Part shown: one piece after another, positions 1 through 52,671 of the stretch
Position numbering within the stretch: the first letter of the stretch is position 1
Layout: the number at the start of each line of letters is the position of its first letter
Assembly (NCBI GenBank): GCA_002011815.1
Contig: MTOV01000020.1
Span: 54,942 to 107,612, forward strand
Reading direction: 5' to 3'
Length of the DNA stretch: 52,671 nucleotides
Source: Nitrospirae bacterium JdFR-86
GTDB taxonomy: Bacteria > Nitrospirota > Thermodesulfovibrionia > Thermodesulfovibrionales > JdFR-86
Translations under genes and position numbers: made by a program
Notes under the pieces: generated by a model
What the model was told of the DNA's origin: nothing
What the model saw: only the letters and a program-made list of their open reading frames with translations
The model's database searches: none

Positions 1-1
1 A

Positions 2-88
2 CTTGTCAAGGTAGCTGACCAGTGCGCTGTAAAAAAGACTATCATGAATCCACCGGAATTCGAGATCAGGACGGTTGTGCAGAAATAA
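2..88 (+). CDS. C-terminal end of an OsmC-like protein (partial)
   Basis: An open frame enters from the left edge and stops at TAA 86-88, leaving 28 codons. The peptide contains VADQCAVKKT followed by NPPEFEIRTVV. This resembles the end of OsmC/Ohr-family proteins, where a conserved cysteine sits in a C-x-V-x-x-T helix and a final beta strand follows. That family reduces organic peroxides or related thiol-reactive compounds. The frame stops three bases before the convergent PilZ gene's stop. The fragment is short, so the family call is tentative. Confidence 0.42.
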   Translation, partial: LVKVADQCAVKKTIMNPPEFEIRTVVQK

Positions 89-90
89 TC

Positions 91-765
91 TCAGGCAGCG
101 TTCTGCTCGATAAATTCCATTATAGACCTTGCGTCCGGTTCTGAGATTTCTTCAAAGAACACAGCCATGCCCGGAAGGGCTATTATCTTTTTGTCCTGTG
201 AGGCAGGATGCGAGATTATGCCCCGGTTGAGGTCATATCCAATGCTGTAAAGCACTTTGCCTACGGCTTCTATTTTGTTTTTTCCCTGAGGCAGTGAAAA
301 AGAAAGCTTAAGGCGTGAACCTTTTGGAGGAGGATTCAGGGTCGTAATAAACGCACCTTTGGCACTGAGAGTCTGGATTATGCTTTTGTAGTGCTTTTCC
401 TGAAATACATATTCTACATCTATGTTGACTGTTATTCTTGGAGAACTTCTTATAGGCAGACCTTTGGTGCCTGCCTTTCTGTAGACGATGTTGTTTACCC
501 TTGAGAGGATTTCCTCAGGGCTCATCTTGCTGTCCACTATCAGAAAGCCTGTCGTAGAAAGCAGGAGTTTAAAGAAGGATTCCTCGTCCTTGCCTGAGGT
601 GAAGGCATCATCGACTATTATCACATCGTAATCAGAGAGTTTTTTTGCATCTGTGAGGTCGCCCTCAAACAGCGTAACATCAAAGTCGCTTTCTTTCAGC
701 AGTTCAAACAATGTGGTCTTGAGGAATTTTGTTGAGCCTATAAGTACTATCTTTGCAATTGACAT
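91..765 (-). CDS. PilZ-domain protein with receiver-like N-terminus
   Basis: This 224-residue protein has two parts. Residues 1-95 look like a degenerate response-regulator receiver (KIVLIGSTKF, then DVIIVDD), without the usual acidic pocket and lysine arrangement. From about residue 103 there is a PilZ-type beta barrel (RSSPRITVNIDVEY... SAKGAFI... LKLSFSLP... GKVLYS). The canonical c-di-GMP-binding RxxxR and D/NxSxxG motifs are altered (ALSAKGAF replaces the second), so binding is uncertain. It lies one base downstream of the MinD-like ATPase and is surely co-transcribed with it. This suggests a role in polar localisation, pili or motility; that role is inference. Confidence 0.75.
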   Translation of the reverse strand: MSIAKIVLIGSTKFLKTTLFELLKESDFDVTLFEGDLTDAKKLSDYDVIIVDDAFTSGKDEESFFKLLLSTTGFLIVDSKMSPEEILSRVNNIVYRKAGTKGLPIRSSPRITVNIDVEYVFQEKHYKSIIQTLSAKGAFITTLNPPPKGSRLKLSFSLPQGKNKIEAVGKVLYSIGYDLNRGIISHPASQDKKIIALPGMAVFFEEISEPDARSIMEFIEQNAA

Positions 766-766
766 T

Positions 767-2053
767 TTAGTTTCCCTGTTCGCTCAGGGATTCTTTCAGT
801 TTTCCAGCCATTATGCCGGCTATTATTGCCCTGTGCTGCCATCTGACCCTTTCAAGCACGGTTTTCTGGAGGTCGGCACTGGGTTCCAGTTCCTTATAGT
901 CAGTGGCCTTTGAAAACAATATGCGTCCTCCGGAAAAGACAAGGGTAAGTATCTGGGCTTTTTCGACTCCGAGGTCTTCTGTCTGGACGTGTAAGGTTTT
1001 TCCTTCATAGACAACGACATCGGTAAGACCCATCTGTATTTTTGAAGCGCTTCCTGGTTTGTCTGGCGTGTAGTCTTCCTCAACCGTGACCTCGGGTTCC
1101 TCTGCGGTATCTTCTGCGTCTTTGGTTTCTTCCTGAGACACAGAGCCTGTTTCACTAACAGTTCTTTTGACAATCTTTGTTATGGAGCTTGAAATGGTGG
1201 AACTGCTTGACAGTATCAGGGGAGTCATTTTTCTTATGGATTTTTCGACCTCTATGTTATACCCTATGGTTCCCATGGGTGACAGTTTTACTCTGAGAAA
1301 TTGATGCGCAACCCCTGCCATTGCTTTGGAGACTTTTTCGCCTTCTGCCTCTGTTGCCATATTTACGATGAGTTTATAGCGGTTTTCCTGAAGTGCCTTG
1401 ATGATTCTTTCTGATGCCTCTTTGTCAATATCTTTTATCCTCTCTATTAGTTCGGACATATTCTTGACTTTACTGTCTTCGTCTTCAAGCATGGAGGTGA
1501 CTTCTTCCTTAATAAAAGGGGTGTCCGAAAACATCTTTATCAGCCTTCTGTTGACAGCCATCTTGAGGAATCCGTATGCATTCTGTATGGAGGTAGGGGC
1601 AGGGCTTGTTACGATGATGCCTACATCAGCCATGTTGAAGAAGTCTAAGTTGTTAAGGCTTGCTCCTGCGCCGATGTCGATTATCACATAGTCAGCCTCA
1701 AGGCTGGAGATTCCCCTGATTAGTTTCTGCTTCTGCGCATATCTGGGGTTTGCAAGCTCCAGAAAGTCTGCTGCTCCGCATATAAGCTGGAGGTTGTGTA
1801 TGGAGGTCGGGATAAGGATTTCATGGAATTTTTTAACCTTCTTTTTCAGAAAGTCTCCAAGGGTATATTCAGGGTATCTGATACCGAACAGGGTGTGTAT
1901 GTTTGCACCGCCGAGGTCTGCATCTACAAGGATTGTCCTGTATCCGCTTAGAGCCAGACCGCAGGCAAGGTTCGATGCAATGAAGCTTTTCCCTACACCA
2001 CCTTTGCCTCCGCCTACAGCCCATGTCTTTTCTTTAATCAGTCTCATGTCCAT
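767..2053 (-). CDS. MinD/FlhG-like P-loop ATPase with C-terminal extension
   Basis: A 428-residue ParA/MinD-superfamily ATPase. The deviant Walker A motif GGKGGVGKS is at about residues 14-22, with VDADLGGANIHTLFG at the switch-like position, and IDIGAGASLNNLDFF in place of the usual Walker B DTPAG. Such proteins dimerise on ATP and position polar machines (flagella, pili, chemoreceptors). After an acidic linker (residues 305-335) a C-terminal domain of about 90 residues contains YEGKTLHVQTEDLG and FSGGRILFSKATDY. I recognise this as a module recurring in deltaproteobacterial-type proteins but cannot name it. The downstream partner is a PilZ protein. The start is ATG 2053 or the ATG at 2047; no Shine-Dalgarno is visible for either. 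Confidence 0.82.
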   Translation of the reverse strand: MDMRLIKEKTWAVGGGKGGVGKSFIASNLACGLALSGYRTILVDADLGGANIHTLFGIRYPEYTLGDFLKKKVKKFHEILIPTSIHNLQLICGAADFLELANPRYAQKQKLIRGISSLEADYVIIDIGAGASLNNLDFFNMADVGIIVTSPAPTSIQNAYGFLKMAVNRRLIKMFSDTPFIKEEVTSMLEDEDSKVKNMSELIERIKDIDKEASERIIKALQENRYKLIVNMATEAEGEKVSKAMAGVAHQFLRVKLSPMGTIGYNIEVEKSIRKMTPLILSSSSTISSSITKIVKRTVSETGSVSQEETKDAEDTAEEPEVTVEEDYTPDKPGSASKIQMGLTDVVVYEGKTLHVQTEDLGVEKAQILTLVFSGGRILFSKATDYKELEPSADLQKTVLERVRWQHRAIIAGIMAGKLKESLSEQGN

Positions 2054-2055
2054 TA

Positions 2056-2085
2056 TATATTTAGGTTATTGCTTTTATTTGTCAA
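2056..2085 (-). promoter_or_regulatory. Candidate sigma-70 promoter of the MinD-like/PilZ operon
   Basis: On the minus strand TTGACA (2085-2080) is followed after 17-18 bases by AAATAT or AATATA. The predicted transcription start falls at or almost at the first ATG (2053), leaving little or no leader. Confidence 0.45.
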
Positions 2086-2151
2086 TACAGGGCGTTTTTT
2101 GAATAGTATTGGTAGATGGAGATTCTGTCCCCATTTTATTGAATTTTGTTC

Positions 2152-2181
2152 TTGACACGGGGTTTCTTTTTGATATATAAA
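2152..2181 (+). promoter_or_regulatory. Candidate sigma-70 promoter of the InsA-like gene
   Basis: TTGACA at 2152-2157 and TATAAA at 2176-2181 are separated by 18 bases. The position places transcription start near 2188, which argues that any coding start upstream of this point is not used. Confidence 0.5.
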
Positions 2182-2205
2182 AAAATCATGAGAGTTCTTA
2201 AGGAT

Positions 2206-2604
2206 ATGTCGGAGTTTTACTGCCCCAATAAAGAATGCAGTGATTACAGAAAAAGGGGACTTGGCAACATAGTAGTATATGATACATACGGAAGGGGCAG
2301 GAGGCGGCTTTTAAGGTGCAAAACGTGTAACCTGAAGTTTTCTGAAAGAAGGATTACATTCTCTTTTGGTCTCCACACCGACGAAAGCAAGATAAGGGAA
2401 GTTATGCGCTGTCTTTTAGCAGGGAAAAGCCTGAGGGCAACAGCAAGCTCCGCAGGGATAGATAAAGACACGGTCCACAGGATATGGAAGAAATTCGTTT
2501 CTTACTGTGAAGAATCAATGGACACTCTGATTAAGGAGTTTAATGTCGAGCTGGAGGACATCATTACCCTGCTTTATATGAGGAGCAGGAGAGCCGTAAG
2601 GTAA
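2206..2604 (+). CDS. IS1 InsA-like zinc-ribbon and helix-turn-helix protein
   Basis: The protein begins MSEFYCPNKEC and has a four-cysteine zinc ribbon (CPNKEC near residue 6, CKTC near residue 40). A helix-turn-helix follows (GKSLRATASSAGIDKDTVHRIWKKF). This is the architecture of the N-terminal InsA part of IS1-family transposases. No DDE catalytic partner follows and no inverted repeats are obvious around it, so it is either a solitary relic or a domesticated DNA-binding protein. The frame is open further upstream (2146, and an ATG at 2188), but the promoter at 2152-2181 overlaps that part. I chose ATG 2206; 2188 remains possible. Confidence 0.6.
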   Translation: MSEFYCPNKECSDYRKRGLGNIVVYDTYGRGRRRLLRCKTCNLKFSERRITFSFGLHTDESKIREVMRCLLAGKSLRATASSAGIDKDTVHRIWKKFVSYCEESMDTLIKEFNVELEDIITLLYMRSRRAVR

Positions 2605-2663
2605 ACAGTATACAATTACAGGGTGTATTGTTTTTATAGCGTTATCTCAGAAAAGAGGCAAAG

Positions 2664-3233
2664 GTGATAGGGGCAAAGCTCGGGCATTTCCTTGATAGAC
2701 CGCTTTATCCTCTGGCAAAAAGAATTAATGTAAGTCCAAACACCCTCACAATTTCAGGATTTATAATAACCACACTGGCAGCAATCGTCATTGCAAAGAA
2801 TCTCAGACTGGGTGGTATCCTTATACTGATTGGTGGTCTTCTTGATATGTTTGACGGCATAGTAGCAAGGACGAACGGGAAGGTTACAGAGTTTGGAGCG
2901 TTTCTTGATTCCGTGCTTGACAGGTTCTCGGATGCATTTGTTTTCTTAGGGCTTGCATGGTATCTGGAGGCTAACAATGAGCATATAGGTGTCTTTCTTG
3001 CCCTTGGAACAATGCTGGGTGCATTTCTCATAAGCTACATAAGGGCAAGGGCAGAAGGGCTTGGAAAAGAATGTAAAACCGGTCTAATGGAAAGACCTGA
3101 AAGAATCGTGGTTTTGACCCTGGGTGCAATAAGCGGATGGATAATGCCTACCCTTTGGCTCATGTTCTTCCTTACTTACCTGACTGTCTTTCAGAGAATC
3201 TACCATGTCTGGAAGTCTATGAAACAAGGGTGA
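2664..3233 (+). CDS. CDP-alcohol phosphatidyltransferase family membrane protein
   Basis: A 189-residue multi-pass membrane enzyme starting at GTG 2664. It carries the full family signature Dx2DGx2ARx8Gx3Dx3D (DMFDGIVART, then GAFLDSVLD, residues about 61-87). This motif binds the CDP moiety and divalent metal and transfers a phosphatidyl group to an alcohol at the inner membrane. The acceptor (glycerol-3-phosphate, inositol phosphate or other) cannot be read from the sequence. The length is typical of PgsA-like and inositol-phosphate-using members. It stands between an InsA-like gene and a TauE exporter, which gives no clue to its pathway. Confidence 0.85.
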   Translation: MIGAKLGHFLDRPLYPLAKRINVSPNTLTISGFIITTLAAIVIAKNLRLGGILILIGGLLDMFDGIVARTNGKVTEFGAFLDSVLDRFSDAFVFLGLAWYLEANNEHIGVFLALGTMLGAFLISYIRARAEGLGKECKTGLMERPERIVVLTLGAISGWIMPTLWLMFFLTYLTVFQRIYHVWKSMKQG

Positions 3234-3244
3234 ATAACCCTTGT
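3224..3244 (+). terminator. Hairpin at the end of the phosphatidyltransferase gene
   Basis: An 8-bp perfect inverted repeat, ACAAGGGT / ACCCTTGT with a 5-base loop, overlaps the stop codon. No U-tract follows, so termination would be weak or factor-dependent. Confidence 0.35.
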
Positions 3245-3312
3245 AACTGCCTCTGCTTAGCAAAAGAGCATTTTTCAGCCTATGTTTTTAAACCTGAGAT
3301 TTGGATTTATTC

Positions 3313-3342
3313 TTGACGGTTCGGCAGGGGGTGTTGTATTAT
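3313..3342 (+). promoter_or_regulatory. Candidate sigma-70 promoter of the first TauE operon
   Basis: TTGACG (3313-3318) and TATTAT (3337-3342) are separated by 18 bases, about 78 bases upstream of the chosen start codon at 3420. Confidence 0.45.
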
Positions 3343-3419
3343 TATAAAATTTGTTTCAAGATTAAATAGCATGTTGCTATATGAAACGAAACTTGAAAAG
3401 TAAGGGAGGAAAGCGGCTG

Positions 3420-4388
3420 GTGAATGTACGGAAGTTTTTAATGATTTCGGTTGTTATTATTTCTTTATTAGTTTTGGCGGGTTCTCTGGTGTATGCATCT
3501 GCCGGTTCAGAAGTGGCTTCTGAGGCGGCATCTTCAGGTACTCAAAAGGCATGGTGGTTCTGGCCTCTTGTTTTATTTATACTGTCGTTTGTATTAGGTG
3601 TGTTTGCGGTGCTTGCAGGTGTTGGCGGTGGAGTTCTTTATGTGCCTATTGTAAGCGGGTTCTTGCCTTTTCACCTTGATTTCGTAAGAGGGGCAGGGTT
3701 GATAGTTGCCCTTACAGGCGCACTGGCTGCAGGACCAGGGCTTCTTAGAAAAGGGATGGCTGACCTTCGGCTGGCAATACCAGTAGCATTGATTGCCTCA
3801 ACCTGTGCAATAGTCGGAGCAATGTTAGGTCTTGCACTTCCTACAAATGTAGTTCAGACACTTTTGGGTGCTACCATACTTTTTATAGTTTTCATAATGA
3901 TTAAGGCGAAAAAATCTGAATTTCCTGATGTTCCCAAACCTGATGCTCTGTCTCAGGCGTTAAGGATAATGGGCGTGTATTACGAGCCTACTTTAGGAAG
4001 AGATGTTAACTGGCAGATTCACAGGACGCCACTTGGACTTACATTGTTTGTTGTCATAGGTGTAATGGCAGGCATGTTTGGTCTTGGAGCTGGATGGGCA
4101 AATGTGCCGGTGCTTAACCTGGTAATGGGAGCACCTATAAAGATTTCAGTTGCAACCAGTAAGTTCCTGCTTTCGATAACAGACACATCCGCTGCATGGG
4201 TGTATCTTAATAAAGGTGCAGTGCTTCCTTTGATGGTTGTTCCCTCGGTTGTTGGAATCATGCTCGGCTCGTTCGTTGGTGTGAGGGTTCTTGCAGTGAC
4301 AAAGCCTGCGATAATCAGGATCATGGTTATAATAGTGCTTGGCATTGCAGGCATAAAGGCACTATTGAAAGGGCTTGGAATAGGCTAA
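3420..4388 (+). CDS. TauE/SafE-family sulfite or organosulfur exporter
   Basis: A membrane permease of about 322 residues with a cleavable-looking or uncleaved N-terminal hydrophobic segment (FLMISVVIISLLVLAGSLVYA). It then has the family's two glycine-rich halves (LAGVGGGVLYVPIV near residue 70 and MFGLGAGWANVPVLNLV near residue 230), each followed by several membrane helices. The family moves sulfite, sulfoacetate, taurine-derived compounds or related anions across the inner membrane. GTG 3420 is preferred because AGGGAGGA lies just upstream; an in-frame ATG at 3381 has no ribosome site. It is followed after 28 bases by a small membrane protein. A second, longer TauE gene is at 8861. Confidence 0.82.
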   Translation: MNVRKFLMISVVIISLLVLAGSLVYASAGSEVASEAASSGTQKAWWFWPLVLFILSFVLGVFAVLAGVGGGVLYVPIVSGFLPFHLDFVRGAGLIVALTGALAAGPGLLRKGMADLRLAIPVALIASTCAIVGAMLGLALPTNVVQTLLGATILFIVFIMIKAKKSEFPDVPKPDALSQALRIMGVYYEPTLGRDVNWQIHRTPLGLTLFVVIGVMAGMFGLGAGWANVPVLNLVMGAPIKISVATSKFLLSITDTSAAWVYLNKGAVLPLMVVPSVVGIMLGSFVGVRVLAVTKPAIIRIMVIIVLGIAGIKALLKGLGIG

Positions 4389-4416
4389 TTATAAAATGTC
4401 TTAAGGAGGGAGAATA

Positions 4417-4827
4417 ATGGCTCCGAAAGCAACAGAAGAACAAGTTCTTTATGGAAATATTCTTAATAAAGGCATGCTGATAGGCTTAGCAGGTCTTATT
4501 ATTACGTTTGTAATCTATGCTCTTGGCATTTTAACGCCTAAGATACCGCTGGGAGAGGTTCAGAACTACTGGGTAATGCCGGTGAATGAGTATCTGCACA
4601 AAAGTGGTATACATGCAGGATGGGCATGGATTGGAAATCTGAAGTATGGCGACATGCTTAACTTTATCCCCATAGCGTTTCTTTCAGCACTGACTATTAT
4701 ATGTTATATAGCTATTATCCCAGGGCTTCTGCGTAAGAAAGATATGGCTTATGCAGTGCTTGCTATCGTGGAAGTGATTGTTCTGTGTGTTGCCGCCTCA
4801 GGAGTTTTAGGCACAGGCGGACATTAA
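4417..4827 (+). CDS. Small four-helix membrane protein paired with TauE
   Basis: A 136-residue protein with about three to four hydrophobic segments (GMLIGLAGLIITFVIYALGIL, FIPIAFLSALTIICYIAII, YAVLAIVEVIVLCVAASGVLG). It is preceded by AAGGAGGG with good spacing. It resembles the DUF1634-type small membrane proteins often placed next to TauE/SafE permeases and is probably an accessory subunit of the exporter encoded immediately upstream. I do not recognise catalytic residues. The domain assignment is by length, topology and neighbourhood only. Confidence 0.65.
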   Translation: MAPKATEEQVLYGNILNKGMLIGLAGLIITFVIYALGILTPKIPLGEVQNYWVMPVNEYLHKSGIHAGWAWIGNLKYGDMLNFIPIAFLSALTIICYIAIIPGLLRKKDMAYAVLAIVEVIVLCVAASGVLGTGGH

Positions 4828-4858
4828 TGCGCAGGTAAGCCTGTAATCATCATTAGAC

Positions 4859-4907
4859 ATATGGGGCTTGGGGGGAGGATTCAGTTTTCCTCAAGCCCAT
4901 ATTTTTT
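4859..4907. terminator. Shared terminator between convergent TauE operon and NtrC gene
   Basis: An inverted repeat (ATATGGGGCTTG with TCAAGCCCATAT) closes a hairpin and is followed by a T-run on the plus strand (4902-4907). It overlaps the 3' end of the regulator gene, and its A/T-rich flanks could serve both directions. Confidence 0.6.
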
Positions 4908-6242
4908 GAGTTTTCTCCAGAGTGATACCCTGTCTATGCCGAGAGCCTGTGCGGCAAGAGTTTTGTTGCCTCCGACCTCTTTTAAGACCCATCTTATATA
5001 AGCTGTCTCCTGCTCTTCGAGTGTGGGAATTCTGCCTTCTTTTCTTCTAAAGGTCTTTATACTCAACTCCTTGAGGTCTTCAGGCAAGTGGGCTGTTTGT
5101 ATGGTATTGCCGTTTGACAGGGCTACGCCTCTTTCTATGATGTTTTCAAGCTCTCTTACATTGCCCGGAAAATCATAGTTCATCAGGGTCTCCATGACAT
5201 CAGGTGATATCTCGGTTACATTTTTTTGCATAAGGGTTGCATATTTTTTCAGGAAGTACTGACTCAAGAGCGGGATATCCTCTTTTCGTTCAGACAGTGG
5301 CGGCAGGTGGAGCGTCACTACATTGAGCCTGAAGTATAAGTCCTGCCTGAACTGCCCTGCCTTTATGGCGTGCTGAAGGTCTCTGTTTGTCGCTGCTATG
5401 ATTCGGACATTTACTTTTATAGGCTCTGTGCCACCGACTCTTAATACCTCTTTTTCCTGTATGACCCTAAGCAGTTTGACCTGCATGGTAGGAGGCATTT
5501 CGGTTATCTCATCTAGGAACAGAGTTCCGCCGGATGCCGTTTCTATCAGTCCTTTTTTTAGTGTTGTTGCACCTGTGAATGCGCCTTTTTCATGTCCGAA
5601 CAGTTCATTGGAAAGCAATTCCTCTGTAAATGCCCCGCAATTTATGGCAAAGAAGGGCCCTTCTGCCCTGTGGCTCATGAAATGTATATATCTTGCAAAA
5701 AGCTCTTTACCTGTGCCGCTCTCACCTGTTATGAGTATGTTGCAGTCAGTCGGCGCAATCTGTCTTGACGTCTCAAGCAGTCCCTGCATTACCGGGTTCT
5801 GGGTTATAATTTTTACCTTTCCCTTAAATCTTTCTATCTGTTCCCTCAGTTGGGTGTTTTCCTTTTTAAGTCTGACTTTCTCTATAGCTTCTCTGACAAC
5901 CTTTCTTACCACATCGAGCTTAAATGGTTTTGCTATGTAGTCATAAGCGCCTTTCTTCATCGTTTCAACAGCGGATGGTATCGTCGCATAGGCTGTAATC
6001 ATTATTACCTCTGTATCCGGATAGAGGGTTTTACATTTTTCCAGTACCTCCACTCCGTCGACTTTCTCCATCCTTAAATCTGTGAGCACGACGTCGAATT
6101 CCTGCGTTTCAAGGATTTTCAAGGCGTTCGGTCCACTCAGTGTCCCTGTCACCTCGTAACCTTCCTTCTTCATAACATGCTCAAGATTTTTAAGTGCTGT
6201 TTTTTCGTCTTCTACTATCAGGATTTTTCCCTTGTATACCAT
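4881..6242 (-). CDS. NtrC-family sigma-54-dependent response regulator
   Basis: 453 residues in three domains. A receiver occupies residues 1-120 (phospho-acceptor D55 in VVLTDLRM, acidic pair VEDE, lysine in AKPF). An AAA+ sigma-54 activator domain spans about 140-375, with Walker A GESGTGKE, the sigma-54 contact loop GAFTGA, Walker B GGTLFLDEI and the R-finger region. A Fis-type helix-turn-helix is at the C-terminus (NKTLAAQALGIDRVSLWRKLKKYG). It is two bases downstream of its cognate kinase. A sigma-54 promoter-like site lies upstream of the divergent operon at 7899, which is the most obvious target. Confidence 0.95.
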   Translation of the reverse strand: MVYKGKILIVEDEKTALKNLEHVMKKEGYEVTGTLSGPNALKILETQEFDVVLTDLRMEKVDGVEVLEKCKTLYPDTEVIMITAYATIPSAVETMKKGAYDYIAKPFKLDVVRKVVREAIEKVRLKKENTQLREQIERFKGKVKIITQNPVMQGLLETSRQIAPTDCNILITGESGTGKELFARYIHFMSHRAEGPFFAINCGAFTEELLSNELFGHEKGAFTGATTLKKGLIETASGGTLFLDEITEMPPTMQVKLLRVIQEKEVLRVGGTEPIKVNVRIIAATNRDLQHAIKAGQFRQDLYFRLNVVTLHLPPLSERKEDIPLLSQYFLKKYATLMQKNVTEISPDVMETLMNYDFPGNVRELENIIERGVALSNGNTIQTAHLPEDLKELSIKTFRRKEGRIPTLEEQETAYIRWVLKEVGGNKTLAAQALGIDRVSLWRKLKKYGLEEN

Positions 6243-6244
6243 TT

Positions 6245-7648
6245 TTAAGACTCCTTTAAAGGTAGTTTAATCAAAAAAGTGGTTCCACGCCCTGGCTGGC
6301 TGTCCACGGTTATGGAGCCGCCATGTTCTTCAACTATGTTATGCACTATAAACAGTCCCAATCCGTAGCCCTTCTTGTGCTTCTTGCTGGAGAAGAAGGG
6401 GTCGAATATCTGGTCAATTACCTCTGTTTCTATGCCTACACCCGTGTCCGTTACTCTGAGTTCAACCATGTTGTCCTTAATCTTTCTTGCGGTAATGGAA
6501 ATCTCTCCTTCGTGCGGGATTGCTTCGATACTGTTTTTTATAAGATTTAATAACATCTGCTGGATTTTTTGTTTGTCTGCAAACAGTGTAAGGTCTTCGG
6601 GAATGTCGAGAGTTATGCTGACTTTTGTTGGCACTTCTCCCTTGATAAATCGTATAGTCTCGTTGACAGCCTTTTTGAGGAAGAAGGGGCTTTTTTCACC
6701 TGTTTTTGAAAATTCCAGCAGTGACCGCACTACATCCCTTGCCCTGTCTGTGTCTTTTTCTATCTGAGACAGAAGTTCCTTCTTGTATTCCAGATCCGCG
6801 GTCTCTATTTCCTCCTTAAGTATCTCGCAGGAGGTGGAGATGTTGGAGAGGGGATTGTTAAGCTCATGTGCCACACCAAAAAGCAGTGTGCCAAGGGATG
6901 CCAGTTTCTCTGACTGCACGAGATGTCTTTGTCTTGCATCCAGTTCGAGAATCATGCGGTTGAATGCATTATTGAGTGATACGAATTCTCTGTCCCGGTA
7001 TTTTATAGGCATGAGTGAGAATTCTCCGTCAGCGATTCTCTTCATGTGCTTTTCAAGCATCCAAAGGGGTTTAGCAAACATCCTGTAATATATGGCACCG
7101 ACTACAAAGCCTGTAAATACAAGAAATGCCACTGATATTAAAAGGGTTTTCTTTGCAGACCGGAGGGTTGTCTGCATGACTCTCCTTTCAGTCTTGGATA
7201 TGCTCTCTGCAATTGTTACGATTGTTTTGCCTTTTTTCCGCACTGCCTCTTCCCATTTCCATTTGGCTATCTCTCCCTGAGGAATGCGGTCAGCTTCAAG
7301 CAGTTGTTTGTAGTCTTTTATATTGTCTCGTAGGTTATGAATAACCTCTGGTGTGGCAAATAGTCCGAATTCTTTACTGTTTTTTTCTAAAAGGTTTTCC
7401 GCCTTGTTTACATAAAATAAAAGCTCCTCATAGTCTTCATCTTGCTCATAAAGAAAGTAATTTTTCTCAAAACGCCTTATCTCCAGTGTCGTATCGAACA
7501 AATCAGAGACCATTTCCCCTGAAACAACCATATCCTCAACAGTATTAAGGCTCTTCCAGTTTGCCGCGACAACACCGAACATCAAGATGAGCCCAATGAA
7601 ATACCCTAAGAATATTTTTTGCCTGAGGCTTCTCGGATACAAGTCCAT
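6245..7648 (-). CDS. Membrane sensor histidine kinase, partner of the NtrC-type regulator
   Basis: 467 residues. An N-terminal membrane helix (IFLGYFIGLILMFGVVAA) is followed by a periplasmic helical sensor region of about 130 residues (four-helix-bundle type) and a second membrane helix (LLISVAFLVFTGFVVGAIYY). Then come a HAMP linker, a HisKA domain with the phospho-histidine in FGVAHELNNPLSN, and an HATPase domain with N box (QQMLLNLIKNSIEA), DTGVGI and GYGLGL. It is transcribed divergently from the 7899-10219 operon and directly precedes the response regulator. The signal is unknown; the neighbourhood suggests a sulfur-oxyanion or envelope cue. Confidence 0.93.
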   Translation of the reverse strand: MDLYPRSLRQKIFLGYFIGLILMFGVVAANWKSLNTVEDMVVSGEMVSDLFDTTLEIRRFEKNYFLYEQDEDYEELLFYVNKAENLLEKNSKEFGLFATPEVIHNLRDNIKDYKQLLEADRIPQGEIAKWKWEEAVRKKGKTIVTIAESISKTERRVMQTTLRSAKKTLLISVAFLVFTGFVVGAIYYRMFAKPLWMLEKHMKRIADGEFSLMPIKYRDREFVSLNNAFNRMILELDARQRHLVQSEKLASLGTLLFGVAHELNNPLSNISTSCEILKEEIETADLEYKKELLSQIEKDTDRARDVVRSLLEFSKTGEKSPFFLKKAVNETIRFIKGEVPTKVSITLDIPEDLTLFADKQKIQQMLLNLIKNSIEAIPHEGEISITARKIKDNMVELRVTDTGVGIETEVIDQIFDPFFSSKKHKKGYGLGLFIVHNIVEEHGGSITVDSQPGRGTTFLIKLPLKES

Positions 7649-7669
7649 ACATTATGTTAATTCATTTTT

Positions 7670-7684
7670 ATTGCAAATTGCAAT
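7670..7684. promoter_or_regulatory. Possible activator-binding inverted repeat upstream of the sigma-54 promoter
   Basis: ATTGCAA-A-TTGCAAT is a perfect 7-bp inverted repeat with a one-base centre, about 170 bases upstream of the sigma-54 element. A second, imperfect repeat (TTGTTGCA and TGAAACAA) lies at about 7754-7772. Distance and symmetry fit an NtrC-type upstream activating site, but this is not proven. Confidence 0.35.
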
Positions 7685-7846
7685 AGTAGCCTTCAGAGAT
7701 GAAACAGTTGATTTAAGGCTTTACATAAAGGATTTGGGGGGAGAATTCACTTTTTGTTGCATAATGAAACAATTTCTTTGAAGGCGGATTTCTCCCGGTG
7801 GTGATTATTTTCAATGATATCAAGGGGTTATGTAAATGATGTTTTC

Positions 7847-7862
7847 TGGCATGGATGTTGTT
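7847..7862 (+). promoter_or_regulatory. Sigma-54 (RpoN) promoter of the small-protein/USP/TauE operon
   Basis: TGGCATG-N4-TTGTT matches the -24/-12 consensus TGGCACG-N4-TTGC(A/T) at nearly all key positions, with correct spacing between the GG and the G of the -12 element. It lies 36 bases upstream of the first ATG of the operon and next to an NtrC-family activator gene. Confidence 0.7.
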
Positions 7863-7898
7863 TTATAAGAATATGAAGTTCAACATGAGGAGGGAAAC

Positions 7899-8081
7899 AT
7901 GGGATTGATGAAAAAGCTTGAGGACATTTTTTCAGCAGTTGCCTTTGCAGAGGCAGGCGAGTTCGACACGGCAAGGCAGATACTTAAAGAGGCAGGGCAT
8001 TCCGATGCAGCGACTGAAGAAAAGGATATCCGTGTGCAGAGGGATGACACCGAGTCGACAGTTGCGGTAACAGGGAAGTAA
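7899..8081 (+). CDS. Small 60-residue protein with AEAGEFDTARQ motif
   Basis: First gene behind the sigma-54 promoter, preceded by GAGGAGGG. The peptide MGLMKKLEDIFSAVAFAEAGEFDTARQIL is nearly repeated at the N-terminus of the next gene; its remaining tail is polar and acidic. The repeated part is predicted helical and looks like a half tetratricopeptide-type hairpin. I do not recognise a family function. Conservation of the motif between two adjacent genes suggests a docking or regulatory segment shared by members of this operon. Confidence 0.7.
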   Translation: MGLMKKLEDIFSAVAFAEAGEFDTARQILKEAGHSDAATEEKDIRVQRDDTESTVAVTGK

Positions 8082-8096
8082 GGGCGTTATTTTACC

Positions 8097-8567
8097 GTGA
8101 AAAAGTTCAGCAAGAAGTTTGAAGACATAATGTCTGCGGCTGCCTTTGCAGAGGCAGGCGAATTTGACACAGCAAGGCAGATGCTGAAGAAGCAGAAAGT
8201 GCTTCTTGTGCTGACAGGAGCTGATTCTGACAAGAAGGCATTTAAGTATGCATTGAATATCTCCAAGAGGATAGAGACCGGGCTTGAAATCCTGTATGTA
8301 TCCACCAAGGATGTGGAAGGTTTGCCAAAGGAGTTCGAGGAGAAGCTGACAAAAGAGGCGATAGAGTTCAATGTGGTTAAAAGGAGCGGCTGTATAAAAG
8401 AGGAGATTATCGATTATATCGGAAAGAGAAGGGACATACAGTTCGTGGTGGTTGAATCCTCGAGCACGCTCGATATAGATTGCGGACAGGAGGACAGGAA
8501 ACTATCCGGTGTGTGGAAAAGGCTTAGATGTCCATTGGTTTTGGTTTCTGAGCTGGAGAGCGCATAA
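8097..8567 (+). CDS. USP-like protein with N-terminal AEAGEFDTARQ module
   Basis: 156 residues starting at GTG 8097. Residues 1-30 repeat the N-terminus of the preceding 60-residue protein. Residues 33-156 form a universal-stress-protein-like alpha/beta fold (KVLLVLTGADSDKKAFKYALNISKRI, later IQFVVVESSS and RLRCPLVLVSE). The ATP-binding G-x2-G-x9-G(S/T) loop of classical UspA is not evident, so it may not bind nucleotide. It is the second gene of the sigma-54 operon. Confidence 0.72.
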   Translation: MKKFSKKFEDIMSAAAFAEAGEFDTARQMLKKQKVLLVLTGADSDKKAFKYALNISKRIETGLEILYVSTKDVEGLPKEFEEKLTKEAIEFNVVKRSGCIKEEIIDYIGKRRDIQFVVVESSSTLDIDCGQEDRKLSGVWKRLRCPLVLVSELESA

Positions 8568-8601
8568 GATTAAAAAAACTTAAAGATAAAGGAGGAAGAA
8601 G

Positions 8602-8844
8602 ATGGCACAAACTGGCAAAAGCCAAAAGAAGAAGCCGTACTTGCAGGCCATTGTTTTCGGTGTACTCTCAATTACGTCCTATGTGATTCTGTTTGCGCAT
8701 CAAAGTTACATCACCGAACACTATACACGGGGAGGGATATATGCAGCCCTGCCTGTAGGGACTGCATTGTACTTTTCGTTCCTGCACGGTGCTTTCGCAA
8801 GCAGTGTCTTGAGCGTACTGGGCATAGAGGCGAAAAAGCATTGA
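8602..8844 (+). CDS. Small membrane protein of the second TauE operon
   Basis: 80 residues with a lysine-rich cytoplasmic start, one clear membrane helix (AIVFGVLSITSYVILFA) and a second hydrophobic stretch (YAALPVGTALYFSFLHGAFASSVLSVL). It is preceded by AAAGGAGGA. It sits 16 bases before the TauE/SafE gene, mirroring the small membrane protein found beside the first exporter. It is probably an accessory subunit; no family recognised. Confidence 0.68.
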   Translation: MAQTGKSQKKKPYLQAIVFGVLSITSYVILFAHQSYITEHYTRGGIYAALPVGTALYFSFLHGAFASSVLSVLGIEAKKH

Positions 8845-8860
8845 AGGAGGACAAAAATCA

Positions 8861-10219
8861 ATGGGAGGAAATAGACAGAAGATGAAAAAGATTATTGCTG
8901 TAATATTGATGGTATTTCTGACTCTATCACTGGCTTCTACAGCCTTTGCGGGAGGGGGAGGACCTCCAAAGGGCATCAAGAAAGGAGTATTCATTGAGGT
9001 AGATCCTGTGACGCGCACAGCGGTCTTCAAACCGTCCGACTCCGAAGAGCCCATGACCCTCAAGCTCGGCGAGTCTGTTGAACCCGAGGATATAGATTTG
9101 AACAAAAAGGTGCTGGTGAGTCTCGGCAAACATGATGGAGAAGAATTCATCAAGAGTGTCTCGGTCATGTTCATGGACCTGACCCTTGAGAAATTAATTG
9201 CCCTGCTCGTTGTAGGACTCATTGGCGGGCTTCTGAGCGGCTTCATAGGCTCAGGCGGCGCATTTGTGCTTACTCCGAGCATGATGTCTCTGGGAGCACC
9301 CGGAGCCGTAGCTGTGGCAAGCAACATGTGCCACAAGTTCCCGAAGGCAATGGTTGGTGCTTATAAGAGATTTAAGTACGGACAGGCTGACATTAAACTG
9401 GGTCTGGTTATGGCAATATCAGCCATAGCAGGCGTCCAGATAGGTATAAAGATTCAGAAGTTTATCCTTAACAAGTGGGGCAATGCGGGCTCAAACCTCT
9501 ATGTGAGCGTTGCCTTTGTGGTGATACTGGTGATTGTGGGTACCTATGTCTTTTATGATGCATGGAAACTCGCAAGGGGCGGCGCAGAGGTAAAGGTCTC
9601 CAAGCTTGCGCTTGCCATGCAGAAGATAAAGATTCCCCCTATGCTGCACTTCAAGAGGGCGGGTGTTACGCTCTCGGCATGGGTGACCATTCCTGTAGGT
9701 TTAGCCACAGGAATGCTGGCAGCGACCATAGCAGTGGGCGGCTTCATAGGCGTGCCCGGCATGATTTATGTGGTAGGTGCCTCAGCTATTGTAGCAAGTG
9801 CTACCGAGCTGGTCATAGCCTTTATTATGGGCCTGTGGGGTTCAATCCAGTGGGGACTCAGCGGACTCATAGACATCAGGCTCACGCTCCTGATACTGGC
9901 GGCTTCCCTCTTCGGGGTTCAGCTCGGTGCTCTCGGTACTACCTATGTGAAGGACTATGTGATTAAAGTGGTCATGGGTGCCGTTATGCTGATAGTAGCC
10001 GTAAGCAGGGGTGCCAAGGTGCCCATATATCTGTCAGAACTCGGATTTACATCCCTTGACCCAAAGACCGCCTCTGTGCTTAACGAAATCAGCTTCTGGG
10101 CACTCGTTACAGCACTTGCCACCGCAGGCGTTATAATAACGGGCGCTATGATAAAAGGCATGAGAAAAGCGAAGGCAGAAGAAAGAGAAGCGGCAGCGAA
10201 AGAAGCAGCAAGCCACTGA
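8861..10219 (+). CDS. TauE/SafE-family exporter with secreted N-terminal domain
   Basis: 452 residues. A signal peptide (KKIIAVILMVFLTLSLASTAFA) is followed by a periplasmic beta-rich segment of about 80 residues (KGIKKGVFIEVDPVTRTAVFKP...). Then comes the TauE/SafE permease, whose first glycine-rich half is LIGGLLSGFIGSGGAFVLTPSMM and second half MLAATIAVGGFIGVPGMIYVVG. A charged cytoplasmic tail ends the protein. It is longer than typical family members (about 250-300) because of the N-terminal domain. It is the last gene of the sigma-54 operon, so export is likely induced by the adjacent two-component system. The substrate is unknown (sulfite or an organosulfonate would fit the family). 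Confidence 0.85.
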   Translation: MGGNRQKMKKIIAVILMVFLTLSLASTAFAGGGGPPKGIKKGVFIEVDPVTRTAVFKPSDSEEPMTLKLGESVEPEDIDLNKKVLVSLGKHDGEEFIKSVSVMFMDLTLEKLIALLVVGLIGGLLSGFIGSGGAFVLTPSMMSLGAPGAVAVASNMCHKFPKAMVGAYKRFKYGQADIKLGLVMAISAIAGVQIGIKIQKFILNKWGNAGSNLYVSVAFVVILVIVGTYVFYDAWKLARGGAEVKVSKLALAMQKIKIPPMLHFKRAGVTLSAWVTIPVGLATGMLAATIAVGGFIGVPGMIYVVGASAIVASATELVIAFIMGLWGSIQWGLSGLIDIRLTLLILAASLFGVQLGALGTTYVKDYVIKVVMGAVMLIVAVSRGAKVPIYLSELGFTSLDPKTASVLNEISFWALVTALATAGVIITGAMIKGMRKAKAEEREAAAKEAASH

Positions 10220-10237
10220 AAAGTCTGAAAAATATTG

Positions 10238-10265
10238 TTGCATTCTCAAAGAGAGCGCCTATAAT
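10238..10265 (+). promoter_or_regulatory. Candidate sigma-70 promoter of the universal stress gene
   Basis: TTGCAT (10238-10243) and a perfect TATAAT (10260-10265) are separated by 16 bases, 58 bases upstream of the ATG at 10323. Confidence 0.55.
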
Positions 10266-10322
10266 TTAGGTAGGTAGGGAAAAATTTGGTAGGAAGAACG
10301 AAACCGACGGAGGCGGCAGATT

Positions 10323-11177
10323 ATGGGAAACTATAGAAAAATACTCGTTGCATTTGATGGCTCGGAATCCAGCAGGAATGCCTTGAGACAGGCGATAAAG
10401 CTTGCTCAGGTAGAAAAAAGCTGGATAAAGGTATTGGCTGTTGTGCCTTCTTATGAGGGGGAACTTGACCTTACTGGTGTAAAGAATATCAGGGAGGTTT
10501 TGAAAGGACCGGCTGCAAAGCTTCTGTCCGAGGCTGAGGAGATAGCAAAGGCAGAGGGGGCTACGATAATAACAGGCGTTGAGCAGGGTAAGGCTTACGA
10601 AAGAATTGTTGATGTGGCGGATGCTGAAAACTGCGACCTCATCGTCATGGGTAGAAGAGGCTTGCATCGCCTCGAAAGAATGCTTATGGGTAGTGTAACT
10701 GCGAGGGTTATCGGGCATGCAAGTCGTGATGTGCTCGTGGTTCCAAGGGATGCCTCCATCGGTTGGAAAAACATCCTTCTTGCTACTGATGGCTCTAAAT
10801 ATAGTGAGACTGCTCTGGAACATGCAGTAAATTTTGCAACAGCGTATGGCGGGGAATTGACTGCAATTTCCGTTGTGGATGTAAATGATGAGTTTTACGC
10901 ACAGGCCCCGCAGCTTGTTGATCAGATGGTTGAAAAATCAAAGACAGTCCTTGAAGAGGCAGCAAACAAAGCCAAAGCCGCAGGTGTAAAAGCAGAGACA
11001 TTCATTAAAGAAGGAGATGTGCACATAAAGATAGTGGAGCTTGCGGAGGAGAAAAAAGTGGATATTATCTTCATGGGCAGTCATGGAAGAACCGGTCTGA
11101 AGAGACTCCTTATGGGAAGCGTTACCGAAAAGGTTATAGGGCTTTCACATTGCCCTGTCCTTGTGGTGAAGTCTTAA
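10323..11177 (+). CDS. Tandem universal stress protein (two UspA domains)
   Basis: 284 residues made of two UspA domains (about 1-142 and 147-284). Both keep the ATP-binding signature: GRRGLHRLERMLMGSVTARVIGHA in the first and GSHGRTGLKRLLMGSVTEKVIG in the second. Tandem USPs fold as an internal dimer and act as ATP-dependent stress regulators in the cytoplasm. The gene has its own promoter and a strong terminator, so it is monocistronic. It follows the TauE operon that also contains a USP-like protein. Confidence 0.92.
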   Translation: MGNYRKILVAFDGSESSRNALRQAIKLAQVEKSWIKVLAVVPSYEGELDLTGVKNIREVLKGPAAKLLSEAEEIAKAEGATIITGVEQGKAYERIVDVADAENCDLIVMGRRGLHRLERMLMGSVTARVIGHASRDVLVVPRDASIGWKNILLATDGSKYSETALEHAVNFATAYGGELTAISVVDVNDEFYAQAPQLVDQMVEKSKTVLEEAANKAKAAGVKAETFIKEGDVHIKIVELAEEKKVDIIFMGSHGRTGLKRLLMGSVTEKVIGLSHCPVLVVKS

Positions 11178-11197
11178 ATTAATTAAAGAATACCTTT

Positions 11198-11233
11198 AAA
11201 AGGTGCACCCTTTAAAAGGGTGCACCTTTTTTT
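11198..11233 (+). terminator. Intrinsic terminator after the universal stress gene
   Basis: A 13-bp perfect stem (AAAAGGTGCACCC with GGGTGCACCTTTT), a 7-base loop and a run of seven T's. It is the strongest terminator in the window. Confidence 0.9.
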
Positions 11234-11258
11234 ATGCTATAATTTTAAGGCCCTGGTT

Positions 11259-11444
11259 ATGAAAATCAAGTGCCCGATATGCAAGAGCACGACTACGTGG
11301 GAAGAAAACCCTTTTAGACCCTTTTGCTCGGAAAAGTGTAAACTTATAGACCTTGGAAAATGGGCATCAGAGGAATACAGAATAGAAGGAGAGGAGGCTG
11401 AAGAAAAAGACAAAGAAGATGGAGAGACGGTCAAAAATCAATGA
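11259..11444 (+). CDS. yacG: DNA gyrase inhibitor YacG-type zinc protein
   Basis: 61 residues beginning [10 protein letters not shown]. The four zinc-binding cysteines are in the YacG arrangement (CPIC, then FCSEKC), followed by the conserved [13 protein letters not shown] and an acidic tail. In E. coli YacG binds GyrB and inhibits gyrase. ATG 11259 is chosen because AAGG precedes it and the family starts here; the open frame extends upstream into the terminator. The gene overlaps the next by 26 bases. Confidence 0.88.
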
Positions 11445-11826
11445 ACTGAAAAAAGAGGTCTTTTTCAGGCTCCTGGATATTGCAGGTCGGGTGTTCATTC
11501 TGGTTAAATATTCCGATGCCGTAAGGATAGGGCGGAGAGGCTTTCTCCCTGAGGAAAAGGAAAATGGCATTGTGCTTGTCTTTAATCAAAAGATGAATTT
11601 TACATGGGATGAGTCCGGAATCCATGCCACACTTCTTTTTGGAACTACGCCGGAGAAGTGCTTTATTCCTCCGGAAAACATTGTTGCTGTTTATTCCCCT
11701 GAACTTGAGGCACAGTTTGTAGTCTCTCCAGAAGCAGAGGGTGAAGACAGAGAAGAAAAAGAAGAAAGCAAAGTCGAGGATAATGTAATAAGGGTAGATT
11801 TTAGAAAAGGCAGGCAGCAAGGGTAA
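11419..11826 (+). CDS. SspB-like ClpXP adaptor
   Basis: 135 residues. The core ([44 protein letters not shown]) matches the beta-barrel substrate-binding domain of SspB, which tethers ssrA-tagged and other substrates to the ClpXP protease. An acidic, disordered linker follows, ending in [11 protein letters not shown], which looks like the ClpX-binding (XB) tail peptide of SspB. It overlaps yacG and is overlapped by the cyclophilin-like gene (TAATG), so the three are translationally coupled. I am fairly sure of the fold; binding specificity is unknown. Confidence 0.75.
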
Positions 11827-12197
11827 TGGAGACTATCAGGATAACAGCAGGCGACGTTGAATTAAAGGCAGAGCTTTTTGATACTGAGACTGCAAAGGCA
11901 ATAGCTGATGCCCTGCCTATAGAGACAGGCTTTAATACATGGGGCGATGAATTTTATTTTGAGATACCTGTTAAGATGCCCCTTGATGAGACGGCAACCA
12001 CAAAAGTGAAAGTCGGCGACATCGGCTACTGGCCTCCGGGTAATGCCCTTGCGATATTTTTTGGTCCTACTCCGATGAGCACAGGAGACGAGCCAGTGCC
12101 AGCAAGCGAAGTAAACATAGTAGGCAGGATTGTCGGAGATGCCACTGTCCTTAAAAAAGCAAAAACAGCAAGGACTATAAAGATTCAAAAGGTTTAA
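11826..12197 (+). CDS. Cyclophilin-like-fold protein (TM1367-like)
   Basis: 123 residues with the composition and pattern of the small prokaryotic cyclophilin-like fold typified by Thermotoga TM1367: [26 protein letters not shown] at the start, then GDIGYWPPGNALAIFFGPTPMS and a basic C-terminal strand. Members lack a proven prolyl-isomerase activity. Its ATG overlaps the sspB stop and dapB follows after 16 bases, so it belongs to the yacG-sspB-dapB operon. Confidence 0.78.
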   Translation: METIRITAGDVELKAELFDTETAKAIADALPIETGFNTWGDEFYFEIPVKMPLDETATTKVKVGDIGYWPPGNALAIFFGPTPMSTGDEPVPASEVNIVGRIVGDATVLKKAKTARTIKIQKV

Positions 12198-12213
12198 ACA
12201 GGGAGGTTTTTAA

Positions 12214-13017
12214 ATGGTAAAGATAGCAGTCGCAGGTGCAGCAGGCAGAATGGGAAGCCGTATTACAGCACTGTCAAAAGAATACGAAGGACTTAAGCTC
12301 ACAGGGGCTTTTGAAAAAAAAGGACATAAAGACATAGGGAAAGATATCGGAGAACTCGTGGGCATAGGCACAACCGGTATCAAGCTTGCCGACGGCATCG
12401 AGCAGGTAATTGATGAAGCTGATGTTGTGATTGACTTTACCCATGCAGATGCCACCCTTGAAAACATTAAGGCAGTATCCCAAAAAGGAAAGGCGATAGT
12501 TATCGGCACAACAGGGCTTTCAAAGGATAGTATAGCTGAGATAAAGTCTTATGCTGAGAAAATCCCCTGTGTTCTTGCATCCAACATGAGCCTTGGCGTA
12601 AACCTCCTTCTGAAAGTTTTAAAAGATGTGGCAAGAGTGCTGGGTGACGAATATGACATAGAGATAGTGGAGGCGCATCACAGACTTAAAAAAGACGCTC
12701 CGTCAGGCACAGCCTTGAGGATGGCTGAGGTGATTGCAGAGGCTTTGGAAAGAAACCTCGATGAGGTCGCTGTCTATGCAAGAAAAGGAATGATAGGCGA
12801 GAGGACTAAAAAAGAAATCGGCATACAGACAATACGTGCAGGTGATATCGTAGGCGAGCACACTGTGATTTTCGGTGGTCTTGGTGAAAGAATTGAGATA
12901 ACCCACAAGGCATCAAGCAGGGATACATTTGCAAGGGGTGCTTTGAAAGCAGCTCTCTGGCTTCATGGAAAGCCAGCCGGACTCTATGATATGCAGGATG
13001 TGTTAGGATTGTCTTAG
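12214..13017 (+). CDS. dapB: 4-hydroxy-tetrahydrodipicolinate reductase
   Basis: 267 residues, the normal length. The N-terminal Rossmann motif is VAGAAGRMGSRI; IGTTGLS is the NAD(P)-binding loop; the catalytic signature is EAHHRLKKDAPSGTALRMAE. The enzyme reduces hydroxy-tetrahydrodipicolinate in the lysine/diaminopimelate pathway, in the cytoplasm. GGGAGG precedes ATG 12214. The 3' end overlaps the convergent nucleotidyltransferase gene by 15 bases. Confidence 0.96.
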   Translation: MVKIAVAGAAGRMGSRITALSKEYEGLKLTGAFEKKGHKDIGKDIGELVGIGTTGIKLADGIEQVIDEADVVIDFTHADATLENIKAVSQKGKAIVIGTTGLSKDSIAEIKSYAEKIPCVLASNMSLGVNLLLKVLKDVARVLGDEYDIEIVEAHHRLKKDAPSGTALRMAEVIAEALERNLDEVAVYARKGMIGERTKKEIGIQTIRAGDIVGEHTVIFGGLGERIEITHKASSRDTFARGALKAALWLHGKPAGLYDMQDVLGLS

Positions 13018-15612
13018 ACGCTCTTGGATAAACCGCTCCTCGTCTTCTCTGGCTGGCAGTCTGCCTCTTAATTTCTCCGAAAGAAGCTCTTTAAGGAGTT
13101 TTGAGTATATAGGACCAGGCTCTATGCCCATCTTCTTGAGGTCTTTTCCTCTAAGTATCGGTTTTACTTTTCTTAATTCAAGCAAGTATCTGGATATCTC
13201 CTTTTTCTTTTCCGGCTCATCTGTAAATGCCATAGCAAACAGAACCGTCTCAAGCTCAAGTGGAGACAGTACATTATAAATGTCTGCCGGATCCTTAAGC
13301 GGCAGAAGCCTTACGGCATTTACCGCCTTGTGTATGCCCTCTATGACGGTCTTTTTTATCTTTGGAGGCACAGAAAGCCTATCGAGTGCTGCTTTCTTGT
13401 CTTCATCCTTAAGCCCTGAGACCATAGCCATGAGATACATGATTGTCTTACTGGGTTTTTCCTCTATGAATGACAGATTAAACCACAGCAGTGTATCGTG
13501 AATGGACACCAGCAGCGAATAAAGCTCATCATCCAGTACGAGTTTTGGATGTATTACACTGAGGAGATTGTAATGTGCGAGTCTTTTCATAACCCTGACC
13601 GGTTCTGTCTCGTTAAAAATCAGCAGGAGTTCCTCATAAAGTCTTGAGCCTGAGAGTTTTTCAAAGAGGTTCATCTTCAGGGTGGATTTTATGAGGTTTT
13701 CAGTATGCTTTGAGAGTTTAAAGCCGAATCTTTCGGCGAATCTGACTGCTCTGAACGCCCTTGTCGGGTCTTCGACAAAACTCAGGTTATGGAGCACCCT
13801 TATGGTTTTGTCCTTAAGGTCGCGCTGTCCCCCAAAGAAGTCAACAAGCTGGCCGAATTCCTTGGGGTTGAGCCTTATGGCAAGGGTGTTTATTGTAAAG
13901 TCCCGCCTGTAGAGGTCTTTTTTAATCGAAGACATCTCTACTTTGGGAAGTGCTGCAGGAGATTCGTAATACTCCATTCTTGCGGTAGCAACGTCGAGTA
14001 TAAGTCCGGGTTTTATTATTTTTGCAGTTGCAAATCTTTCATGTGCTCTGACTTTTGCGCCGAGTCTTTTCCCGAGTTCATTTGCAAAGGCTATTCCGTC
14101 GCCTTCGATTACGATATCTATATCGAGATTCTTCTCGCCCCTTAGAAGGTCTCTTACCGAGCCTCCTACAAGGTATGCGTTATATTGCCGGGCATCGGCG
14201 ATTTCCCCTGCCAGCTTAAGCACAGAGTATATCTCAGGAGGAAACCTGTCTCTTAGCCATGAGGCAAGGTTTTTTCTGATGGATACCTTCTCTTCGGTCA
14301 CCGGCTCTTTTATTCTGCTTCTTCTTAAATAGTCTTCGTACATGACCCTTAAGAGGTCGGTTCTTGTTATCGCCCCTACGATTTTATCTTTATCCACTAC
14401 AGGCATAAACCTCTGGTTCTGCTCTATCATAATGGCTTCTACTTCTCTTACAGGCGTAGTTTTGCTTACGGTCGTTGCATCCGTGGTGGTGAATTCTATG
14501 ACCTTGTTTTTTCTAAAGCCGTGGAAAAGGGCTTTCTCCACTATCTCCCTTGAGATTATCCCTTTGTATGAGCCGTTTCTTGTAACAGGTAAAACATTGA
14601 CTCCGTATTTTGTCATCATGGATTCGGCTTCTTTTATAGTGCTTTCTGCAGTTATGGTTATTACAGGCTTTGTCATGACATCGGCAGCAGTCTTGCCTGG
14701 TTTTATATGGGAGTGAAGCACCTTTAAGACATTGTCCTCGAGTATCTCAAGCGGCAGTTCACTGACTGTTGCAGATGCAGCAGTCGGATGCCCGCCACCT
14801 CCGAACTCACCGAGCACTTCTGCTATGTTGAGTTCAGGCACACGGCTTCTGCCTATCATGAGTATCTTGCCTTCCATTCTCAACATGAGGATAAGTGCAT
14901 CTGTATCTTCCATGTCCATCATCCTGTGGGCAAGGTGAGCAGCATCCCCGACGTATACTTCTCTGGATGCCTTTGCTATTATTACCCTTATGCCGTTGAT
15001 AACGACTTCCTTGGATGTCTGTGTCAGTTCGTTAAGAAGGTCAAGCTCGTCTCTGCTTAGCTCTACTTTCAGGTAGTTCGAGACTATTTTAAGGCTTGCT
15101 CCGCTCTTCAGGAGATGAGCAACGGCTTGAAGGTCTCTTTCAGTGGTTGTCGGAAAAAGCAGGTTGCCTGTCTCTTCGTATATGCCAAGGCATAATATAG
15201 TAGCCTCCATAGGAGTGAGCTTGATTCCTCTTTTCTTAAGAATCTCCGTAAAGATGGTTGATGTTGCACCGACTTCTTCGATAACCTCGAGAGTCCCGTG
15301 TATGTCGCCTTCCTGATGTGGATGGTGGTCATAGATGTGTATTTTTATTTCAGGTTTTGAAAGGAGCTCTGAGAATGAACCGATTCTTTCCGGAGATTTC
15401 GTGTCCACTATTATCATTCTCCTGATGGCAGAGAGGTCTATGTCTTTAAGTTTTTTTGCAGGCAGGGGGTTAAATGATTCGATGAAATCCCGGAGTTTCT
15501 TTTCCTGAGAGCCAGGGAAGACAACCTCTGCCTGAGGGTAGAGTTTCTTTGCAGCCATCATGGAGGCAAAGGCATCAAAGTCAGTGTTCATATGGGAGAT
15601 TATGATGTCCAC
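13003..15612 (-). CDS. DHH-CBS-tRNA nucleotidyltransferase fusion
   Basis: About 869 residues. A DHH phosphoesterase domain (MNTDFDAFASMMAA, DHHPHQEGD) is followed by DHHA1 (FGGGGHPTAASATV) and two CBS domains (KTAADVMTKPV..., TTPVREVEAIMIEQNQ...). A class II polymerase head (YLVGGSVRDLLRGEKNLDIDIVIEGDG with the catalytic D-x-D) and an RNA-binding tail (TRAFRAVRFAERFGFKL) complete it. This arrangement is known for A-adding or CCA-adding tRNA nucleotidyltransferases in several deep-branching bacteria; which activity applies cannot be told. The frame is open to a TTG at 15684. I prefer GTG 15612 because the family begins with the first beta strand there; neither start has a good ribosome site. 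Confidence 0.88.
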   Translation of the reverse strand: MDIIISHMNTDFDAFASMMAAKKLYPQAEVVFPGSQEKKLRDFIESFNPLPAKKLKDIDLSAIRRMIIVDTKSPERIGSFSELLSKPEIKIHIYDHHPHQEGDIHGTLEVIEEVGATSTIFTEILKKRGIKLTPMEATILCLGIYEETGNLLFPTTTERDLQAVAHLLKSGASLKIVSNYLKVELSRDELDLLNELTQTSKEVVINGIRVIIAKASREVYVGDAAHLAHRMMDMEDTDALILMLRMEGKILMIGRSRVPELNIAEVLGEFGGGGHPTAASATVSELPLEILEDNVLKVLHSHIKPGKTAADVMTKPVITITAESTIKEAESMMTKYGVNVLPVTRNGSYKGIISREIVEKALFHGFRKNKVIEFTTTDATTVSKTTPVREVEAIMIEQNQRFMPVVDKDKIVGAITRTDLLRVMYEDYLRRSRIKEPVTEEKVSIRKNLASWLRDRFPPEIYSVLKLAGEIADARQYNAYLVGGSVRDLLRGEKNLDIDIVIEGDGIAFANELGKRLGAKVRAHERFATAKIIKPGLILDVATARMEYYESPAALPKVEMSSIKKDLYRRDFTINTLAIRLNPKEFGQLVDFFGGQRDLKDKTIRVLHNLSFVEDPTRAFRAVRFAERFGFKLSKHTENLIKSTLKMNLFEKLSGSRLYEELLLIFNETEPVRVMKRLAHYNLLSVIHPKLVLDDELYSLLVSIHDTLLWFNLSFIEEKPSKTIMYLMAMVSGLKDEDKKAALDRLSVPPKIKKTVIEGIHKAVNAVRLLPLKDPADIYNVLSPLELETVLFAMAFTDEPEKKKEISRYLLELRKVKPILRGKDLKKMGIEPGPIYSKLLKELLSEKLRGRLPAREDEERFIQERLRQS

Positions 15613-15671
15613 GCCTTTATTTTTAACAGATACGGGCGGATTATGCAATTTTCTGCTGAAATAGCCGCTCA

Positions 15672-15764
15672 ATGAAAAGAACAATACAGCAATGGGAGTT
15701 CACAATCAAGAGGATGAAAAAATACGCTGATGTGCTGACTGATGAGGAGACAGAAGGACTTTAA
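15672..15764 (+). CDS. Possible 30-residue peptide gene
   Basis: ATG 15672 opens a 30-codon frame ending in TAA. It encodes a charged, probably helical peptide (MKRTIQQWEFTIKRMKK... DEETEGL). It lies in the gap between two minus-strand genes and does not have a ribosome site. Amino-acid composition looks protein-like, but chance cannot be excluded at this length. Confidence 0.2.
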   Translation: MKRTIQQWEFTIKRMKKYADVLTDEETEGL

Positions 15765-15775
15765 CCTTACCTCTT

Positions 15776-17164
15776 TTATTTGTACAGGACAATCTTGTTT
15801 CTGCCGCTTTCTTTTGCCTGAAGAAGGGCATCATCTGCACGGCTTATAAGGTCATCCTGAGTTTTTATTGTTTTGTGCGGAAATGTGGCTATGCCGATGC
15901 TTGCTGTGATTCTGGTCTTTGGCTTAAGCCCTTTAAAGCGGTGTTTTTTGATTTCATTTCTCAGTCTTTCTGCCTCTGCCTTTGCTCCCTTCAGCGGCGT
16001 ATGCGGCATTATCATTATAAATTCTTCCCCGCCGTATCTGGCAAAGATATCGCTTTTTCTCGTATAGCCTTTCACAAGCTGAGCGAATTCCCTGAGAACC
16101 ATGTCTCCGGTTCTATGTCCGTATGTGTCGTTTATACGTTTGAAATAATCTATATCGAACATGATACAGCTTAACGGGGTTTTGTATCTCTGTGCCCTGC
16201 TGAATTCATTTTCAAGTCTGTGGTAAAGGTATCTGATGTTGTATACGCCGGTCAGAAAGTCGGTTATGGCAAGTTTTTCAAGTTGTGCCTTCTCTGATTT
16301 TATTTTTTCGAAAAGGAGTGCATTGTTTAAGGCGTTTGCACATATGCTGGCAACACCCTGACAAAGTTTGATTTCTCTGTCTGTAAAGGTGTGTCTTTTC
16401 CTTGATGTCCTCAGAAACAGCGTTCCTATGATTTCGTCTCTGAATACCACTGGAACCACGACTATGGACTTGATTCCAAGTGGTGCAATGATGTCTCTTA
16501 CAGGTTTCATTAGCGGGTCTTTCATTGCATCTTTCACAATAACGGTTTGTTTTGTCTTAAGTGCTTTCTCTATCTCAGGGTATTTCCTCAGGTCAAGCTT
16601 CAGGTGTTTAAGCAAGGGATTTTCAAAGGTTGACACTACATTGGCGTGTCTGCCTGCGCCCACACTCAGCATCGAGCACCTTGTGACACACATCATCTCG
16701 CTCAGCTTCTTGACTGCAAGATATAAGACCTTCTGCGGGTCAAGAGTTGATGAGACAAGATATGTGAGTTCTACTATAGCCTCAAGGTCCTTTTTTTCCT
16801 GATAAAGGGTTTCGATACAACCCCTTCTGTTCAGCACTACATCGAGTTTATATGCAAGGTCATTACTGTAATAAGGCGAGAGCATGTAATATTCAATATC
16901 ATGTCTTATTACGCGGTTAAGCCCCTCTGGTATGCTGGAGACCATTGCGATTACAGGACAGCGCGCCTCAATATGGTTTATCTTTCCAAGACAGGAAGGA
17001 CTGCCTACTATAAGTGCGTCCGGAGGGTTTTCCTTGAGCCTTTTTTCTAAGTTCTTCAGCGTAGAGACAAATTCAGCAGAGTACTGCCGGTGTTCTTTAA
17101 AAAACTCTTTAAGGAATTTTAAAGACTCTTTATCTTTCTCGCATATAACAATATCTTTTCTCAT
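15776..17164 (-). CDS. Diguanylate cyclase with receiver-like, GAF and GGDEF domains
   Basis: 462 residues. Residues 1-115 resemble a receiver fold without clear phosphorylation residues. A GAF sensor domain spans about 135-290 (LTYLVSSTLDPQKVLYLAVKKLSEMM...). A GGDEF domain is at 300-462 with active-site GGEEF and an RKSD sequence five residues before it, matching the allosteric inhibitory I-site (RxxD). It should make c-di-GMP from two GTP with product feedback inhibition. No membrane segment is seen. It is monocistronic, beside the rfb operon. A GEMM-type riboswitch at 45445 could sense its product. Confidence 0.93.
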   Translation of the reverse strand: MRKDIVICEKDKESLKFLKEFFKEHRQYSAEFVSTLKNLEKRLKENPPDALIVGSPSCLGKINHIEARCPVIAMVSSIPEGLNRVIRHDIEYYMLSPYYSNDLAYKLDVVLNRRGCIETLYQEKKDLEAIVELTYLVSSTLDPQKVLYLAVKKLSEMMCVTRCSMLSVGAGRHANVVSTFENPLLKHLKLDLRKYPEIEKALKTKQTVIVKDAMKDPLMKPVRDIIAPLGIKSIVVVPVVFRDEIIGTLFLRTSRKRHTFTDREIKLCQGVASICANALNNALLFEKIKSEKAQLEKLAITDFLTGVYNIRYLYHRLENEFSRAQRYKTPLSCIMFDIDYFKRINDTYGHRTGDMVLREFAQLVKGYTRKSDIFARYGGEEFIMIMPHTPLKGAKAEAERLRNEIKKHRFKGLKPKTRITASIGIATFPHKTIKTQDDLISRADDALLQAKESGRNKIVLYK

Positions 17165-17235
17165 TTTACTTTAAATAGTATATCATAATGCTTTAAAATA
17201 TAAAATAAATTTGCCTTTTAGGCATGGTTTTGGAA

Positions 17236-17265
17236 TTGTAGTTTGGAGCTTTAATGGGGTATACT
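17236..17265 (+). promoter_or_regulatory. Candidate sigma-70 promoter of the rfb operon
   Basis: TTGTAG (17236-17241) and TATACT (17260-17265) are separated by 18 bases, about 30 bases upstream of the rfbA start. Confidence 0.45.
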
Positions 17266-17295
17266 TAAGGCACTAAAAATAAGGGAGGTCTGCAA

Positions 17296-18363
17296 TTGAA
17301 GGCACTGGTTTTGAGCGGAGGAAAGGGGACAAGGTTAAGACCGCTGACACATACCACTGCAAAGCAGCTTATACCTGTAGCGAACAAACCGATAATACAT
17401 TATGTTATTGATTCCATTGTAAAGGCAGGCATAAAGGACATAGGTGTGATAATTGCGCCTGAGACAGGGCAGGACGTGAAGGACGCTGTTGGGGATGGAA
17501 GCCGCTGGGGTGTAAACATTACATATATTCTTCAGGACGAGCCTGCAGGTCTTGCCCATGCAGTGAAGACTGCAAAGGGGTTCCTTGGTGATTCTCCGTT
17601 TGTAATGTATCTTGGTGACAACCTCATTGGTATGGAAATAGACGGCTTTATTGATGAGTTTAACAGAGAACATTGCGATGCCCTGATTCTCCTTAAGCAC
17701 GTTGCTGAGCCGCAGAGGTTCGGTGTGGCTGAGATAAATGACAAAGGTGAAGTTGTAAGGCTGATTGAGAAGCCTAAAGAGCCGCCTTCAGATCTTGCCC
17801 TTGTCGGTGTTTATGTGTTTTCTCCTGATATACACAATGCGATTGATGTGATAAAGCCTTCGTGGAGAGGAGAACTTGAGATTACCGACGCCATACAGGA
17901 ACTTATATCAGGCAATAAGAAAGTAAAGAGTCATATACTTGATTCGTGGTGGCTTGATACAGGGAAAAAAGACGATATGCTTGAGGCAAACCGGGTAGTG
18001 CTTGACGAGATGATACATTCTGATATAAAGGGCAAGGTAGATGCTGAAAGCAAGGTCATTGGAAGAGTGTCGATAGATGAAGGCTCTTATATCGAAAACA
18101 GCACCGTAAGAGGACCTGCCGTTATCGGGAAAAATACCGTTGTCAGAAACTCCTTTGTGGGTCCTTATACGAGTATAGGCAACGACTGTCTGGTTGAGAA
18201 TACATCTGTAGAGTTTTCCGTGATGCTGGATGGCTCAAAGGTCATAGGTATAGAAAGGCTTGAGGAGAGTCTTGTCGGAAAGAAATCCGTTATCTGCAAG
18301 GACGATGTTCCGCATAAGGCATTAAGACTACATATAGGCGATGATTCAGAGGTAAGGCTTTAA
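17296..18363 (+). CDS. rfbA: Glucose-1-phosphate thymidylyltransferase, long form
   Basis: 355 residues starting at TTG 17296, which is preceded by AAGGGAGGT with good spacing. The nucleotidyltransferase signature LSGGKGTRLRPLT is at the N-terminus. A left-handed beta-helix of hexapeptide repeats occupies the C-terminal third (GRVSIDEGSYIENSTVRGPAVIGKNTVV). The enzyme couples dTTP and glucose-1-phosphate to dTDP-glucose, the first step to dTDP-rhamnose. The long form with the beta-helix is common in archaea and some bacteria, unlike the 290-residue E. coli enzyme. It is the first gene of rfbACDB, each overlapping the next. Confidence 0.93.
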   Translation: MKALVLSGGKGTRLRPLTHTTAKQLIPVANKPIIHYVIDSIVKAGIKDIGVIIAPETGQDVKDAVGDGSRWGVNITYILQDEPAGLAHAVKTAKGFLGDSPFVMYLGDNLIGMEIDGFIDEFNREHCDALILLKHVAEPQRFGVAEINDKGEVVRLIEKPKEPPSDLALVGVYVFSPDIHNAIDVIKPSWRGELEITDAIQELISGNKKVKSHILDSWWLDTGKKDDMLEANRVVLDEMIHSDIKGKVDAESKVIGRVSIDEGSYIENSTVRGPAVIGKNTVVRNSFVGPYTSIGNDCLVENTSVEFSVMLDGSKVIGIERLEESLVGKKSVICKDDVPHKALRLHIGDDSEVRL

Positions 18364-18839
18364 TGAAATTTAATGCAGGGGAAATAGAAGGAGTAATTAT
18401 AAAAGACCTGAAGTTTTATAATGACGAACGAGGCTGGCTTACTGAACTCTTCAGGCATGACGAGATAGACAAAAGTGTTTATCCTGTTATGTCCTATATC
18501 TCGATGACCCTGCCAGGTGTTCAGCGTGGTCCTCATGCTCACAAAGAGCAGACAGATTATTTTGTATTCTTGTCGTCTACCTTTAAACTCGTTCTCTGGG
18601 ACTCAAGGGAAGACTCTCCCACCTATATGAACCGGAAGGTTCTTTTTACTGGAAAGGACGACCCGAAATGTGTAATTGTTCCGCCCGGGGTAGTGCATGC
18701 TTATAAGAACATAGGGACAGAAAAGGGGCTGGTGCTGAATTTCCCTAACAGGCTTTATGCCGGATGGGGTAAGAAAGAGCCAGTGGATGAAGTAAGGTAT
18801 GAGAACGACCCGGACACCATATACAAGGTGGATGAATGA
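18363..18839 (+). CDS. rfbC: dTDP-4-dehydrorhamnose 3,5-epimerase family protein
   Basis: 158 residues, a cupin of the RmlC family (MTLPGVQRGPHAHKEQTDYFVFLSSTFKLVLWDSREDSPTY in sequence order). It is shorter and more divergent than E. coli RfbC (185 residues). The active-site histidine lies in GPHAHKEQ, and a PPGVVHAYKN segment binds metal or substrate in related cupins. Position between rfbA and rfbD supports the 3,5-epimerase role; a related sugar epimerase or isomerase is possible. Start ATG overlaps the rfbA stop (TAATG). Confidence 0.82.
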   Translation: MKFNAGEIEGVIIKDLKFYNDERGWLTELFRHDEIDKSVYPVMSYISMTLPGVQRGPHAHKEQTDYFVFLSSTFKLVLWDSREDSPTYMNRKVLFTGKDDPKCVIVPPGVVHAYKNIGTEKGLVLNFPNRLYAGWGKKEPVDEVRYENDPDTIYKVDE

Positions 18840-19681
18840 GAGTACTGGTAACCGGCTCTGGTGGACAACTTGCAAGGGAAGTAATAAAGGTTTCAAATAC
18901 CGAAGGTTACGATACAACTGCCCTTGAAAGGCAATCCCTTGATATTACGGATTTCAGTGCCGTTTCAAAAACCATCTCTGAACTCAAGCCTGATGTTGTC
19001 ATAAACTGTGCTGCATATAACAATGTAGACGGTGCTGAAGATGACTGGGAGAGTGCATTTCTTGTAAACGGCATAGGTGTAAAAAATCTTGCGCTTGCAT
19101 GCAATGCAAACGGCTCGGTTCTTGTTCATTTCAGCACGGATTACGTGTTTGACGGAGATAATAAGAAGCCTTATACAATAGCGGACAGGCCAAACCCGGT
19201 AAGCAGGTATGGCAAGAGCAAATTGTTAGGCGAAGAGCTTCTTAAAAACCACGCAGAGAGATATTTTCTCATAAGGACGAGCTGGGTTTTCGGACTTGGA
19301 AAGTTTTCATTTCCGAAAAAGGTAATTGAATGGGCGTCGAAAAACGAGAACCTCAGGATAGTGGATGACCAGATTGCAAGTCCTTCTTACACTGTGGATC
19401 TGGCAGAGGCACTTATGAAGCTGATAAAGACAGGCAATTACGGACTTTATCACATGACGAATTCAGGTTACTGCAGCCGGTATGAATGGGCGGCTTTTAT
19501 ACTGAAAAAGATAAACTGGCAGGGCAGGCTTGAGCCGGCAAAAAGCGCTGAGTTCAACACACCTGCAAGAAGACCTGAATTTTCAGTGCTTGATAATTTC
19601 CCGCTTGCTCAGACAATCGGCAGGCTTTTACCCTCCTGGCAGGATGCGACTGAAAGATTCTTAAACGAGGTGACCGGATGA
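18836..19681 (+). CDS. rfbD: dTDP-4-dehydrorhamnose reductase
   Basis: 281 residues of the extended short-chain dehydrogenase family. It has the N-terminal glycine motif TGSGGQLAREV, the NCAAYNNVDGAEDD segment typical of RmlD, the catalytic YGKSK, and STDYVFDG. It reduces dTDP-4-keto-rhamnose to dTDP-rhamnose with NAD(P)H. It overlaps rfbC and rfbB by ATGA junctions. Confidence 0.94.
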   Translation: MRVLVTGSGGQLAREVIKVSNTEGYDTTALERQSLDITDFSAVSKTISELKPDVVINCAAYNNVDGAEDDWESAFLVNGIGVKNLALACNANGSVLVHFSTDYVFDGDNKKPYTIADRPNPVSRYGKSKLLGEELLKNHAERYFLIRTSWVFGLGKFSFPKKVIEWASKNENLRIVDDQIASPSYTVDLAEALMKLIKTGNYGLYHMTNSGYCSRYEWAAFILKKINWQGRLEPAKSAEFNTPARRPEFSVLDNFPLAQTIGRLLPSWQDATERFLNEVTG

Positions 19682-20643
19682 AAAAGATTTTCGTTACAGG
19701 CGGGGCTGGCTTCATAGGAGCGAATTTTATAAGGTTTCTTCTTGAAAACTCCGGTGATATAGCCGTGTTCAACCTCGACAAGCTTACATATGCCGGAGAC
19801 CTTGAAAGACTGAAAGACCTGTCATCCGACAAGAGATATAATTTCATCGAGGGCGATATATGCGACAAGGAGATTGTAAGGAGTATATTTTCCAGGGGCA
19901 TTGATACAGTGGTTCATTTTGCTGCAGAAAGCCATGTAGACAGGTCTATAGACGATGCCTTTCCTTTTGAAAGAACAAACGTGCAGGGCACTCTTAATCT
20001 TCTTGATGCCGCAAGGCATTCCGATATAGAGATGTTTGTTCACATATCCACGGATGAAGTATACGGGGAAATCAAAGAAGGTCAGTTTTTCGAGACTACG
20101 CCTCTTAACCCCAACAGTCCGTATTCTGCAAGCAAGGCGGCAGGAGACCTGTTTGTCAGGGCGTATCAGCATACATACGGCTTACCTGCGATAGTGCTCA
20201 GACCGTCGAATAATTATGGACCGTGGCAGTATCCGGAAAAGCTCATCCCTGTAGTCATAAGCAGGGCAGTGGATGACAAGCCAGTGCCTGTGTATGCACA
20301 AGGGCTTAATGTCAGGGAATGGCTTTATGTAGAGGACTGTGCAGAGGCAGTGTTTCAGGTGATTGAAAAGGGAAAGGCAGGAGAGGTCTATAATGTCGGA
20401 AGCGGACAGGAAAAAAGAAATATAGATGTGGTGAAAACGATACTCTCCATACTCGGAAAGCCAGAGTCCCTGATAGAGTACGTAAAGGACAGACCTGGTC
20501 ATGACTTCCGCTACAGCCTGAATGCAGACAAGATAAAGAAAGAAATCGGCTGGCAGCCTAAAACAGGATTTGACGAAGGCATAGAAAAGACCGTCCGCTG
20601 GTATCTTAATAATGAGAAATGGTGGCGGAGGTTTTCCTCCTGA
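19678..20643 (+). CDS. rfbB: dTDP-glucose 4,6-dehydratase
   Basis: 321 residues. The NAD-binding motif TGGAGFIGANF is followed by HFAAESHVDRSI, the STDEVYG active-site segment and catalytic YSASKAA, then RPSNNYGPWQYPEKLIP, all diagnostic of RmlB. It makes dTDP-4-keto-6-deoxyglucose, the second step of dTDP-rhamnose synthesis. It is the last gene of the operon. Its 3' end overlaps the convergent polX gene by 38 bases. Confidence 0.95.
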   Translation: MKKIFVTGGAGFIGANFIRFLLENSGDIAVFNLDKLTYAGDLERLKDLSSDKRYNFIEGDICDKEIVRSIFSRGIDTVVHFAAESHVDRSIDDAFPFERTNVQGTLNLLDAARHSDIEMFVHISTDEVYGEIKEGQFFETTPLNPNSPYSASKAAGDLFVRAYQHTYGLPAIVLRPSNNYGPWQYPEKLIPVVISRAVDDKPVPVYAQGLNVREWLYVEDCAEAVFQVIEKGKAGEVYNVGSGQEKRNIDVVKTILSILGKPESLIEYVKDRPGHDFRYSLNADKIKKEIGWQPKTGFDEGIEKTVRWYLNNEKWWRRFSS

Positions 20644-22339
20644 ACGTTTTGATTAAAAACTTATAGTCCAATGTATTAAGCACATCGTCCTTTTCAAGCC
20701 ATCCTCTTCTTGCTATGTGGACTCCGTAGGACATGTAGTCGAACTGGCTGAGTATATGGGTATCCGTGCCGATGATTATCGGAATGGACATTTCTTTTGC
20801 TGCTTTTGCATGAATGTCGTTTAAGTCGAGTCTAAGAGGGTAGGCGTTTATCTCCAAGGCAGTGCCTGTTTCTTTTGCTGTCTTAAGCATCAGTTTGATA
20901 TCCACATCGTATGCATCACGCTCGCCGATAAGCCTTCCTGTAGGATGAGCAATAGCGGTTACATAAGGGTTTTTCATTGCGGCTATCAGTCTTTCAGTGA
21001 GTTTTTCCCTTGACTGTCTGAACCCGGAGTGAATGGATGCAATTACTATATCCAGTCTTTTTAGAATCTCATCCGGCAAATCCAATGTGTAATCGCTTCT
21101 TATATCAACCTCTACGCCTTTAAGCACTTTGAACCCTCTGAGTTTTTTGTTTATTGCATCTATCTCTTTAATCTCATCGAGGATTTTTTCTTCGTTCATT
21201 CCTCCGGCTATGCCGAGACCTTTGGAATGGTCTGTTATTGCAATGTATTCGTATCCTCTTTGTTTTGCAGCTTCTATGAGTTCGGGAAGCTTGTGGCTTC
21301 CGTCGCTGTATTTTGTATGGACATGGAGGTCCCCTTTAATGTCAGTGAGTTCTATAAGGGTTGGAAGTCTTCCTTCTTCTGCGGCTTCTATTTCACCTGT
21401 GTCTTCCCTGAGTTCAGGCGGTATATAGGGAAGTCCGAGGATGTTGTAAATGTCTTCTTCTTTTTCACCTCCGATTCTCCTGTTGCCTTTGAACACGCCG
21501 TATTCGTTAATCTTAAGGCCTGCCTTCAGAGCCATCTCCCTTAGCCTTATGTTATGCGCCTTGCTTCCTGTAAAGTAGGCGAGGGCTGCGCCAAAGGATT
21601 TTTCCTCGACTACCCGGAGGTCAACCTGTATGCCTTCTTCAAGCACAACGCTTGATTTGGTAGTGCCATGCATCAGGATGTCTTTTACGTGCGGAAGATG
21701 AACAAACACGTTCATGACTTTTTTCGGGTCGGTGGATGTGCACAGGATATCTATGTCTTTTATGGTTTCCTTCCACCGTCTAAGACTTCCTGCAAGAGAA
21801 AGCTCTTTTACAGGGGCTTTTTCCCTTAAGTGGTTTAGAATGTTCTCTGCAATAGGGAGCACTTTTCCAAGAGGCTGTCTTTCCCTGCCTCTTTTAAGCA
21901 TCTCTATGCCTTTAAGGATGTTGTCCTCGGTCTTCTTCTTTATGCCTGGAAGCCCTGCAAGTTTGTGTTCTTTTGCAAGGCGTTCAAGTTTGTCTATACC
22001 CGTTATATTCAGTTTTTCAAACAGGAGTTTTGCTGTTTTAGGACCTAATCCAGGCACAGAGACAAGCATGGTGAGACCTTCAGGTACTTGTTTTCTGAGT
22101 TCGTCGTAGGTTTTGAGTTTTCCGGTCTTTACGATTTCTTCTATCTTTTCTGCAAGGTCTTGTCCGATACCAGGAAGTTTAAGAAGTTCCTCCTTAGGGG
22201 TTTCTGCAACGTCTTTCTGAAAGCCTTCGATGTTCTGGGCGGCTTTTCGGTATGCCCTTATCCTGAAGGGGTTTTCGCCTTTTATCTCAAGAAGGTCTGC
22301 GATCTTCCTGAATATATTCGCTATCTCCTGATTTTTCAT
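20606..22339 (-). CDS. polX: PolX family DNA polymerase with PHP exonuclease
   Basis: 577 residues, the normal length of bacterial PolX. Helix-hairpin-helix repeats lie at 50-130 (LPGIGQDLAEKIEEI, VPGLGPKTAKLLFE). The family X nucleotidyltransferase palm has GSLRRWKETIKDIDILCTS (catalytic D-x-D). The C-terminal PHP domain begins DLHVHTKYSDGSHKL, with further metal ligands in AITDHSKGLG and AIAHPTGRL. It fills short gaps in base-excision repair and degrades 3' ends. It overlaps the upstream DUF72 gene by four bases (ATGA). Confidence 0.94.
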   Translation of the reverse strand: MKNQEIANIFRKIADLLEIKGENPFRIRAYRKAAQNIEGFQKDVAETPKEELLKLPGIGQDLAEKIEEIVKTGKLKTYDELRKQVPEGLTMLVSVPGLGPKTAKLLFEKLNITGIDKLERLAKEHKLAGLPGIKKKTEDNILKGIEMLKRGRERQPLGKVLPIAENILNHLREKAPVKELSLAGSLRRWKETIKDIDILCTSTDPKKVMNVFVHLPHVKDILMHGTTKSSVVLEEGIQVDLRVVEEKSFGAALAYFTGSKAHNIRLREMALKAGLKINEYGVFKGNRRIGGEKEEDIYNILGLPYIPPELREDTGEIEAAEEGRLPTLIELTDIKGDLHVHTKYSDGSHKLPELIEAAKQRGYEYIAITDHSKGLGIAGGMNEEKILDEIKEIDAINKKLRGFKVLKGVEVDIRSDYTLDLPDEILKRLDIVIASIHSGFRQSREKLTERLIAAMKNPYVTAIAHPTGRLIGERDAYDVDIKLMLKTAKETGTALEINAYPLRLDLNDIHAKAAKEMSIPIIIGTDTHILSQFDYMSYGVHIARRGWLEKDDVLNTLDYKFLIKTFRRKTSATISHY

Positions 22340-23064
22340 GATTTAAGGATTTTTTTGAGCTCAAGGGCGTTCTTAGGGGCATAGCCGTAGGCATCGTTGT
22401 TGAAATATATAAACACGTCTTTATTCTGTTTGAGATATTTCCTGATTCTTTTTGCGTCGTTTTTAAGTTCTTCTTCTGTATAGCATGAGTTGTATCTGCC
22501 TCTTCTTCCATGTCTTCTTATATAGACAAAATCGCCTGTTACAGGCAGGTCGTCTATATAAGGTGGCCAGTCTGCCATGCAGAGGCTTTGCCCCTGTGTC
22601 TCAAGAAGTGAGATTATGTCTTTGTCTATCCATGATTCATCCCTGAATTCAAATGTATTTTTTACTCCGTAGGGTTTTAAAGCGTTGATGAATTCTTCAA
22701 GCAGGGTAATGTTCTTTCCGAATTTCGGTGGAAACTGCCAGAGTATTACCCCCAGTTTTTCCTTAAGCAAGGATGCTCTTTGCATGAATGTATTCAGCAG
22801 CTCTTCCGGAGACCGGAGCCTCTTTATATGAGTAATAAGCTTGCTTCCCTTCAGTGCAAATGTAAAGTCTTCAGGTGTTTCTTCATACCATTTGCGAAAG
22901 GTCTTTTCCTCAGGCAGCCGGTAGAATGTTACATTCAGTTCGACTGTGGAGAATCTTTCTGAATAATGCTGAAACCATAGTCTTTGTGGGAGTCCCTCAG
23001 GGTAGAAATTACCTCTCCAGTGGGAGTATGAAAACCCGCTGCAGCCGATGTTTGCCTTTGGCAT
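22336..23064 (-). CDS. DUF72 family TIM-barrel protein
   Basis: 242 residues matching DUF72/YecE: IGCSGFSYSHWRGNFYPEGLP at the N-terminus, TVELNVTFYRLPEEKTFRKWYEETPEDFTFALKGSKLITHI, and FVYIRRHGRRGRYNSCYTEEEL near the end. The family folds as a TIM barrel related to endonuclease IV and xylose isomerase; its function is unknown. It is coupled to polX by an ATGA overlap, which could hint at a nucleic-acid-related role. Confidence 0.88.
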   Translation of the reverse strand: MPKANIGCSGFSYSHWRGNFYPEGLPQRLWFQHYSERFSTVELNVTFYRLPEEKTFRKWYEETPEDFTFALKGSKLITHIKRLRSPEELLNTFMQRASLLKEKLGVILWQFPPKFGKNITLLEEFINALKPYGVKNTFEFRDESWIDKDIISLLETQGQSLCMADWPPYIDDLPVTGDFVYIRRHGRRGRYNSCYTEEELKNDAKRIRKYLKQNKDVFIYFNNDAYGYAPKNALELKKILKS

Positions 23065-23188
23065 TAATAGATTTTATCATACGACATCAGAGAGTGAAAT
23101 CCAGTAATAATTTCAAAGGCTTTCCCCTTTAAAATTGTTCTTATCTCTGGTAATATTTATGAAATTTTTAAAAGAAAGGAGGAGCTTT

Positions 23189-24283
23189 ATGTCGAGGATT
23201 ACTTTAAGCGTTATCAAGGCGGATGTAGGCGGTTACGTAGGACATGCTACTATGCATCCGGATTTAGTTGATAAGGCTAATAAGAAGTTATCCGCTGCGC
23301 GCAAAAAAGGGCTTCTCGTAGATTTCTATGTTGCCAGTTGTGGAGACGACCTTGAGCTTATAATGACGCATAAAAAAGGCACAGACAGTAAGGAGATACA
23401 TGGCCTGGCATGGGACACCTTCACTGCATGCACAGAAGTAGCAAAGAAACTGAAGCTTTACGGTGCAGGGCAAGACCTTTTAAAAGATGCATTTTCAGGG
23501 AACATAAAAGGTCTTGGTCCGGGTGTTACAGAGATGGAATTCAATGAGAGGAAGAGCGAGCCAATAATTATATTTATGGCAGACAAGACCTCGCCAGGAG
23601 CATGGAATCTTCCGCTTTATAAGATGTTTGCTGATCCTTTCAACACAGCAGGTCTTGTTATAGACCCGGCGATGCACGAGGGGTTTGTATTTGAGGTGCT
23701 TGATATCAAAAAACACAAAAAGATTGCTCTTTCCTGCCCTGAGGAGATGTATGACCTTCTGATGTTCATAGGTGCAGTGGACAGGTTTATGATAAAGGCT
23801 GTGTACAGGAAAGACGGTGAGATTGGTGCAACGGCATCCACACAGAAGCTTTCGCTGGTAGCCGGACGCTATGTAGGAAAGGACGACCCTGTGCTTATAG
23901 TCAGGTGTCAGTCAGGGCTTCCTGCTGTTGGTGAGGCGCTTGAGCCGTTTGCGTTTGCACATCTGGTTGAAGGCTGGATGAGGGGGTCGCATCAGGGACC
24001 GCTTATGCCTGTCGCCTTCCACGATGCCAATCCATCAAGGTTTGATGGTCCACCGAGAGTCATTGCTGCCGGCTTCCAGCTCTGCAACGGAAAGCTCGAA
24101 GGTCCGGTAGACCTGTTTGATGACCCGTCATTCGACGAGGCAAGAAGGAAAGCAAATGAAATAGCCTACTATATGAGGGCACACGGTCCGTTTGAACCCC
24201 ATAGACTGGGGCTTGAGACCCTCGAATATACCACGATGCCTCAGTTGATGAAAAAGTTTGAAAAGAAATTCAAGCCGGAATAA
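23189..24283 (+). CDS. fbp: Fructose-1,6-bisphosphate aldolase/phosphatase
   Basis: 364 residues, the class V archaeal-type bifunctional enzyme (MSRITLSVIKADVGGYVGHATMHPDLV at the N-terminus, then DKTSPGAWNLPLYKMFADPFNTAGL with the aldolase lysine region, and a GLETLEYTTMP tail). It condenses triose phosphates and dephosphorylates the product to fructose-6-phosphate, a one-way gluconeogenic step. ATG 23189 is chosen because AAAGGAGGAG precedes it and the family begins MSRIT; the frame runs open to 23135. It is followed by a terminator and a phosphofructokinase, so both opposing steps of this node are adjacent. Confidence 0.95.
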   Translation: MSRITLSVIKADVGGYVGHATMHPDLVDKANKKLSAARKKGLLVDFYVASCGDDLELIMTHKKGTDSKEIHGLAWDTFTACTEVAKKLKLYGAGQDLLKDAFSGNIKGLGPGVTEMEFNERKSEPIIIFMADKTSPGAWNLPLYKMFADPFNTAGLVIDPAMHEGFVFEVLDIKKHKKIALSCPEEMYDLLMFIGAVDRFMIKAVYRKDGEIGATASTQKLSLVAGRYVGKDDPVLIVRCQSGLPAVGEALEPFAFAHLVEGWMRGSHQGPLMPVAFHDANPSRFDGPPRVIAAGFQLCNGKLEGPVDLFDDPSFDEARRKANEIAYYMRAHGPFEPHRLGLETLEYTTMPQLMKKFEKKFKPE

Positions 24284-24304
24284 AAACCGGTTTTTTCAAG
24301 GCAA

Positions 24305-24343
24305 GGGGGCAACGATTTTATATAAGTCGTTGACCCCTTTTTT
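24305..24343 (+). terminator. Intrinsic terminator after the FBP aldolase/phosphatase gene
   Basis: A GC-rich stem (GGGGGCAACGA with TCGTTGACCCC, one mismatch) closes an AT-rich loop and is followed by a run of six T's. Confidence 0.8.
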
Positions 24344-24392
24344 ATTTTAAGATAAAATCAGCCTTAGGGAGTCACAGGAGGTGAACTATACT

Positions 24393-25598
24393 ATGAAGAG
24401 AATAGGTGTAATTACAAGCGGTGGTGATTGCGGGGGACTGAATGCCGTTATCATAGGCGTAGCAGAGACTGCACGTTATATGGGCATAGAAGCGGTTATC
24501 ATCCCCAATGGTTATGCAGGGCTTTATAACCTCATTGATATGGAAGATGTGGTCGTGCTGTCTCCGGAAAGAATAAACCTTGTGCAAGCCAGTGTGGCTG
24601 GCTCGGAAGCCGGACATTCAAGAGTAAAAATAAAAAAGATTAAGGACAGCAAAAAATATGAAAGAATAAAAAAGGGACTTAGGAAATTTAACATAGACGG
24701 GCTTGTAATAAGCGGCGGAGATGATACCGGAAGCGTTATGGTAGACCTTGCTTCACAGGGAATACCATGCGTTCATGTCCCTAAGACAATGGACCTTGAC
24801 CTTCAGTGCTACAGTGTTGGAGGAGACTCTGCAATCAACCGTATTGCTGTATTTACAAGAGAACTTAAGACCACTGGTATGAGTCATAACCGCATCCTCG
24901 TTATAGAGGTGTTCGGCAGGTATGCAGGGCATACAGCACTTCGCGGCGGAATAGGAGCTGAAGCAGATTGTATCCTAATACCCGAAATACCTGTTGACTT
25001 CGACATCGTTTATGAGCATATGAAACAGGTGTATATGTCAAGGGTCAGAAGCAGTGATGTAAAGGCAGGCACTTATGTCATTGTAGTGGCAGAGGGTATA
25101 AAAGATGCGAAAGGAGAGCTAATTACCGATGAGTCAGCAGGCGCAGATGCCTTCGGACATGTAAAACTTGCAGGAGCAGGAAGATATGTAAGAAGACAGC
25201 TTGAGGAGAGACTCAAAGAAGACTCTGAAATAAGAAAATTCATGAAGGAAATCGGGGTGTTCGTCCCTGACATATATGAAACGCCTGAAATAAGAGAAAT
25301 AACCCCTGGACATCTTGTCAGGTCAGGACAGACCTCTGCATTTGATGTCAATTTCGGCATAAAAGCCGGTGCAGCCGCTGTTATACTCCTGGCAAAAGGT
25401 CTTACAGGAAACACTGTCGTAAAAGTCGTTGGGACTAAAATATACTATCAGTCCACGGAAAAAGTTATCCAGCAGAGGTATGTTGACCCAGAGGAGGTCT
25501 CTCTTTACGAGCAAATGGGTGTATGTTTTGGAAGAAAGCCCAGAAAATACAGTCCTGAACTTATATCTGTAGAAGGAGTGCTCGAAAGGCAGTTTTAA
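24393..25598 (+). CDS. pfkA: Phosphofructokinase, probably PPi-dependent
   Basis: 401 residues. The family motifs are GVITSGGDCGGLNAVI, VISGGDDTGSVM, PKTMDLDLQC (catalytic D-x-D), a FGRYAGHTAL segment and PEIPVDFD. The residue after GGD is Asp rather than Gly, and the PKT replaces the PGT of ATP enzymes. In characterised members this Asp-Lys pair excludes ATP and marks pyrophosphate-dependent enzymes. ATG 24393 is chosen because the GTG at 24381 overlaps the AGGAGG ribosome site itself. The reaction would be reversible, in the cytoplasm, opposite the neighbouring phosphatase. Confidence 0.9.
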   Translation: MKRIGVITSGGDCGGLNAVIIGVAETARYMGIEAVIIPNGYAGLYNLIDMEDVVVLSPERINLVQASVAGSEAGHSRVKIKKIKDSKKYERIKKGLRKFNIDGLVISGGDDTGSVMVDLASQGIPCVHVPKTMDLDLQCYSVGGDSAINRIAVFTRELKTTGMSHNRILVIEVFGRYAGHTALRGGIGAEADCILIPEIPVDFDIVYEHMKQVYMSRVRSSDVKAGTYVIVVAEGIKDAKGELITDESAGADAFGHVKLAGAGRYVRRQLEERLKEDSEIRKFMKEIGVFVPDIYETPEIREITPGHLVRSGQTSAFDVNFGIKAGAAAVILLAKGLTGNTVVKVVGTKIYYQSTEKVIQQRYVDPEEVSLYEQMGVCFGRKPRKYSPELISVEGVLERQF

Positions 25599-25623
25599 TC
25601 CTTCGCTTGGAGTTTTTGGCTAA

Positions 25624-27480
25624 TTAAAGTTCGTCAGCGTTTTCTTCTTCTATGGGGTTCTTCTGTTTTTTTATGTCAGCGATTCTTTTCTTAATGGTTC
25701 TTACTCTATCCTGAAATCTTTTTGTCAGGGCATCGGCTTCTTGCTGGTTGCTGACAACGTGTGGGGTCACCATGACTAAAAGCTCTGTTTTTTCAGTGCT
25801 ATCTGATGAAGAGCTGAACAGATAACCTATAATCGGAATCTTACTGAGAAACGGGATTCCTGAGCGGGTCTTTGTTCTCTTGTCAGAGATGAGTCCGCCT
25901 AAGAACAGAGTGTGTCCGTTTTTTACGACTGCAGAGGTGGTTGCCTTGCGTGTCTCGAAAGTAGGAAATGTTCCAGAGCCGATAATAGTGGATTTCTCGC
26001 TTAGACTGCTTGATTCAATGACCAGTTTCATCGAGACGTTTCCTTTTTCGGTTATATGGGGTGTGACAGTAAGGAGCGTGCCCACGGTTTTGTATTGAAT
26101 CTGGCCTGAGGTGACAAGAGTGGTTCCCCCTCCTGTTGCAGGCTGTTGTGTAAGGCCGGTTGCCGTTGGGACTTCACTGCCTATCTCGATCTTGGCTTCC
26201 TTGTTGTCCATTGCAAGGATGTGCGGACTTGCAAGAATATTGACTTTTGTCTTTGTGGCAAGTGTGGTAAGAACATAGTTGAACATTGCAGAATCAATAC
26301 TGCCTGAGACCACAGCGGCGAAATTGCCAGGATGCCCTGTTGTTATAGTGGGCGGGCTTTCTACTGTCGATGTGGTAAAACCAATGGTGTCTGATGATGC
26401 TGTCTTTATAAGCCATTCCAGACCGAACTGGAACGAGTCAGTAAGGGTTATCTCTGCAATCAGCACTTCTATAAGAACCTGTTTTACAGGGACATCTATC
26501 TTTTTTAAGACTTCAAGCAGTGCGAGATATGCTCTTGGAGTGCTTTTTATGATAAGGGCGTTTATGTCCTCGTATGCCGTGATTGTAATCTCACCTATAT
26601 CACCGGGCAGTGCCTCAATGGCTACTGGTGTGGCTGGGGTCGGTTTCCGTCTTGGAACCAAAGTCTTAGGCACAACAGTTGCGGTTCTTCTCTTCTCGGC
26701 GAATATCTTCGTAAGGATGTCAGCCAGTTTTTTTGCCTCGCCGTTTTCCACATAATATACGAATGTCTTTATTGACTCCTGCTCTGACTCAGAGACATCA
26801 AGTGCCTCGATTATCTTCATGAATTTCACCAGTGTGTGGGGCAGGGCAGTGATTATCAGAAGGTTTGCCGGCTCATAGACGATGAGGTCAGTGCCTCTGG
26901 ACATGTAATTCTTCAGGATTTTTGCTACCTCGGATGCCTTTACATACTCAAGCGGCACCAGTTGTGTGATGAAAGAGGAATCCAGAGTGATTTTCGCTTC
27001 TTTGCCTTTGGCAACATCTACAGGCTGTTGCCTTGCAGTGTCTATGGGCACAATCCTGTAGAACTCTCCGTCCTTTACTGCAGTAAGTCCGTTTACCTCA
27101 AGTATGCTCTGGAATATCTGAAACAGGTCTTTAAATGGGAATTTTTTATAAGACTGTATGGTAACTGTTCCTGAGATGCCTGGAGTGAGGATGTAGTTTA
27201 TGTGCAGAAGTTCTGCGAATGTGGATATAACGGTCTGTATGTCGGTATTGTCGAAATTGAGTATAATGAATTGTTCGTCAGCCTCCTGTTCTAATCTTAC
27301 CGCTGGAACCTTTTTCGGTTTTTGCTCAACTTCAGGTTCAGGCTCAGGCGGAAGTTCAGGCAGTATAAGTTTTTCAGGCGCAGGCGGTGGTGCTTCCTCT
27401 TTCTTTACAATCTCCTTTTTCGGAGCACAAGAGAACAGAAACAAAAACACTAATGTAAAAGAAACAAACCGGAATAACAT
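25624..27480 (-). CDS. gspD: Type II secretion secretin
   Basis: 618 residues. A lipoprotein signal (FLFLFSCAPKKE) is followed by a proline/glutamate-rich linker and an N0-like domain (FIILNFDNTDIQTVISTFAELL). Two or three N domains follow (VPLEYVKASEVAKILKNYMS..., TFVYYVENGEAKKLADIL...), then the secretin barrel (SPHILAMDNKEAKIEIGSEVP, VGTLLTVTPHI, LFLGGLISDKRT, IPFLSKIPIIGYLF, LLVMVTPHVV). It forms the outer-membrane channel of the secretion system. It is the last gene of the E-K-L-M-C-D operon. Confidence 0.93.
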   Translation of the reverse strand: MLFRFVSFTLVFLFLFSCAPKKEIVKKEEAPPPAPEKLILPELPPEPEPEVEQKPKKVPAVRLEQEADEQFIILNFDNTDIQTVISTFAELLHINYILTPGISGTVTIQSYKKFPFKDLFQIFQSILEVNGLTAVKDGEFYRIVPIDTARQQPVDVAKGKEAKITLDSSFITQLVPLEYVKASEVAKILKNYMSRGTDLIVYEPANLLIITALPHTLVKFMKIIEALDVSESEQESIKTFVYYVENGEAKKLADILTKIFAEKRRTATVVPKTLVPRRKPTPATPVAIEALPGDIGEITITAYEDINALIIKSTPRAYLALLEVLKKIDVPVKQVLIEVLIAEITLTDSFQFGLEWLIKTASSDTIGFTTSTVESPPTITTGHPGNFAAVVSGSIDSAMFNYVLTTLATKTKVNILASPHILAMDNKEAKIEIGSEVPTATGLTQQPATGGGTTLVTSGQIQYKTVGTLLTVTPHITEKGNVSMKLVIESSSLSEKSTIIGSGTFPTFETRKATTSAVVKNGHTLFLGGLISDKRTKTRSGIPFLSKIPIIGYLFSSSSDSTEKTELLVMVTPHVVSNQQEADALTKRFQDRVRTIKKRIADIKKQKNPIEEENADEL

Positions 27481-27483
27481 CTT

Positions 27484-27969
27484 TTACCTCAAAGTCCTAG
27501 TGGTTTTCATTTCCAGAATTATTTTTTCCCCATTCCATAACAATTCTACTTCCCTTTCCTTTATGTCAACGACCAGAATATCGCCAAATTTATCGCCTTT
27601 TCTTAAAGGCACTGTCTTTTCATGATTCTTTTTTATATATGCGATGTATTCTCCAAATTGATTAAGTATTATACCATCCAATTTCAATTCCGGTCTTTTC
27701 GGTGGAGGGATTTCCACTGCTTCCACTGGCTCGACCGGTTCTGCCGGTGGCTCGTGCCCTCTGAGAGGGCTGAAAAGGTTCTTCTCTATAATCTCTTTTC
27801 CCCATGCCGGTTTAAAAGCGGCGACGGTTCCGATTCTGTTTTCTAATACCCGCTCTGTCTTTTCAATGTCTGCAATAGGATTATATACTATGACCTCCTG
27901 GTAAAAATTCCAGAGTAAGCTTACCATAATAAAAAACAAAATTCCTAATATAAACCACCGTCTTATCAT
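27484..27969 (-). CDS. gspC: GspC/PilP-like inner-membrane protein
   Basis: 161 residues. One N-terminal membrane helix (FILGILFFIMVSLLWNF) is followed by a periplasmic HR-like domain: EIIEKNLFSPLRG, a proline/glutamate linker, then LKLDGIILNQFGEYIAYIKK and DKFGDILVVDIKEREVELLWNGEKI. This beta-sandwich contacts the secretin N0 domain in both type II secretion (GspC) and type IV pili (PilP). No PDZ or coiled-coil C-terminus is present. It is located just before gspD and overlaps the GspM-like gene. Confidence 0.8.
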   Translation of the reverse strand: MIRRWFILGILFFIMVSLLWNFYQEVIVYNPIADIEKTERVLENRIGTVAAFKPAWGKEIIEKNLFSPLRGHEPPAEPVEPVEAVEIPPPKRPELKLDGIILNQFGEYIAYIKKNHEKTVPLRKGDKFGDILVVDIKEREVELLWNGEKIILEMKTTRTLR

Positions 27970-28487
27970 GTCTTCATCAACCCTGAAAGCTGCATCTTTA
28001 TTCTGAGGGTATTCTTAGGGGTAGTTGTCACATGCAATCTTTCTATATTAATAAACTCCTTTGTCGAATCCAGCAATTTCAGGAATTCTCCAAGCTGGCT
28101 TATATTCCCGATCCCGTCCATGTATATAGGGAGTCCGGTATAACCCTTATAGTTTACTACTGGCAGAGGTTTTATAGATTTTATTTGAAGACCTGAAGAA
28201 TCGGCAAGGTCTTGAATCTTTAACTGGAGTTTTGCGAATGCAAGGGACACATCAGTCTCCTGAATTATGTTTTTCTCCATATCTTCGAGTTCCTTCAGTG
28301 CATCTTTTAATTGAATCTCTGCCTTTTCTGTGCTGCGAATAAATTTTTCGTATTTCTTAAGAGCCATGTAATCGGTTTCGAGCCTTTCTTTAAGCTGTGC
28401 CCTCTTGTCTGAAAGGGGAGCCACGAAGAACACATAAACCGCTATTACAATGACGAAGCCTCCTATAAGCGCTAAGGAACGTCTCAT
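27966..28487 (-). CDS. gspM: GspM/PilO-like inner-membrane assembly protein
   Basis: 173 residues with one membrane helix (LALIGGFVIVIAVYVFFVAPL), a coiled-coil stretch (residues 30-95) and a ferredoxin-like C-terminal domain (IQDLADSSGLQIKSIKPLPV... LGEFLKLLDSTKEFINIERLHV). This is the PilO/GspM architecture that links the cytoplasmic platform to the periplasm. Overlaps with its neighbours (ATGA on both sides) indicate translational coupling. Confidence 0.78.
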   Translation of the reverse strand: MRRSLALIGGFVIVIAVYVFFVAPLSDKRAQLKERLETDYMALKKYEKFIRSTEKAEIQLKDALKELEDMEKNIIQETDVSLAFAKLQLKIQDLADSSGLQIKSIKPLPVVNYKGYTGLPIYMDGIGNISQLGEFLKLLDSTKEFINIERLHVTTTPKNTLRIKMQLSGLMKT

Positions 28488-29734
28488 CTTTCGACCTCCA
28501 TTTTGAGGGAGAAGCGTTCCATACCGTCTTTTACAGTCACTGGTGAGGAGAACTCTACGTTCTTAAAGAGCGGTGATTTTTCAAGAGGCTCTATTATATT
28601 TGCCGCCCTGTCTGCAAACCCTACGATTTCTACTTTGCCTTTTTCATCTGCAGAGAAACTCGTAAGCCAGGCTTCTTCAGGCAGAATCAGGCTTAACTGT
28701 CTGAGCACGTTTATATTTATATTCCTTTTGCTCTGAAACTCAAGCAGAAACTTTCTTTTTTCCTCTATGGCTTCAAGCTCTTTTTTTGTCTCCACAAGCT
28801 CGTGTGCAGTGGTTTTTATTTCATTTATACGTGCGTCTACTTTTTTCAGTGCAGCATAGTCTTTGTAATACGAAAATATTGACGTGGAAAAGAAGATAAG
28901 TATAGACAGAATGCTCATGGTGACAATGGCATAGGGATAGTAGTCGATTTTCGGTGCGACGAATTCCTCAGGTATGAAATTAAGGTCTATAGGGCGTTTT
29001 CTAAAAATTGACAGGGCTATCAGATTTGGCATTGAATAAGAAAGGCTTTTGGCATTTAGCTTTTCAGCCAGAGTCCTGTTTTTGATGCCTTCAGCGTATA
29101 TGCCTCCGTTGTAAGTCTCCGAGATTCTTTCAATCTCAATAAGGACTTCATCTACGTCGCATAGAACTCTGAAGTACGAAAGCACAGAGTCTTTAAGCCC
29201 GAATATGCAGTATGCGTGCTGTCGAGGATAAAGGAATATTACGTTTTGTGCCTTTTCCGAGAGAAGAAACTCGTTTAGTGCCTCGATGCCTGAACACCTG
29301 ACGCCAAGAAGTTTGAGCCCTGCATCCTTTACACATTCGGTTATCCACTGAAGTTTTTCTTTTTTAATAGATAAGACGAGGTTTTTAGTGCCTGTGTTTG
29401 TGGTCTCTACTGTGAAGAAGTCATGCAGGTATTCATCCGGCGAAAGCGGAAGGTGTTTTTCCATTTCAAACGGCAGGGCGCGGGAAATGTCCTCTCTCGT
29501 TTTCAGTGGGAGCTTGACAGAGGTATGGGAGAAGTTTTTGGAGTCAAGACCAACTACTATGCCTTCGATGCCTGTTTCATTTTTCCACCGGAAAAGGGCT
29601 TCTTTTAAAACCTTGGTTTTTTCATCGCCGAGTTTTATCTCCTCGGTGCGAAGCCACTGTATAGCACCAAAGCGTTTGTTAAGAATAGCCGCCTTTATAT
29701 AGGAGTCTTCTATGTTAAGCCCTGCTACTTTCAA
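28484..29734 (-). CDS. gspL: GspL/PilM-PilN-like platform protein
   Basis: 416 residues. An actin-like PilM/GspL cytoplasmic domain spans 1-240 (VAGLNIEDSYIKAAILNKRF; VVGLDSKNFSHTSVKLPLKTREDISRALPFEMEKHLPL). Then come a membrane helix (YAIVTMSILSILIFFSTSIFSYY), a coiled coil and a PilN-like ferredoxin fold (NVLRQLSLILPEEAWLTSFSADEKGKVEIVGFADRAANI). It recruits the GspE ATPase to the membrane. The combined PilM-PilN layout is typical of GspL. Confidence 0.85.
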   Translation of the reverse strand: MKVAGLNIEDSYIKAAILNKRFGAIQWLRTEEIKLGDEKTKVLKEALFRWKNETGIEGIVVGLDSKNFSHTSVKLPLKTREDISRALPFEMEKHLPLSPDEYLHDFFTVETTNTGTKNLVLSIKKEKLQWITECVKDAGLKLLGVRCSGIEALNEFLLSEKAQNVIFLYPRQHAYCIFGLKDSVLSYFRVLCDVDEVLIEIERISETYNGGIYAEGIKNRTLAEKLNAKSLSYSMPNLIALSIFRKRPIDLNFIPEEFVAPKIDYYPYAIVTMSILSILIFFSTSIFSYYKDYAALKKVDARINEIKTTAHELVETKKELEAIEEKRKFLLEFQSKRNININVLRQLSLILPEEAWLTSFSADEKGKVEIVGFADRAANIIEPLEKSPLFKNVEFSSPVTVKDGMERFSLKMEVER

Positions 29735-30632
29735 TGTCTTCCTTCCAGAATAATGTTTTTGTTTCAGGTCCGTCTACCCCGAAATTTCTCCTTACGATTG
29801 AGGTTATTTTAACTGCCTGAGGATTATCTTTAAGCCTTGCTGTTACTTCTATCCTGAAAATATACGATGCTGTGGTGCCGACACCTGCGAGCTTTCTCGG
29901 AATCGACCTTAACCCGTCTTCATCGATTTTTTGCCGCATCAGAGCGTCTATTTCCTCTGCGCTAAAGCCGAGCACCTCCAGAATCTCTTTTGATGCTGTG
30001 TTGATATTTATGCTGCGTCCCCATGTTGTAATCATAGGGTAGAGGGGTATGGTGTCCTTACCGCCGTAGAGATATTCAGGGGTAAAGCCTTTTATAAGCA
30101 GGAGTTCTTCCGGGGTCTCAAGAGGACTGTTTTTTGTTTTGTATCCGAGTGGTTCGTAGTATTCGTCCTCAGCTCCTGAAAGGTGATGCAGGTCATCCGG
30201 GTCTTTCCAGTCAGCCAGAGAGTCAATAAGCTCCTGAATAGAATCCTCAGGCACGCCTACATAGGTGAAAAGCTTTTTAAGAGTAAAATCGTTAAGACGG
30301 TTTATATTGAGCCTTGATTCTTCATCCGTGATTTTTATTTCTACCTCGAAGTCTCCGACTTTACGCTTTCCTGTAATCGGGGCTCTTTCAGCGTCTGTCC
30401 GGAAATTGCCGTCTTTGTCTATAAAGTCCACCTGAGGGTCTTTGTCAGTAAGGAGATACGCCAGGGTTTCCTCATAAGCAGAGACTGCAAGATAATGCGC
30501 CTGAGTGTCTTCCTTAAAATTCCTTGTGCTTGCGCTTCCAAGTCTTGATGAGAACGAAAAATTCATTGCCACAACCGTAAGAAAGACCAGAACCCAGAGT
30601 GTCATTATAAGTGCAACGCCTTTTTCCTTCAC
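29715..30632 (-). CDS. gspK: Type II secretion minor pseudopilin GspK
   Basis: About 305 residues. GTG 30632 is chosen: GGTGGAG lies eight bases upstream and the protein then begins with a pseudopilin leader (VKEKGVALIMTLWVLVFLTVVAMNFSF in sequence). The open frame continues far upstream but only antisense-like sequence precedes. The body carries the GspK helical domain (LNINRLNDFTLKKLFTYVGVPEDSIQELIDSLADWKDPDD and INTASKEILEVLGFSAEEIDALM). GspK caps the pseudopilus tip. It follows gspE by two bases; the other pseudopilins (G, H, I, J) are not in the operon. Confidence 0.87.
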   Translation of the reverse strand: MKEKGVALIMTLWVLVFLTVVAMNFSFSSRLGSASTRNFKEDTQAHYLAVSAYEETLAYLLTDKDPQVDFIDKDGNFRTDAERAPITGKRKVGDFEVEIKITDEESRLNINRLNDFTLKKLFTYVGVPEDSIQELIDSLADWKDPDDLHHLSGAEDEYYEPLGYKTKNSPLETPEELLLIKGFTPEYLYGGKDTIPLYPMITTWGRSININTASKEILEVLGFSAEEIDALMRQKIDEDGLRSIPRKLAGVGTTASYIFRIEVTARLKDNPQAVKITSIVRRNFGVDGPETKTLFWKEDIESSRA

Positions 30633-30634
30633 TT

Positions 30635-32308
30635 TTATATCTCCACCTGTGTGACCCTTAAGACCTCGTTTACAGTAGTTATGCCCTTTTTGGCTTTTTC
30701 CAGCCCGTCCTCTCTGAGCGTCCGCATACCGAGTGAGACAGCCTTTTCTTTTATTTCGCGTGCTGTTGCCTTTGCCGTGATGAGGTCTCTGATTTCGTCG
30801 CCGACCTCCATAAGCTCGAATATTGCGATTCTTCCGCGATACCCTGTGTGCATGCAATAGTCGCAGCCTTTGCCCATCCACAAGGTGGAGACGTCAGTGC
30901 CGAGTTCGAGCTTTACATCATCAGGAACTTTATAAGGCTCTTTGCACTCAGGGCATATGCGTCTTACAAGCCTTTGAGCCATGACACCTATCAGGGTGGA
31001 GGAGACAAGGTAGTTTTCCACCCCCATGTCTATGAGTCTTGTTGCCGCAGAAGGCGCATCGTTTGTATGGAGAGTGCTGAACAACAAATGACCTGTCAGT
31101 GCAGCGTGTATTGCTATGCCTGCGGTCTCGATGTCCCTGATTTCGCCCACCATTATGATATCAGGGTCTTGCCGGACTATGTGCCTTAGGCCGCCTGCAA
31201 ATGTAAGTCCTATCTTCGGTTTTACCTGTATCTGGTTAATGCCTTTTAAAAGATATTCTACCGGCTCCTCTATGGTTATTATTTTTTTGTCCGGTGAGTT
31301 TATCTTGTCAAGGGATGCATAAAGTGTAGTAGTCTTACCGCTTCCTGTAGGTCCTGTAATAAGGATCATGCCGTAAGGTCTTTTTATGAGGTTTTCGTAT
31401 TTTTCAAGCAGCATGCTGTCGAATCCGAGGTCTTCAAGTGTTATGAACGCGGCTTCTTTGTCAAGAAGCCTCATCACTATACTTTCGCCATAAACAGTGG
31501 GTATTGTGGAGACCCTTATGTCTATTTCCTTTCCTGAGAATTTGCCTCTGATTCTTCCGTCCTGCGGGAGCCTCCTTTCTGCAATGTTCATCTGGGACAG
31601 AAGCTTTATTCTGGATGCAATAGCTGCCTGCGTTTTTACAGGAAGCGTCTCTTTATCATAGAGAATGCCGTCTATCCTGTAACGAACCCTTACAGCTGTT
31701 TCTTCAGGTTCTATATGTATGTCGCTTGCATTGTCTTTTATGGCATTGTCTATAATGATATTGACGAGCTGTATTATCCCTTTTTCCTGTGCCAGGTCCT
31801 TGAGGTAGTTGATTTCGCCAACTGTCTCCGGGGTTGGCTCTTCCTCAGCCACGCCTTCGATAAGCCTCTGCATTACTGCATCTTTTGAACTCTGAAGTTT
31901 GGTGATGTGCTCTGCAATAGCCGTAGCCCTTGCAAGGAATAACTTTATGTCATAGTCAAAAGACGCTCTTAGGCTTTCTATGGCATCGGTTTTCGTCGGG
32001 TCAGCAATGGCAACGCTTAGAGTATTGTCAGTAAGACTTAAAGGCAGGATAAGATTTTCCTTGAGAAAATCAAAGGAAATCTTGTCAATGGGCATAACCT
32101 CAGGGAATTGGTCTTCAGTAATCCTCGGGATGTTAAACTGGACAGAAAGGGCATGAAGCACTGCGTCTTCCTTTATAAAAAGCTCGGTGAGGATTTCGCC
32201 AAGTCTTTTTTTCCCTCCACTTGAGCGTTGAATCTCAAGGGCTTTCTGGATGTCGGACTCTCTTACATAGCCGAGCCTTAATAATATCTGCCCTAGTTTG
32301 GCCATCAT
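30635..32308 (-). CDS. gspE: Type II secretion ATPase GspE
   Basis: 557 residues. The N-terminal domain is the GspE/PilB type (LGQILLRLGYVRESDIQKALEIQ; VMPIDKISFDFLKENLILPLSL). The hexameric ATPase core has Walker A GPTGSGKTTT, the Asp box, Walker B GEIRDIETA and HTNDAPSAATRL. A four-cysteine zinc site is at the C-terminus (CPEC, then CDYC in a TGYRGR context). It powers pseudopilus assembly at the inner membrane. It is the first gene of the operon, with a promoter about 100 bases upstream. Confidence 0.95.
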   Translation of the reverse strand: MMAKLGQILLRLGYVRESDIQKALEIQRSSGGKKRLGEILTELFIKEDAVLHALSVQFNIPRITEDQFPEVMPIDKISFDFLKENLILPLSLTDNTLSVAIADPTKTDAIESLRASFDYDIKLFLARATAIAEHITKLQSSKDAVMQRLIEGVAEEEPTPETVGEINYLKDLAQEKGIIQLVNIIIDNAIKDNASDIHIEPEETAVRVRYRIDGILYDKETLPVKTQAAIASRIKLLSQMNIAERRLPQDGRIRGKFSGKEIDIRVSTIPTVYGESIVMRLLDKEAAFITLEDLGFDSMLLEKYENLIKRPYGMILITGPTGSGKTTTLYASLDKINSPDKKIITIEEPVEYLLKGINQIQVKPKIGLTFAGGLRHIVRQDPDIIMVGEIRDIETAGIAIHAALTGHLLFSTLHTNDAPSAATRLIDMGVENYLVSSTLIGVMAQRLVRRICPECKEPYKVPDDVKLELGTDVSTLWMGKGCDYCMHTGYRGRIAIFELMEVGDEIRDLITAKATAREIKEKAVSLGMRTLREDGLEKAKKGITTVNEVLRVTQVEI

Positions 32309-32408
32309 ATTAATGCCCTAAGTGTTTTCTGTAATTTCACTTAAACCTGCCGTTGTTAACTTTCATACCTTCATCTGAAACTTTAGCTTAAAACCGCTTC
32401 CTATTTGT

Positions 32409-32437
32409 ATTATAAGCAAAAATCAGATTTTTGTGAA
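32409..32437 (-). promoter_or_regulatory. Promoter of the type II secretion operon with internal inverted repeat
   Basis: On the minus strand TTCACA and TATAAT are 17 bases apart. The spacer contains a perfect 7-bp inverted repeat with a one-base centre, AAAAATC-A-GATTTTT (32418-32432). That placement suits a repressor or activator site. Confidence 0.6.
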
Positions 32438-32470
32438 GCTGGCATAGGGCTTCATGTGTAGCAAGAGGCA

Positions 32471-33955
32471 TTATTGCCCGGGTATTTTCGGGACTGTTCC
32501 GAACAGGTATTTGAAGTCTTCGTCCTCGAATCTTACGCCGCCTCCTATATAGACGCCCTGTCTGTTGCTGTTTAATATATTGTCAACGCCGCCTGAGATA
32601 AAGACGTTTTTGAACAGGAAGTAGTCAGCTCCGATTCTGATGTGCGGGTGGTCTGCGCCTTGTTCGTCCTTGCCGAAGTCCCATGCGTCAAGGGTGAGTT
32701 TTAGTTTGTCGTTAAACATGAAGTGGTCGGCTCCTACGCCAAATGTGTTTTCAGTAAGACCGACTCTGAGTGTTGTGTCCTTGAACCTTTTGGCGAATTG
32801 CGCTGTAAATTCAATATCTTCTTCAACTGTTTCCTTTCTTACGGTTGTGCCGTTAGTGGTGGTCTCTGTAACGTCAATTTTTCCAATGGGGTCTCCTACT
32901 ATGCCCAGTATATAGTATTTGTCTTTTCTCGGCTGAAGCGTCACATAGAAATAGCCTTTTCCTTCTTTAAGTCTTGTGAGGTAATCAGCCTTAAATGTTA
33001 TATATGTTCTGAATCTCTGTATGGAGGATATTGTTTTGTCAACGCCTTCTGCGGCTCTTGTAAGGGAGTTGTAGAGCTTGTCATCGGTTAGAAGTTTTCC
33101 GAGCGTGCCTTCTCCGCTTTCGATTTTATTGGTTATGGCGCTGAGGGAGTCCATTGTTGAACGGGTGTTTTCAGCGATGGATTCGAGTTCCGGTCTGGTT
33201 TTTTCAATCATGTCTTTCAGTTCTTTTACGGCTTTATTGAGGTTGCTTACAAGCGTCGGACCATTGGAGCGCAATGAGCTGGAGAATTCTTCAAGGTTTG
33301 CGAACGTGTTTGTCACAGGTCCTTTATTCTTCTCTATAAGCTCTTCGAGAGAAGCCGTGATGGAATCGACCCTGTCTAAAATCGCCTTTAATTTTTCTCT
33401 ATTTTCGGAGATGGACCCTTTTAAGTCGCGGGTTATGTCCTTCAGGTTGAGTATGGTTTCCTTCATTGCGTCTTTTAGTTCTGTTTTATTGAGTTCAGCT
33501 ATGAAGTCCACAAGGTTCAGCGAGACATTTGAGAGGTTTCTAATGAGGTCGTCGACGTCAACGAGTTCTTCAATGTTTTTTATTGTATCGCCTTCTTTTA
33601 GATAAGGTTTTTCAGAGCCGACTTTTATTTCAAGAAACTTATCTCCTAAAAGCCCTGAAGACCGTATAAAGGCTACAGCGTCGGAGTAGATTTTTACAGA
33701 AGGGTAGAGCCTTATTGTGACTTTTGCCATTCCGTCGGCGAGTTCTATTTTTTCTATGGTGCCTGCATCCACGCCTGCTATTTTTACTTTTGTTTTTTCG
33801 TCCAGACCAGCTGTGTTTTTAAAGTATGCATAGACTATATAGCCCTGTTTTCCCCTCCATGTGAAATCTCCGACCTTGAAGGTCATGAACGACAGGATTG
33901 CCAGGACTGCCAGTGCGAATATACCGACAACGAGTTCTGCTCTTGAACCTCTCAT
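32471..33955 (-). CDS. mlaD: MlaD-like MCE protein with long C-terminal extension
   Basis: 494 residues, against 183 in E. coli MlaD. An N-terminal membrane helix (ELVVGIFALAVLAILSFMTF) is followed by a single MCE domain (TAGLDEKTKVKIAGVDAGTIEKIEL... SGLLGDKFLEIKVG, residues 45-115). A long amphipathic coiled-coil region of about 200 residues follows. The C-terminal segment of about 185 residues has alternating strands ending in aromatic residues (FYVTLQPRKDKYYILGIVG; LRVGLTENTFGVGADHFMF; IRIGADYFLFKNVFISGGVD), like an outer-membrane beta-barrel. It would carry lipids between the membranes with MlaE and MlaF, encoded upstream and overlapping by ATGA. Confidence 0.88.
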   Translation of the reverse strand: MRGSRAELVVGIFALAVLAILSFMTFKVGDFTWRGKQGYIVYAYFKNTAGLDEKTKVKIAGVDAGTIEKIELADGMAKVTIRLYPSVKIYSDAVAFIRSSGLLGDKFLEIKVGSEKPYLKEGDTIKNIEELVDVDDLIRNLSNVSLNLVDFIAELNKTELKDAMKETILNLKDITRDLKGSISENREKLKAILDRVDSITASLEELIEKNKGPVTNTFANLEEFSSSLRSNGPTLVSNLNKAVKELKDMIEKTRPELESIAENTRSTMDSLSAITNKIESGEGTLGKLLTDDKLYNSLTRAAEGVDKTISSIQRFRTYITFKADYLTRLKEGKGYFYVTLQPRKDKYYILGIVGDPIGKIDVTETTTNGTTVRKETVEEDIEFTAQFAKRFKDTTLRVGLTENTFGVGADHFMFNDKLKLTLDAWDFGKDEQGADHPHIRIGADYFLFKNVFISGGVDNILNSNRQGVYIGGGVRFEDEDFKYLFGTVPKIPGQ

Positions 33956-34710
33956 GCAGTTACCCCCTCTATCCTTATCGGTCCTGCAGCGCTTCCTGTT
34001 ATGAACTGTCTGACTATCGGGTTTTCGGTCTGTTTAATCTCATCCGGTGTGCCGACTTCGATTATCTTGCCTTCGTATAGCATTGCGATTCTGTCTGCTA
34101 TCTTATAGGCGCTTTGCATATCATGTGTAATTGTAACAGATGTAACTGAAAGTTTTTCTCTCATTTCTATTATCAGGTCGTTGATTGCATCTGCCATGAT
34201 TGGGTCTAATCCTGTGGTCGGCTCGTCATAAAGCAGTATTTCCGGGTTGTGTGCGATGGCTCTTGCAAGTCCGACACGTTTTTTCATTCCACCTGAAAGC
34301 TCTGAAGGCATGAGGTCTTCGACTCCGGCAAGTCCTACGAGTCTGAGCTTTTCCGAGGCAATTCTTCTTACCTCTTTTTCACTGTATGTCCGTTCCCTTA
34401 GAAGAGAAAATCCCACATTTTCCCAGACCCTTAGAGAGTCGAAAAGCGCTGCTCCCTGAAAAAGCATGCCGAATTTTTTTCTTATCTTGTTCAGTTCGGT
34501 TTCCTTTAGATTTACTATGTTTATGTTGTCCACGAATATGTCTCCGCTGTCCGGCTTCAGGATTCCGATGATGTGTTTAATCAGGACGCTTTTACCGCTT
34601 CCGCTTCCACCGATTACCACCATGCTCTCGCCTTTTTTAATCTCAAGGTTAACGCCCCTGAGAACGTGGTTTGCCCCGAAGGTTTTATGCACATTCACGA
34701 TTCTAATCAT
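33952..34710 (-). CDS. mlaF: MlaF-like ABC transporter ATPase
   Basis: 252 residues with Walker A GGSGSGKSVLIKHI, Q-loop MLFQGAALFDSLRVWENV, ABC signature LSGGMKKRVGLARAI, Walker B ILLYDEPTTGLDP and the switch histidine in TITHDM. It energises the MCE lipid transporter with MlaE and MlaD, to which it is coupled by overlaps on both sides. Confidence 0.94.
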   Translation of the reverse strand: MIRIVNVHKTFGANHVLRGVNLEIKKGESMVVIGGSGSGKSVLIKHIIGILKPDSGDIFVDNINIVNLKETELNKIRKKFGMLFQGAALFDSLRVWENVGFSLLRERTYSEKEVRRIASEKLRLVGLAGVEDLMPSELSGGMKKRVGLARAIAHNPEILLYDEPTTGLDPIMADAINDLIIEMREKLSVTSVTITHDMQSAYKIADRIAMLYEGKIIEVGTPDEIKQTENPIVRQFITGSAAGPIRIEGVTA

Positions 34711-35480
34711 TTAAACAGCCATGCAGACAGGAAATAGTCTGATATTAATATGGTCATGAAAGACAGGACGACAGCTCCTGTAGTCGCTTTTCCCACGCCT
34801 TCGGCTCCGCCGCTCGTATAAAAACCCTTATAACAGCTTATAAGCGCAATGCTTGCGCCGAAAAAGCACGCCTTGATTAATCCGTTGTATATGTCTTCCA
34901 GTTCGAGATAATCCCATACCCTTCTCCAATACTGTGCAGAGCTTGCACCGAAGAGTCCTACTGTTATGATATAGCCCCCGATTATTCCTATGATGTCGGA
35001 AAGCACAGTAAGGGCAGGAAGCATTAAAGCGCCTGAGAGGAATCTCGGCACTATCAGGTATTTGACCGGGTTTGTGGCAAGGGTTTCGAGGGCGTCTATC
35101 TGTTCTGTAACCCTCATTGTGCCCAGTTCTGCTGCCATTGCAGCACCGGCTCTTCCTGTGACAATAAGCCCTGTGAGCACGGGTCCCATCTCCCTTGTCA
35201 TCGAAAGGGCGACTACAGAGCCTACAAGGGATTCGGCTCCAAACCTCTTAAACCCTGTATATGTCTGGAGGGCAAGCACCATGCCTGTGAATATTGCAGT
35301 TATCAGAACCACAGGTACTGACATTACTCCTATCTCAAGCATCTGCTTTATGATGTTTCTTATCTCATAAGGAGGAAGTATCATCTGCTTCAGGGTGCTG
35401 AATAAAAGAATCAGTATCCTCCCGGTTTCATCCGCGAACTTTATTATCAGACTTCCTATATACTCAATAACCCTAAGCAT
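34707..35480 (-). CDS. mlaE: MlaE-like ABC transporter permease
   Basis: 257 residues, a multi-pass inner-membrane permease of the MlaE/TGD1 family (MLEIGVMSVPVVLITAIFTGMVLALQTYTGFKRFGAESLVG; MTREMGPVLTGLIVTGRAGAAMAAELGTMRVTEQIDALE is the diagnostic block, split here for reading). It moves phospholipids in the MCE system. It overlaps alr upstream by eight bases and mlaF downstream by four. Confidence 0.94.
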   Translation of the reverse strand: MLRVIEYIGSLIIKFADETGRILILLFSTLKQMILPPYEIRNIIKQMLEIGVMSVPVVLITAIFTGMVLALQTYTGFKRFGAESLVGSVVALSMTREMGPVLTGLIVTGRAGAAMAAELGTMRVTEQIDALETLATNPVKYLIVPRFLSGALMLPALTVLSDIIGIIGGYIITVGLFGASSAQYWRRVWDYLELEDIYNGLIKACFFGASIALISCYKGFYTSGGAEGVGKATTGAVVLSFMTILISDYFLSAWLFK

Positions 35481-36594
35481 ATTTGTGTAAAGAGCTTTTC
35501 TCTCCTGAGTAAACTCTTCTGGATTTAGTGCCGAGTGAAAGCATTATCTCATAAGGTATTGTAGAGGCGTTGCGGGCAAGTTCCCATGCCGTTATGGTTT
35601 CTTTCCCGTCAGAGCCTAAAAGCACAACGTCGTCCTGTTCTTTTACTGTCTTTATGTCGGTGACATCAACCACGATGAGGTCCATGCACACTCTGCCTAT
35701 GACAGGTGCGCGTTTGCCTCTTATAAGTACATATGAATTATTTGACATTGCCCTTAGATAGCCGTCGGCATAGCCCACAGGCAGTATCGCAGCAAGCGTC
35801 TGTCTTCTGGTGATGAACGTCCTGCCGTAGCTTACAGGCTGTCCTTTTGGAAGTCTTCTTAAGGCGAGTATCTTTGTCTTGACCTTCATAACAGGCTTCA
35901 GGGAAATTTTTGCACGGTTTTCTTCAAAAGGGAGGCATCCGTAGAGTATAAGTCCCGGTCTTACTGCATTAAGATGTGAGTCCCTGAAAGACAAAACTGC
36001 CGCGCTGTTGGCAATGTGGCAACTGGGTCTTAGACCTTTTTCACGAAGACAGGATTTTATTTCCTTGAACCGTTTAAGCTGAAGTTTTACGTAATCCATG
36101 TCTGCAAGTTCAGCCTCTGAGAAATGGCTCATTAGACCTGAAATTCTTAAATTAGGGAGCTCTAGGATTTTCAATACGTCTTTTTCGTTATTAAGTCCCA
36201 GCCGTCCCATTCCTGTTTCCACTTTCAAATGTACATCAAGGGTGACATTTCTTTTGCCGGCTTCACGTGACAATGCCTTTGCGGTTTTTAAGTCATGGAT
36301 TGCAGGGATAAGGTTCAGGTCAAAATAAGAAGGTATGTCGGATTGGTCAAAGAGCACGAGTATCGGAATATTTATTCCTGCCTCTCTTAGTTGTCTGGCT
36401 TCTGATGTGAACGCCACTGCAAGGGCGGATGCCCCTGCTTTCTGAAAAGCATAGGAAAGCTCGTATGCACCGTGACCATAAGCGTCGGCTTTTACGACCG
36501 CTATAACAGGCAGGTTTTTTGCAGCTTTTTTGACTTGTCTAAGGTTGTGCGCCGCGGCTTCAAGGTCTATCTCTGCTGTTATGCCCCTGTGCAC
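35473..36594 (-). CDS. alr: Alanine racemase
   Basis: 373 residues starting at GTG 36594. The pyridoxal-phosphate lysine is in VIAVVKADAYGHGAYELS; the catalytic tyrosine region is VSYGRTF near residue 268; ARPGLILYG-type motif appears as VRPGLILYG. It supplies D-alanine for peptidoglycan in the cytoplasm. It is part of the long minus-strand run and overlaps mlaE. Length and motifs are complete. Confidence 0.95.
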   Translation of the reverse strand: MHRGITAEIDLEAAAHNLRQVKKAAKNLPVIAVVKADAYGHGAYELSYAFQKAGASALAVAFTSEARQLREAGINIPILVLFDQSDIPSYFDLNLIPAIHDLKTAKALSREAGKRNVTLDVHLKVETGMGRLGLNNEKDVLKILELPNLRISGLMSHFSEAELADMDYVKLQLKRFKEIKSCLREKGLRPSCHIANSAAVLSFRDSHLNAVRPGLILYGCLPFEENRAKISLKPVMKVKTKILALRRLPKGQPVSYGRTFITRRQTLAAILPVGYADGYLRAMSNNSYVLIRGKRAPVIGRVCMDLIVVDVTDIKTVKEQDDVVLLGSDGKETITAWELARNASTIPYEIMLSLGTKSRRVYSGEKSSLHKYA

Positions 36595-36595
36595 T

Positions 36596-36796
36596 TTATT
36601 TCTTTTCTTCTTCTTCCTTTTTCTCTACGGGTTTTTTCGGTGTGACATCTATTTCATCAGGCTCAGAGGTGGCTTTTTTGAAGTTTTTTATGGCTTTTCC
36701 AAGTCCCCTACCTATCTCTGGAAGCCTCGATGCTCCGAACAGCACAAGTATGATCAGGAATATTATAATCAGCTCCTGTGTGCCTAAACCAAACAT
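36596..36796 (-). CDS. tatA: Twin-arginine translocase subunit TatA/E
   Basis: 66 residues: one membrane helix ([20 protein letters not shown]), the FGxxxLPE amphipathic helix ([14 protein letters not shown]) and a charged tail. It starts at ATG behind a strong GGAGGAA. TatA forms the pore for folded proteins. The Tat-exported hydrogenase small subunit is encoded upstream in the same transcription direction, which makes the link meaningful. tatC is not in the window. Confidence 0.93.
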
Positions 36797-36817
36797 AATC
36801 TTTCCTCCTGAAAAAGC

Positions 36818-37390
36818 TTAGCAGTTTTTTGATACCCTTTCAAAGTCTTCAAGGGTGTTGATGTTAATAAATGACCTTCCTTCAGGGTCTATCCTTCTTA
36901 CCTCTTCCTCCCGTATATACTGAACGTCAATCTCTTTAAGCATGTCAGTAAGAGCCAGTTGCCTTTTGCTTATCATGTCCTCCATAAGCTTTATTATGTT
37001 TTTTGTATAGACTGCTAAAAGAGGCTCCGGTCTTTTATTAAATACAGGTACAGTGGCGTCCTTGGCCTTTCTGCTTATTATATAATTTATGAGTTCAGGT
37101 TTTATGAACGGCATGTCACATGCGGTTACAAAGACCTCGTGTTCGTCCGTGCCGACAAGCACGGAGTGAATGCCTCCCATAGGTCCGGCGTGTTTAATGA
37201 TATCCCCTGTAAGGGGTACGCCGAGATAAAAGTAAGATTCAGGCTCATTTGTGCTTATCACGACCTTTTTCGTAATCTGTTTAAGCGTTTCCACTGTGGA
37301 TTCTATGATTCTCTTTCCGTTAAGCTCTATAAAGCCCTTTGTGAAAGGGAATCTTCTGTTTTCTCCACCTGAAAGCACTGCTGAGACCAT
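36818..37390 (-). CDS. mobA: Molybdenum cofactor guanylyltransferase MobA
   Basis: 190 residues with a slightly altered nucleotide-binding loop (AVLSGGENRRFPFTKGF, where LAGG is usual), GPMGGIHSVLVGT and FVTACDMPFIKPELI. MobA attaches GMP to molybdopterin for bis-MGD enzymes. It is placed between hypC and tatA, among genes for an exported metalloenzyme, although the hydrogenase itself does not need molybdenum. A Mo or W enzyme elsewhere is implied. Confidence 0.88.
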   Translation of the reverse strand: MVSAVLSGGENRRFPFTKGFIELNGKRIIESTVETLKQITKKVVISTNEPESYFYLGVPLTGDIIKHAGPMGGIHSVLVGTDEHEVFVTACDMPFIKPELINYIISRKAKDATVPVFNKRPEPLLAVYTKNIIKLMEDMISKRQLALTDMLKEIDVQYIREEEVRRIDPEGRSFININTLEDFERVSKNC

Positions 37391-37453
37391 GCCTTAGTTT
37401 ATTAAAAATTGTCTTTTAATACAAGAGAAGGTGTATAGACGACAAAGAAGAGG

Positions 37454-37696
37454 TTAGTAAAACTCTTCTTCCTGTTCTTGTTTTTCAAGAAGTTCCTTAA
37501 TCAGGCTGAGTGCTTCGTTTGCAGCTTCTTTGTCCACTTTCTGGATGGCAAAACCTGCATGCACCAGCACGTAATCGCCTGTGGTCACTTCCTCGGGCAT
37601 CAGGAGCAAGCTTACGTCTCTTCTGGCTCCATAAACGTCAACAGTGGCGATTGTATTCTCTATCTTTATTACCTTAGACGGTATTGCCAGACACAT
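37454..37696 (-). CDS. hypC: HypC/HybG hydrogenase maturation chaperone
   Basis: 80 residues beginning MCLAIP. After methionine removal this cysteine carries the Fe(CN)2CO unit delivered to the large subunit. The family core VDVYGARRDVSLLLMPE and GDYVLVHAGFAIQKVD is intact; a short glutamate-rich tail follows. It overlaps the 3' end of the protease gene hyaD by 23 bases. HypA, B, D, E and F are not in the window. Confidence 0.95.
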   Translation of the reverse strand: MCLAIPSKVIKIENTIATVDVYGARRDVSLLLMPEEVTTGDYVLVHAGFAIQKVDKEAANEALSLIKELLEKQEQEEEFY

Positions 37697-38174
37697 TGTT
37701 TACTTCTACTCCCCAGCTCTTGAGTTTATCTAATATAGCATTTATCAGTGTTTCGAATCTTTCGTTTAGTTTTTCAGACATTTGAAGTCCTACTTCTATT
37801 GTATCAGGCTGTATTCCCACGAGGCACATTTCAGGGGGAATTGTGCCTTTCAGGGATGCTGAAAAGAGCATGTCCGGAAGACCTATCTGATGCACGGATA
37901 GTTTTGTATCGAGGAAGGCTTTTATGTCTTTTCCTTCGATAATCCTGACCGTGCCGGGAGGGGTATCTTTGAAATTTACTGCATCTATTATAAGGAGTCT
38001 GTCCTTGTCTTCGATAAAGGGGAGGAGGTCAAGTCCCATAGTGCCTCCGTCAATGAGTTCTACGTCTTCAGGAAAGGTATACCTTTCCTGAAGTGCCCTT
38101 ACGGCGTGGACTCCAACCCCCTCATCCCTCAGGAGTATATTGCCTATGCCTAAGATCGCTGTCTTTATTCCCAC
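37674..38174 (-). CDS. hyaD: Hydrogenase maturation protease
   Basis: About 166 residues from GTG 38174: IKTAILGIGNILLRDEGVGVHAV carries the nickel-sensing Glu/Asp region, ELIDGGTMGLDLLPFIEDKDRLLIIDAV the second metal ligand, and the conserved His is in KLSVHQIGLPDML. It cleaves the C-terminal peptide of the large subunit after nickel insertion. The open frame extends upstream over the cytochrome gene; GTG 38174 is the last usable canonical start. Its ribosome site is oddly close, inside the cytochrome's last codons (AAGGAGTGG). Confidence 0.9.
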   Translation of the reverse strand: MGIKTAILGIGNILLRDEGVGVHAVRALQERYTFPEDVELIDGGTMGLDLLPFIEDKDRLLIIDAVNFKDTPPGTVRIIEGKDIKAFLDTKLSVHQIGLPDMLFSASLKGTIPPEMCLVGIQPDTIEVGLQMSEKLNERFETLINAILDKLKSWGVEVNNVSGNTV

Positions 38175-38824
38175 TCCTTGCCTGTTACGAACTTGTATCC
38201 ACCGAAGATACTTCCCATCAAGCCGTTCTTCTCTACTGTATCCAGATGCCATGCTATGTAGACATGCAGAACTGCAAACACCAGCAGCACATACATTACG
38301 AGGTGGTGGAAGAGTCTTATGGTCTGCACATGCATGATGCCGAGAAGCCATCCGCCAAGAAGCGTCCATAAGGCTCCGCTGTGAGCCTGACTGTAAAGTG
38401 CAAAGCCTGAGACTATCTCGAATATAAAGAGCAGGAAGACGATGAGATATGTCAGTCCTGCAAGCGCAGTGTGCCCGACTGCATAAGGAGGCTTTCTGCT
38501 GATGAGCAGATAGAACTTCACAGCATTTACAAGGTCGCGCCAGCGGTCAGAAGAGAAGGGGAACCATATTTTCCAGCTTGCATATCTGTTTCCTGCGAAC
38601 GCCCAGTAGAGCCTTATAATGACGCTCATCAGGAATACGTAAGCAGCGGTGAAGTGTATGAACCTCATCCAGCCCATGATGTACTGTTTTGACGAGTAAG
38701 CGTGTATGAACGGTGCTCCGATGTAAAAACCGGTTACTGAAAGGGTTAAGATGCAGAGGACGTTTATCCAGTGTGTGAACCTTACGGGGAATTCCCATGC
38801 ATAGACTCTTAGTCTCTGGTTCAT
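38165..38824 (-). CDS. hyaC: Hydrogenase b-type cytochrome subunit
   Basis: 219 residues, HyaC/HupC family with four to five membrane helices. Haem-ligand histidines are suggested in PVRFTHWINVLC, GWMRFIHFTAAYVF and VQTIRLFHHLVMYVLLVFAVLHVYIAWH. It passes electrons from the periplasmic hydrogenase to quinone. It starts at ATG behind GGAGGACGCC, ten bases after the large subunit, and overlaps hyaD. Confidence 0.94.
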   Translation of the reverse strand: MNQRLRVYAWEFPVRFTHWINVLCILTLSVTGFYIGAPFIHAYSSKQYIMGWMRFIHFTAAYVFLMSVIIRLYWAFAGNRYASWKIWFPFSSDRWRDLVNAVKFYLLISRKPPYAVGHTALAGLTYLIVFLLFIFEIVSGFALYSQAHSGALWTLLGGWLLGIMHVQTIRLFHHLVMYVLLVFAVLHVYIAWHLDTVEKNGLMGSIFGGYKFVTGKEWE

Positions 38825-38833
38825 GGCGTCCTC

Positions 38834-40543
38834 CTATACAATCCTTATCTTGGTTACCGGTTTGCCCTCGGCGTCAAGGACGTGCACTGCGCATGCCATA
38901 CACGGGTCGAACGAGTGTATTGTCCTGAGTATCTCGATAGGCTGATTCGGGTCTTTCACAGGTGTTCCGACGAGTGCAGACTCATAAGGCCCTCTCTGCC
39001 CTTTTGCATCTCTTGGCGAACCGTTCCATGTGCTCGGCACAACGCACTGGTAGTTTGCAATCTTTCTGTCTTTTATCCTTACCCAGTGTCCGAGTGCGCC
39101 TCTTGGCGCTTCATGGAAGCCGTAGCCTTGTGCCTCTTTAGGCCAGGTTGAGGGGTCCCATTTGCTTCCGTCATGGACTCTGAAGTCTCCTCTTTTTATG
39201 TTCTCTATAAGCTGTTCTATCCAAACAGTGAGCATCTCTGCGGTAACGAGAGTTTCCACTCCTCTTGCGGCTGTCCTTCCGAGTGTCGAGAACAGGGCTT
39301 CAGGACCTACATTGAGTTTCTTGAGCACAAGGTTGATGACTTCCTGTATCCTTTTGTGTCCGGAAGCATAGGCAACGAGCATTCTTGCAAGAGGTCCGAC
39401 CTCCATGGGCATGTCGTCGTATCGAGGGGCTTTAAGCCAGCTGTATTTGCCGTCAGTGTTGAGGTGTTCGTATGGAGGTTTAGGTCCTGTGTATTTGTAG
39501 TTTGTCTCGCCGTCCCACGGATGTTTGGGTACAGAATCGCCCTCTTTGTATTCATACCACGAGTGGGTTACGTATTCCATTATCTTTTCGTGGTCTACAG
39601 GATGCACTTTGCTCAGGTCTTTGTTCTTGATTACTCCTCTTGGAAGCCAGAGGTTGTCTGTGTTGGAGATGTTGTCATTGGGGAATTCACCGTATGCAAG
39701 GTAGTTTCCGACACCTTCGCCGTATTGAGCCCATTCTTTGTAAAAAGATGCCACTGCGAGAAGGTCTGGGATATAGACCTTTTCCACAAACTCCTTTGCC
39801 TTTTTTGCAAGTGTGAGCATATGGGCAATGGAGATGGTGTTCAGTGCGCTTTCGCTGTTCGGGTCGATGGGCACAGCCATTCCGCCGACAAGATATGTCT
39901 GGGCATGAGGGTTCTTGCTTCCTAATATAGCGTGAATCTTTATTACGTCTTTCTGCCAGTCGAGTGCTTCCAGATAGTGCGCAACAGCCATGAGGTTTGC
40001 TTCAGGCGGAAGTTTGTATGCAGGGTGTCCCCAGTAAGCGTTGGCAAAAGGTCCAAGCTGTCCGCTTTCAACGAATGTCTTGAGCTTTTTCTGAACCTCG
40101 CTGAAATAATCGGTGCTTGAGTTATGCCAGTCTGATATGGCCTGAGCGAGAGAGGATGTCTTTTTGGGGTCTGCTTTCAGGGCGCTGACGATGTCAACCC
40201 AGTCGAGGGCGTGGAGGTGATAGAAATGTATTACATGATCCTGAACATACTGGATTCCTGTTATGAGATTTCTTATGATCCTTGCGTTGTCCGGTATAGT
40301 TATATCAAGTGCGTTTTCTACAGCTCTCACGGAGCTGGTGGCGTGAACCGTCGTTCAAACACCTCATATTCGTTGAGTGAATGCCCATGCATCACGAGGG
40401 TCTCTTCCTTTAAGTATTATCTCCATTCCTCTGAACATCGTGCTTGATGCCCATGCGTCTTTGACTCTGCCGCCTTCTACCTGAGCCTCTATTCTCAGGT
40501 GACCCTCGATTCTGGTTATAGGGTCAACTACGATTTTAGCCAT
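38834..40543 (-). CDS. hyaB: [NiFe] hydrogenase large subunit with two in-frame UGA codons (putative double selenocysteine)
   Basis: Reading from ATG 40543 (GGGAGG seven bases upstream) gives [19 protein letters not shown], the standard start of group 1 large subunits. Codons 60 and 63 are TGA (40366-40364 and 40357-40355), at exactly the two cysteines of the L1 motif: R-I-U-G-V-U-T-T-V-H in place of RICGVCTTVH. The frame then stays open for 498 codons without a break and ends with the intact L2 motif DPCMACAVH (C548, C551) plus a 15-residue tail for the protease. Total 569 residues, normal length. Known [NiFeSe] enzymes carry selenocysteine in the L2 motif, not here. A hairpin lies at 40321-40337. 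A pseudogene is the alternative, but two nonsense changes only at nickel ligands make that unlikely. Confidence 0.85.
40321..40337 (-). promoter_or_regulatory. Candidate bacterial SECIS hairpin in hyaB
   Basis: The mRNA has a perfect 6-bp stem, CAGCUC / GAGCUG, with a CGUGA loop containing GU. Its loop begins 23 bases after the second UGA and 32 bases after the first. As I recall, bacterial SECIS elements need a G in the first two loop positions and a UGA-to-loop distance of roughly 16-37 bases; both UGAs satisfy this. The stem codes T69-S70-S71, where relatives usually have Leu-Ala-Ser. Confidence 0.6.
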
Positions 40544-40555
40544 TTAATACCCTCC

Positions 40556-41659
40556 CTACTCAGTTGTTTCCTTTTCTTTTGGTTTTCCTTTGACAGCCCT
40601 TGCTATTCCGTGCACCGCAATACCTGCGGCTGTTACAGCTGCAAGACCAGCTCCGATTTTGTCAGCAGTGCTTTCGATACCAAAGCCCGGGACTTTCGGA
40701 AGCCTCTTATAGAACGGGGTCATGGTATCCCAGAAGCGAGGTGCAGCGCATCCTATACAGCCGTGACCAGAACCTACAGGCCAGTTCGTCCCTTCGTTCC
40801 ATCTTATTACAGGACAATTTTTGTAGGTTTCAGGTCCTTTGCATCCCATTTCATAGAGGCACCAGCCTTTTCTGTGCCCTTCATCTCCCCACTGTCTTAC
40901 GAACTGTCCTGCATCAAAGTGCGCTCTTCTTTCACAGTGGTCATGGATTCTTTCGCCGTATGCAAAGAGTGGACGTCCATGGCTGTCAGTTGCAGGGAAA
41001 GTGCCAAAAGTAAGATAGTGAACGATAGTGGCAGTGAGGTTTTCCACGTTCATAGGGCAGCCGGGCAAGTTTATCAGTGTTATTCCCCGCACTGCGTCTT
41101 TCACTCCGACTGCACCGGTAGGATTAGGGTCTGCTGCTGGCCAGCCACCATCCCATGCGCAAGCGCCTACTGCTATAGTGGCAAGGGCATTGCCGCAGAC
41201 TTCACGCACGATGTCAAGTGCAGACCTGCCGCCTATACAGCAGTAAATTCCTCCGTCCTTTGTCGGAATAGAGCCTTCTACCACTGCAATGTATTTCCCC
41301 TTCTGGTGTTTGACTACATCATCACGGGATTTTTCCGCCTGCTTGCCGGCAGGAGCCATGATGGTTTCGTGATAATCAACTGAAAGGACATCAAGGACGA
41401 TTTCAGCTACCGTCGGCTTGTTTGCCCTCAGGAAGGACTCGGTGTCTCCGGCACAATCCTGAAACTCCAGCCACACGAGTGAGGGTTTTCTGGCTTTCTC
41501 AAGCGCCTCTGCTATCTTTGTGGCAAATCCTGCAGGTAGAGCCAAAGTAGCAGCCATTGCAGTGCAGAATTTCATGAAGTCCCTACGTGAAACGCCTCGT
41601 TTTAAAAGCCTACCTACGATGTCAATGTGGTCATTTTCACGATGGCCCAAAGATTTCAC
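40556..41659 (-). CDS. hyaA: [NiFe] hydrogenase small subunit, Tat-exported
   Basis: 367 residues. The Tat signal has SRRDFMKF (24-31) and a hydrophobic stretch. Proximal-cluster ligands are C69, C167 and C201; the fourth position, normally Cys in CxxC, is Asp (C-A-G-D72). Distal ligands are H239, C242, C267 and C273; medial C282, C301 and C304. A C-terminal hydrophobic helix (GAGLAAVTAAGIAVHGI) anchors it in the membrane. It is a periplasmic H2-uptake subunit handing electrons to the cytochrome b. The listed start is GTG 41659, which overlaps the GGGAGG site; TTG 41650 has better spacing and may be the real start. Confidence 0.95.
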   Translation of the reverse strand: MKSLGHRENDHIDIVGRLLKRGVSRRDFMKFCTAMAATLALPAGFATKIAEALEKARKPSLVWLEFQDCAGDTESFLRANKPTVAEIVLDVLSVDYHETIMAPAGKQAEKSRDDVVKHQKGKYIAVVEGSIPTKDGGIYCCIGGRSALDIVREVCGNALATIAVGACAWDGGWPAADPNPTGAVGVKDAVRGITLINLPGCPMNVENLTATIVHYLTFGTFPATDSHGRPLFAYGERIHDHCERRAHFDAGQFVRQWGDEGHRKGWCLYEMGCKGPETYKNCPVIRWNEGTNWPVGSGHGCIGCAAPRFWDTMTPFYKRLPKVPGFGIESTADKIGAGLAAVTAAGIAVHGIARAVKGKPKEKETTE

Positions 41660-41699
41660 CTCCCTTCATACTAAATGCTTAATTCAAAGAATATATCTC

Positions 41700-41728
41700 A
41701 GAATATATAAGGTTATGCATGGTGTCAA
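41700..41728 (-). promoter_or_regulatory. Sigma-70 promoter of the hydrogenase operon
   Basis: On the minus strand a consensus TTGACA (41728-41723), a 17-base spacer and TATTCT (41705-41700) lie about 40 bases before the hyaA start. Confidence 0.65.
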
Positions 41729-41757
41729 GAAGTTTTTTATTTAGTTAAGCAGACTTG

Positions 41758-41787
41758 TTGACAATACTTCTAAAATTAAGTTATGTT
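41758..41787 (+). promoter_or_regulatory. Promoter of the initiator tRNA gene
   Basis: TTGACA (41758-41763) and TATGTT (41782-41787) are 18 bases apart and end 15 bases before the tRNA. Confidence 0.6.
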
Positions 41788-41802
41788 AAATATACACGCT
41801 GT

Positions 41803-41879
<77 letters not shown>

Positions 41880-41907
41880 AAGGGAAATGACGATTATTCA
41901 ATATATT

Positions 41908-41942
41908 AAGGGCTCTTGGGAAATACCTCCTGAGAGCTCTTT
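41908..41942 (+). terminator. Possible terminator after the tRNA gene
   Basis: AAGGGCTCT pairs with AGAGCTCTT (one G-U) across a 16-base loop, and a short pyrimidine-rich tail follows. Confidence 0.45.
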
Positions 41943-41951
41943 CCATTTAAG

Positions 41952-41980
41952 CAGGACACTAACAGGACAGTTGCAGGACA
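41952..41980 (+). repeat. Three CAGGACA direct repeats at 11-base spacing
   Basis: CAGGACA occurs at 41952, 41963 and 41974, exactly one helical turn apart, immediately before the small gene that follows. It could be a protein-binding array or a remnant of an element end next to the tRNA. Confidence 0.6.
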
Positions 41981-42007
41981 GTGTTTTTAGCTATCCGTAC
42001 AACCAAT

Positions 42008-42319
42008 ATGGCTAAGAAGAAACGTAATAAAGAGGAAGAGAACCGTCCAGTAATCTCAGAAGACAGAGAGGGAAGGGAGGCCCTTTGGGATGACCTCTAT
42101 GAAAAAGAAGAAGGCTTAATCCTTGAGTTTGATTCTGCTTTGAACAAGGGCAAAGTAAAATCTCTTCGCGATGGGAGTATTTATAACATTGACGATCGTG
42201 AGTTGATTAGAACGAAAATTGAATTGCGTCCGGGAGATAAAGTTCTATTCGCTCCTTTTGAAGACCCTCATAAAGGTGATTATGCAAGGATTATTAGAAT
42301 CCTCGAGTTAAATGTTTGA
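42008..42319 (+). CDS. Small basic/acidic protein with possible OB-like (cold-shock-type) domain
   Basis: 103 residues from ATG 42008; the open frame begins at GTG 41981, inside the repeat array. A lysine/glutamate-rich N-terminus (MAKKKRNKEEENRP) precedes a domain with the ordering of a small beta barrel: LNKGKVKSLRDGSIYNIDDREL, LRPGDKVLFAPFEDPHKGDYARIIRIL. The K-G-K-V-K start is reminiscent of cold-shock and S1-like nucleic-acid-binding folds, but the RNP motifs are absent. No firm family. Confidence 0.55.
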   Translation: MAKKKRNKEEENRPVISEDREGREALWDDLYEKEEGLILEFDSALNKGKVKSLRDGSIYNIDDRELIRTKIELRPGDKVLFAPFEDPHKGDYARIIRILELNV

Positions 42320-42324
42320 AGTAT

Positions 42325-42618
42325 TTGTCATAGACTATTTTTAGTAAAACAGAGATAAGTGATGGCAAGCTGTGCATAGATTGTAACCTAATCCCTGATG
42401 GACTTTGTCCGTCTCTTTTCAATCTCAAAAACAGCCATGTAGAGTGTTTTAACGCAGCCTCGTCTGTCGGAAACACTCTTCTTGGGTCGGTCTACCTTCC
42501 TAAACTTAACTGTTTATGCTCTCGATAATATTCGTGGTGTACATAACCCTACGAACCTTCATCTGTGTTTCTGCCTCTTCAATAGTGGATGCTCATAGAC
42601 CGCTTTGAAGTTCCTTGT
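42325..42618 (-). pseudogene. IS256-family (mutator) transposase relic, C-terminal part
   Basis: The minus strand encodes, in shifting frames and with stops, pieces of an IS256-type transposase C-terminus: NFKAVYEHP, TTNIIESIN, FPTDEAALK and IEKRRTKSIRD. The FP(T/N)DEAALK block and the TTN-IES block are characteristic of that family. At least two frameshifts and several stops make it non-functional. It fills most of the gene-free stretch between 42320 and 42662. Confidence 0.75.
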
Positions 42619-42623
42619 AAGGG

Positions 42624-42674
42624 GTGTCCACCTCCTGTGTTTTGTTATTTTAATTTACACAGTTAGGTGGACAC
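42624..42674. repeat. Inverted repeat of an IS end
   Basis: GTGTCCACCT (42624-42633) and AGGTGGACAC (42665-42674) are perfect inverted copies; inner CTGTG/CACAG pairs extend the symmetry. It overlaps the stop codon of the XRE gene. It is most likely a terminal or scrambled end of the adjacent IS256 relic, and might also fold as a terminator. Confidence 0.6.
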
Positions 42675-43019
42675 TTTCCCCTTTGAAAGCGCTTCCAGCA
42701 TTGTAAAAAGCCTGCCCTTTAAATCCCGGTTTTTTATCCGGCGAAAAAGCAAAATAAGTTCTACCTCCTCTCTGGATATTTCTTCCTCGCCATTACATAG
42801 AAATGACTTCACCGGCACATTCAAGGCCTTGGCTATCTGCTCAAGTCTGAAAAGAGAAATATTGCTTATCCCCTTTTCATATTTTTGAACCTGCTGGTAA
42901 GATACATCTATCTTTCTAGCAAGTTCCATTTGGGACATTCCCTTGCTTGTTCGAGCCTCCTTAATAAACCTGCCTACCTGCACATTAATGTCCTGAACAA
43001 TTTGTCTTTTTTCTAACAT
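42663..43019 (-). CDS. XRE-family helix-turn-helix regulator
   Basis: 118 residues from ATG 43019 (MLEKRQIVQDINVQVGRFIKEA). The HTH is GMSQMELARKIDVSYQQVQKYEKGISNISLFRLEQIAKAL split around its recognition helix YQQVQKYEKG, typical of lambda cI/SinR-like regulators. The C-terminal helix (ISREEVELILLFRRIKNRDLKGRLFTMLEAL) probably dimerises. The frame extends to a TTG at 43064 without support. Its 3' end abuts the IS inverted repeat. Confidence 0.85.
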   Translation of the reverse strand: MLEKRQIVQDINVQVGRFIKEARTSKGMSQMELARKIDVSYQQVQKYEKGISNISLFRLEQIAKALNVPVKSFLCNGEEEISREEVELILLFRRIKNRDLKGRLFTMLEALSKGKVST

Positions 43020-43136
43020 CTTGCCCAAAATCAAGATGAGAAAGTTGCAACAGTAGGGTTTCAAGTGCCTCTACTGGCTACTCACATTTGGAACCGCTTA
43101 AGCTGTAGAAATCATTGCATTATTGACATCGTAGAA

Positions 43137-43940
43137 CTATTTTTTCACGTTGATATATTCAGTCTTCACTACATTTGCAGGCATAAGCGCCTTGACTATA
43201 TCATATGTAGCACGAACCACGATGTCGCGGGCTACCTCTTCCATGGCAGTCCCTGAAAGACCACTTACCGAACCTCCAAAGCCCACACCACCGCCTGCTC
43301 CAAAACCAGCAATACCATAGCTTGTTTTACCTGACTCAGCACTGTAGGTCTTACTAAACACCACTTCCCCTGTCTCAACTTTTACAACACGCACATCCAT
43401 TCCCAGAGTTGCCTTCTGTTTTGTGGAGCTGATGGCTCCTAAAAGCGGAATATAACCTCCCCCAAAAGACCTTCTTTTGCTTTCAAAGTTGATTGATGTA
43501 ACAGCTCCCATAACGAGATAATCAGCTGATTCGAGTGAACTCTGTTTACCACTCATGGCAAGCTCGCGCTGCAGGGCTTCCATAGCCTCCCTGTCAAATA
43601 CTCTGAAACAGCCTGTATCCTGAAGGGCACCTGTGAACATATCCTGAAGGCCATCACCTATACCCTCAAAGTTAGGCACACCGGCAAGCTGTAAAAGTGC
43701 AAGAAGACCACCGGGTTTAGGTCCAGAAGACCTGCAAGCTGCAGCCTTACAGGATACTTTACCAATGGAAATTTTTGGACTGGATGCAGTTTCACAGCGA
43801 ACCCTCTCCACCACTCCTTTACTACTGGTAACCACTGCTCCTTTTTCCCTTTCCTTGACAACAGTTGGTCCCTGTGTGGTAACACAGCCTGAGAAGATTA
43901 AAATAGACGCCAAGATAACCGAAACAAACCCTGTTTTCAT
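43137..43940 (-). CDS. CsgG/HfaB-like lipoprotein
   Basis: 267 residues. A lipoprotein signal (LASILIFSGC) is followed by a region matching the curli-transporter CsgG/HfaB fold: FTGALQDTGCFRVFDREAMEALQRELAMSG, SADYLVMGAVTSINFESKRR, ATLGMDVRVVKVETGEVVFSKTYSAESG and a glycine-rich stretch. CsgG forms an outer-membrane pore for curli subunits; more distant relatives have other envelope roles. Here no curlin-like subunit is seen, only a small secreted protein upstream. Role uncertain. Confidence 0.8.
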   Translation of the reverse strand: MKTGFVSVILASILIFSGCVTTQGPTVVKEREKGAVVTSSKGVVERVRCETASSPKISIGKVSCKAAACRSSGPKPGGLLALLQLAGVPNFEGIGDGLQDMFTGALQDTGCFRVFDREAMEALQRELAMSGKQSSLESADYLVMGAVTSINFESKRRSFGGGYIPLLGAISSTKQKATLGMDVRVVKVETGEVVFSKTYSAESGKTSYGIAGFGAGGGVGFGGSVSGLSGTAMEEVARDIVVRATYDIVKALMPANVVKTEYINVKK

Positions 43941-43976
43941 TATTTCAAACCTCCTATCCTGTTGGGGTTTAAATTT

Positions 43977-44279
43977 CTACCATAAAGATCCTTTTACCTT
44001 TACGCAGCTTATATTGCCGGCAAAACTTGTAAATGCAGTTCCGCCCTTGCCGCCAGCATAGGTTATTGAAGTTGTGACATACTCGGGCAGATACATGTAG
44101 CAAACTACGTTGTAATCAGGATCTTTGAAGCGAACTATTTTTGTATCTCCAAACGGACCTCTGGATTCGCCATCGAATACAAGCAATATCCGCTTATGTG
44201 TTCCATCATCTGCATAACTGCAAAGACTTAAAAACAGAATGCCTGAAACAATTATTATGAATATGGTTACACTTCGCAT
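43977..44279 (-). CDS. Small secreted protein of unknown function
   Basis: 100 residues with a signal peptide (TIFIIIVSGILFLSLCSYA). The mature part contains DTKIVRFKDPDYNVVCYMYLPE and ends ISCVKVKGSLW, with two cysteines that could form a disulfide. It lies 36 bases upstream of the CsgG-like gene and is probably co-transcribed. The pattern resembles small periplasmic CreA-like proteins, but I cannot assign it. Confidence 0.65.
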   Translation of the reverse strand: MRSVTIFIIIVSGILFLSLCSYADDGTHKRILLVFDGESRGPFGDTKIVRFKDPDYNVVCYMYLPEYVTTSITYAGGKGGTAFTSFAGNISCVKVKGSLW

Positions 44280-44431
44280 CCTCTAATACCTCCTTGTTTA
44301 AAGTTAGGCTGTGATTTTTAGGCTATAAGCCAGATTTCGCATAATAATATCATATATAATCTAAATTATCAATATTTTTTATAGCCTATCGTCTATTAAT
44401 TAATCCCTGCAATTTTTCTTATCCTCTATGC

Positions 44432-44785
44432 ATGGATTCAAGCCGGGTTTTGAAGACAATCGGGAAGAAAATAAGGACTGTCAGGAAAGTGAAAAGAATT
44501 TCTCAGGAAAAGCTTGCAGAGCTTGCAGGACTGCACCCAACCTATATCAGCGACATAGAAAACGGCAAAGTAAACGCATCCATCTCCAGTTATTACTCGA
44601 TAGCAAATGCCTTAAATATGCCCCTCTCTGAACTCGTAACCCTCCCTGCCAGTAAAGCTGATATGAAAGCTGAGGTTGAACTCACCGAACTATTAAGCCT
44701 TTTTAGAAGTCTTGGCAGGAAAAAGCAGGCTATTTTTCTGTCAGCTGCAAAAGGCTTGATAAGCGGACTTGAAGGTCAAAAATAA
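44432..44785 (+). CDS. XRE-family helix-turn-helix regulator
   Basis: 117 residues. The HTH has RISQEKLAELAGLHPTYISDIENGKVNASI, a classic XRE arrangement. A hydrophobic C-terminal helix (ELTELLSLFRSLGRKKQAIFLSAAKGLIS) may dimerise, similar in layout to the regulator at 42663. It is divergent from the secreted-protein/CsgG-like pair across a 150-base AT-rich gap and may regulate it. Confidence 0.87.
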   Translation: MDSSRVLKTIGKKIRTVRKVKRISQEKLAELAGLHPTYISDIENGKVNASISSYYSIANALNMPLSELVTLPASKADMKAEVELTELLSLFRSLGRKKQAIFLSAAKGLISGLEGQK

Positions 44786-44816
44786 ATCCTGTGCTTGTTC
44801 TGAAAGCTTAATGGGC

Positions 44817-45128
44817 TTACACTGACTGTAGTCTTTCCACCAAAGGTACACTGGACATACCTCCATTCGCAGTACCACTGTCAATTAGAGCAAACCAGCT
44901 CATTTCAAGTCTGAACTCATTTGGAGTCAGATCCCTGGGTAAGCTGTGGGGGTACGCCTGATTATAATCACCCCCCATTCCTCTATAACCTTGTCAAGAG
45001 AGATTCCAGTTGTAGCAAATTGTATCGTTTATGCCGTACTTCCGATACAGTTCAGGCACCGGAATGATGGCCTCTGCCTCTTTGAAAATCCCTACTATCT
45101 GTTCCTCCGAATACCTTCTCCTCTTCAT
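44817..45128 (-). pseudogene. Deleted IS3-family element (orfA start fused to orfB end)
   Basis: On the minus strand ATG 45128 behind AAGGAGG starts MKRRRYSEEQIVGIFKEAEAIIPVPELYRKYG, the HTH of IS3-type OrfA, and stops after 44 codons. Just downstream, in another frame (44972-44817), GDYNQAYPHS and LTPNEFR are the end of the IS3 OrfB integrase. The central part including the DDE residues is deleted. Confidence 0.8.
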
Positions 45129-45411
45129 CCTTGCCTCCTTGTATCAGTGCTAGCACTCTAATTACAAGTGGCACTATTTTGGGGCATGTCCCTGCCTCTG
45201 CAAAACTCATGACCTTGATCCCGACAGAAATGTTATTTACGAGCAGACGAGAGACAGTCTGTGGTTTTTCAGAGAAGTAAAAGAAATGATATAAATTATG
45301 TCAATATGCATTGTGGCAAGGCAGCCTTCTATTAGAATAAATTATTAATTTATAAAAATAATAAAATTGACTTTTAAAGATAGAATATGTTTCAGTCAAA
45401 TCAACTGCTGG
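45129..45411. other. Gene-free AT-rich stretch between IS3 relic and riboswitch
   Basis: I see no credible gene here. A perfect 12-bp palindrome, AGTGCTAGCACT, is at 45146-45157, upstream of the relic orfA. The rest is strongly AT-rich (45280-45410). With the IS3 relic and the riboswitch it makes up the longest non-coding region of the window. Confidence 0.6.
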
Positions 45412-45440
45412 TTGTTCTTTTTTGAATGACTATTTATTGT
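45412..45440 (+). promoter_or_regulatory. Candidate promoter of the riboswitch operon
   Basis: TTGTTC (45412-45417) and TATTGT (45435-45440) are 17 bases apart, which places transcription start right at the first riboswitch stem. Confidence 0.4.
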
Positions 45441-45444
45441 TTGT

Positions 45445-45531
45445 TGCCATCGAAAGGGTAAAGCACGGGTAACCGTGTGGCACAAAGCCACCTGTCCGGT
45501 ACAATCGGATAGAGGGGCTGTCGAAATGGCA
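45445..45531 (+). ncRNA. GEMM-type (class I) cyclic-dinucleotide riboswitch
   Basis: The outer stem is TGCCAT/ATGGCA. Inside are AAAGGGTAAAG, a P2 hairpin with a GUAA tetraloop (CACGG-GTAA-CCGTG), the conserved GGCACAAAGCCAC segment, a third stem and GGGGCTGTCGAAATGG. The order and conserved blocks match GEMM RNAs such as Vibrio Vc2 and the Geobacter aptamers. The G before the U-A-A-A block aligns with the residue that favours c-di-GMP over cGAMP in class I, but ligand choice needs a test. A terminator follows 15 bases later, so it probably controls transcription. Confidence 0.82.
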
Positions 45532-45546
45532 GGTGTAAACGGTTGC

Positions 45547-45576
45547 AAGCCTACCTTTTCGGAGGTAGGCTTTTTT
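45547..45576 (+). terminator. Riboswitch-controlled intrinsic terminator
   Basis: A 9-bp perfect stem, AAGCCTACC / GGTAGGCTT, an 8-base loop and a run of six T's lie between the riboswitch and the start codon at 45625. That is the layout of a transcription-termination switch. Confidence 0.85.
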
Positions 45577-45624
45577 GTTGGAGAAGATAATGGGATATTA
45601 TAATTCTGGAGATTGGAGGAAATA

Positions 45625-46425
45625 GTGTTTAAGCGACTGACGATAATAGTTGCAGTGGTGTTATTGATGAGTACTTTAGCAGGCTGTAAGCTCAGGACGC
45701 CTGAGATTAGAGGTGTAGTGCTGGATGCAGAGACAGGGGAGCCTGTTGAGGGGGCGTGGATTTCAAGTACGTTAACAGTTAAGACGAAGACCGTAGGTGG
45801 AGATGTGCACAGTTATCTGTCTGTAGGACAGCCGCATACCAGAACTGATAAAGAAGGTAGATTTATCATCCCATCAAAGAAATTTAAAAAACCTCCCTTT
45901 CCGATAGGCTTTGGGACTGAGGTGGAGAGTTTCAGTGTTAATGCTAACACCATAGATGACAAAAGTGGAGGTTTTTATCTGAAGAGAGAAGAATATATTG
46001 GAAAGAAACAAATAGAAGTCGTCATTTATGTTAAACCTTGGAAAAAGGGATTAACTGATGAAAGAGAGTATAACTCTTATATTAGGGCACTTTATAACTA
46101 TTGTCTAACTGGCCGTTTTGGTATCGAGGTTCCTCCAGTTGAAGGCGGCTGTGATGAATGGGAACTTGATTTTGCAATTGCAAAGCATGAGAGGTTTCTT
46201 AAACGACTTGGAGAGCCAAAAACCATGGACCAGAGAACTTACTATACAGGTACAATGAGACGGTTGGCTTATCTTTACAAAAAGAAAGGTGATTATAAGA
46301 AAGCAATAGAGACATTCAAGAAAGTTAAAGAGTTTAAAGAAAAACGAGGATCTAAACTATGGATAAAAGAATTTGAATTTCAAATAAACGAGCTTCAACG
46401 TTTACTTGATAAGGAGTGGAAATAG
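45625..46425 (+). CDS. Riboswitch-controlled lipoprotein with carboxypeptidase-regulatory-like domain
   Basis: 266 residues. GTG 45625 is chosen: GGAGGA is directly upstream, and a TTG at 45613 would overlap it. A lipoprotein signal ends in LMSTLAGC. Residues about 25-120 are a CarboxypepD_reg/SpaA-like beta sandwich (IRGVVLDAETGEPVEGAWISSTL, TRTDKEGRFIIPS). The C-terminal part is helical, with a TPR-like unit (LAYLYKKKGDYKKAIETFKKVKEFKE). It is likely anchored in the outer membrane and expressed with the giant protein that follows after 11 bases. Confidence 0.8.
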   Translation: MFKRLTIIVAVVLLMSTLAGCKLRTPEIRGVVLDAETGEPVEGAWISSTLTVKTKTVGGDVHSYLSVGQPHTRTDKEGRFIIPSKKFKKPPFPIGFGTEVESFSVNANTIDDKSGGFYLKREEYIGKKQIEVVIYVKPWKKGLTDEREYNSYIRALYNYCLTGRFGIEVPPVEGGCDEWELDFAIAKHERFLKRLGEPKTMDQRTYYTGTMRRLAYLYKKKGDYKKAIETFKKVKEFKEKRGSKLWIKEFEFQINELQRLLDKEWK

Positions 46426-46436
46426 GGAGGGTGTCC

Positions 46437-49400
46437 ATGTCCAGGAGGAGTCTTTCAGTAGTTTTTTCATTGATACTGATCCTTTCGATGGTTTCTTTGA
46501 CATCTGGGTTTGATAATAATGCGAATCGTGTAAATCCAGATGACCCGAATGATACACGGCAACGTCCTTACACCCGTGAAAATGCTGTAAAACCGCTTGG
46601 TGAAGGTGGTTACTTTGGCGGACATGATACTATTACCGCAGAGGGGATGCTTTTGAAGAAAAAAGTACATCAACAGACAGATCTGGACGGAGGAGAAGAT
46701 TTTAAAGAGTGGGCAGACGAATTAGCTCTTCCATTTCTCCGCATCGGTGTCCATGATGAGGACTCGACGAAGCTATTCGGAATTATACCTTTAAACGAAT
46801 CACCGATTGTTAAAGGTGAGAATGGTAATTACTTTCAGCATTTCTATGACCCTCGTGACGAGAAGGGATTAAAAGGGGTCTGGAAATCGGCACTTCAGAG
46901 AGCAGGAGAGTACGCTTTAGAGATATACAAGATAATAGGGTGTAGCCCTGATGGCGTAAGCGGTCTCTCTAACGAAGAGAAAAGTAAAGTATACCGCCTG
47001 TTCGGTCATATATTGCATCTTATTGAGGACATGGGCAATCCCGCCCACACGAAGGACGATATCCATGTCTTTACAAAGACCTTTGAGGATTATGTAAAGG
47101 AACATTGGGCAGATATTGTTAATTCTGATGCTTTTAAAGAGGGAGTTACTGTTGATGAGTATCTCAAGGGCAATTATGAAGTTGGCGATATATACAATCT
47201 TAAGCAGTTTTTTGTGGGACTTGCAAATACCAGCATGAGCTTACATACAGATTACTTAGGGAAGATTACTGATGAACAACTTCAGGAAAACGTGGACAGG
47301 CTTATTCCTGAAACCATTAAATATGTGGCGGGATATATAGATGCAATATATAAGGAAATGAATAGAGGGGGGAGTTTAAGTAGAAGAGATACTGGCCACT
47401 GGATATTACTGGCGAGTCTTGAGTCGGATGTTTACACGCTTGCACAGTTAATAGGAGACACTGAAAACGAAGAAGGCTTTACCTGTGATTTGCCGCCTGA
47501 ACAGCCCACCCCTGCCAATGATAATCCAGATGACAGATTCGATGTAAGTGATGAATTCTATTGGGAAAAAGAGTTTGGATTAACTGACTATGACCTGACG
47601 AACTTTTATATGAGAACGGCTGTCAAGAAGGGCAAAATAAGCGTCTGGTATAAGAAACGGTTTATGGATATGTTCATAGAGGGGAGGACAAAATACATGG
47701 ATGCTCCTCTGGAAGTAAAGGAAGCAATAGAGGCTGAGTTTCAGGCAATAGGAAAGAAGCTGGAAGAAAGAGATGCAAGGGTTGACTGGGAAGGTGCCCC
47801 TGACATAGCACTCTTTACAAATGGCTACTACAAACCATCAATCTCGTTGATGTTAAAGATAGGCGAACCTGTTGCTTTCAAAGGATGGGATTTTGACCCT
47901 GCAATGGTAAAAGACCATCCAGTGATGCTGGTGCCTACAGGTGGTTTCTACGGAATGGAAAACTCAGAGGTCTTAAAGGCAAAGCTTGGGGAGTATGTCA
48001 AAAACGGTGGAACACTTGTTGTATTTACGCAACAGCATGGCAGTGACTGGAGTCTTTTGCCTACACCGCCAGACCCTGAAACAGGAGAAAAAAGACCTGT
48101 GACAGGCTATGGTTATCAGGAAGACCAGAGCTGTCAGTATAATTCAGTCTATATAGATACCTGGCATCCCATGCTTTCGGGTTTCTCTACCTCGACCGCC
48201 AATATCGGGGTGGACGGTTATTTTACTTCTTATCCGGAAAACAGCACGATTTTGCTCAGAAGAGTCGCCAATGGTCAGCCAGCCATGATTATTTATCCCT
48301 ATGGGAAGGGTTATGTGGTGGCAACCACTTTATATACAGATTTTGCCTTCACACACAGTCAGGCAAACCAGACAGAAATAAAACTGGCACAGAACATTAT
48401 CTCATGGGCTAAGAAGCCCGATACCATTACTGAAGTAACACGAGGAGAAACAGTTAACCTTAACATTAGTCTGTCTAACTTTACCGATAAAGATGCAACA
48501 TCAGTAAAGTTCATCATACTTGATCCGTTGAGAAAGGTTGTGGGCGAGCAGACACAGGAGATTGCCATTCCTGCTGGTAAGACTGTTACGATTCCATATT
48601 CTTATACTGTTTCCTCCACCAGCCCTCTTGGCATTTATCATGTCGACTACGCTTTGCTTGACGCTGCGGGCAATGTCATCCAGCCCCAGGCAGAGACCGA
48701 CTCAGGCAGGTTTGCAGTAAGCAATCCGCCTCTAAATCCCTACGAAAGCCCTGATTTTGATTTTGCAATCCAGTCTGATGCAGAGCAGTACGCTTATGGT
48801 TCAACCGCTGTTTTTACTGTAAAGGCATGGAATAATACTAACAAGGATACACCGCTGACTTTCAAATACGACCTTGTGCACCTTGGACCTGACGGCTCTT
48901 GGATAAAAGGGAAGACGTATGATTTCAATGCACCTGCAAACGCCTCAATCTCCTTTAATATAGTCATTCCTGAGGTTAAACATCAGGGATGGCTTCGGGG
49001 ATGGTTTTATGATGAGTCTGGGAATACAGTAGGTTTTGCCCGGAAGGGCATATGGGTGTTTTCGCCCTCTGTCAGTATCGATGCCCAGACCAACCAGGCT
49101 GTCTATAAAAAAGGTGATACTGTCAACCTGACTTTAAGCCTCCAGAACAGACAGAATGCCGCCTATACTGCTGTATTGAAGGTGAACGTCTCAGACCCGT
49201 TGAACAGAAGTGTTTACGATACAACATTGGATGTAGCCCTTGCTGCCAACGAGACAGTGATGGAGAGCCTGAGTTTCTTACTGCCACAAACAGCGGAAGG
49301 CGGTTTCTATATAGTATCAGTCGAGGCGTATGATTCAGCAGGGAGAAAGATAGGAAGGGATTCAGTGTCTTTCGAACTTCCTAGAAGCCGGATTTCGGCT

Positions 49401-52400
49401 ATACCGGACCTGTCGGTCGCCTTCAGTGCAGGGACAAATACAATCTCTTTTATTCTGAACAATAACGGCAAGATATCCGTATCCTCGGGTGTGCTCGATG
49501 TAAACCTCATTGACCCTGAGGGTGCTGTTATATATTCCGGTAGTTTGCCTTTTGCTCTGACTGTGGGCGAAAGCAAGACTATTGATGTGCCTGTAACTAT
49601 CTCATCGCTTAAGTTTGGAGATTACACACTTACATATACCCAATCGGATGAGACGAAGACGGGAAAACCAATAAGCGTTATCATTCCTAATTCCGTAGCC
49701 ATAGGTTTTTCCTTTGACAAAACCTTCTACAGGATAAGGGAGGTAGTCGGTCTGACAGTCGGCGTTACCAATACAGGGAGGTTCAATCTGGATGGTGTCT
49801 CTGTGATGGTGTCTGTGCCGGATGCAGGTTACACTGATTCAACGATTATTTCATTGGGGATAAATAATACTATTTCACTGGATTGTGCGATACCTCTGCC
49901 TGAAACCCTGGCAGCAGGGCAACATAATATAGATGTGACCTTGCTCTTACCCTCAGGCAGTTCGATAACACAAACTTCTGAGTTTACAATTCCTGAATCA
50001 TCGTTGGTGATTGGGTATTCTGGGCCGACAACGGTTACTACCGGGGATGTGATAAATCTAACTATGGAAAATACTGGAGGGGTTGATACGAACTATACAG
50101 CAGAAGAGCTTTACATCATCGACAATAAAGGCGTTGTTATTTACAACGGAAGTGCAACAGATACCATTCTTGCCGGTGAGATAAAGACTCTGGCAGACAT
50201 TCATATATCGTCCCAGGCAGCTAGTAGCCTTGCTTTTCTGAATGTGCTGACCAGAGACTCTGAAACAGGCAGATTCACTGCATTCTCCAGAACCCTTGAA
50301 ATTACCGGCCTGACAGCAGAGTTACAAACAAGAACAGACAAGGACGCTTATCTGAAAACAGAGGTAATAACAGGTATATCGAACGTCATAAATGGCCAAT
50401 TCGGAATTGTAAATGGGATTTTGAATGTTACTGTGAGTAAGATGGAAACTCACAGAACGGGCGGGCAGTTCGATCACTTTCTGCCAAAGGAAGGATGGTT
50501 GCCCTTGGATTATGTCAGTGGAATTGCCATAGGTTCTGACGGTTCAATATATGTTTTGAATTTGGAAATAAGCTACGATCGTGTGCTTAAACTTGATAGT
50601 AACGGTAGAGTCATAATTTCGTGGGGTAGTTATGGCAGGAGTGATGGACAGTTTTATTCTCCAGATGGTATAGCCGTAGGCCCAGACGGTTCCGTGTATG
50701 TGGCGGATACCCATAATCAGCGCATTCAGAAATTCGATAGCAATGGTAATTTTATTACTAAGTGGGGTAGTTATGGCAGTGGCGATGGACAGTTCAAATA
50801 TCCGAGAAGTGTAGCTGTAAGCCCAGACGGTGCTGTGTACGTAGTAGATAGCTCGAATCACCGCATTCAGAAGTTCGACAGCAATGGTAATTTTATTACT
50901 AAGTGGGGTAGTTATGGCAGTGGCGATGGACAATTTAAGTATCCAGATGGTATAGCCGTAGGCTCTGACGGTTCTGTATATGTGGTGGATACCAATAATC
51001 ACCGCATTCAGAAGTTTGATAGTAACGGTAATTTTATTACTAAGTGGGGTAGTTATGGTAGTGGCGATGGACAATTTAGGTATCCAGATGGTATGACTAT
51101 AAGTTCTGACGGCCTAATATATGTAGTTGACAGCTCAAATTACCGCATTCAGAAGTTCAACAGCAATGGGAACTTTATAACCAAGTGGGGAAGCAGAGGC
51201 AGTGGTGATGGACAGTTTAGATATCCCTCTGGCATAGCTGTAGACCATGACGGCTTCGTATATGTAGGGAGCAGTTCCCTCAGCAGGATACAGAAATTCG
51301 ACGGCAATGGGAACTTTATTACAAAATGGCAGGGGGAAGGCAGTGACGATGGACAGTTTAATTTTCCAGAAGGTATAGCTGCAGGTCCTGACGGTTCTGT
51401 CTATGTGGCGGATACTTATAACCATCGCATTCAGAAGTTTAACAGCAATGGTGATTTTATTACTAAATGGGGAGATATAGGTCATGGTGACGGACAATTT
51501 TACTATCCAGAAGGTATAGCCGTAGGTTCTGATGGTACCGTTTATGTAGCAGATACGGATAACAACCGCATTCAGAAGTTTGACAGTAGTGGCAACTTTA
51601 TAACCAAGTGGGGCAGTTATGGCAGTGGAGAGGGGCAGTTTTGTCATCCGAGGGGTATAGCCATAGATCCTGAAGGTGCTGTTTATGTGGCAGATACTTG
51701 TAACAACCGCATTCAAAAGTTCGACAGTAACGGCAACTTTATAACCAAGTGGGGCAGTTATGGCAGTGGAGAGGGGCAGTTTTGTTATCCGTGGGACATA
51801 GCCGTAGATCTTGAAGGCTCTGTTTATGTGACTGATACCTGTAACAACCGCATTCAGAAGTTTGACAGTAGTGGCAACTTTATAACCAAGTGGGGCAGTT
51901 ATGGCAGTGGAAAGGGGCAGTTTTGTTATCCGGGTGGTATAGCTGCAGGATCTGACAGCTCTGTTTATGTAGTTGATACTTATAACTATCGCGTCCAGAG
52001 ATTTGACAGTAGTGGTAATTTTATTGCTAAATGGGGTAGTTATGGTGACAGCGATGGTCGGTTTAGATTGCCAAGAGGTATAGCCGTAAGTCCTGCTGGC
52101 TCTGTATATGTGGTAGATTTAAATAGTCACCGCATTCAGAAAATGGCCATCTCAAATGGAGCCTCTGGAATTCTCTTTGAAACCACAGTTCCAATTACCC
52201 AGGCTGCAAATACCGCACAGGAATATATCACTGACATAGGCACGCTGAATACAACAGGCAAGCTCTATCTAAATGCTGAACTAAAGAATGACCTCGGCCA
52301 GACAATAGCAAAAGATAAGTACTCCTTCTATATCATTGAGGGTAATACATTTCTTATATTCTCGACAGATAAGAAATACTATAGGCCTGGCGAGACAGTT

Positions 52401-52671
52401 ACAATAGTAGGCGAGGTAAGGAACCTAGCATCAATTACAGCTACGGAGCTAACATTGATTCTGAACCAAGACAGCCAGGCGCTGTATAGTGCGACATTTG
52501 ATCTCCCGGCCGGAGGTAGCTATTCATTTACCACCACAACAACGGCATCTGCCAAAGGGACATATGTGCTTACAGGCGTAGTTATGCAAGGCAACTCAGC
52601 GCTTGTTGAGATAACGGACCAGTACGAGGTGGCAAAACCCGTGGTAACGGCGGCGGTTACTGCGCCGGAGG
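46437..52671 (+). CDS. Giant secreted protein: PLC-like, Ig-like and NHL-repeat domains (partial)
   Basis: Open from ATG 46437 (GGGAGG upstream) to the window end, more than 2,070 residues, still unfinished. A signal peptide (SLSVVFSLILILSMVSLTSG) is followed by a zinc-dependent phospholipase C/P1-nuclease-like domain (about 40-310) with the ligand block FGHILHLIEDMGNPAH. A GATase-like Rossmann domain follows (HPVMLVPTGGFYGMEN... YVKNGGTLVVFTQQHG). Then come several Ig/CARDB-like beta-sandwich repeats (about 660-1340), twelve NHL repeats (about 1360-1900) and further Ig-like domains. It looks like a large extracellular or surface enzyme-adhesin. It is controlled by the upstream riboswitch. 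No active-site proof. Confidence 0.85.
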   Translation, partial: MSRRSLSVVFSLILILSMVSLTSGFDNNANRVNPDDPNDTRQRPYTRENAVKPLGEGGYFGGHDTITAEGMLLKKKVHQQTDLDGGEDFKEWADELALPFLRIGVHDEDSTKLFGIIPLNESPIVKGENGNYFQHFYDPRDEKGLKGVWKSALQRAGEYALEIYKIIGCSPDGVSGLSNEEKSKVYRLFGHILHLIEDMGNPAHTKDDIHVFTKTFEDYVKEHWADIVNSDAFKEGVTVDEYLKGNYEVGDIYNLKQFFVGLANTSMSLHTDYLGKITDEQLQENVDRLIPETIKYVAGYIDAIYKEMNRGGSLSRRDTGHWILLASLESDVYTLAQLIGDTENEEGFTCDLPPEQPTPANDNPDDRFDVSDEFYWEKEFGLTDYDLTNFYMRTAVKKGKISVWYKKRFMDMFIEGRTKYMDAPLEVKEAIEAEFQAIGKKLEERDARVDWEGAPDIALFTNGYYKPSISLMLKIGEPVAFKGWDFDPAMVKDHPVMLVPTGGFYGMENSEVLKAKLGEYVKNGGTLVVFTQQHGSDWSLLPTPPDPETGEKRPVTGYGYQEDQSCQYNSVYIDTWHPMLSGFSTSTANIGVDGYFTSYPENSTILLRRVANGQPAMIIYPYGKGYVVATTLYTDFAFTHSQANQTEIKLAQNIISWAKKPDTITEVTRGETVNLNISLSNFTDKDATSVKFIILDPLRKVVGEQTQEIAIPAGKTVTIPYSYTVSSTSPLGIYHVDYALLDAAGNVIQPQAETDSGRFAVSNPPLNPYESPDFDFAIQSDAEQYAYGSTAVFTVKAWNNTNKDTPLTFKYDLVHLGPDGSWIKGKTYDFNAPANASISFNIVIPEVKHQGWLRGWFYDESGNTVGFARKGIWVFSPSVSIDAQTNQAVYKKGDTVNLTLSLQNRQNAAYTAVLKVNVSDPLNRSVYDTTLDVALAANETVMESLSFLLPQTAEGGFYIVSVEAYDSAGRKIGRDSVSFELPRSRISAIPDLSVAFSAGTNTISFILNNNGKISVSSGVLDVNLIDPEGAVIYSGSLPFALTVGESKTIDVPVTISSLKFGDYTLTYTQSDETKTGKPISVIIPNSVAIGFSFDKTFYRIREVVGLTVGVTNTGRFNLDGVSVMVSVPDAGYTDSTIISLGINNTISLDCAIPLPETLAAGQHNIDVTLLLPSGSSITQTSEFTIPESSLVIGYSGPTTVTTGDVINLTMENTGGVDTNYTAEELYIIDNKGVVIYNGSATDTILAGEIKTLADIHISSQAASSLAFLNVLTRDSETGRFTAFSRTLEITGLTAELQTRTDKDAYLKTEVITGISNVINGQFGIVNGILNVTVSKMETHRTGGQFDHFLPKEGWLPLDYVSGIAIGSDGSIYVLNLEISYDRVLKLDSNGRVIISWGSYGRSDGQFYSPDGIAVGPDGSVYVADTHNQRIQKFDSNGNFITKWGSYGSGDGQFKYPRSVAVSPDGAVYVVDSSNHRIQKFDSNGNFITKWGSYGSGDGQFKYPDGIAVGSDGSVYVVDTNNHRIQKFDSNGNFITKWGSYGSGDGQFRYPDGMTISSDGLIYVVDSSNYRIQKFNSNGNFITKWGSRGSGDGQFRYPSGIAVDHDGFVYVGSSSLSRIQKFDGNGNFITKWQGEGSDDGQFNFPEGIAAGPDGSVYVADTYNHRIQKFNSNGDFITKWGDIGHGDGQFYYPEGIAVGSDGTVYVADTDNNRIQKFDSSGNFITKWGSYGSGEGQFCHPRGIAIDPEGAVYVADTCNNRIQKFDSNGNFITKWGSYGSGEGQFCYPWDIAVDLEGSVYVTDTCNNRIQKFDSSGNFITKWGSYGSGKGQFCYPGGIAAGSDSSVYVVDTYNYRVQRFDSSGNFIAKWGSYGDSDGRFRLPRGIAVSPAGSVYVVDLNSHRIQKMAISNGASGILFETTVPITQAANTAQEYITDIGTLNTTGKLYLNAELKNDLGQTIAKDKYSFYIIEGNTFLIFSTDKKYYRPGETVTIVGEVRNLASITATELTLILNQDSQALYSATFDLPAGGSYSFTTTTTASAKGTYVLTGVVMQGNSALVEITDQYEVAKPVVTAAVTAPE
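50514..52145 (+). repeat. Twelve tandem NHL repeats of about 141 bp
   Basis: Each unit codes about 47 residues of the form GIAVGSDGSVYVADTNNHRI-QKFDSNGNFITKWGSYG with GDGQF. Twelve copies would close two six-bladed propellers. Units near 51590-51910 are almost identical at DNA level over about 70 bases and contain cysteines lacking in the others, which suggests recent duplication. Confidence 0.9.

What the first reader, a model, noticed from the sequence alone, without database searches (positions are those of the whole stretch)
40321..40543. Hydrogenase large subunit with UGA at both N-terminal nickel-ligand cysteines
The hyaB frame, read from its proper start at 40543, meets TGA at codons 60 and 63 only. 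These are precisely the two cysteines of the L1 motif RxCGxCxxxH, one terminal Ni ligand and one Ni-Fe bridging ligand. Everything around them (ribosome site, N-terminus, 498 downstream codons, DPCxxC end, protease, HypC, cytochrome, small subunit) is intact. Established [NiFeSe] hydrogenases have a single selenocysteine in the C-terminal L2 motif. A double selenocysteine in L1 is, to my knowledge, not described; it would place Se at one bridging and one terminal site.
Basis: partly seen in the sequence, partly recalled or inferred. Interest (0 to 1): 0.95.

Follow-up and report, generated by a model that had tools for sequence, protein, structure and literature searches.

The report
Hydrogenase with two active-site selenocysteines
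Many uncultured bacteria encode a hydrogen-consuming enzyme in which two of the four amino acids that hold its nickel-iron centre are specified by UGA, almost certainly read as selenocysteine, at positions where no selenium hydrogenase was known to carry it.

Summary
The hydrogenase large subunit (40543-38834, minus strand) is a 569-codon frame interrupted only by TGA at codons 60 and 63, the two L1 cysteines that bind Ni. It is not decay: 71 of 131 related genes collected from Nitrospirota, Chloroflexota and other MAGs have the same two TGAs, 11 have TGA only at the second (bridging) position, none only at the first. Both flanks are under purifying selection. A small hairpin beginning 17 nt after the second TGA has compensatory changes in three of six pairs and unusually conserved codons, unlike cysteine-type homologues: a bacterial SECIS element. 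The genome encodes SelA, SelB, and SelD and FdhA with in-frame TGA themselves; only the 5' half of tRNA-Sec is in this assembly, but all 24 relatives tested carry tRNA-Sec(UCA). Best explanation: a group-1-type [NiFe] uptake hydrogenase with Sec at one terminal and one bridging Ni ligand of L1, both directed by one SECIS. Known [NiFeSe] enzymes have one Sec, in L2. I found no report of this, including in a 2026 inventory of prokaryotic selenoproteins. Insertion of selenium is inferred, not measured.

The parts
38834..40543 (-). hyaB-type [NiFe] hydrogenase large subunit, 569 codons, two in-frame TGA
40364..40366 (-). TGA codon 60, first L1 Ni ligand (terminal), predicted Sec
   Evidence: alignment to solved [NiFe] hydrogenases
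40355..40357 (-). TGA codon 63, second L1 ligand (Ni-Fe bridging), predicted Sec
   Evidence: the only TGA in the CxxU relatives
40321..40337 (-). apical hairpin of the predicted bacterial SECIS: CAGCUC-CGUGA-GAGCUG
   Evidence: covariation in 26 sequences; codon conservation
38900..38902 (-). TGT codon 548, first L2 Ni ligand (Cys), the position that is Sec in known [NiFeSe] hydrogenases
38891..38893 (-). TGC codon 551, second L2 ligand (Cys)
40556..41659 (-). hydrogenase small subunit with Tat signal
   Evidence: TIGR00391 447.9 bits, TIGR01409
38165..38824 (-). b-type cytochrome subunit
   Evidence: TIGR02125 153.3 bits
37674..38369 (-). HyaD/HybD maturation endopeptidase (domain at residues 72-220 of this frame; the true start is probably internal)
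   Evidence: TIGR00140 160.9 bits
37454..37696 (-). HypC-type maturation chaperone
   Evidence: TIGR00074 85.6 bits

Best explanation
This is a membrane-bound, Tat-exported, group-1-type [NiFe] uptake hydrogenase whose large subunit carries selenocysteine at both L1 ligands: Sec60 as a terminal Ni ligand and Sec63 as a Ni-Fe bridging ligand, with ordinary cysteines in L2. The ribosome reads both UGA codons with SelB and Sec-tRNA(UCA), directed by one SECIS hairpin that starts 17 nt after the second UGA. SHOWN: the gene structure, conservation of both codons, selection on both flanks, the conserved RNA hairpin, the Sec machinery genes. INFERRED: that Sec is inserted at both codons, that one SECIS serves both, and that the Se ligands tune the site (probably protection from, or faster recovery after, oxidation, or higher turnover).
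For: Same two TGAs in about 40 relatives of the order, including a complete single-contig genome, G016, that has tRNA-Sec(UCA), and in named Nitrospirota, Chloroflexota and other MAGs. Non-redundant L1 regions: 63 UU, 11 CU, 47 CC, 0 UC. Synonymous difference 0.74-1.03 against nonsynonymous 0.05-0.18 on both sides of the TGAs. Hairpin: 96.8% of cells paired, 20 cells changed on both sides, covariation 0.398 against 0.110 shuffled and 0.046 or less in slid controls. Codon identity at codons +6 to +12 after the second TGA is 0.62 in Sec-type genes and 0.30 in Cys-type, with background 0.43-0.44 in both. Own genome: SelA 619 bits, SelB with its winged-helix domains, SelD with in-frame TGA, FdhA with TGA at the U-H-A-P site. 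SelA in 38 of 40 genomes with TGA hydrogenases against 5 of 10 Cys-type (Fisher p 0.002). tRNA-Sec(UCA) in 24 of 24 order-level relatives tested and in 15 of 19 other carriers tested. L1 codons align with the Cys ligands of solved group-1 enzymes, best A. vinosum 3myr.
Against: No protein or selenium measurement. The assembly of the window's genome has only the 5' half of tRNA-Sec, so in this genome decoding is not fully documented. Four of 19 TGA-hydrogenase genomes tested gave no tRNA-Sec hit, and one (G097) gave neither SelA nor tRNA-Sec; these are draft MAGs. Per-sequence significance of the hairpin is weak (median p 0.086; a whole-region folding-energy test showed nothing); the signal comes from the comparison across sequences. 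The single-SECIS claim for the first UGA rests on spacing only.
Confidence: 0.88

Rival explanations
1. Only the second UGA is read as Sec; the first is read as something else (Cys or a near-cognate residue), or ribosomes often stop there as a regulatory switch.
For: Single-TGA relatives always have it at the second position; the hairpin is placed relative to the second UGA and is present in CxxU genes too.
Against: The first TGA is as strictly kept as the second within the UxxU clades, with no TGT/TGC/TGG alternation in the 58-gene clade of the window gene; its spacing to the hairpin loop (32 nt) still lies in the range I recall for bacterial SECIS elements (about 16-37 nt; from memory).
Confidence: 0.07
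2. UGA is read as cysteine by a dedicated opal-suppressor tRNA-Cys of the selC* type, restoring an ordinary [NiFe] site.
For: The genome has an 8/4 tRNA-Cys of selC* type (L005); selC* tRNAs with UCA anticodon and a second SelB are described in other anaerobes (PMC7609411).
Against: Every selC*-type tRNA found here has anticodon GCA, which does not read UGA; the complete genome G016 has UxxU and tRNA-Sec(UCA) but no such tRNA among its hits; genomes of family f9 have the tRNA but Cys-type hydrogenases.
Confidence: 0.04
3. Nonsense mutations in a dying gene, or sequencing/assembly error.
For: The contig comes from an assembly in 25 pieces.
Against: Same two codons in dozens of independent genomes; no other nonsense or frameshift; purifying selection downstream and upstream; conserved operon.
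Confidence: 0.01

Closest known systems
[NiFeSe] hydrogenases of sulfate reducers (HysA, Desulfovibrio/Desulfomicrobium)
   Same: Periplasmic NiFe-fold large subunit with UGA-encoded Sec as a Ni ligand and a SECIS just after the codon
   Different: HysA has one Sec, in the C-terminal L2 motif; here L2 is Cys/Cys and Sec replaces both L1 Cys. The protein is far from the HysA model (438.6 against a cut-off of 780 bits).
FrhA / VhuA-VhuU selenohydrogenases of methanogens
   Same: Sec as a Ni ligand in a NiFe hydrogenase
   Different: One Sec in L2 (UxxC), archaeal decoding with the SECIS in the UTR; group 3 enzymes (PMC13188914; partly own knowledge).
Group-1 [NiFe] uptake hydrogenases (A. vinosum 3myr, Salmonella/E. 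coli Hyd-1, Hyd-2)
   Same: 58% identity and full-length match to 3myr; same small subunit, cytochrome b and maturation genes
   Different: All four ligands are Cys there.
UxxU selenoproteins (Prx-like, metal-binding protein NF041115, FmdB family)
   Same: Two Sec in one UxxU motif, listed as predicted (PMC13188914)
   Different: Thiol-redox or small metal-binding proteins, not NiFe-cluster ligands.

Membership tests
[NiFe] hydrogenase large subunit (PF00374) | Full-length match with L1 RxCGxCxxxH and L2 DPCxxC | tested here: met
   811 bits, 1-508/508; L1 Cys read as TGA, all else kept
Group-1 respiratory uptake hydrogenase | Tat-signal small subunit, cytochrome b, HyaD, HypC in one operon | tested here: met
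   same order of genes in named relatives
[NiFeSe] hydrogenase, HysA type | Sec at the first L2 position | tested here: not met
   L2 is DPCMAC with TGT and TGC
[NiFeSe] hydrogenase, HysA type | Passes NCBIfam NF045518 | tested here: not met
   438.6 against 780 bits
Bacterial selenoprotein | In-frame UGA conserved, aligned with Cys in homologues | tested here: met
Bacterial selenoprotein | SECIS hairpin directly downstream of UGA | tested here: met
   covarying hairpin, codon conservation against Cys-type genes; a different hairpin at nearby positions in the RF clade
Bacterial selenoprotein | SelA, SelB, SelD and tRNA-Sec in the genome | tested here: inconclusive
   SelA, SelB, SelD present; tRNA-Sec only as a 5' half in this assembly, intact in 24/24 relatives tested
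Bacterial selenoprotein | Selenium in the protein | not testable with these tools
   needs mass spectrometry or 75Se
selC* tRNA-Cys recoding | UCA-anticodon tRNA-Cys able to read UGA | tested here: not met
   only GCA anticodons found

The most novel reading that the evidence does not exclude
A widespread, previously unlisted class of [NiFe] hydrogenases carries selenocysteine at both L1 ligands, including the first Sec at a Ni-Fe bridging position; the state has arisen or been lost several times (UxxU, CxxU, CxxC), with the bridging site Sec whenever any is, and one SECIS drives two UGA codons three codons apart.
Probability: 0.83. Interest if true: 0.93.

Novelty: new variant of a known kind. 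Interest (0 to 1): 0.9.

Why it matters
Selenium in hydrogenases was thought to sit at one terminal Ni site (L2) in some sulfate reducers and methanogens. Here nature repeatedly places it at the opposite pair of ligands, one of them bridging Ni and Fe, in uptake hydrogenases of uncultured, often subsurface bacteria. It gives bioinorganic chemistry a natural experiment on which chalcogen ligands control activity and oxygen damage. It also means that these hydrogenases are probably truncated in automatic annotation (the first ordinary frame starts at 40330, after both TGAs), so hydrogen-oxidising capacity of Nitrospirota and Anaerolineae may be under-counted or called pseudogenes. Two UGAs three codons apart under one SECIS are a good test of SelB mechanics.

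Tried and rejected
Whole-region folding energy against synonymous shuffles showed no excess stability for UxxU genes; only the apical hairpin in its fixed place is informative. The tRNA-Sec model's best hit in the own genome turned out to be an 8/4 tRNA-Cys(GCA), so the search was continued with a pattern from the relatives, which found the 5' half; the 3' half was sought and not found. Flanks of tRNA-Sec are not syntenic in relatives, so the gap could not be placed that way. One set of 80 handles exceeded a limit and was cut to 50. Literature searches found no earlier report; D. mccartyi Hup depends on Sec only through the host formate dehydrogenase. The AlphaFold model is only moderate (pLDDT 74.9; L2 loop under 50), so it was used for fold assignment, not for site geometry.

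Full report
WHAT IS THERE. The large-subunit frame runs from 40543 to 38834 on the minus strand: 569 codons, TAG stop, with TGA only at codons 60 and 63. Reading them as a residue gives a full-length PF00374 protein of 811 bits in a standard uptake-hydrogenase operon: Tat-signal small subunit, large subunit, b-type cytochrome, HyaD protease, HypC. The two TGAs replace the cysteines of QRI-C-GV-C-TTVHA. They align with the L1 Cys of solved group-1 hydrogenases (best: A. vinosum 3myr, 757 bits; the predicted fold matches the same entry, TM 0.88). From established structural knowledge of the D. gigas and D. vulgaris enzymes, the first L1 Cys is a terminal Ni ligand and the second bridges Ni and Fe. 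L2 keeps both cysteines. TGA is a normal stop for 10 of 33 genes checked in the window, so it is not globally reassigned.

IT IS CONSERVED. In 80 relatives of the same order, about 40 have a full-length large subunit with exactly two TGA, and the loci read in detail show R-I-U-G-V-U or, in one, R-F-U-G-V-U (L091). One of them, G016, is a complete single-contig genome. A scan of named GTDB genomes gave 80 homologues: double TGA in many Thermodesulfovibrionia/Nitrospirota MAGs, in Chloroflexota (Thermoflexus, Anaerolineae, Caldilineales and unplaced MAGs) and in a few MAGs labelled Deltaproteobacteria or Proteobacteria; ordinary Cys/Cys in Geobacteraceae, Desulfuromonadaceae, Chloroflexales and others. 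Among non-redundant L1 regions there are 63 UU, 11 CU, 47 CC and no UC. On a quick tree of 131 proteins (L1 ligands masked) the UU label needs 7 changes, at least 5 forced by well-supported branches; the window gene lies in an all-UU clade of 58, and a separate, deeper clade (R-F-C/U-G-V-U) has CU and UU members of its own. So Sec at these sites has come or gone several times, and the bridging position is the one that is Sec whenever any is. The root is not inferred, so gains and losses cannot be told apart.

BOTH SIDES ARE TRANSLATED. Against seven relatives synonymous differences are 0.74-1.03 per site while nonsynonymous are 0.05-0.18, both for codons 1-59 and for codons 64-569. A gene that ended at codon 60 or restarted after codon 63 would not keep both halves.

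A SECIS ELEMENT. After the second TGA lies CAGCUC-CGUGA-GAGCUG (40337-40321). In 26 distinct genes of this register, 96.8% of cells pair; pair 22-36 appears as AU, GC and UA, 23-35 as GC and CG, 24-34 as CG, UA and AU; the covariation score is 0.398 against 0.110 in shuffles and at most 0.046 when the partner is slid. Many other genes use a variant with a one-base bulge (ACCGC-C-UC-GGUGA-GA-GCGGU), and the RF clade uses a different hairpin slightly closer to the codon. The encoded peptide is nearly the same in Cys-type homologues, yet codon identity (given the same amino acid) over codons +6 to +12 is 0.62 in Sec-type and 0.30 in Cys-type genes, with 0.43-0.44 elsewhere in both. For example Val-Arg is GTG-AGA or GTG-CGA in 57 of 63 UU genes and scattered in CC genes. 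Single sequences alone do not give strong p-values, and total folding energy is uninformative.

MACHINERY. The own genome has SelA (619 bits), SelB with SelB-specific winged-helix domains, SelD with an in-frame TGA in the U-x-x-K motif, and a formate dehydrogenase with TGA at the U-H-A-P site: two further predicted selenoproteins. SelA is present in 38 of 40 genomes with TGA hydrogenases against 5 of 10 with Cys-type (p = 0.002; relatedness is not corrected for). tRNA-Sec with anticodon UCA is present in 24 of 24 order-level relatives tested and in 15 of 19 other TGA-hydrogenase genomes tested. In the window's own assembly the tRNA-Sec model finds only an unusual tRNA-Cys(GCA); a pattern from the relatives finds a 5' half of tRNA-Sec on contig C5 that breaks off just after the anticodon loop, beside defence-like genes, about 10 kb from the contig end. 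The 3' half is not in the assembly. I read this as an integrated or interrupted site whose remainder lies in an assembly gap; real loss in this strain cannot be excluded.

ALTERNATIVES. Decay or error is excluded by conservation. A cysteine-inserting suppressor is unlikely: the selC*-type tRNAs found (a class reviewed in PMC7609411) all have GCA anticodons, are not among the hits in G016, and occur in genomes with Cys-type hydrogenases. The open issue is whether the first UGA is read as Sec as efficiently as the second.

WHAT IS KNOWN. Established [NiFeSe] hydrogenases have one Sec, in L2, and a 2016 study describes the class as replacing one of four Cys (PMC4730141). A May 2026 inventory of 119 prokaryotic selenoprotein families, of whose table I read the first part and searched the whole text for 'hydrogenase', lists for hydrogenases only FrhA, MvhA/VhuA/VhuU and FrhD/VhuD, and states that [NiFeSe] hydrogenases are found only in sulfate reducers and methanogens (PMC13188914). 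Searches of the open-access library found no report of Sec in L1. Subscription papers and preprints were not searchable, so priority is not proven.

VERDICT. It works like a [NiFeSe] hydrogenase but is not a member of the HysA type, since two defining features were tested and not met. It is a new variant: Sec at both L1 ligands of a group-1-type [NiFe] hydrogenase.

Noticed in passing
G000:C2:51094-51188 (L005:1501-1595): An 8/4 tRNA-Cys with anticodon GCA, U discriminator and long variable arm (selC* type), also in G009, G033, G090 and family f9 genomes; function unknown.
   Followed up: partly
G000:C5:10017-10058 (L100, L101): A 5' half of tRNA-Sec that breaks off just after the anticodon loop, next to an OLD-type AAA ATPase, DUF4238, DUF6884 and an endonuclease/exonuclease-type gene: looks like an island at the tRNA-Sec gene.
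   Followed up: partly
window 45447-45525 (+) and 46416-52670 (+): A c-di-GMP-I riboswitch ahead of a TPR gene and a very long open frame (at least 2085 aa, runs off the window) with eleven 141-bp tandem repeats at 50500-52209: possibly a c-di-GMP-controlled large repeat protein.
   Followed up: no
L094:225-1889: A distant PF00374 protein in relative G044 with TGA only at the second L1 Cys (RICGV-U-PTAHG): L1 Sec also in a different hydrogenase branch.
   Followed up: partly
L111:2241 and L111:6171: One Nitrospirota contig carries two hydrogenase large-subunit genes about 4 kb apart, one CxxU (RF type) and one UxxU (RI type).
   Followed up: no
G000:C21 (L204) and G000:C1 (L208): In-frame TGA in selD and in a formate dehydrogenase gene: two more predicted selenoproteins of this genome.
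   Followed up: partly

Follow-up and report, generated by a model that had tools for sequence, protein, structure and literature searches.

An aspartate in place of a proximal-cluster cysteine in a cytochrome-b-linked hydrogenase with two predicted selenocysteines at L1

The small subunit of a hydrogenase of Nitrospirae bacterium JdFR-86 carries an aspartate where a cysteine of the proximal iron-sulfur cluster is usually found, and it lies within a clade of 73 tree rows in which this position, number 20 of the mature enzymes, is Asp in 47, Asn in 26 and Cys in none. The gene belongs to a stretch of 52,671 nucleotides, here called the window. We see an even chance that this is a three-cysteine proximal cluster of raised potential, with an oxygen-donor Asp or Asn at the fourth site, which favours H2 uptake into cytochrome b; the substitution looks more like potential tuning of H2 uptake than oxygen defence. 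The basis for the tuning reading is the substitution itself, the conservation of Asp or Asn over the clade, the remaining cysteines and the cytochrome b neighbour. Replacement of a proximal cysteine by Asp or Asn is already published as a kind, in groups 1f, 2a and 1h and in a group-1b-like enzyme; the more novel feature is in the large subunit, where two predicted selenocysteines at L1 accompany an L2 that is all cysteine. The small subunit gene and its relevant codons, with residues numbered from the GTG at 41659, are as follows.

40556..41659, minus strand: gene for the hydrogenase small subunit, 367 codons when read from the GTG at 41659 (TIGR00391, 448 bits)
41453-41455, minus strand: codon TGT of C69, the first proximal-cluster Cys (position 17 of mature enzymes)
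41444-41446, minus strand: codon GAC of D72, the Asp replacing the proximal-cluster Cys at position 20
41237..41242, minus strand: C140-C141, proposed as substitute ligands, not conserved as required ligands
41159..41161, minus strand: codon of C167, third proximal Cys, kept in 73/73 clade rows
41057..41059, minus strand: codon of C201, fourth proximal Cys, kept in 73/73 clade rows

In a family-model search the protein is a member of TIGR00391, far above the cut-off of 179.5 bits; it has a TAT signal (TIGR01409, 23.9 bits, cut-off 16.7) and, by eye, an apparently hydrophobic C-terminal stretch, and it is the only small-subunit match within its own genome. The real start is likely the TTG at 41650, which the ribosome-binding site suits better than the GTG, and numbering from there would give C66 and D69 instead of C69 and D72. 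The replacement of CxxC by C69-A-G-D72, reported in the initial annotation, is borne out on the minus strand in the context D-C69-A-G-D72-T-E-S. In five solved chains (1h2a, 8pou, 8pow, 8poy and 5mdj) the aligned motif reads C-T-G-C or C-T-C-C, so D72 stands at the fourth proximal-ligand position. It aligns with the Asp of the solved actinobacterial-type (group 1h) small subunit HofK (5aa5, motif CDGD) and with the Asn of Huc, a group 2a enzyme (7uur, motif CSGN). All six medial and distal cluster sites that were checked keep their Cys.

Small subunits for comparison were drawn from 48 of 61 genomes, from the window's phylum (120 of 295 genomes, E 1e-60 or better), from the class to which a Chloroflexi genome belongs (32 of 150 genomes) and from 80 listed loci of a pattern scan for TGA in L1, these sources partly overlapping. 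The counts of position 20 and L1 leave out the distant paralogues L055-L057, the fragment L058, the duplicates L184-L189, L009, L284, L285 and L304, any small subunit of at most 180 residues and any large-subunit match whose start lies beyond model position 60; L001 duplicates the window and is not counted separately. Locus counts of motif, L1 and partner gene are not dereplicated, and some genomes sit in two collections. Rows more than 92% identical that shared their position-20 and L1 states, rows with fewer than 200 filled columns and rows lacking position 20 were kept out of the tree, a quick tree of 165 dereplicated rows with the motif columns removed.

The support for the Asp/Asn clade is moderate. 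The quick tree gives it an SH-aLRT of 98, and in a careful 77-row tree, for which 45 of the 73 clade members were picked at random and joined by 32 others, the Asp/Asn rows again fall together to one side of a single branch (bootstrap 76, SH-aLRT 95). The clade's closest neighbours in the 165-row tree are all-Cys enzymes with CxxC retained. Named clade rows come from Nitrospirota (15), Chloroflexota (3), Pseudomonadota (1), Thermodesulfobacteriota (1) and no stated phylum (3); the rest, which include the window itself and three rows of the Chloroflexi survey, are mostly of the window's order or class. Since every one of the 73 rows has Asp or Asn at position 20, D72 is neither chance nor a sequencing error. 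Parsimony demands at least 10 changes between Asp and Asn within the clade, and 7 among the 45 clade rows of the 77-row tree; for the combination of CxxN with UxxU (U, selenocysteine), the well-supported branches of the 165-row tree alone force 5 changes. The codons in 72 clade rows are GAT (27), AAC (22), GAC (19) and AAT (4), and nothing except Asp or Asn occurs although many residues are one base away from GAY or AAY, so a side-chain oxygen would seem to matter. By a hand estimate with transitions weighted three-fold, about a quarter of the non-synonymous single-base changes from GAY or AAY reach the other member of the pair, and five to ten changes between the two with no third residue would have, very roughly, a chance of 1e-3 to 1e-6 without constraint. 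By inference from this strict limitation, the residue at position 20 appears to be constrained. HofK and Huc offer two far-apart examples of the two states, while here both occur within one clade of similar enzymes, and these repeated natural swaps among close relatives amount to an evolutionary experiment on proximal-cluster potential and catalytic bias.

The initial annotation had pointed to actinobacterial-type hydrogenases, a kinship that does not hold. The small subunit matches 5aa5 at E 5e-25 and 1h2a at 1.7e-100, it has the TAT signal and the cytochrome b neighbour, and it is far from the 1h-like row L178 (best solved match 5aa5), which falls far outside the 73-row clade on a long branch, its exact place being unsure. 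Group 1h membership is rejected: the Asp at position 20 is shared, but the TAT signal, the L1 and L2 motifs and the tree position differ. According to the available text of PMC5364354, group 1h has neither a TAT signal nor a C-terminal membrane helix, and its L1 and L2 read RICGICGDNH and DPCLPC, against RI-TGA-GV-TGA-TTVH and DPCMAC in the window. Because there are 6 changes between Cys and Asp/Asn over the whole 165-row tree (parsimony), the Asp of group 1h is probably an event separate from that of the clade, with the caveat that the 1h-like row is long-branched. Huc is also distant (E 8e-31), and its three [3Fe-4S] clusters, described in the accessible part of PMC10017518, contrast with the Cys at all six medial and distal sites of the window protein.

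Other groups fit no better. The group 1d enzymes Hyd-1 and MBH are, like this one, cytochrome-b-linked with an unusual proximal cluster, but they have six proximal Cys whereas both supernumerary sites are G in the window protein (the 120 site is G in 73/73 clade rows), and membership is rejected. So is the group 1c Hyb type, given the cytochrome b neighbour (TIGR02125 over its cut-off) and an NF007779 score of 370.2 of 659 bits. The replacement of one of the four proximal Cys is shared with HupS of Methylacidimicrobium (group-1b-like), where Asn takes its place, and with group 1f small subunits, which have Asn or Asp, as here; Asn is given for group 2a at this site. HupS and group 1f were compared by description only, and in the available text of PMC5364354 we found no Asp/Asn-switching clade and no L1 selenocysteine reported for them.

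Downstream of the small subunit follow, in order, the large subunit, a b-type cytochrome, a HyaD/HybD protease and HypC:

38834..40543, minus strand: hydrogenase large subunit, open only with readthrough of two TGA codons
40364..40366, minus strand: TGA at the first L1 Cys position (predicted selenocysteine)
40355..40357, minus strand: TGA at the second L1 Cys position (predicted selenocysteine)
38891..38908, minus strand: L2 motif DPCMAC, Cys codons kept
38165..38824, minus strand: Ni/Fe-hydrogenase b-type cytochrome subunit (TIGR02125, 153.3 bits, cut-off 121.5)
37674..38240, minus strand: HyaD/HybD family maturation protease, start uncertain (TIGR00140, 161.8 bits, cut-off 151.8)
37454..37696, minus strand: HypC family chaperone (TIGR00074, 85.6 bits, cut-off 48)

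With selenocysteine entered as Cys, the large subunit is below every model cut-off. Known [NiFeSe] hydrogenases have selenocysteine at the first Cys of L2, whereas here L2 is all Cys and the two TGA codons, hence two predicted selenocysteines, are in L1 (RI-TGA-GV-TGA). Membership of the known [NiFeSe] group is rejected on the DPCMAC of L2 and on the scores for NF045520 (232.6 of 470 bits), NF045518 (438.6 of 780) and NF033181, the nearest model (588 of 600, a near miss). What the two have in common is selenium at the active site, predicted in the window and present in the known enzymes as selenocysteine in place of one of four Cys (available text of PMC4730141). Selenocysteine at one or both L1 positions rather than at L2 looks undescribed: the literature searched, with subscription journals mostly outside its reach, yielded no description, and the accessible part of a 2026 selenoproteome review (PMC13188914) enters UxxC for FrhA/MvhA, with no L1 form found there.

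The pattern scan returned at least 119 stretches with TGA in L1, and the 80 matches listed come from Nitrospirota, Chloroflexota, Desulfobacterota/Deltaproteobacteria, Spirochaetes, one Proteobacteria, one Rokubacteria and unplaced bins. Every fully readable L2 is DPCxxC with Cys codons (151 reads, with one incomplete, one misaligned and the others uncovered). SelA and SelB are present in the window's genome; SelB does not discriminate, being found in 16/16 UxxU genomes queried and also in 10/11 genomes of one genus (code g14) with an all-Cys L1. Among the candidates scored, 34 of 40 genomes queried have a tRNA-Sec with anticodon TCA, and the RF01852 candidates scored in the window's own assembly include none. 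The best RF01852 match there (contig C2, L306:1501-1595, 66.7 bits) has the anticodon GCA. Of 12 further, weaker matches read in relatives, 7 share this GCA type; six of these accompany a TCA tRNA-Sec, and the one in genome G058 is the only match there. Such a tRNA may be a tRNA-Cys with a long arm, or one of Sec type that decodes Cys codons. After the L1 TGAs, RNAalifold gave no conserved hairpin over 61 sequences (-1.4 kcal/mol), and single-sequence folds are no better than in all-Cys relatives (mean -13.9 over 61 against -16.0 kcal/mol over 57), so SECIS support is lacking; the window's own fold, taken with no shuffled control, gives -10.2 kcal/mol for 63 nt after the second TGA and -18.3 for 75 nt from the first. 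A TGA in the frame of the L300 small subunit was dismissed as only its own stop codon.

We believe and doubt in equal measure that these large subunits form a widespread [NiFeSe] class with selenocysteine at one or both L1 positions and an all-Cys L2, one large clade of which has the Asp/Asn swap at the proximal cluster, so that both ends of the first electron-transfer step would be retuned for one-way H2 uptake. If that class is real, selenium would serve both as terminal and as bridging ligand at the Ni-Fe site. To our knowledge no earlier enzyme has selenium at the bridging position, where it would lie here if both L1 TGAs are selenocysteine. One Hyb-linked locus, L221 (probably the same genome as L108), reads RFUGVU and sits among CxxU rows; its placement suggests that double selenocysteine at L1 may have arisen more than once.

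The genes beside the hydrogenase bear on its role. Counted over loci of at least 5 kb, not dereplicated and with the distant L178, L181 and L182 included, the 44 CxxD rows have a cytochrome b gene in 33 cases and no partner in 11, and the 14 CxxN rows in 12 and 2, with HybA/HybB in neither. The 66 ordinary four-Cys rows divide into 36 with Hyb only, 6 with both, 2 with cytochrome b only and 22 with neither; cytochrome b accompanies 11/11 DxxC and 8/8 six-Cys rows, and three rows lacking a readable motif have cytochrome b twice and Hyb once. In the 73-row clade 33 rows have cytochrome b, none Hyb, and 40 no partner, many of these loci being too short to reach one. The exception is L289, a CxxD row with a Hyb-type partner, which lies outside the clade at a locus shorter than 5 kb. 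Across the tree no more than two changes of partner gene are needed, which makes the link between ligand and partner no more than a lead. On our favoured reading, given an even chance above, the enzyme is an uptake [NiFe(Se)] hydrogenase, exported by the TAT route and linked to cytochrome b, in which C69, C167 and C201 would hold the proximal cluster, with an oxygen-donor Asp, or Asn in relatives, at the fourth site. Such a site-differentiated cluster may be either a [4Fe-4S] with Asp as a ligand or, like that of Huc, a [3Fe-4S]; its presumably raised potential would draw electrons off the Ni-Fe site and pass them through cytochrome b to quinone, and H2 uptake would be the favoured direction. 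[3Fe-4S] clusters lie as a rule about 250 mV above [4Fe-4S] (PMC10017518, accessible part), and on the effect of a non-Cys ligand on cluster potential the available text of PMC9503767 reports no clear consensus.

The initial annotation had proposed a proximal cluster of three Cys and one Asp, and of this the presence of only three of the four usual Cys stands, as does the placing of D72 at the Asp site of HofK; that D72 is a ligand is something we infer. The residue could instead be a non-ligand as might be the case in Huc, filling the site and forming hydrogen bonds beside a plain [3Fe-4S] cluster in Asp and Asn forms alike. The interchange of the two within one clade fits this, as does Huc itself, which combines Asn here with a [3Fe-4S] proximal cluster (the accessible part of PMC10017518 does not name the residue at position 20); yet the strict limitation to Asp and Asn suggests more than space filling, and the proximal cluster of group 1h is coordinated by an Asp (PMC7174314 and PMC5364354, available text), with Asn coordination mentioned for group 2a in the latter, so that we regard a non-ligand role as possible though doubtful. 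It is barely conceivable that another Cys, C140 or C141, serves as the fourth ligand. A Cys at the C140 site occurs in 70/73 clade rows, but also in 94/113 rows that keep Cys at position 20, E. coli Hyd-1 and Hyd-2 among them, and cannot therefore be compensation; moreover, the clade rows L017 (LS) and L092 (AM) have no Cys at either site, and the pair is rejected as a required substitute. It had been suggested at the outset that a tree, together with C140 or C141 as ligand, could reduce the protein to an ordinary group 1 enzyme: the tree does set it apart from group 1h, and neither Cys is needed as a ligand.

What the Asp/Asn cluster is for raises two further alternatives. One, voiced in the initial annotation, is oxygen tolerance through a 3Cys-1Asp cluster of the actinobacterial kind, perhaps with help from selenium. 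In its favour, the Asp takes the same position as in HofK, and 42 of 62 Asp/Asn genomes of the window's phylum have a match to the oxidase family PF00115 (E 1e-30 or better), which also takes in NO reductases. Protection of Ni by selenium has been proposed for the known [NiFeSe] enzymes (PMC13188914, accessible part). Against it, the small subunit is unrelated to group 1h, the PF00115 match is absent from the other 20 of these genomes, the window's own among them, Asn forms are common as the site alternates, and in a preliminary test the hydrogenase of one Methylacidimicrobium strain, group-1b-like with Asn for Cys, was inactivated above ~0.01% O2 (available text of PMC5364354), so that the Asn form is at least not enough for oxygen tolerance. 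The reading is thus weak, and we think it unlikely. The other would have Asp or Asn compensate for the presence of selenocysteine among the nickel and iron ligands of L1. The two do co-occur, L1 in the 73-row clade being UxxU in 62 rows, CxxU in 7 and CxxC in 4. Yet the tree rows with Cys retained at position 20 include 15 UxxU and 21 CxxU (with 26 CxxC and 11 unread), and seven Asp/Asn tree rows have an all-Cys L1. The idea that Asp or Asn never goes with an all-Cys L1 is overturned by L206, L208, L213, L273, L290, L291 and L181. The tree test gives no support either to compensation or to the synergy with selenium raised in the initial annotation, its 2 independent pairs showing a mean of 0 in favour and 0.7 to 0.9 against, too few to decide, and compensation strikes us as very unlikely. 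Selenocysteine counts are inflated by the 80 pattern-scan loci, selected by their L1 TGA (50 UxxU, 30 CxxU). Without these and six plasmid yardsticks, 158 loci remain, in which Asp or Asn goes with UxxU in 56, CxxU in 6, CxxC in 6 and an unread L1 in 2; CxxC small subunits go with UxxU in 12, CxxU in 15, CxxC in 36 and an unread L1 in 10; and the other 15 comprise 13 DxxC and 2 lacking a readable position 20.

A mirror-image motif, D-x-x-C with Asp at 17 and Cys at 20, is found in twelve tree rows that form one separate clade (rows with it are L050, L228, L230, L233, L234, L238, L240, L245, L246, L248, L249, L252 and L254), and the six-Cys form of the Hyd-1 type is also present among the sampled rows. 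A C-C-G-N motif, in which a further Cys immediately follows the first proximal one, is present in L006, L007, L008, L013, L014, L193, L264 and L266; Cys at position 18 appears only alongside Asn (6/26 Asn against 0/47 Asp clade rows), a difference that is not significant in independent pairs. An Asn case outside the 73-row clade is L181, on a plasmid of Sulfobacillus acidophilus, with CDGN, an all-Cys L1 and an annotated b-type cytochrome gene. Elsewhere in the window a c-di-GMP-I riboswitch aptamer (45447-45525, plus strand, 59.6 bits) lies upstream of an open reading frame at 45613 whose product looks lipoprotein-like by eye.
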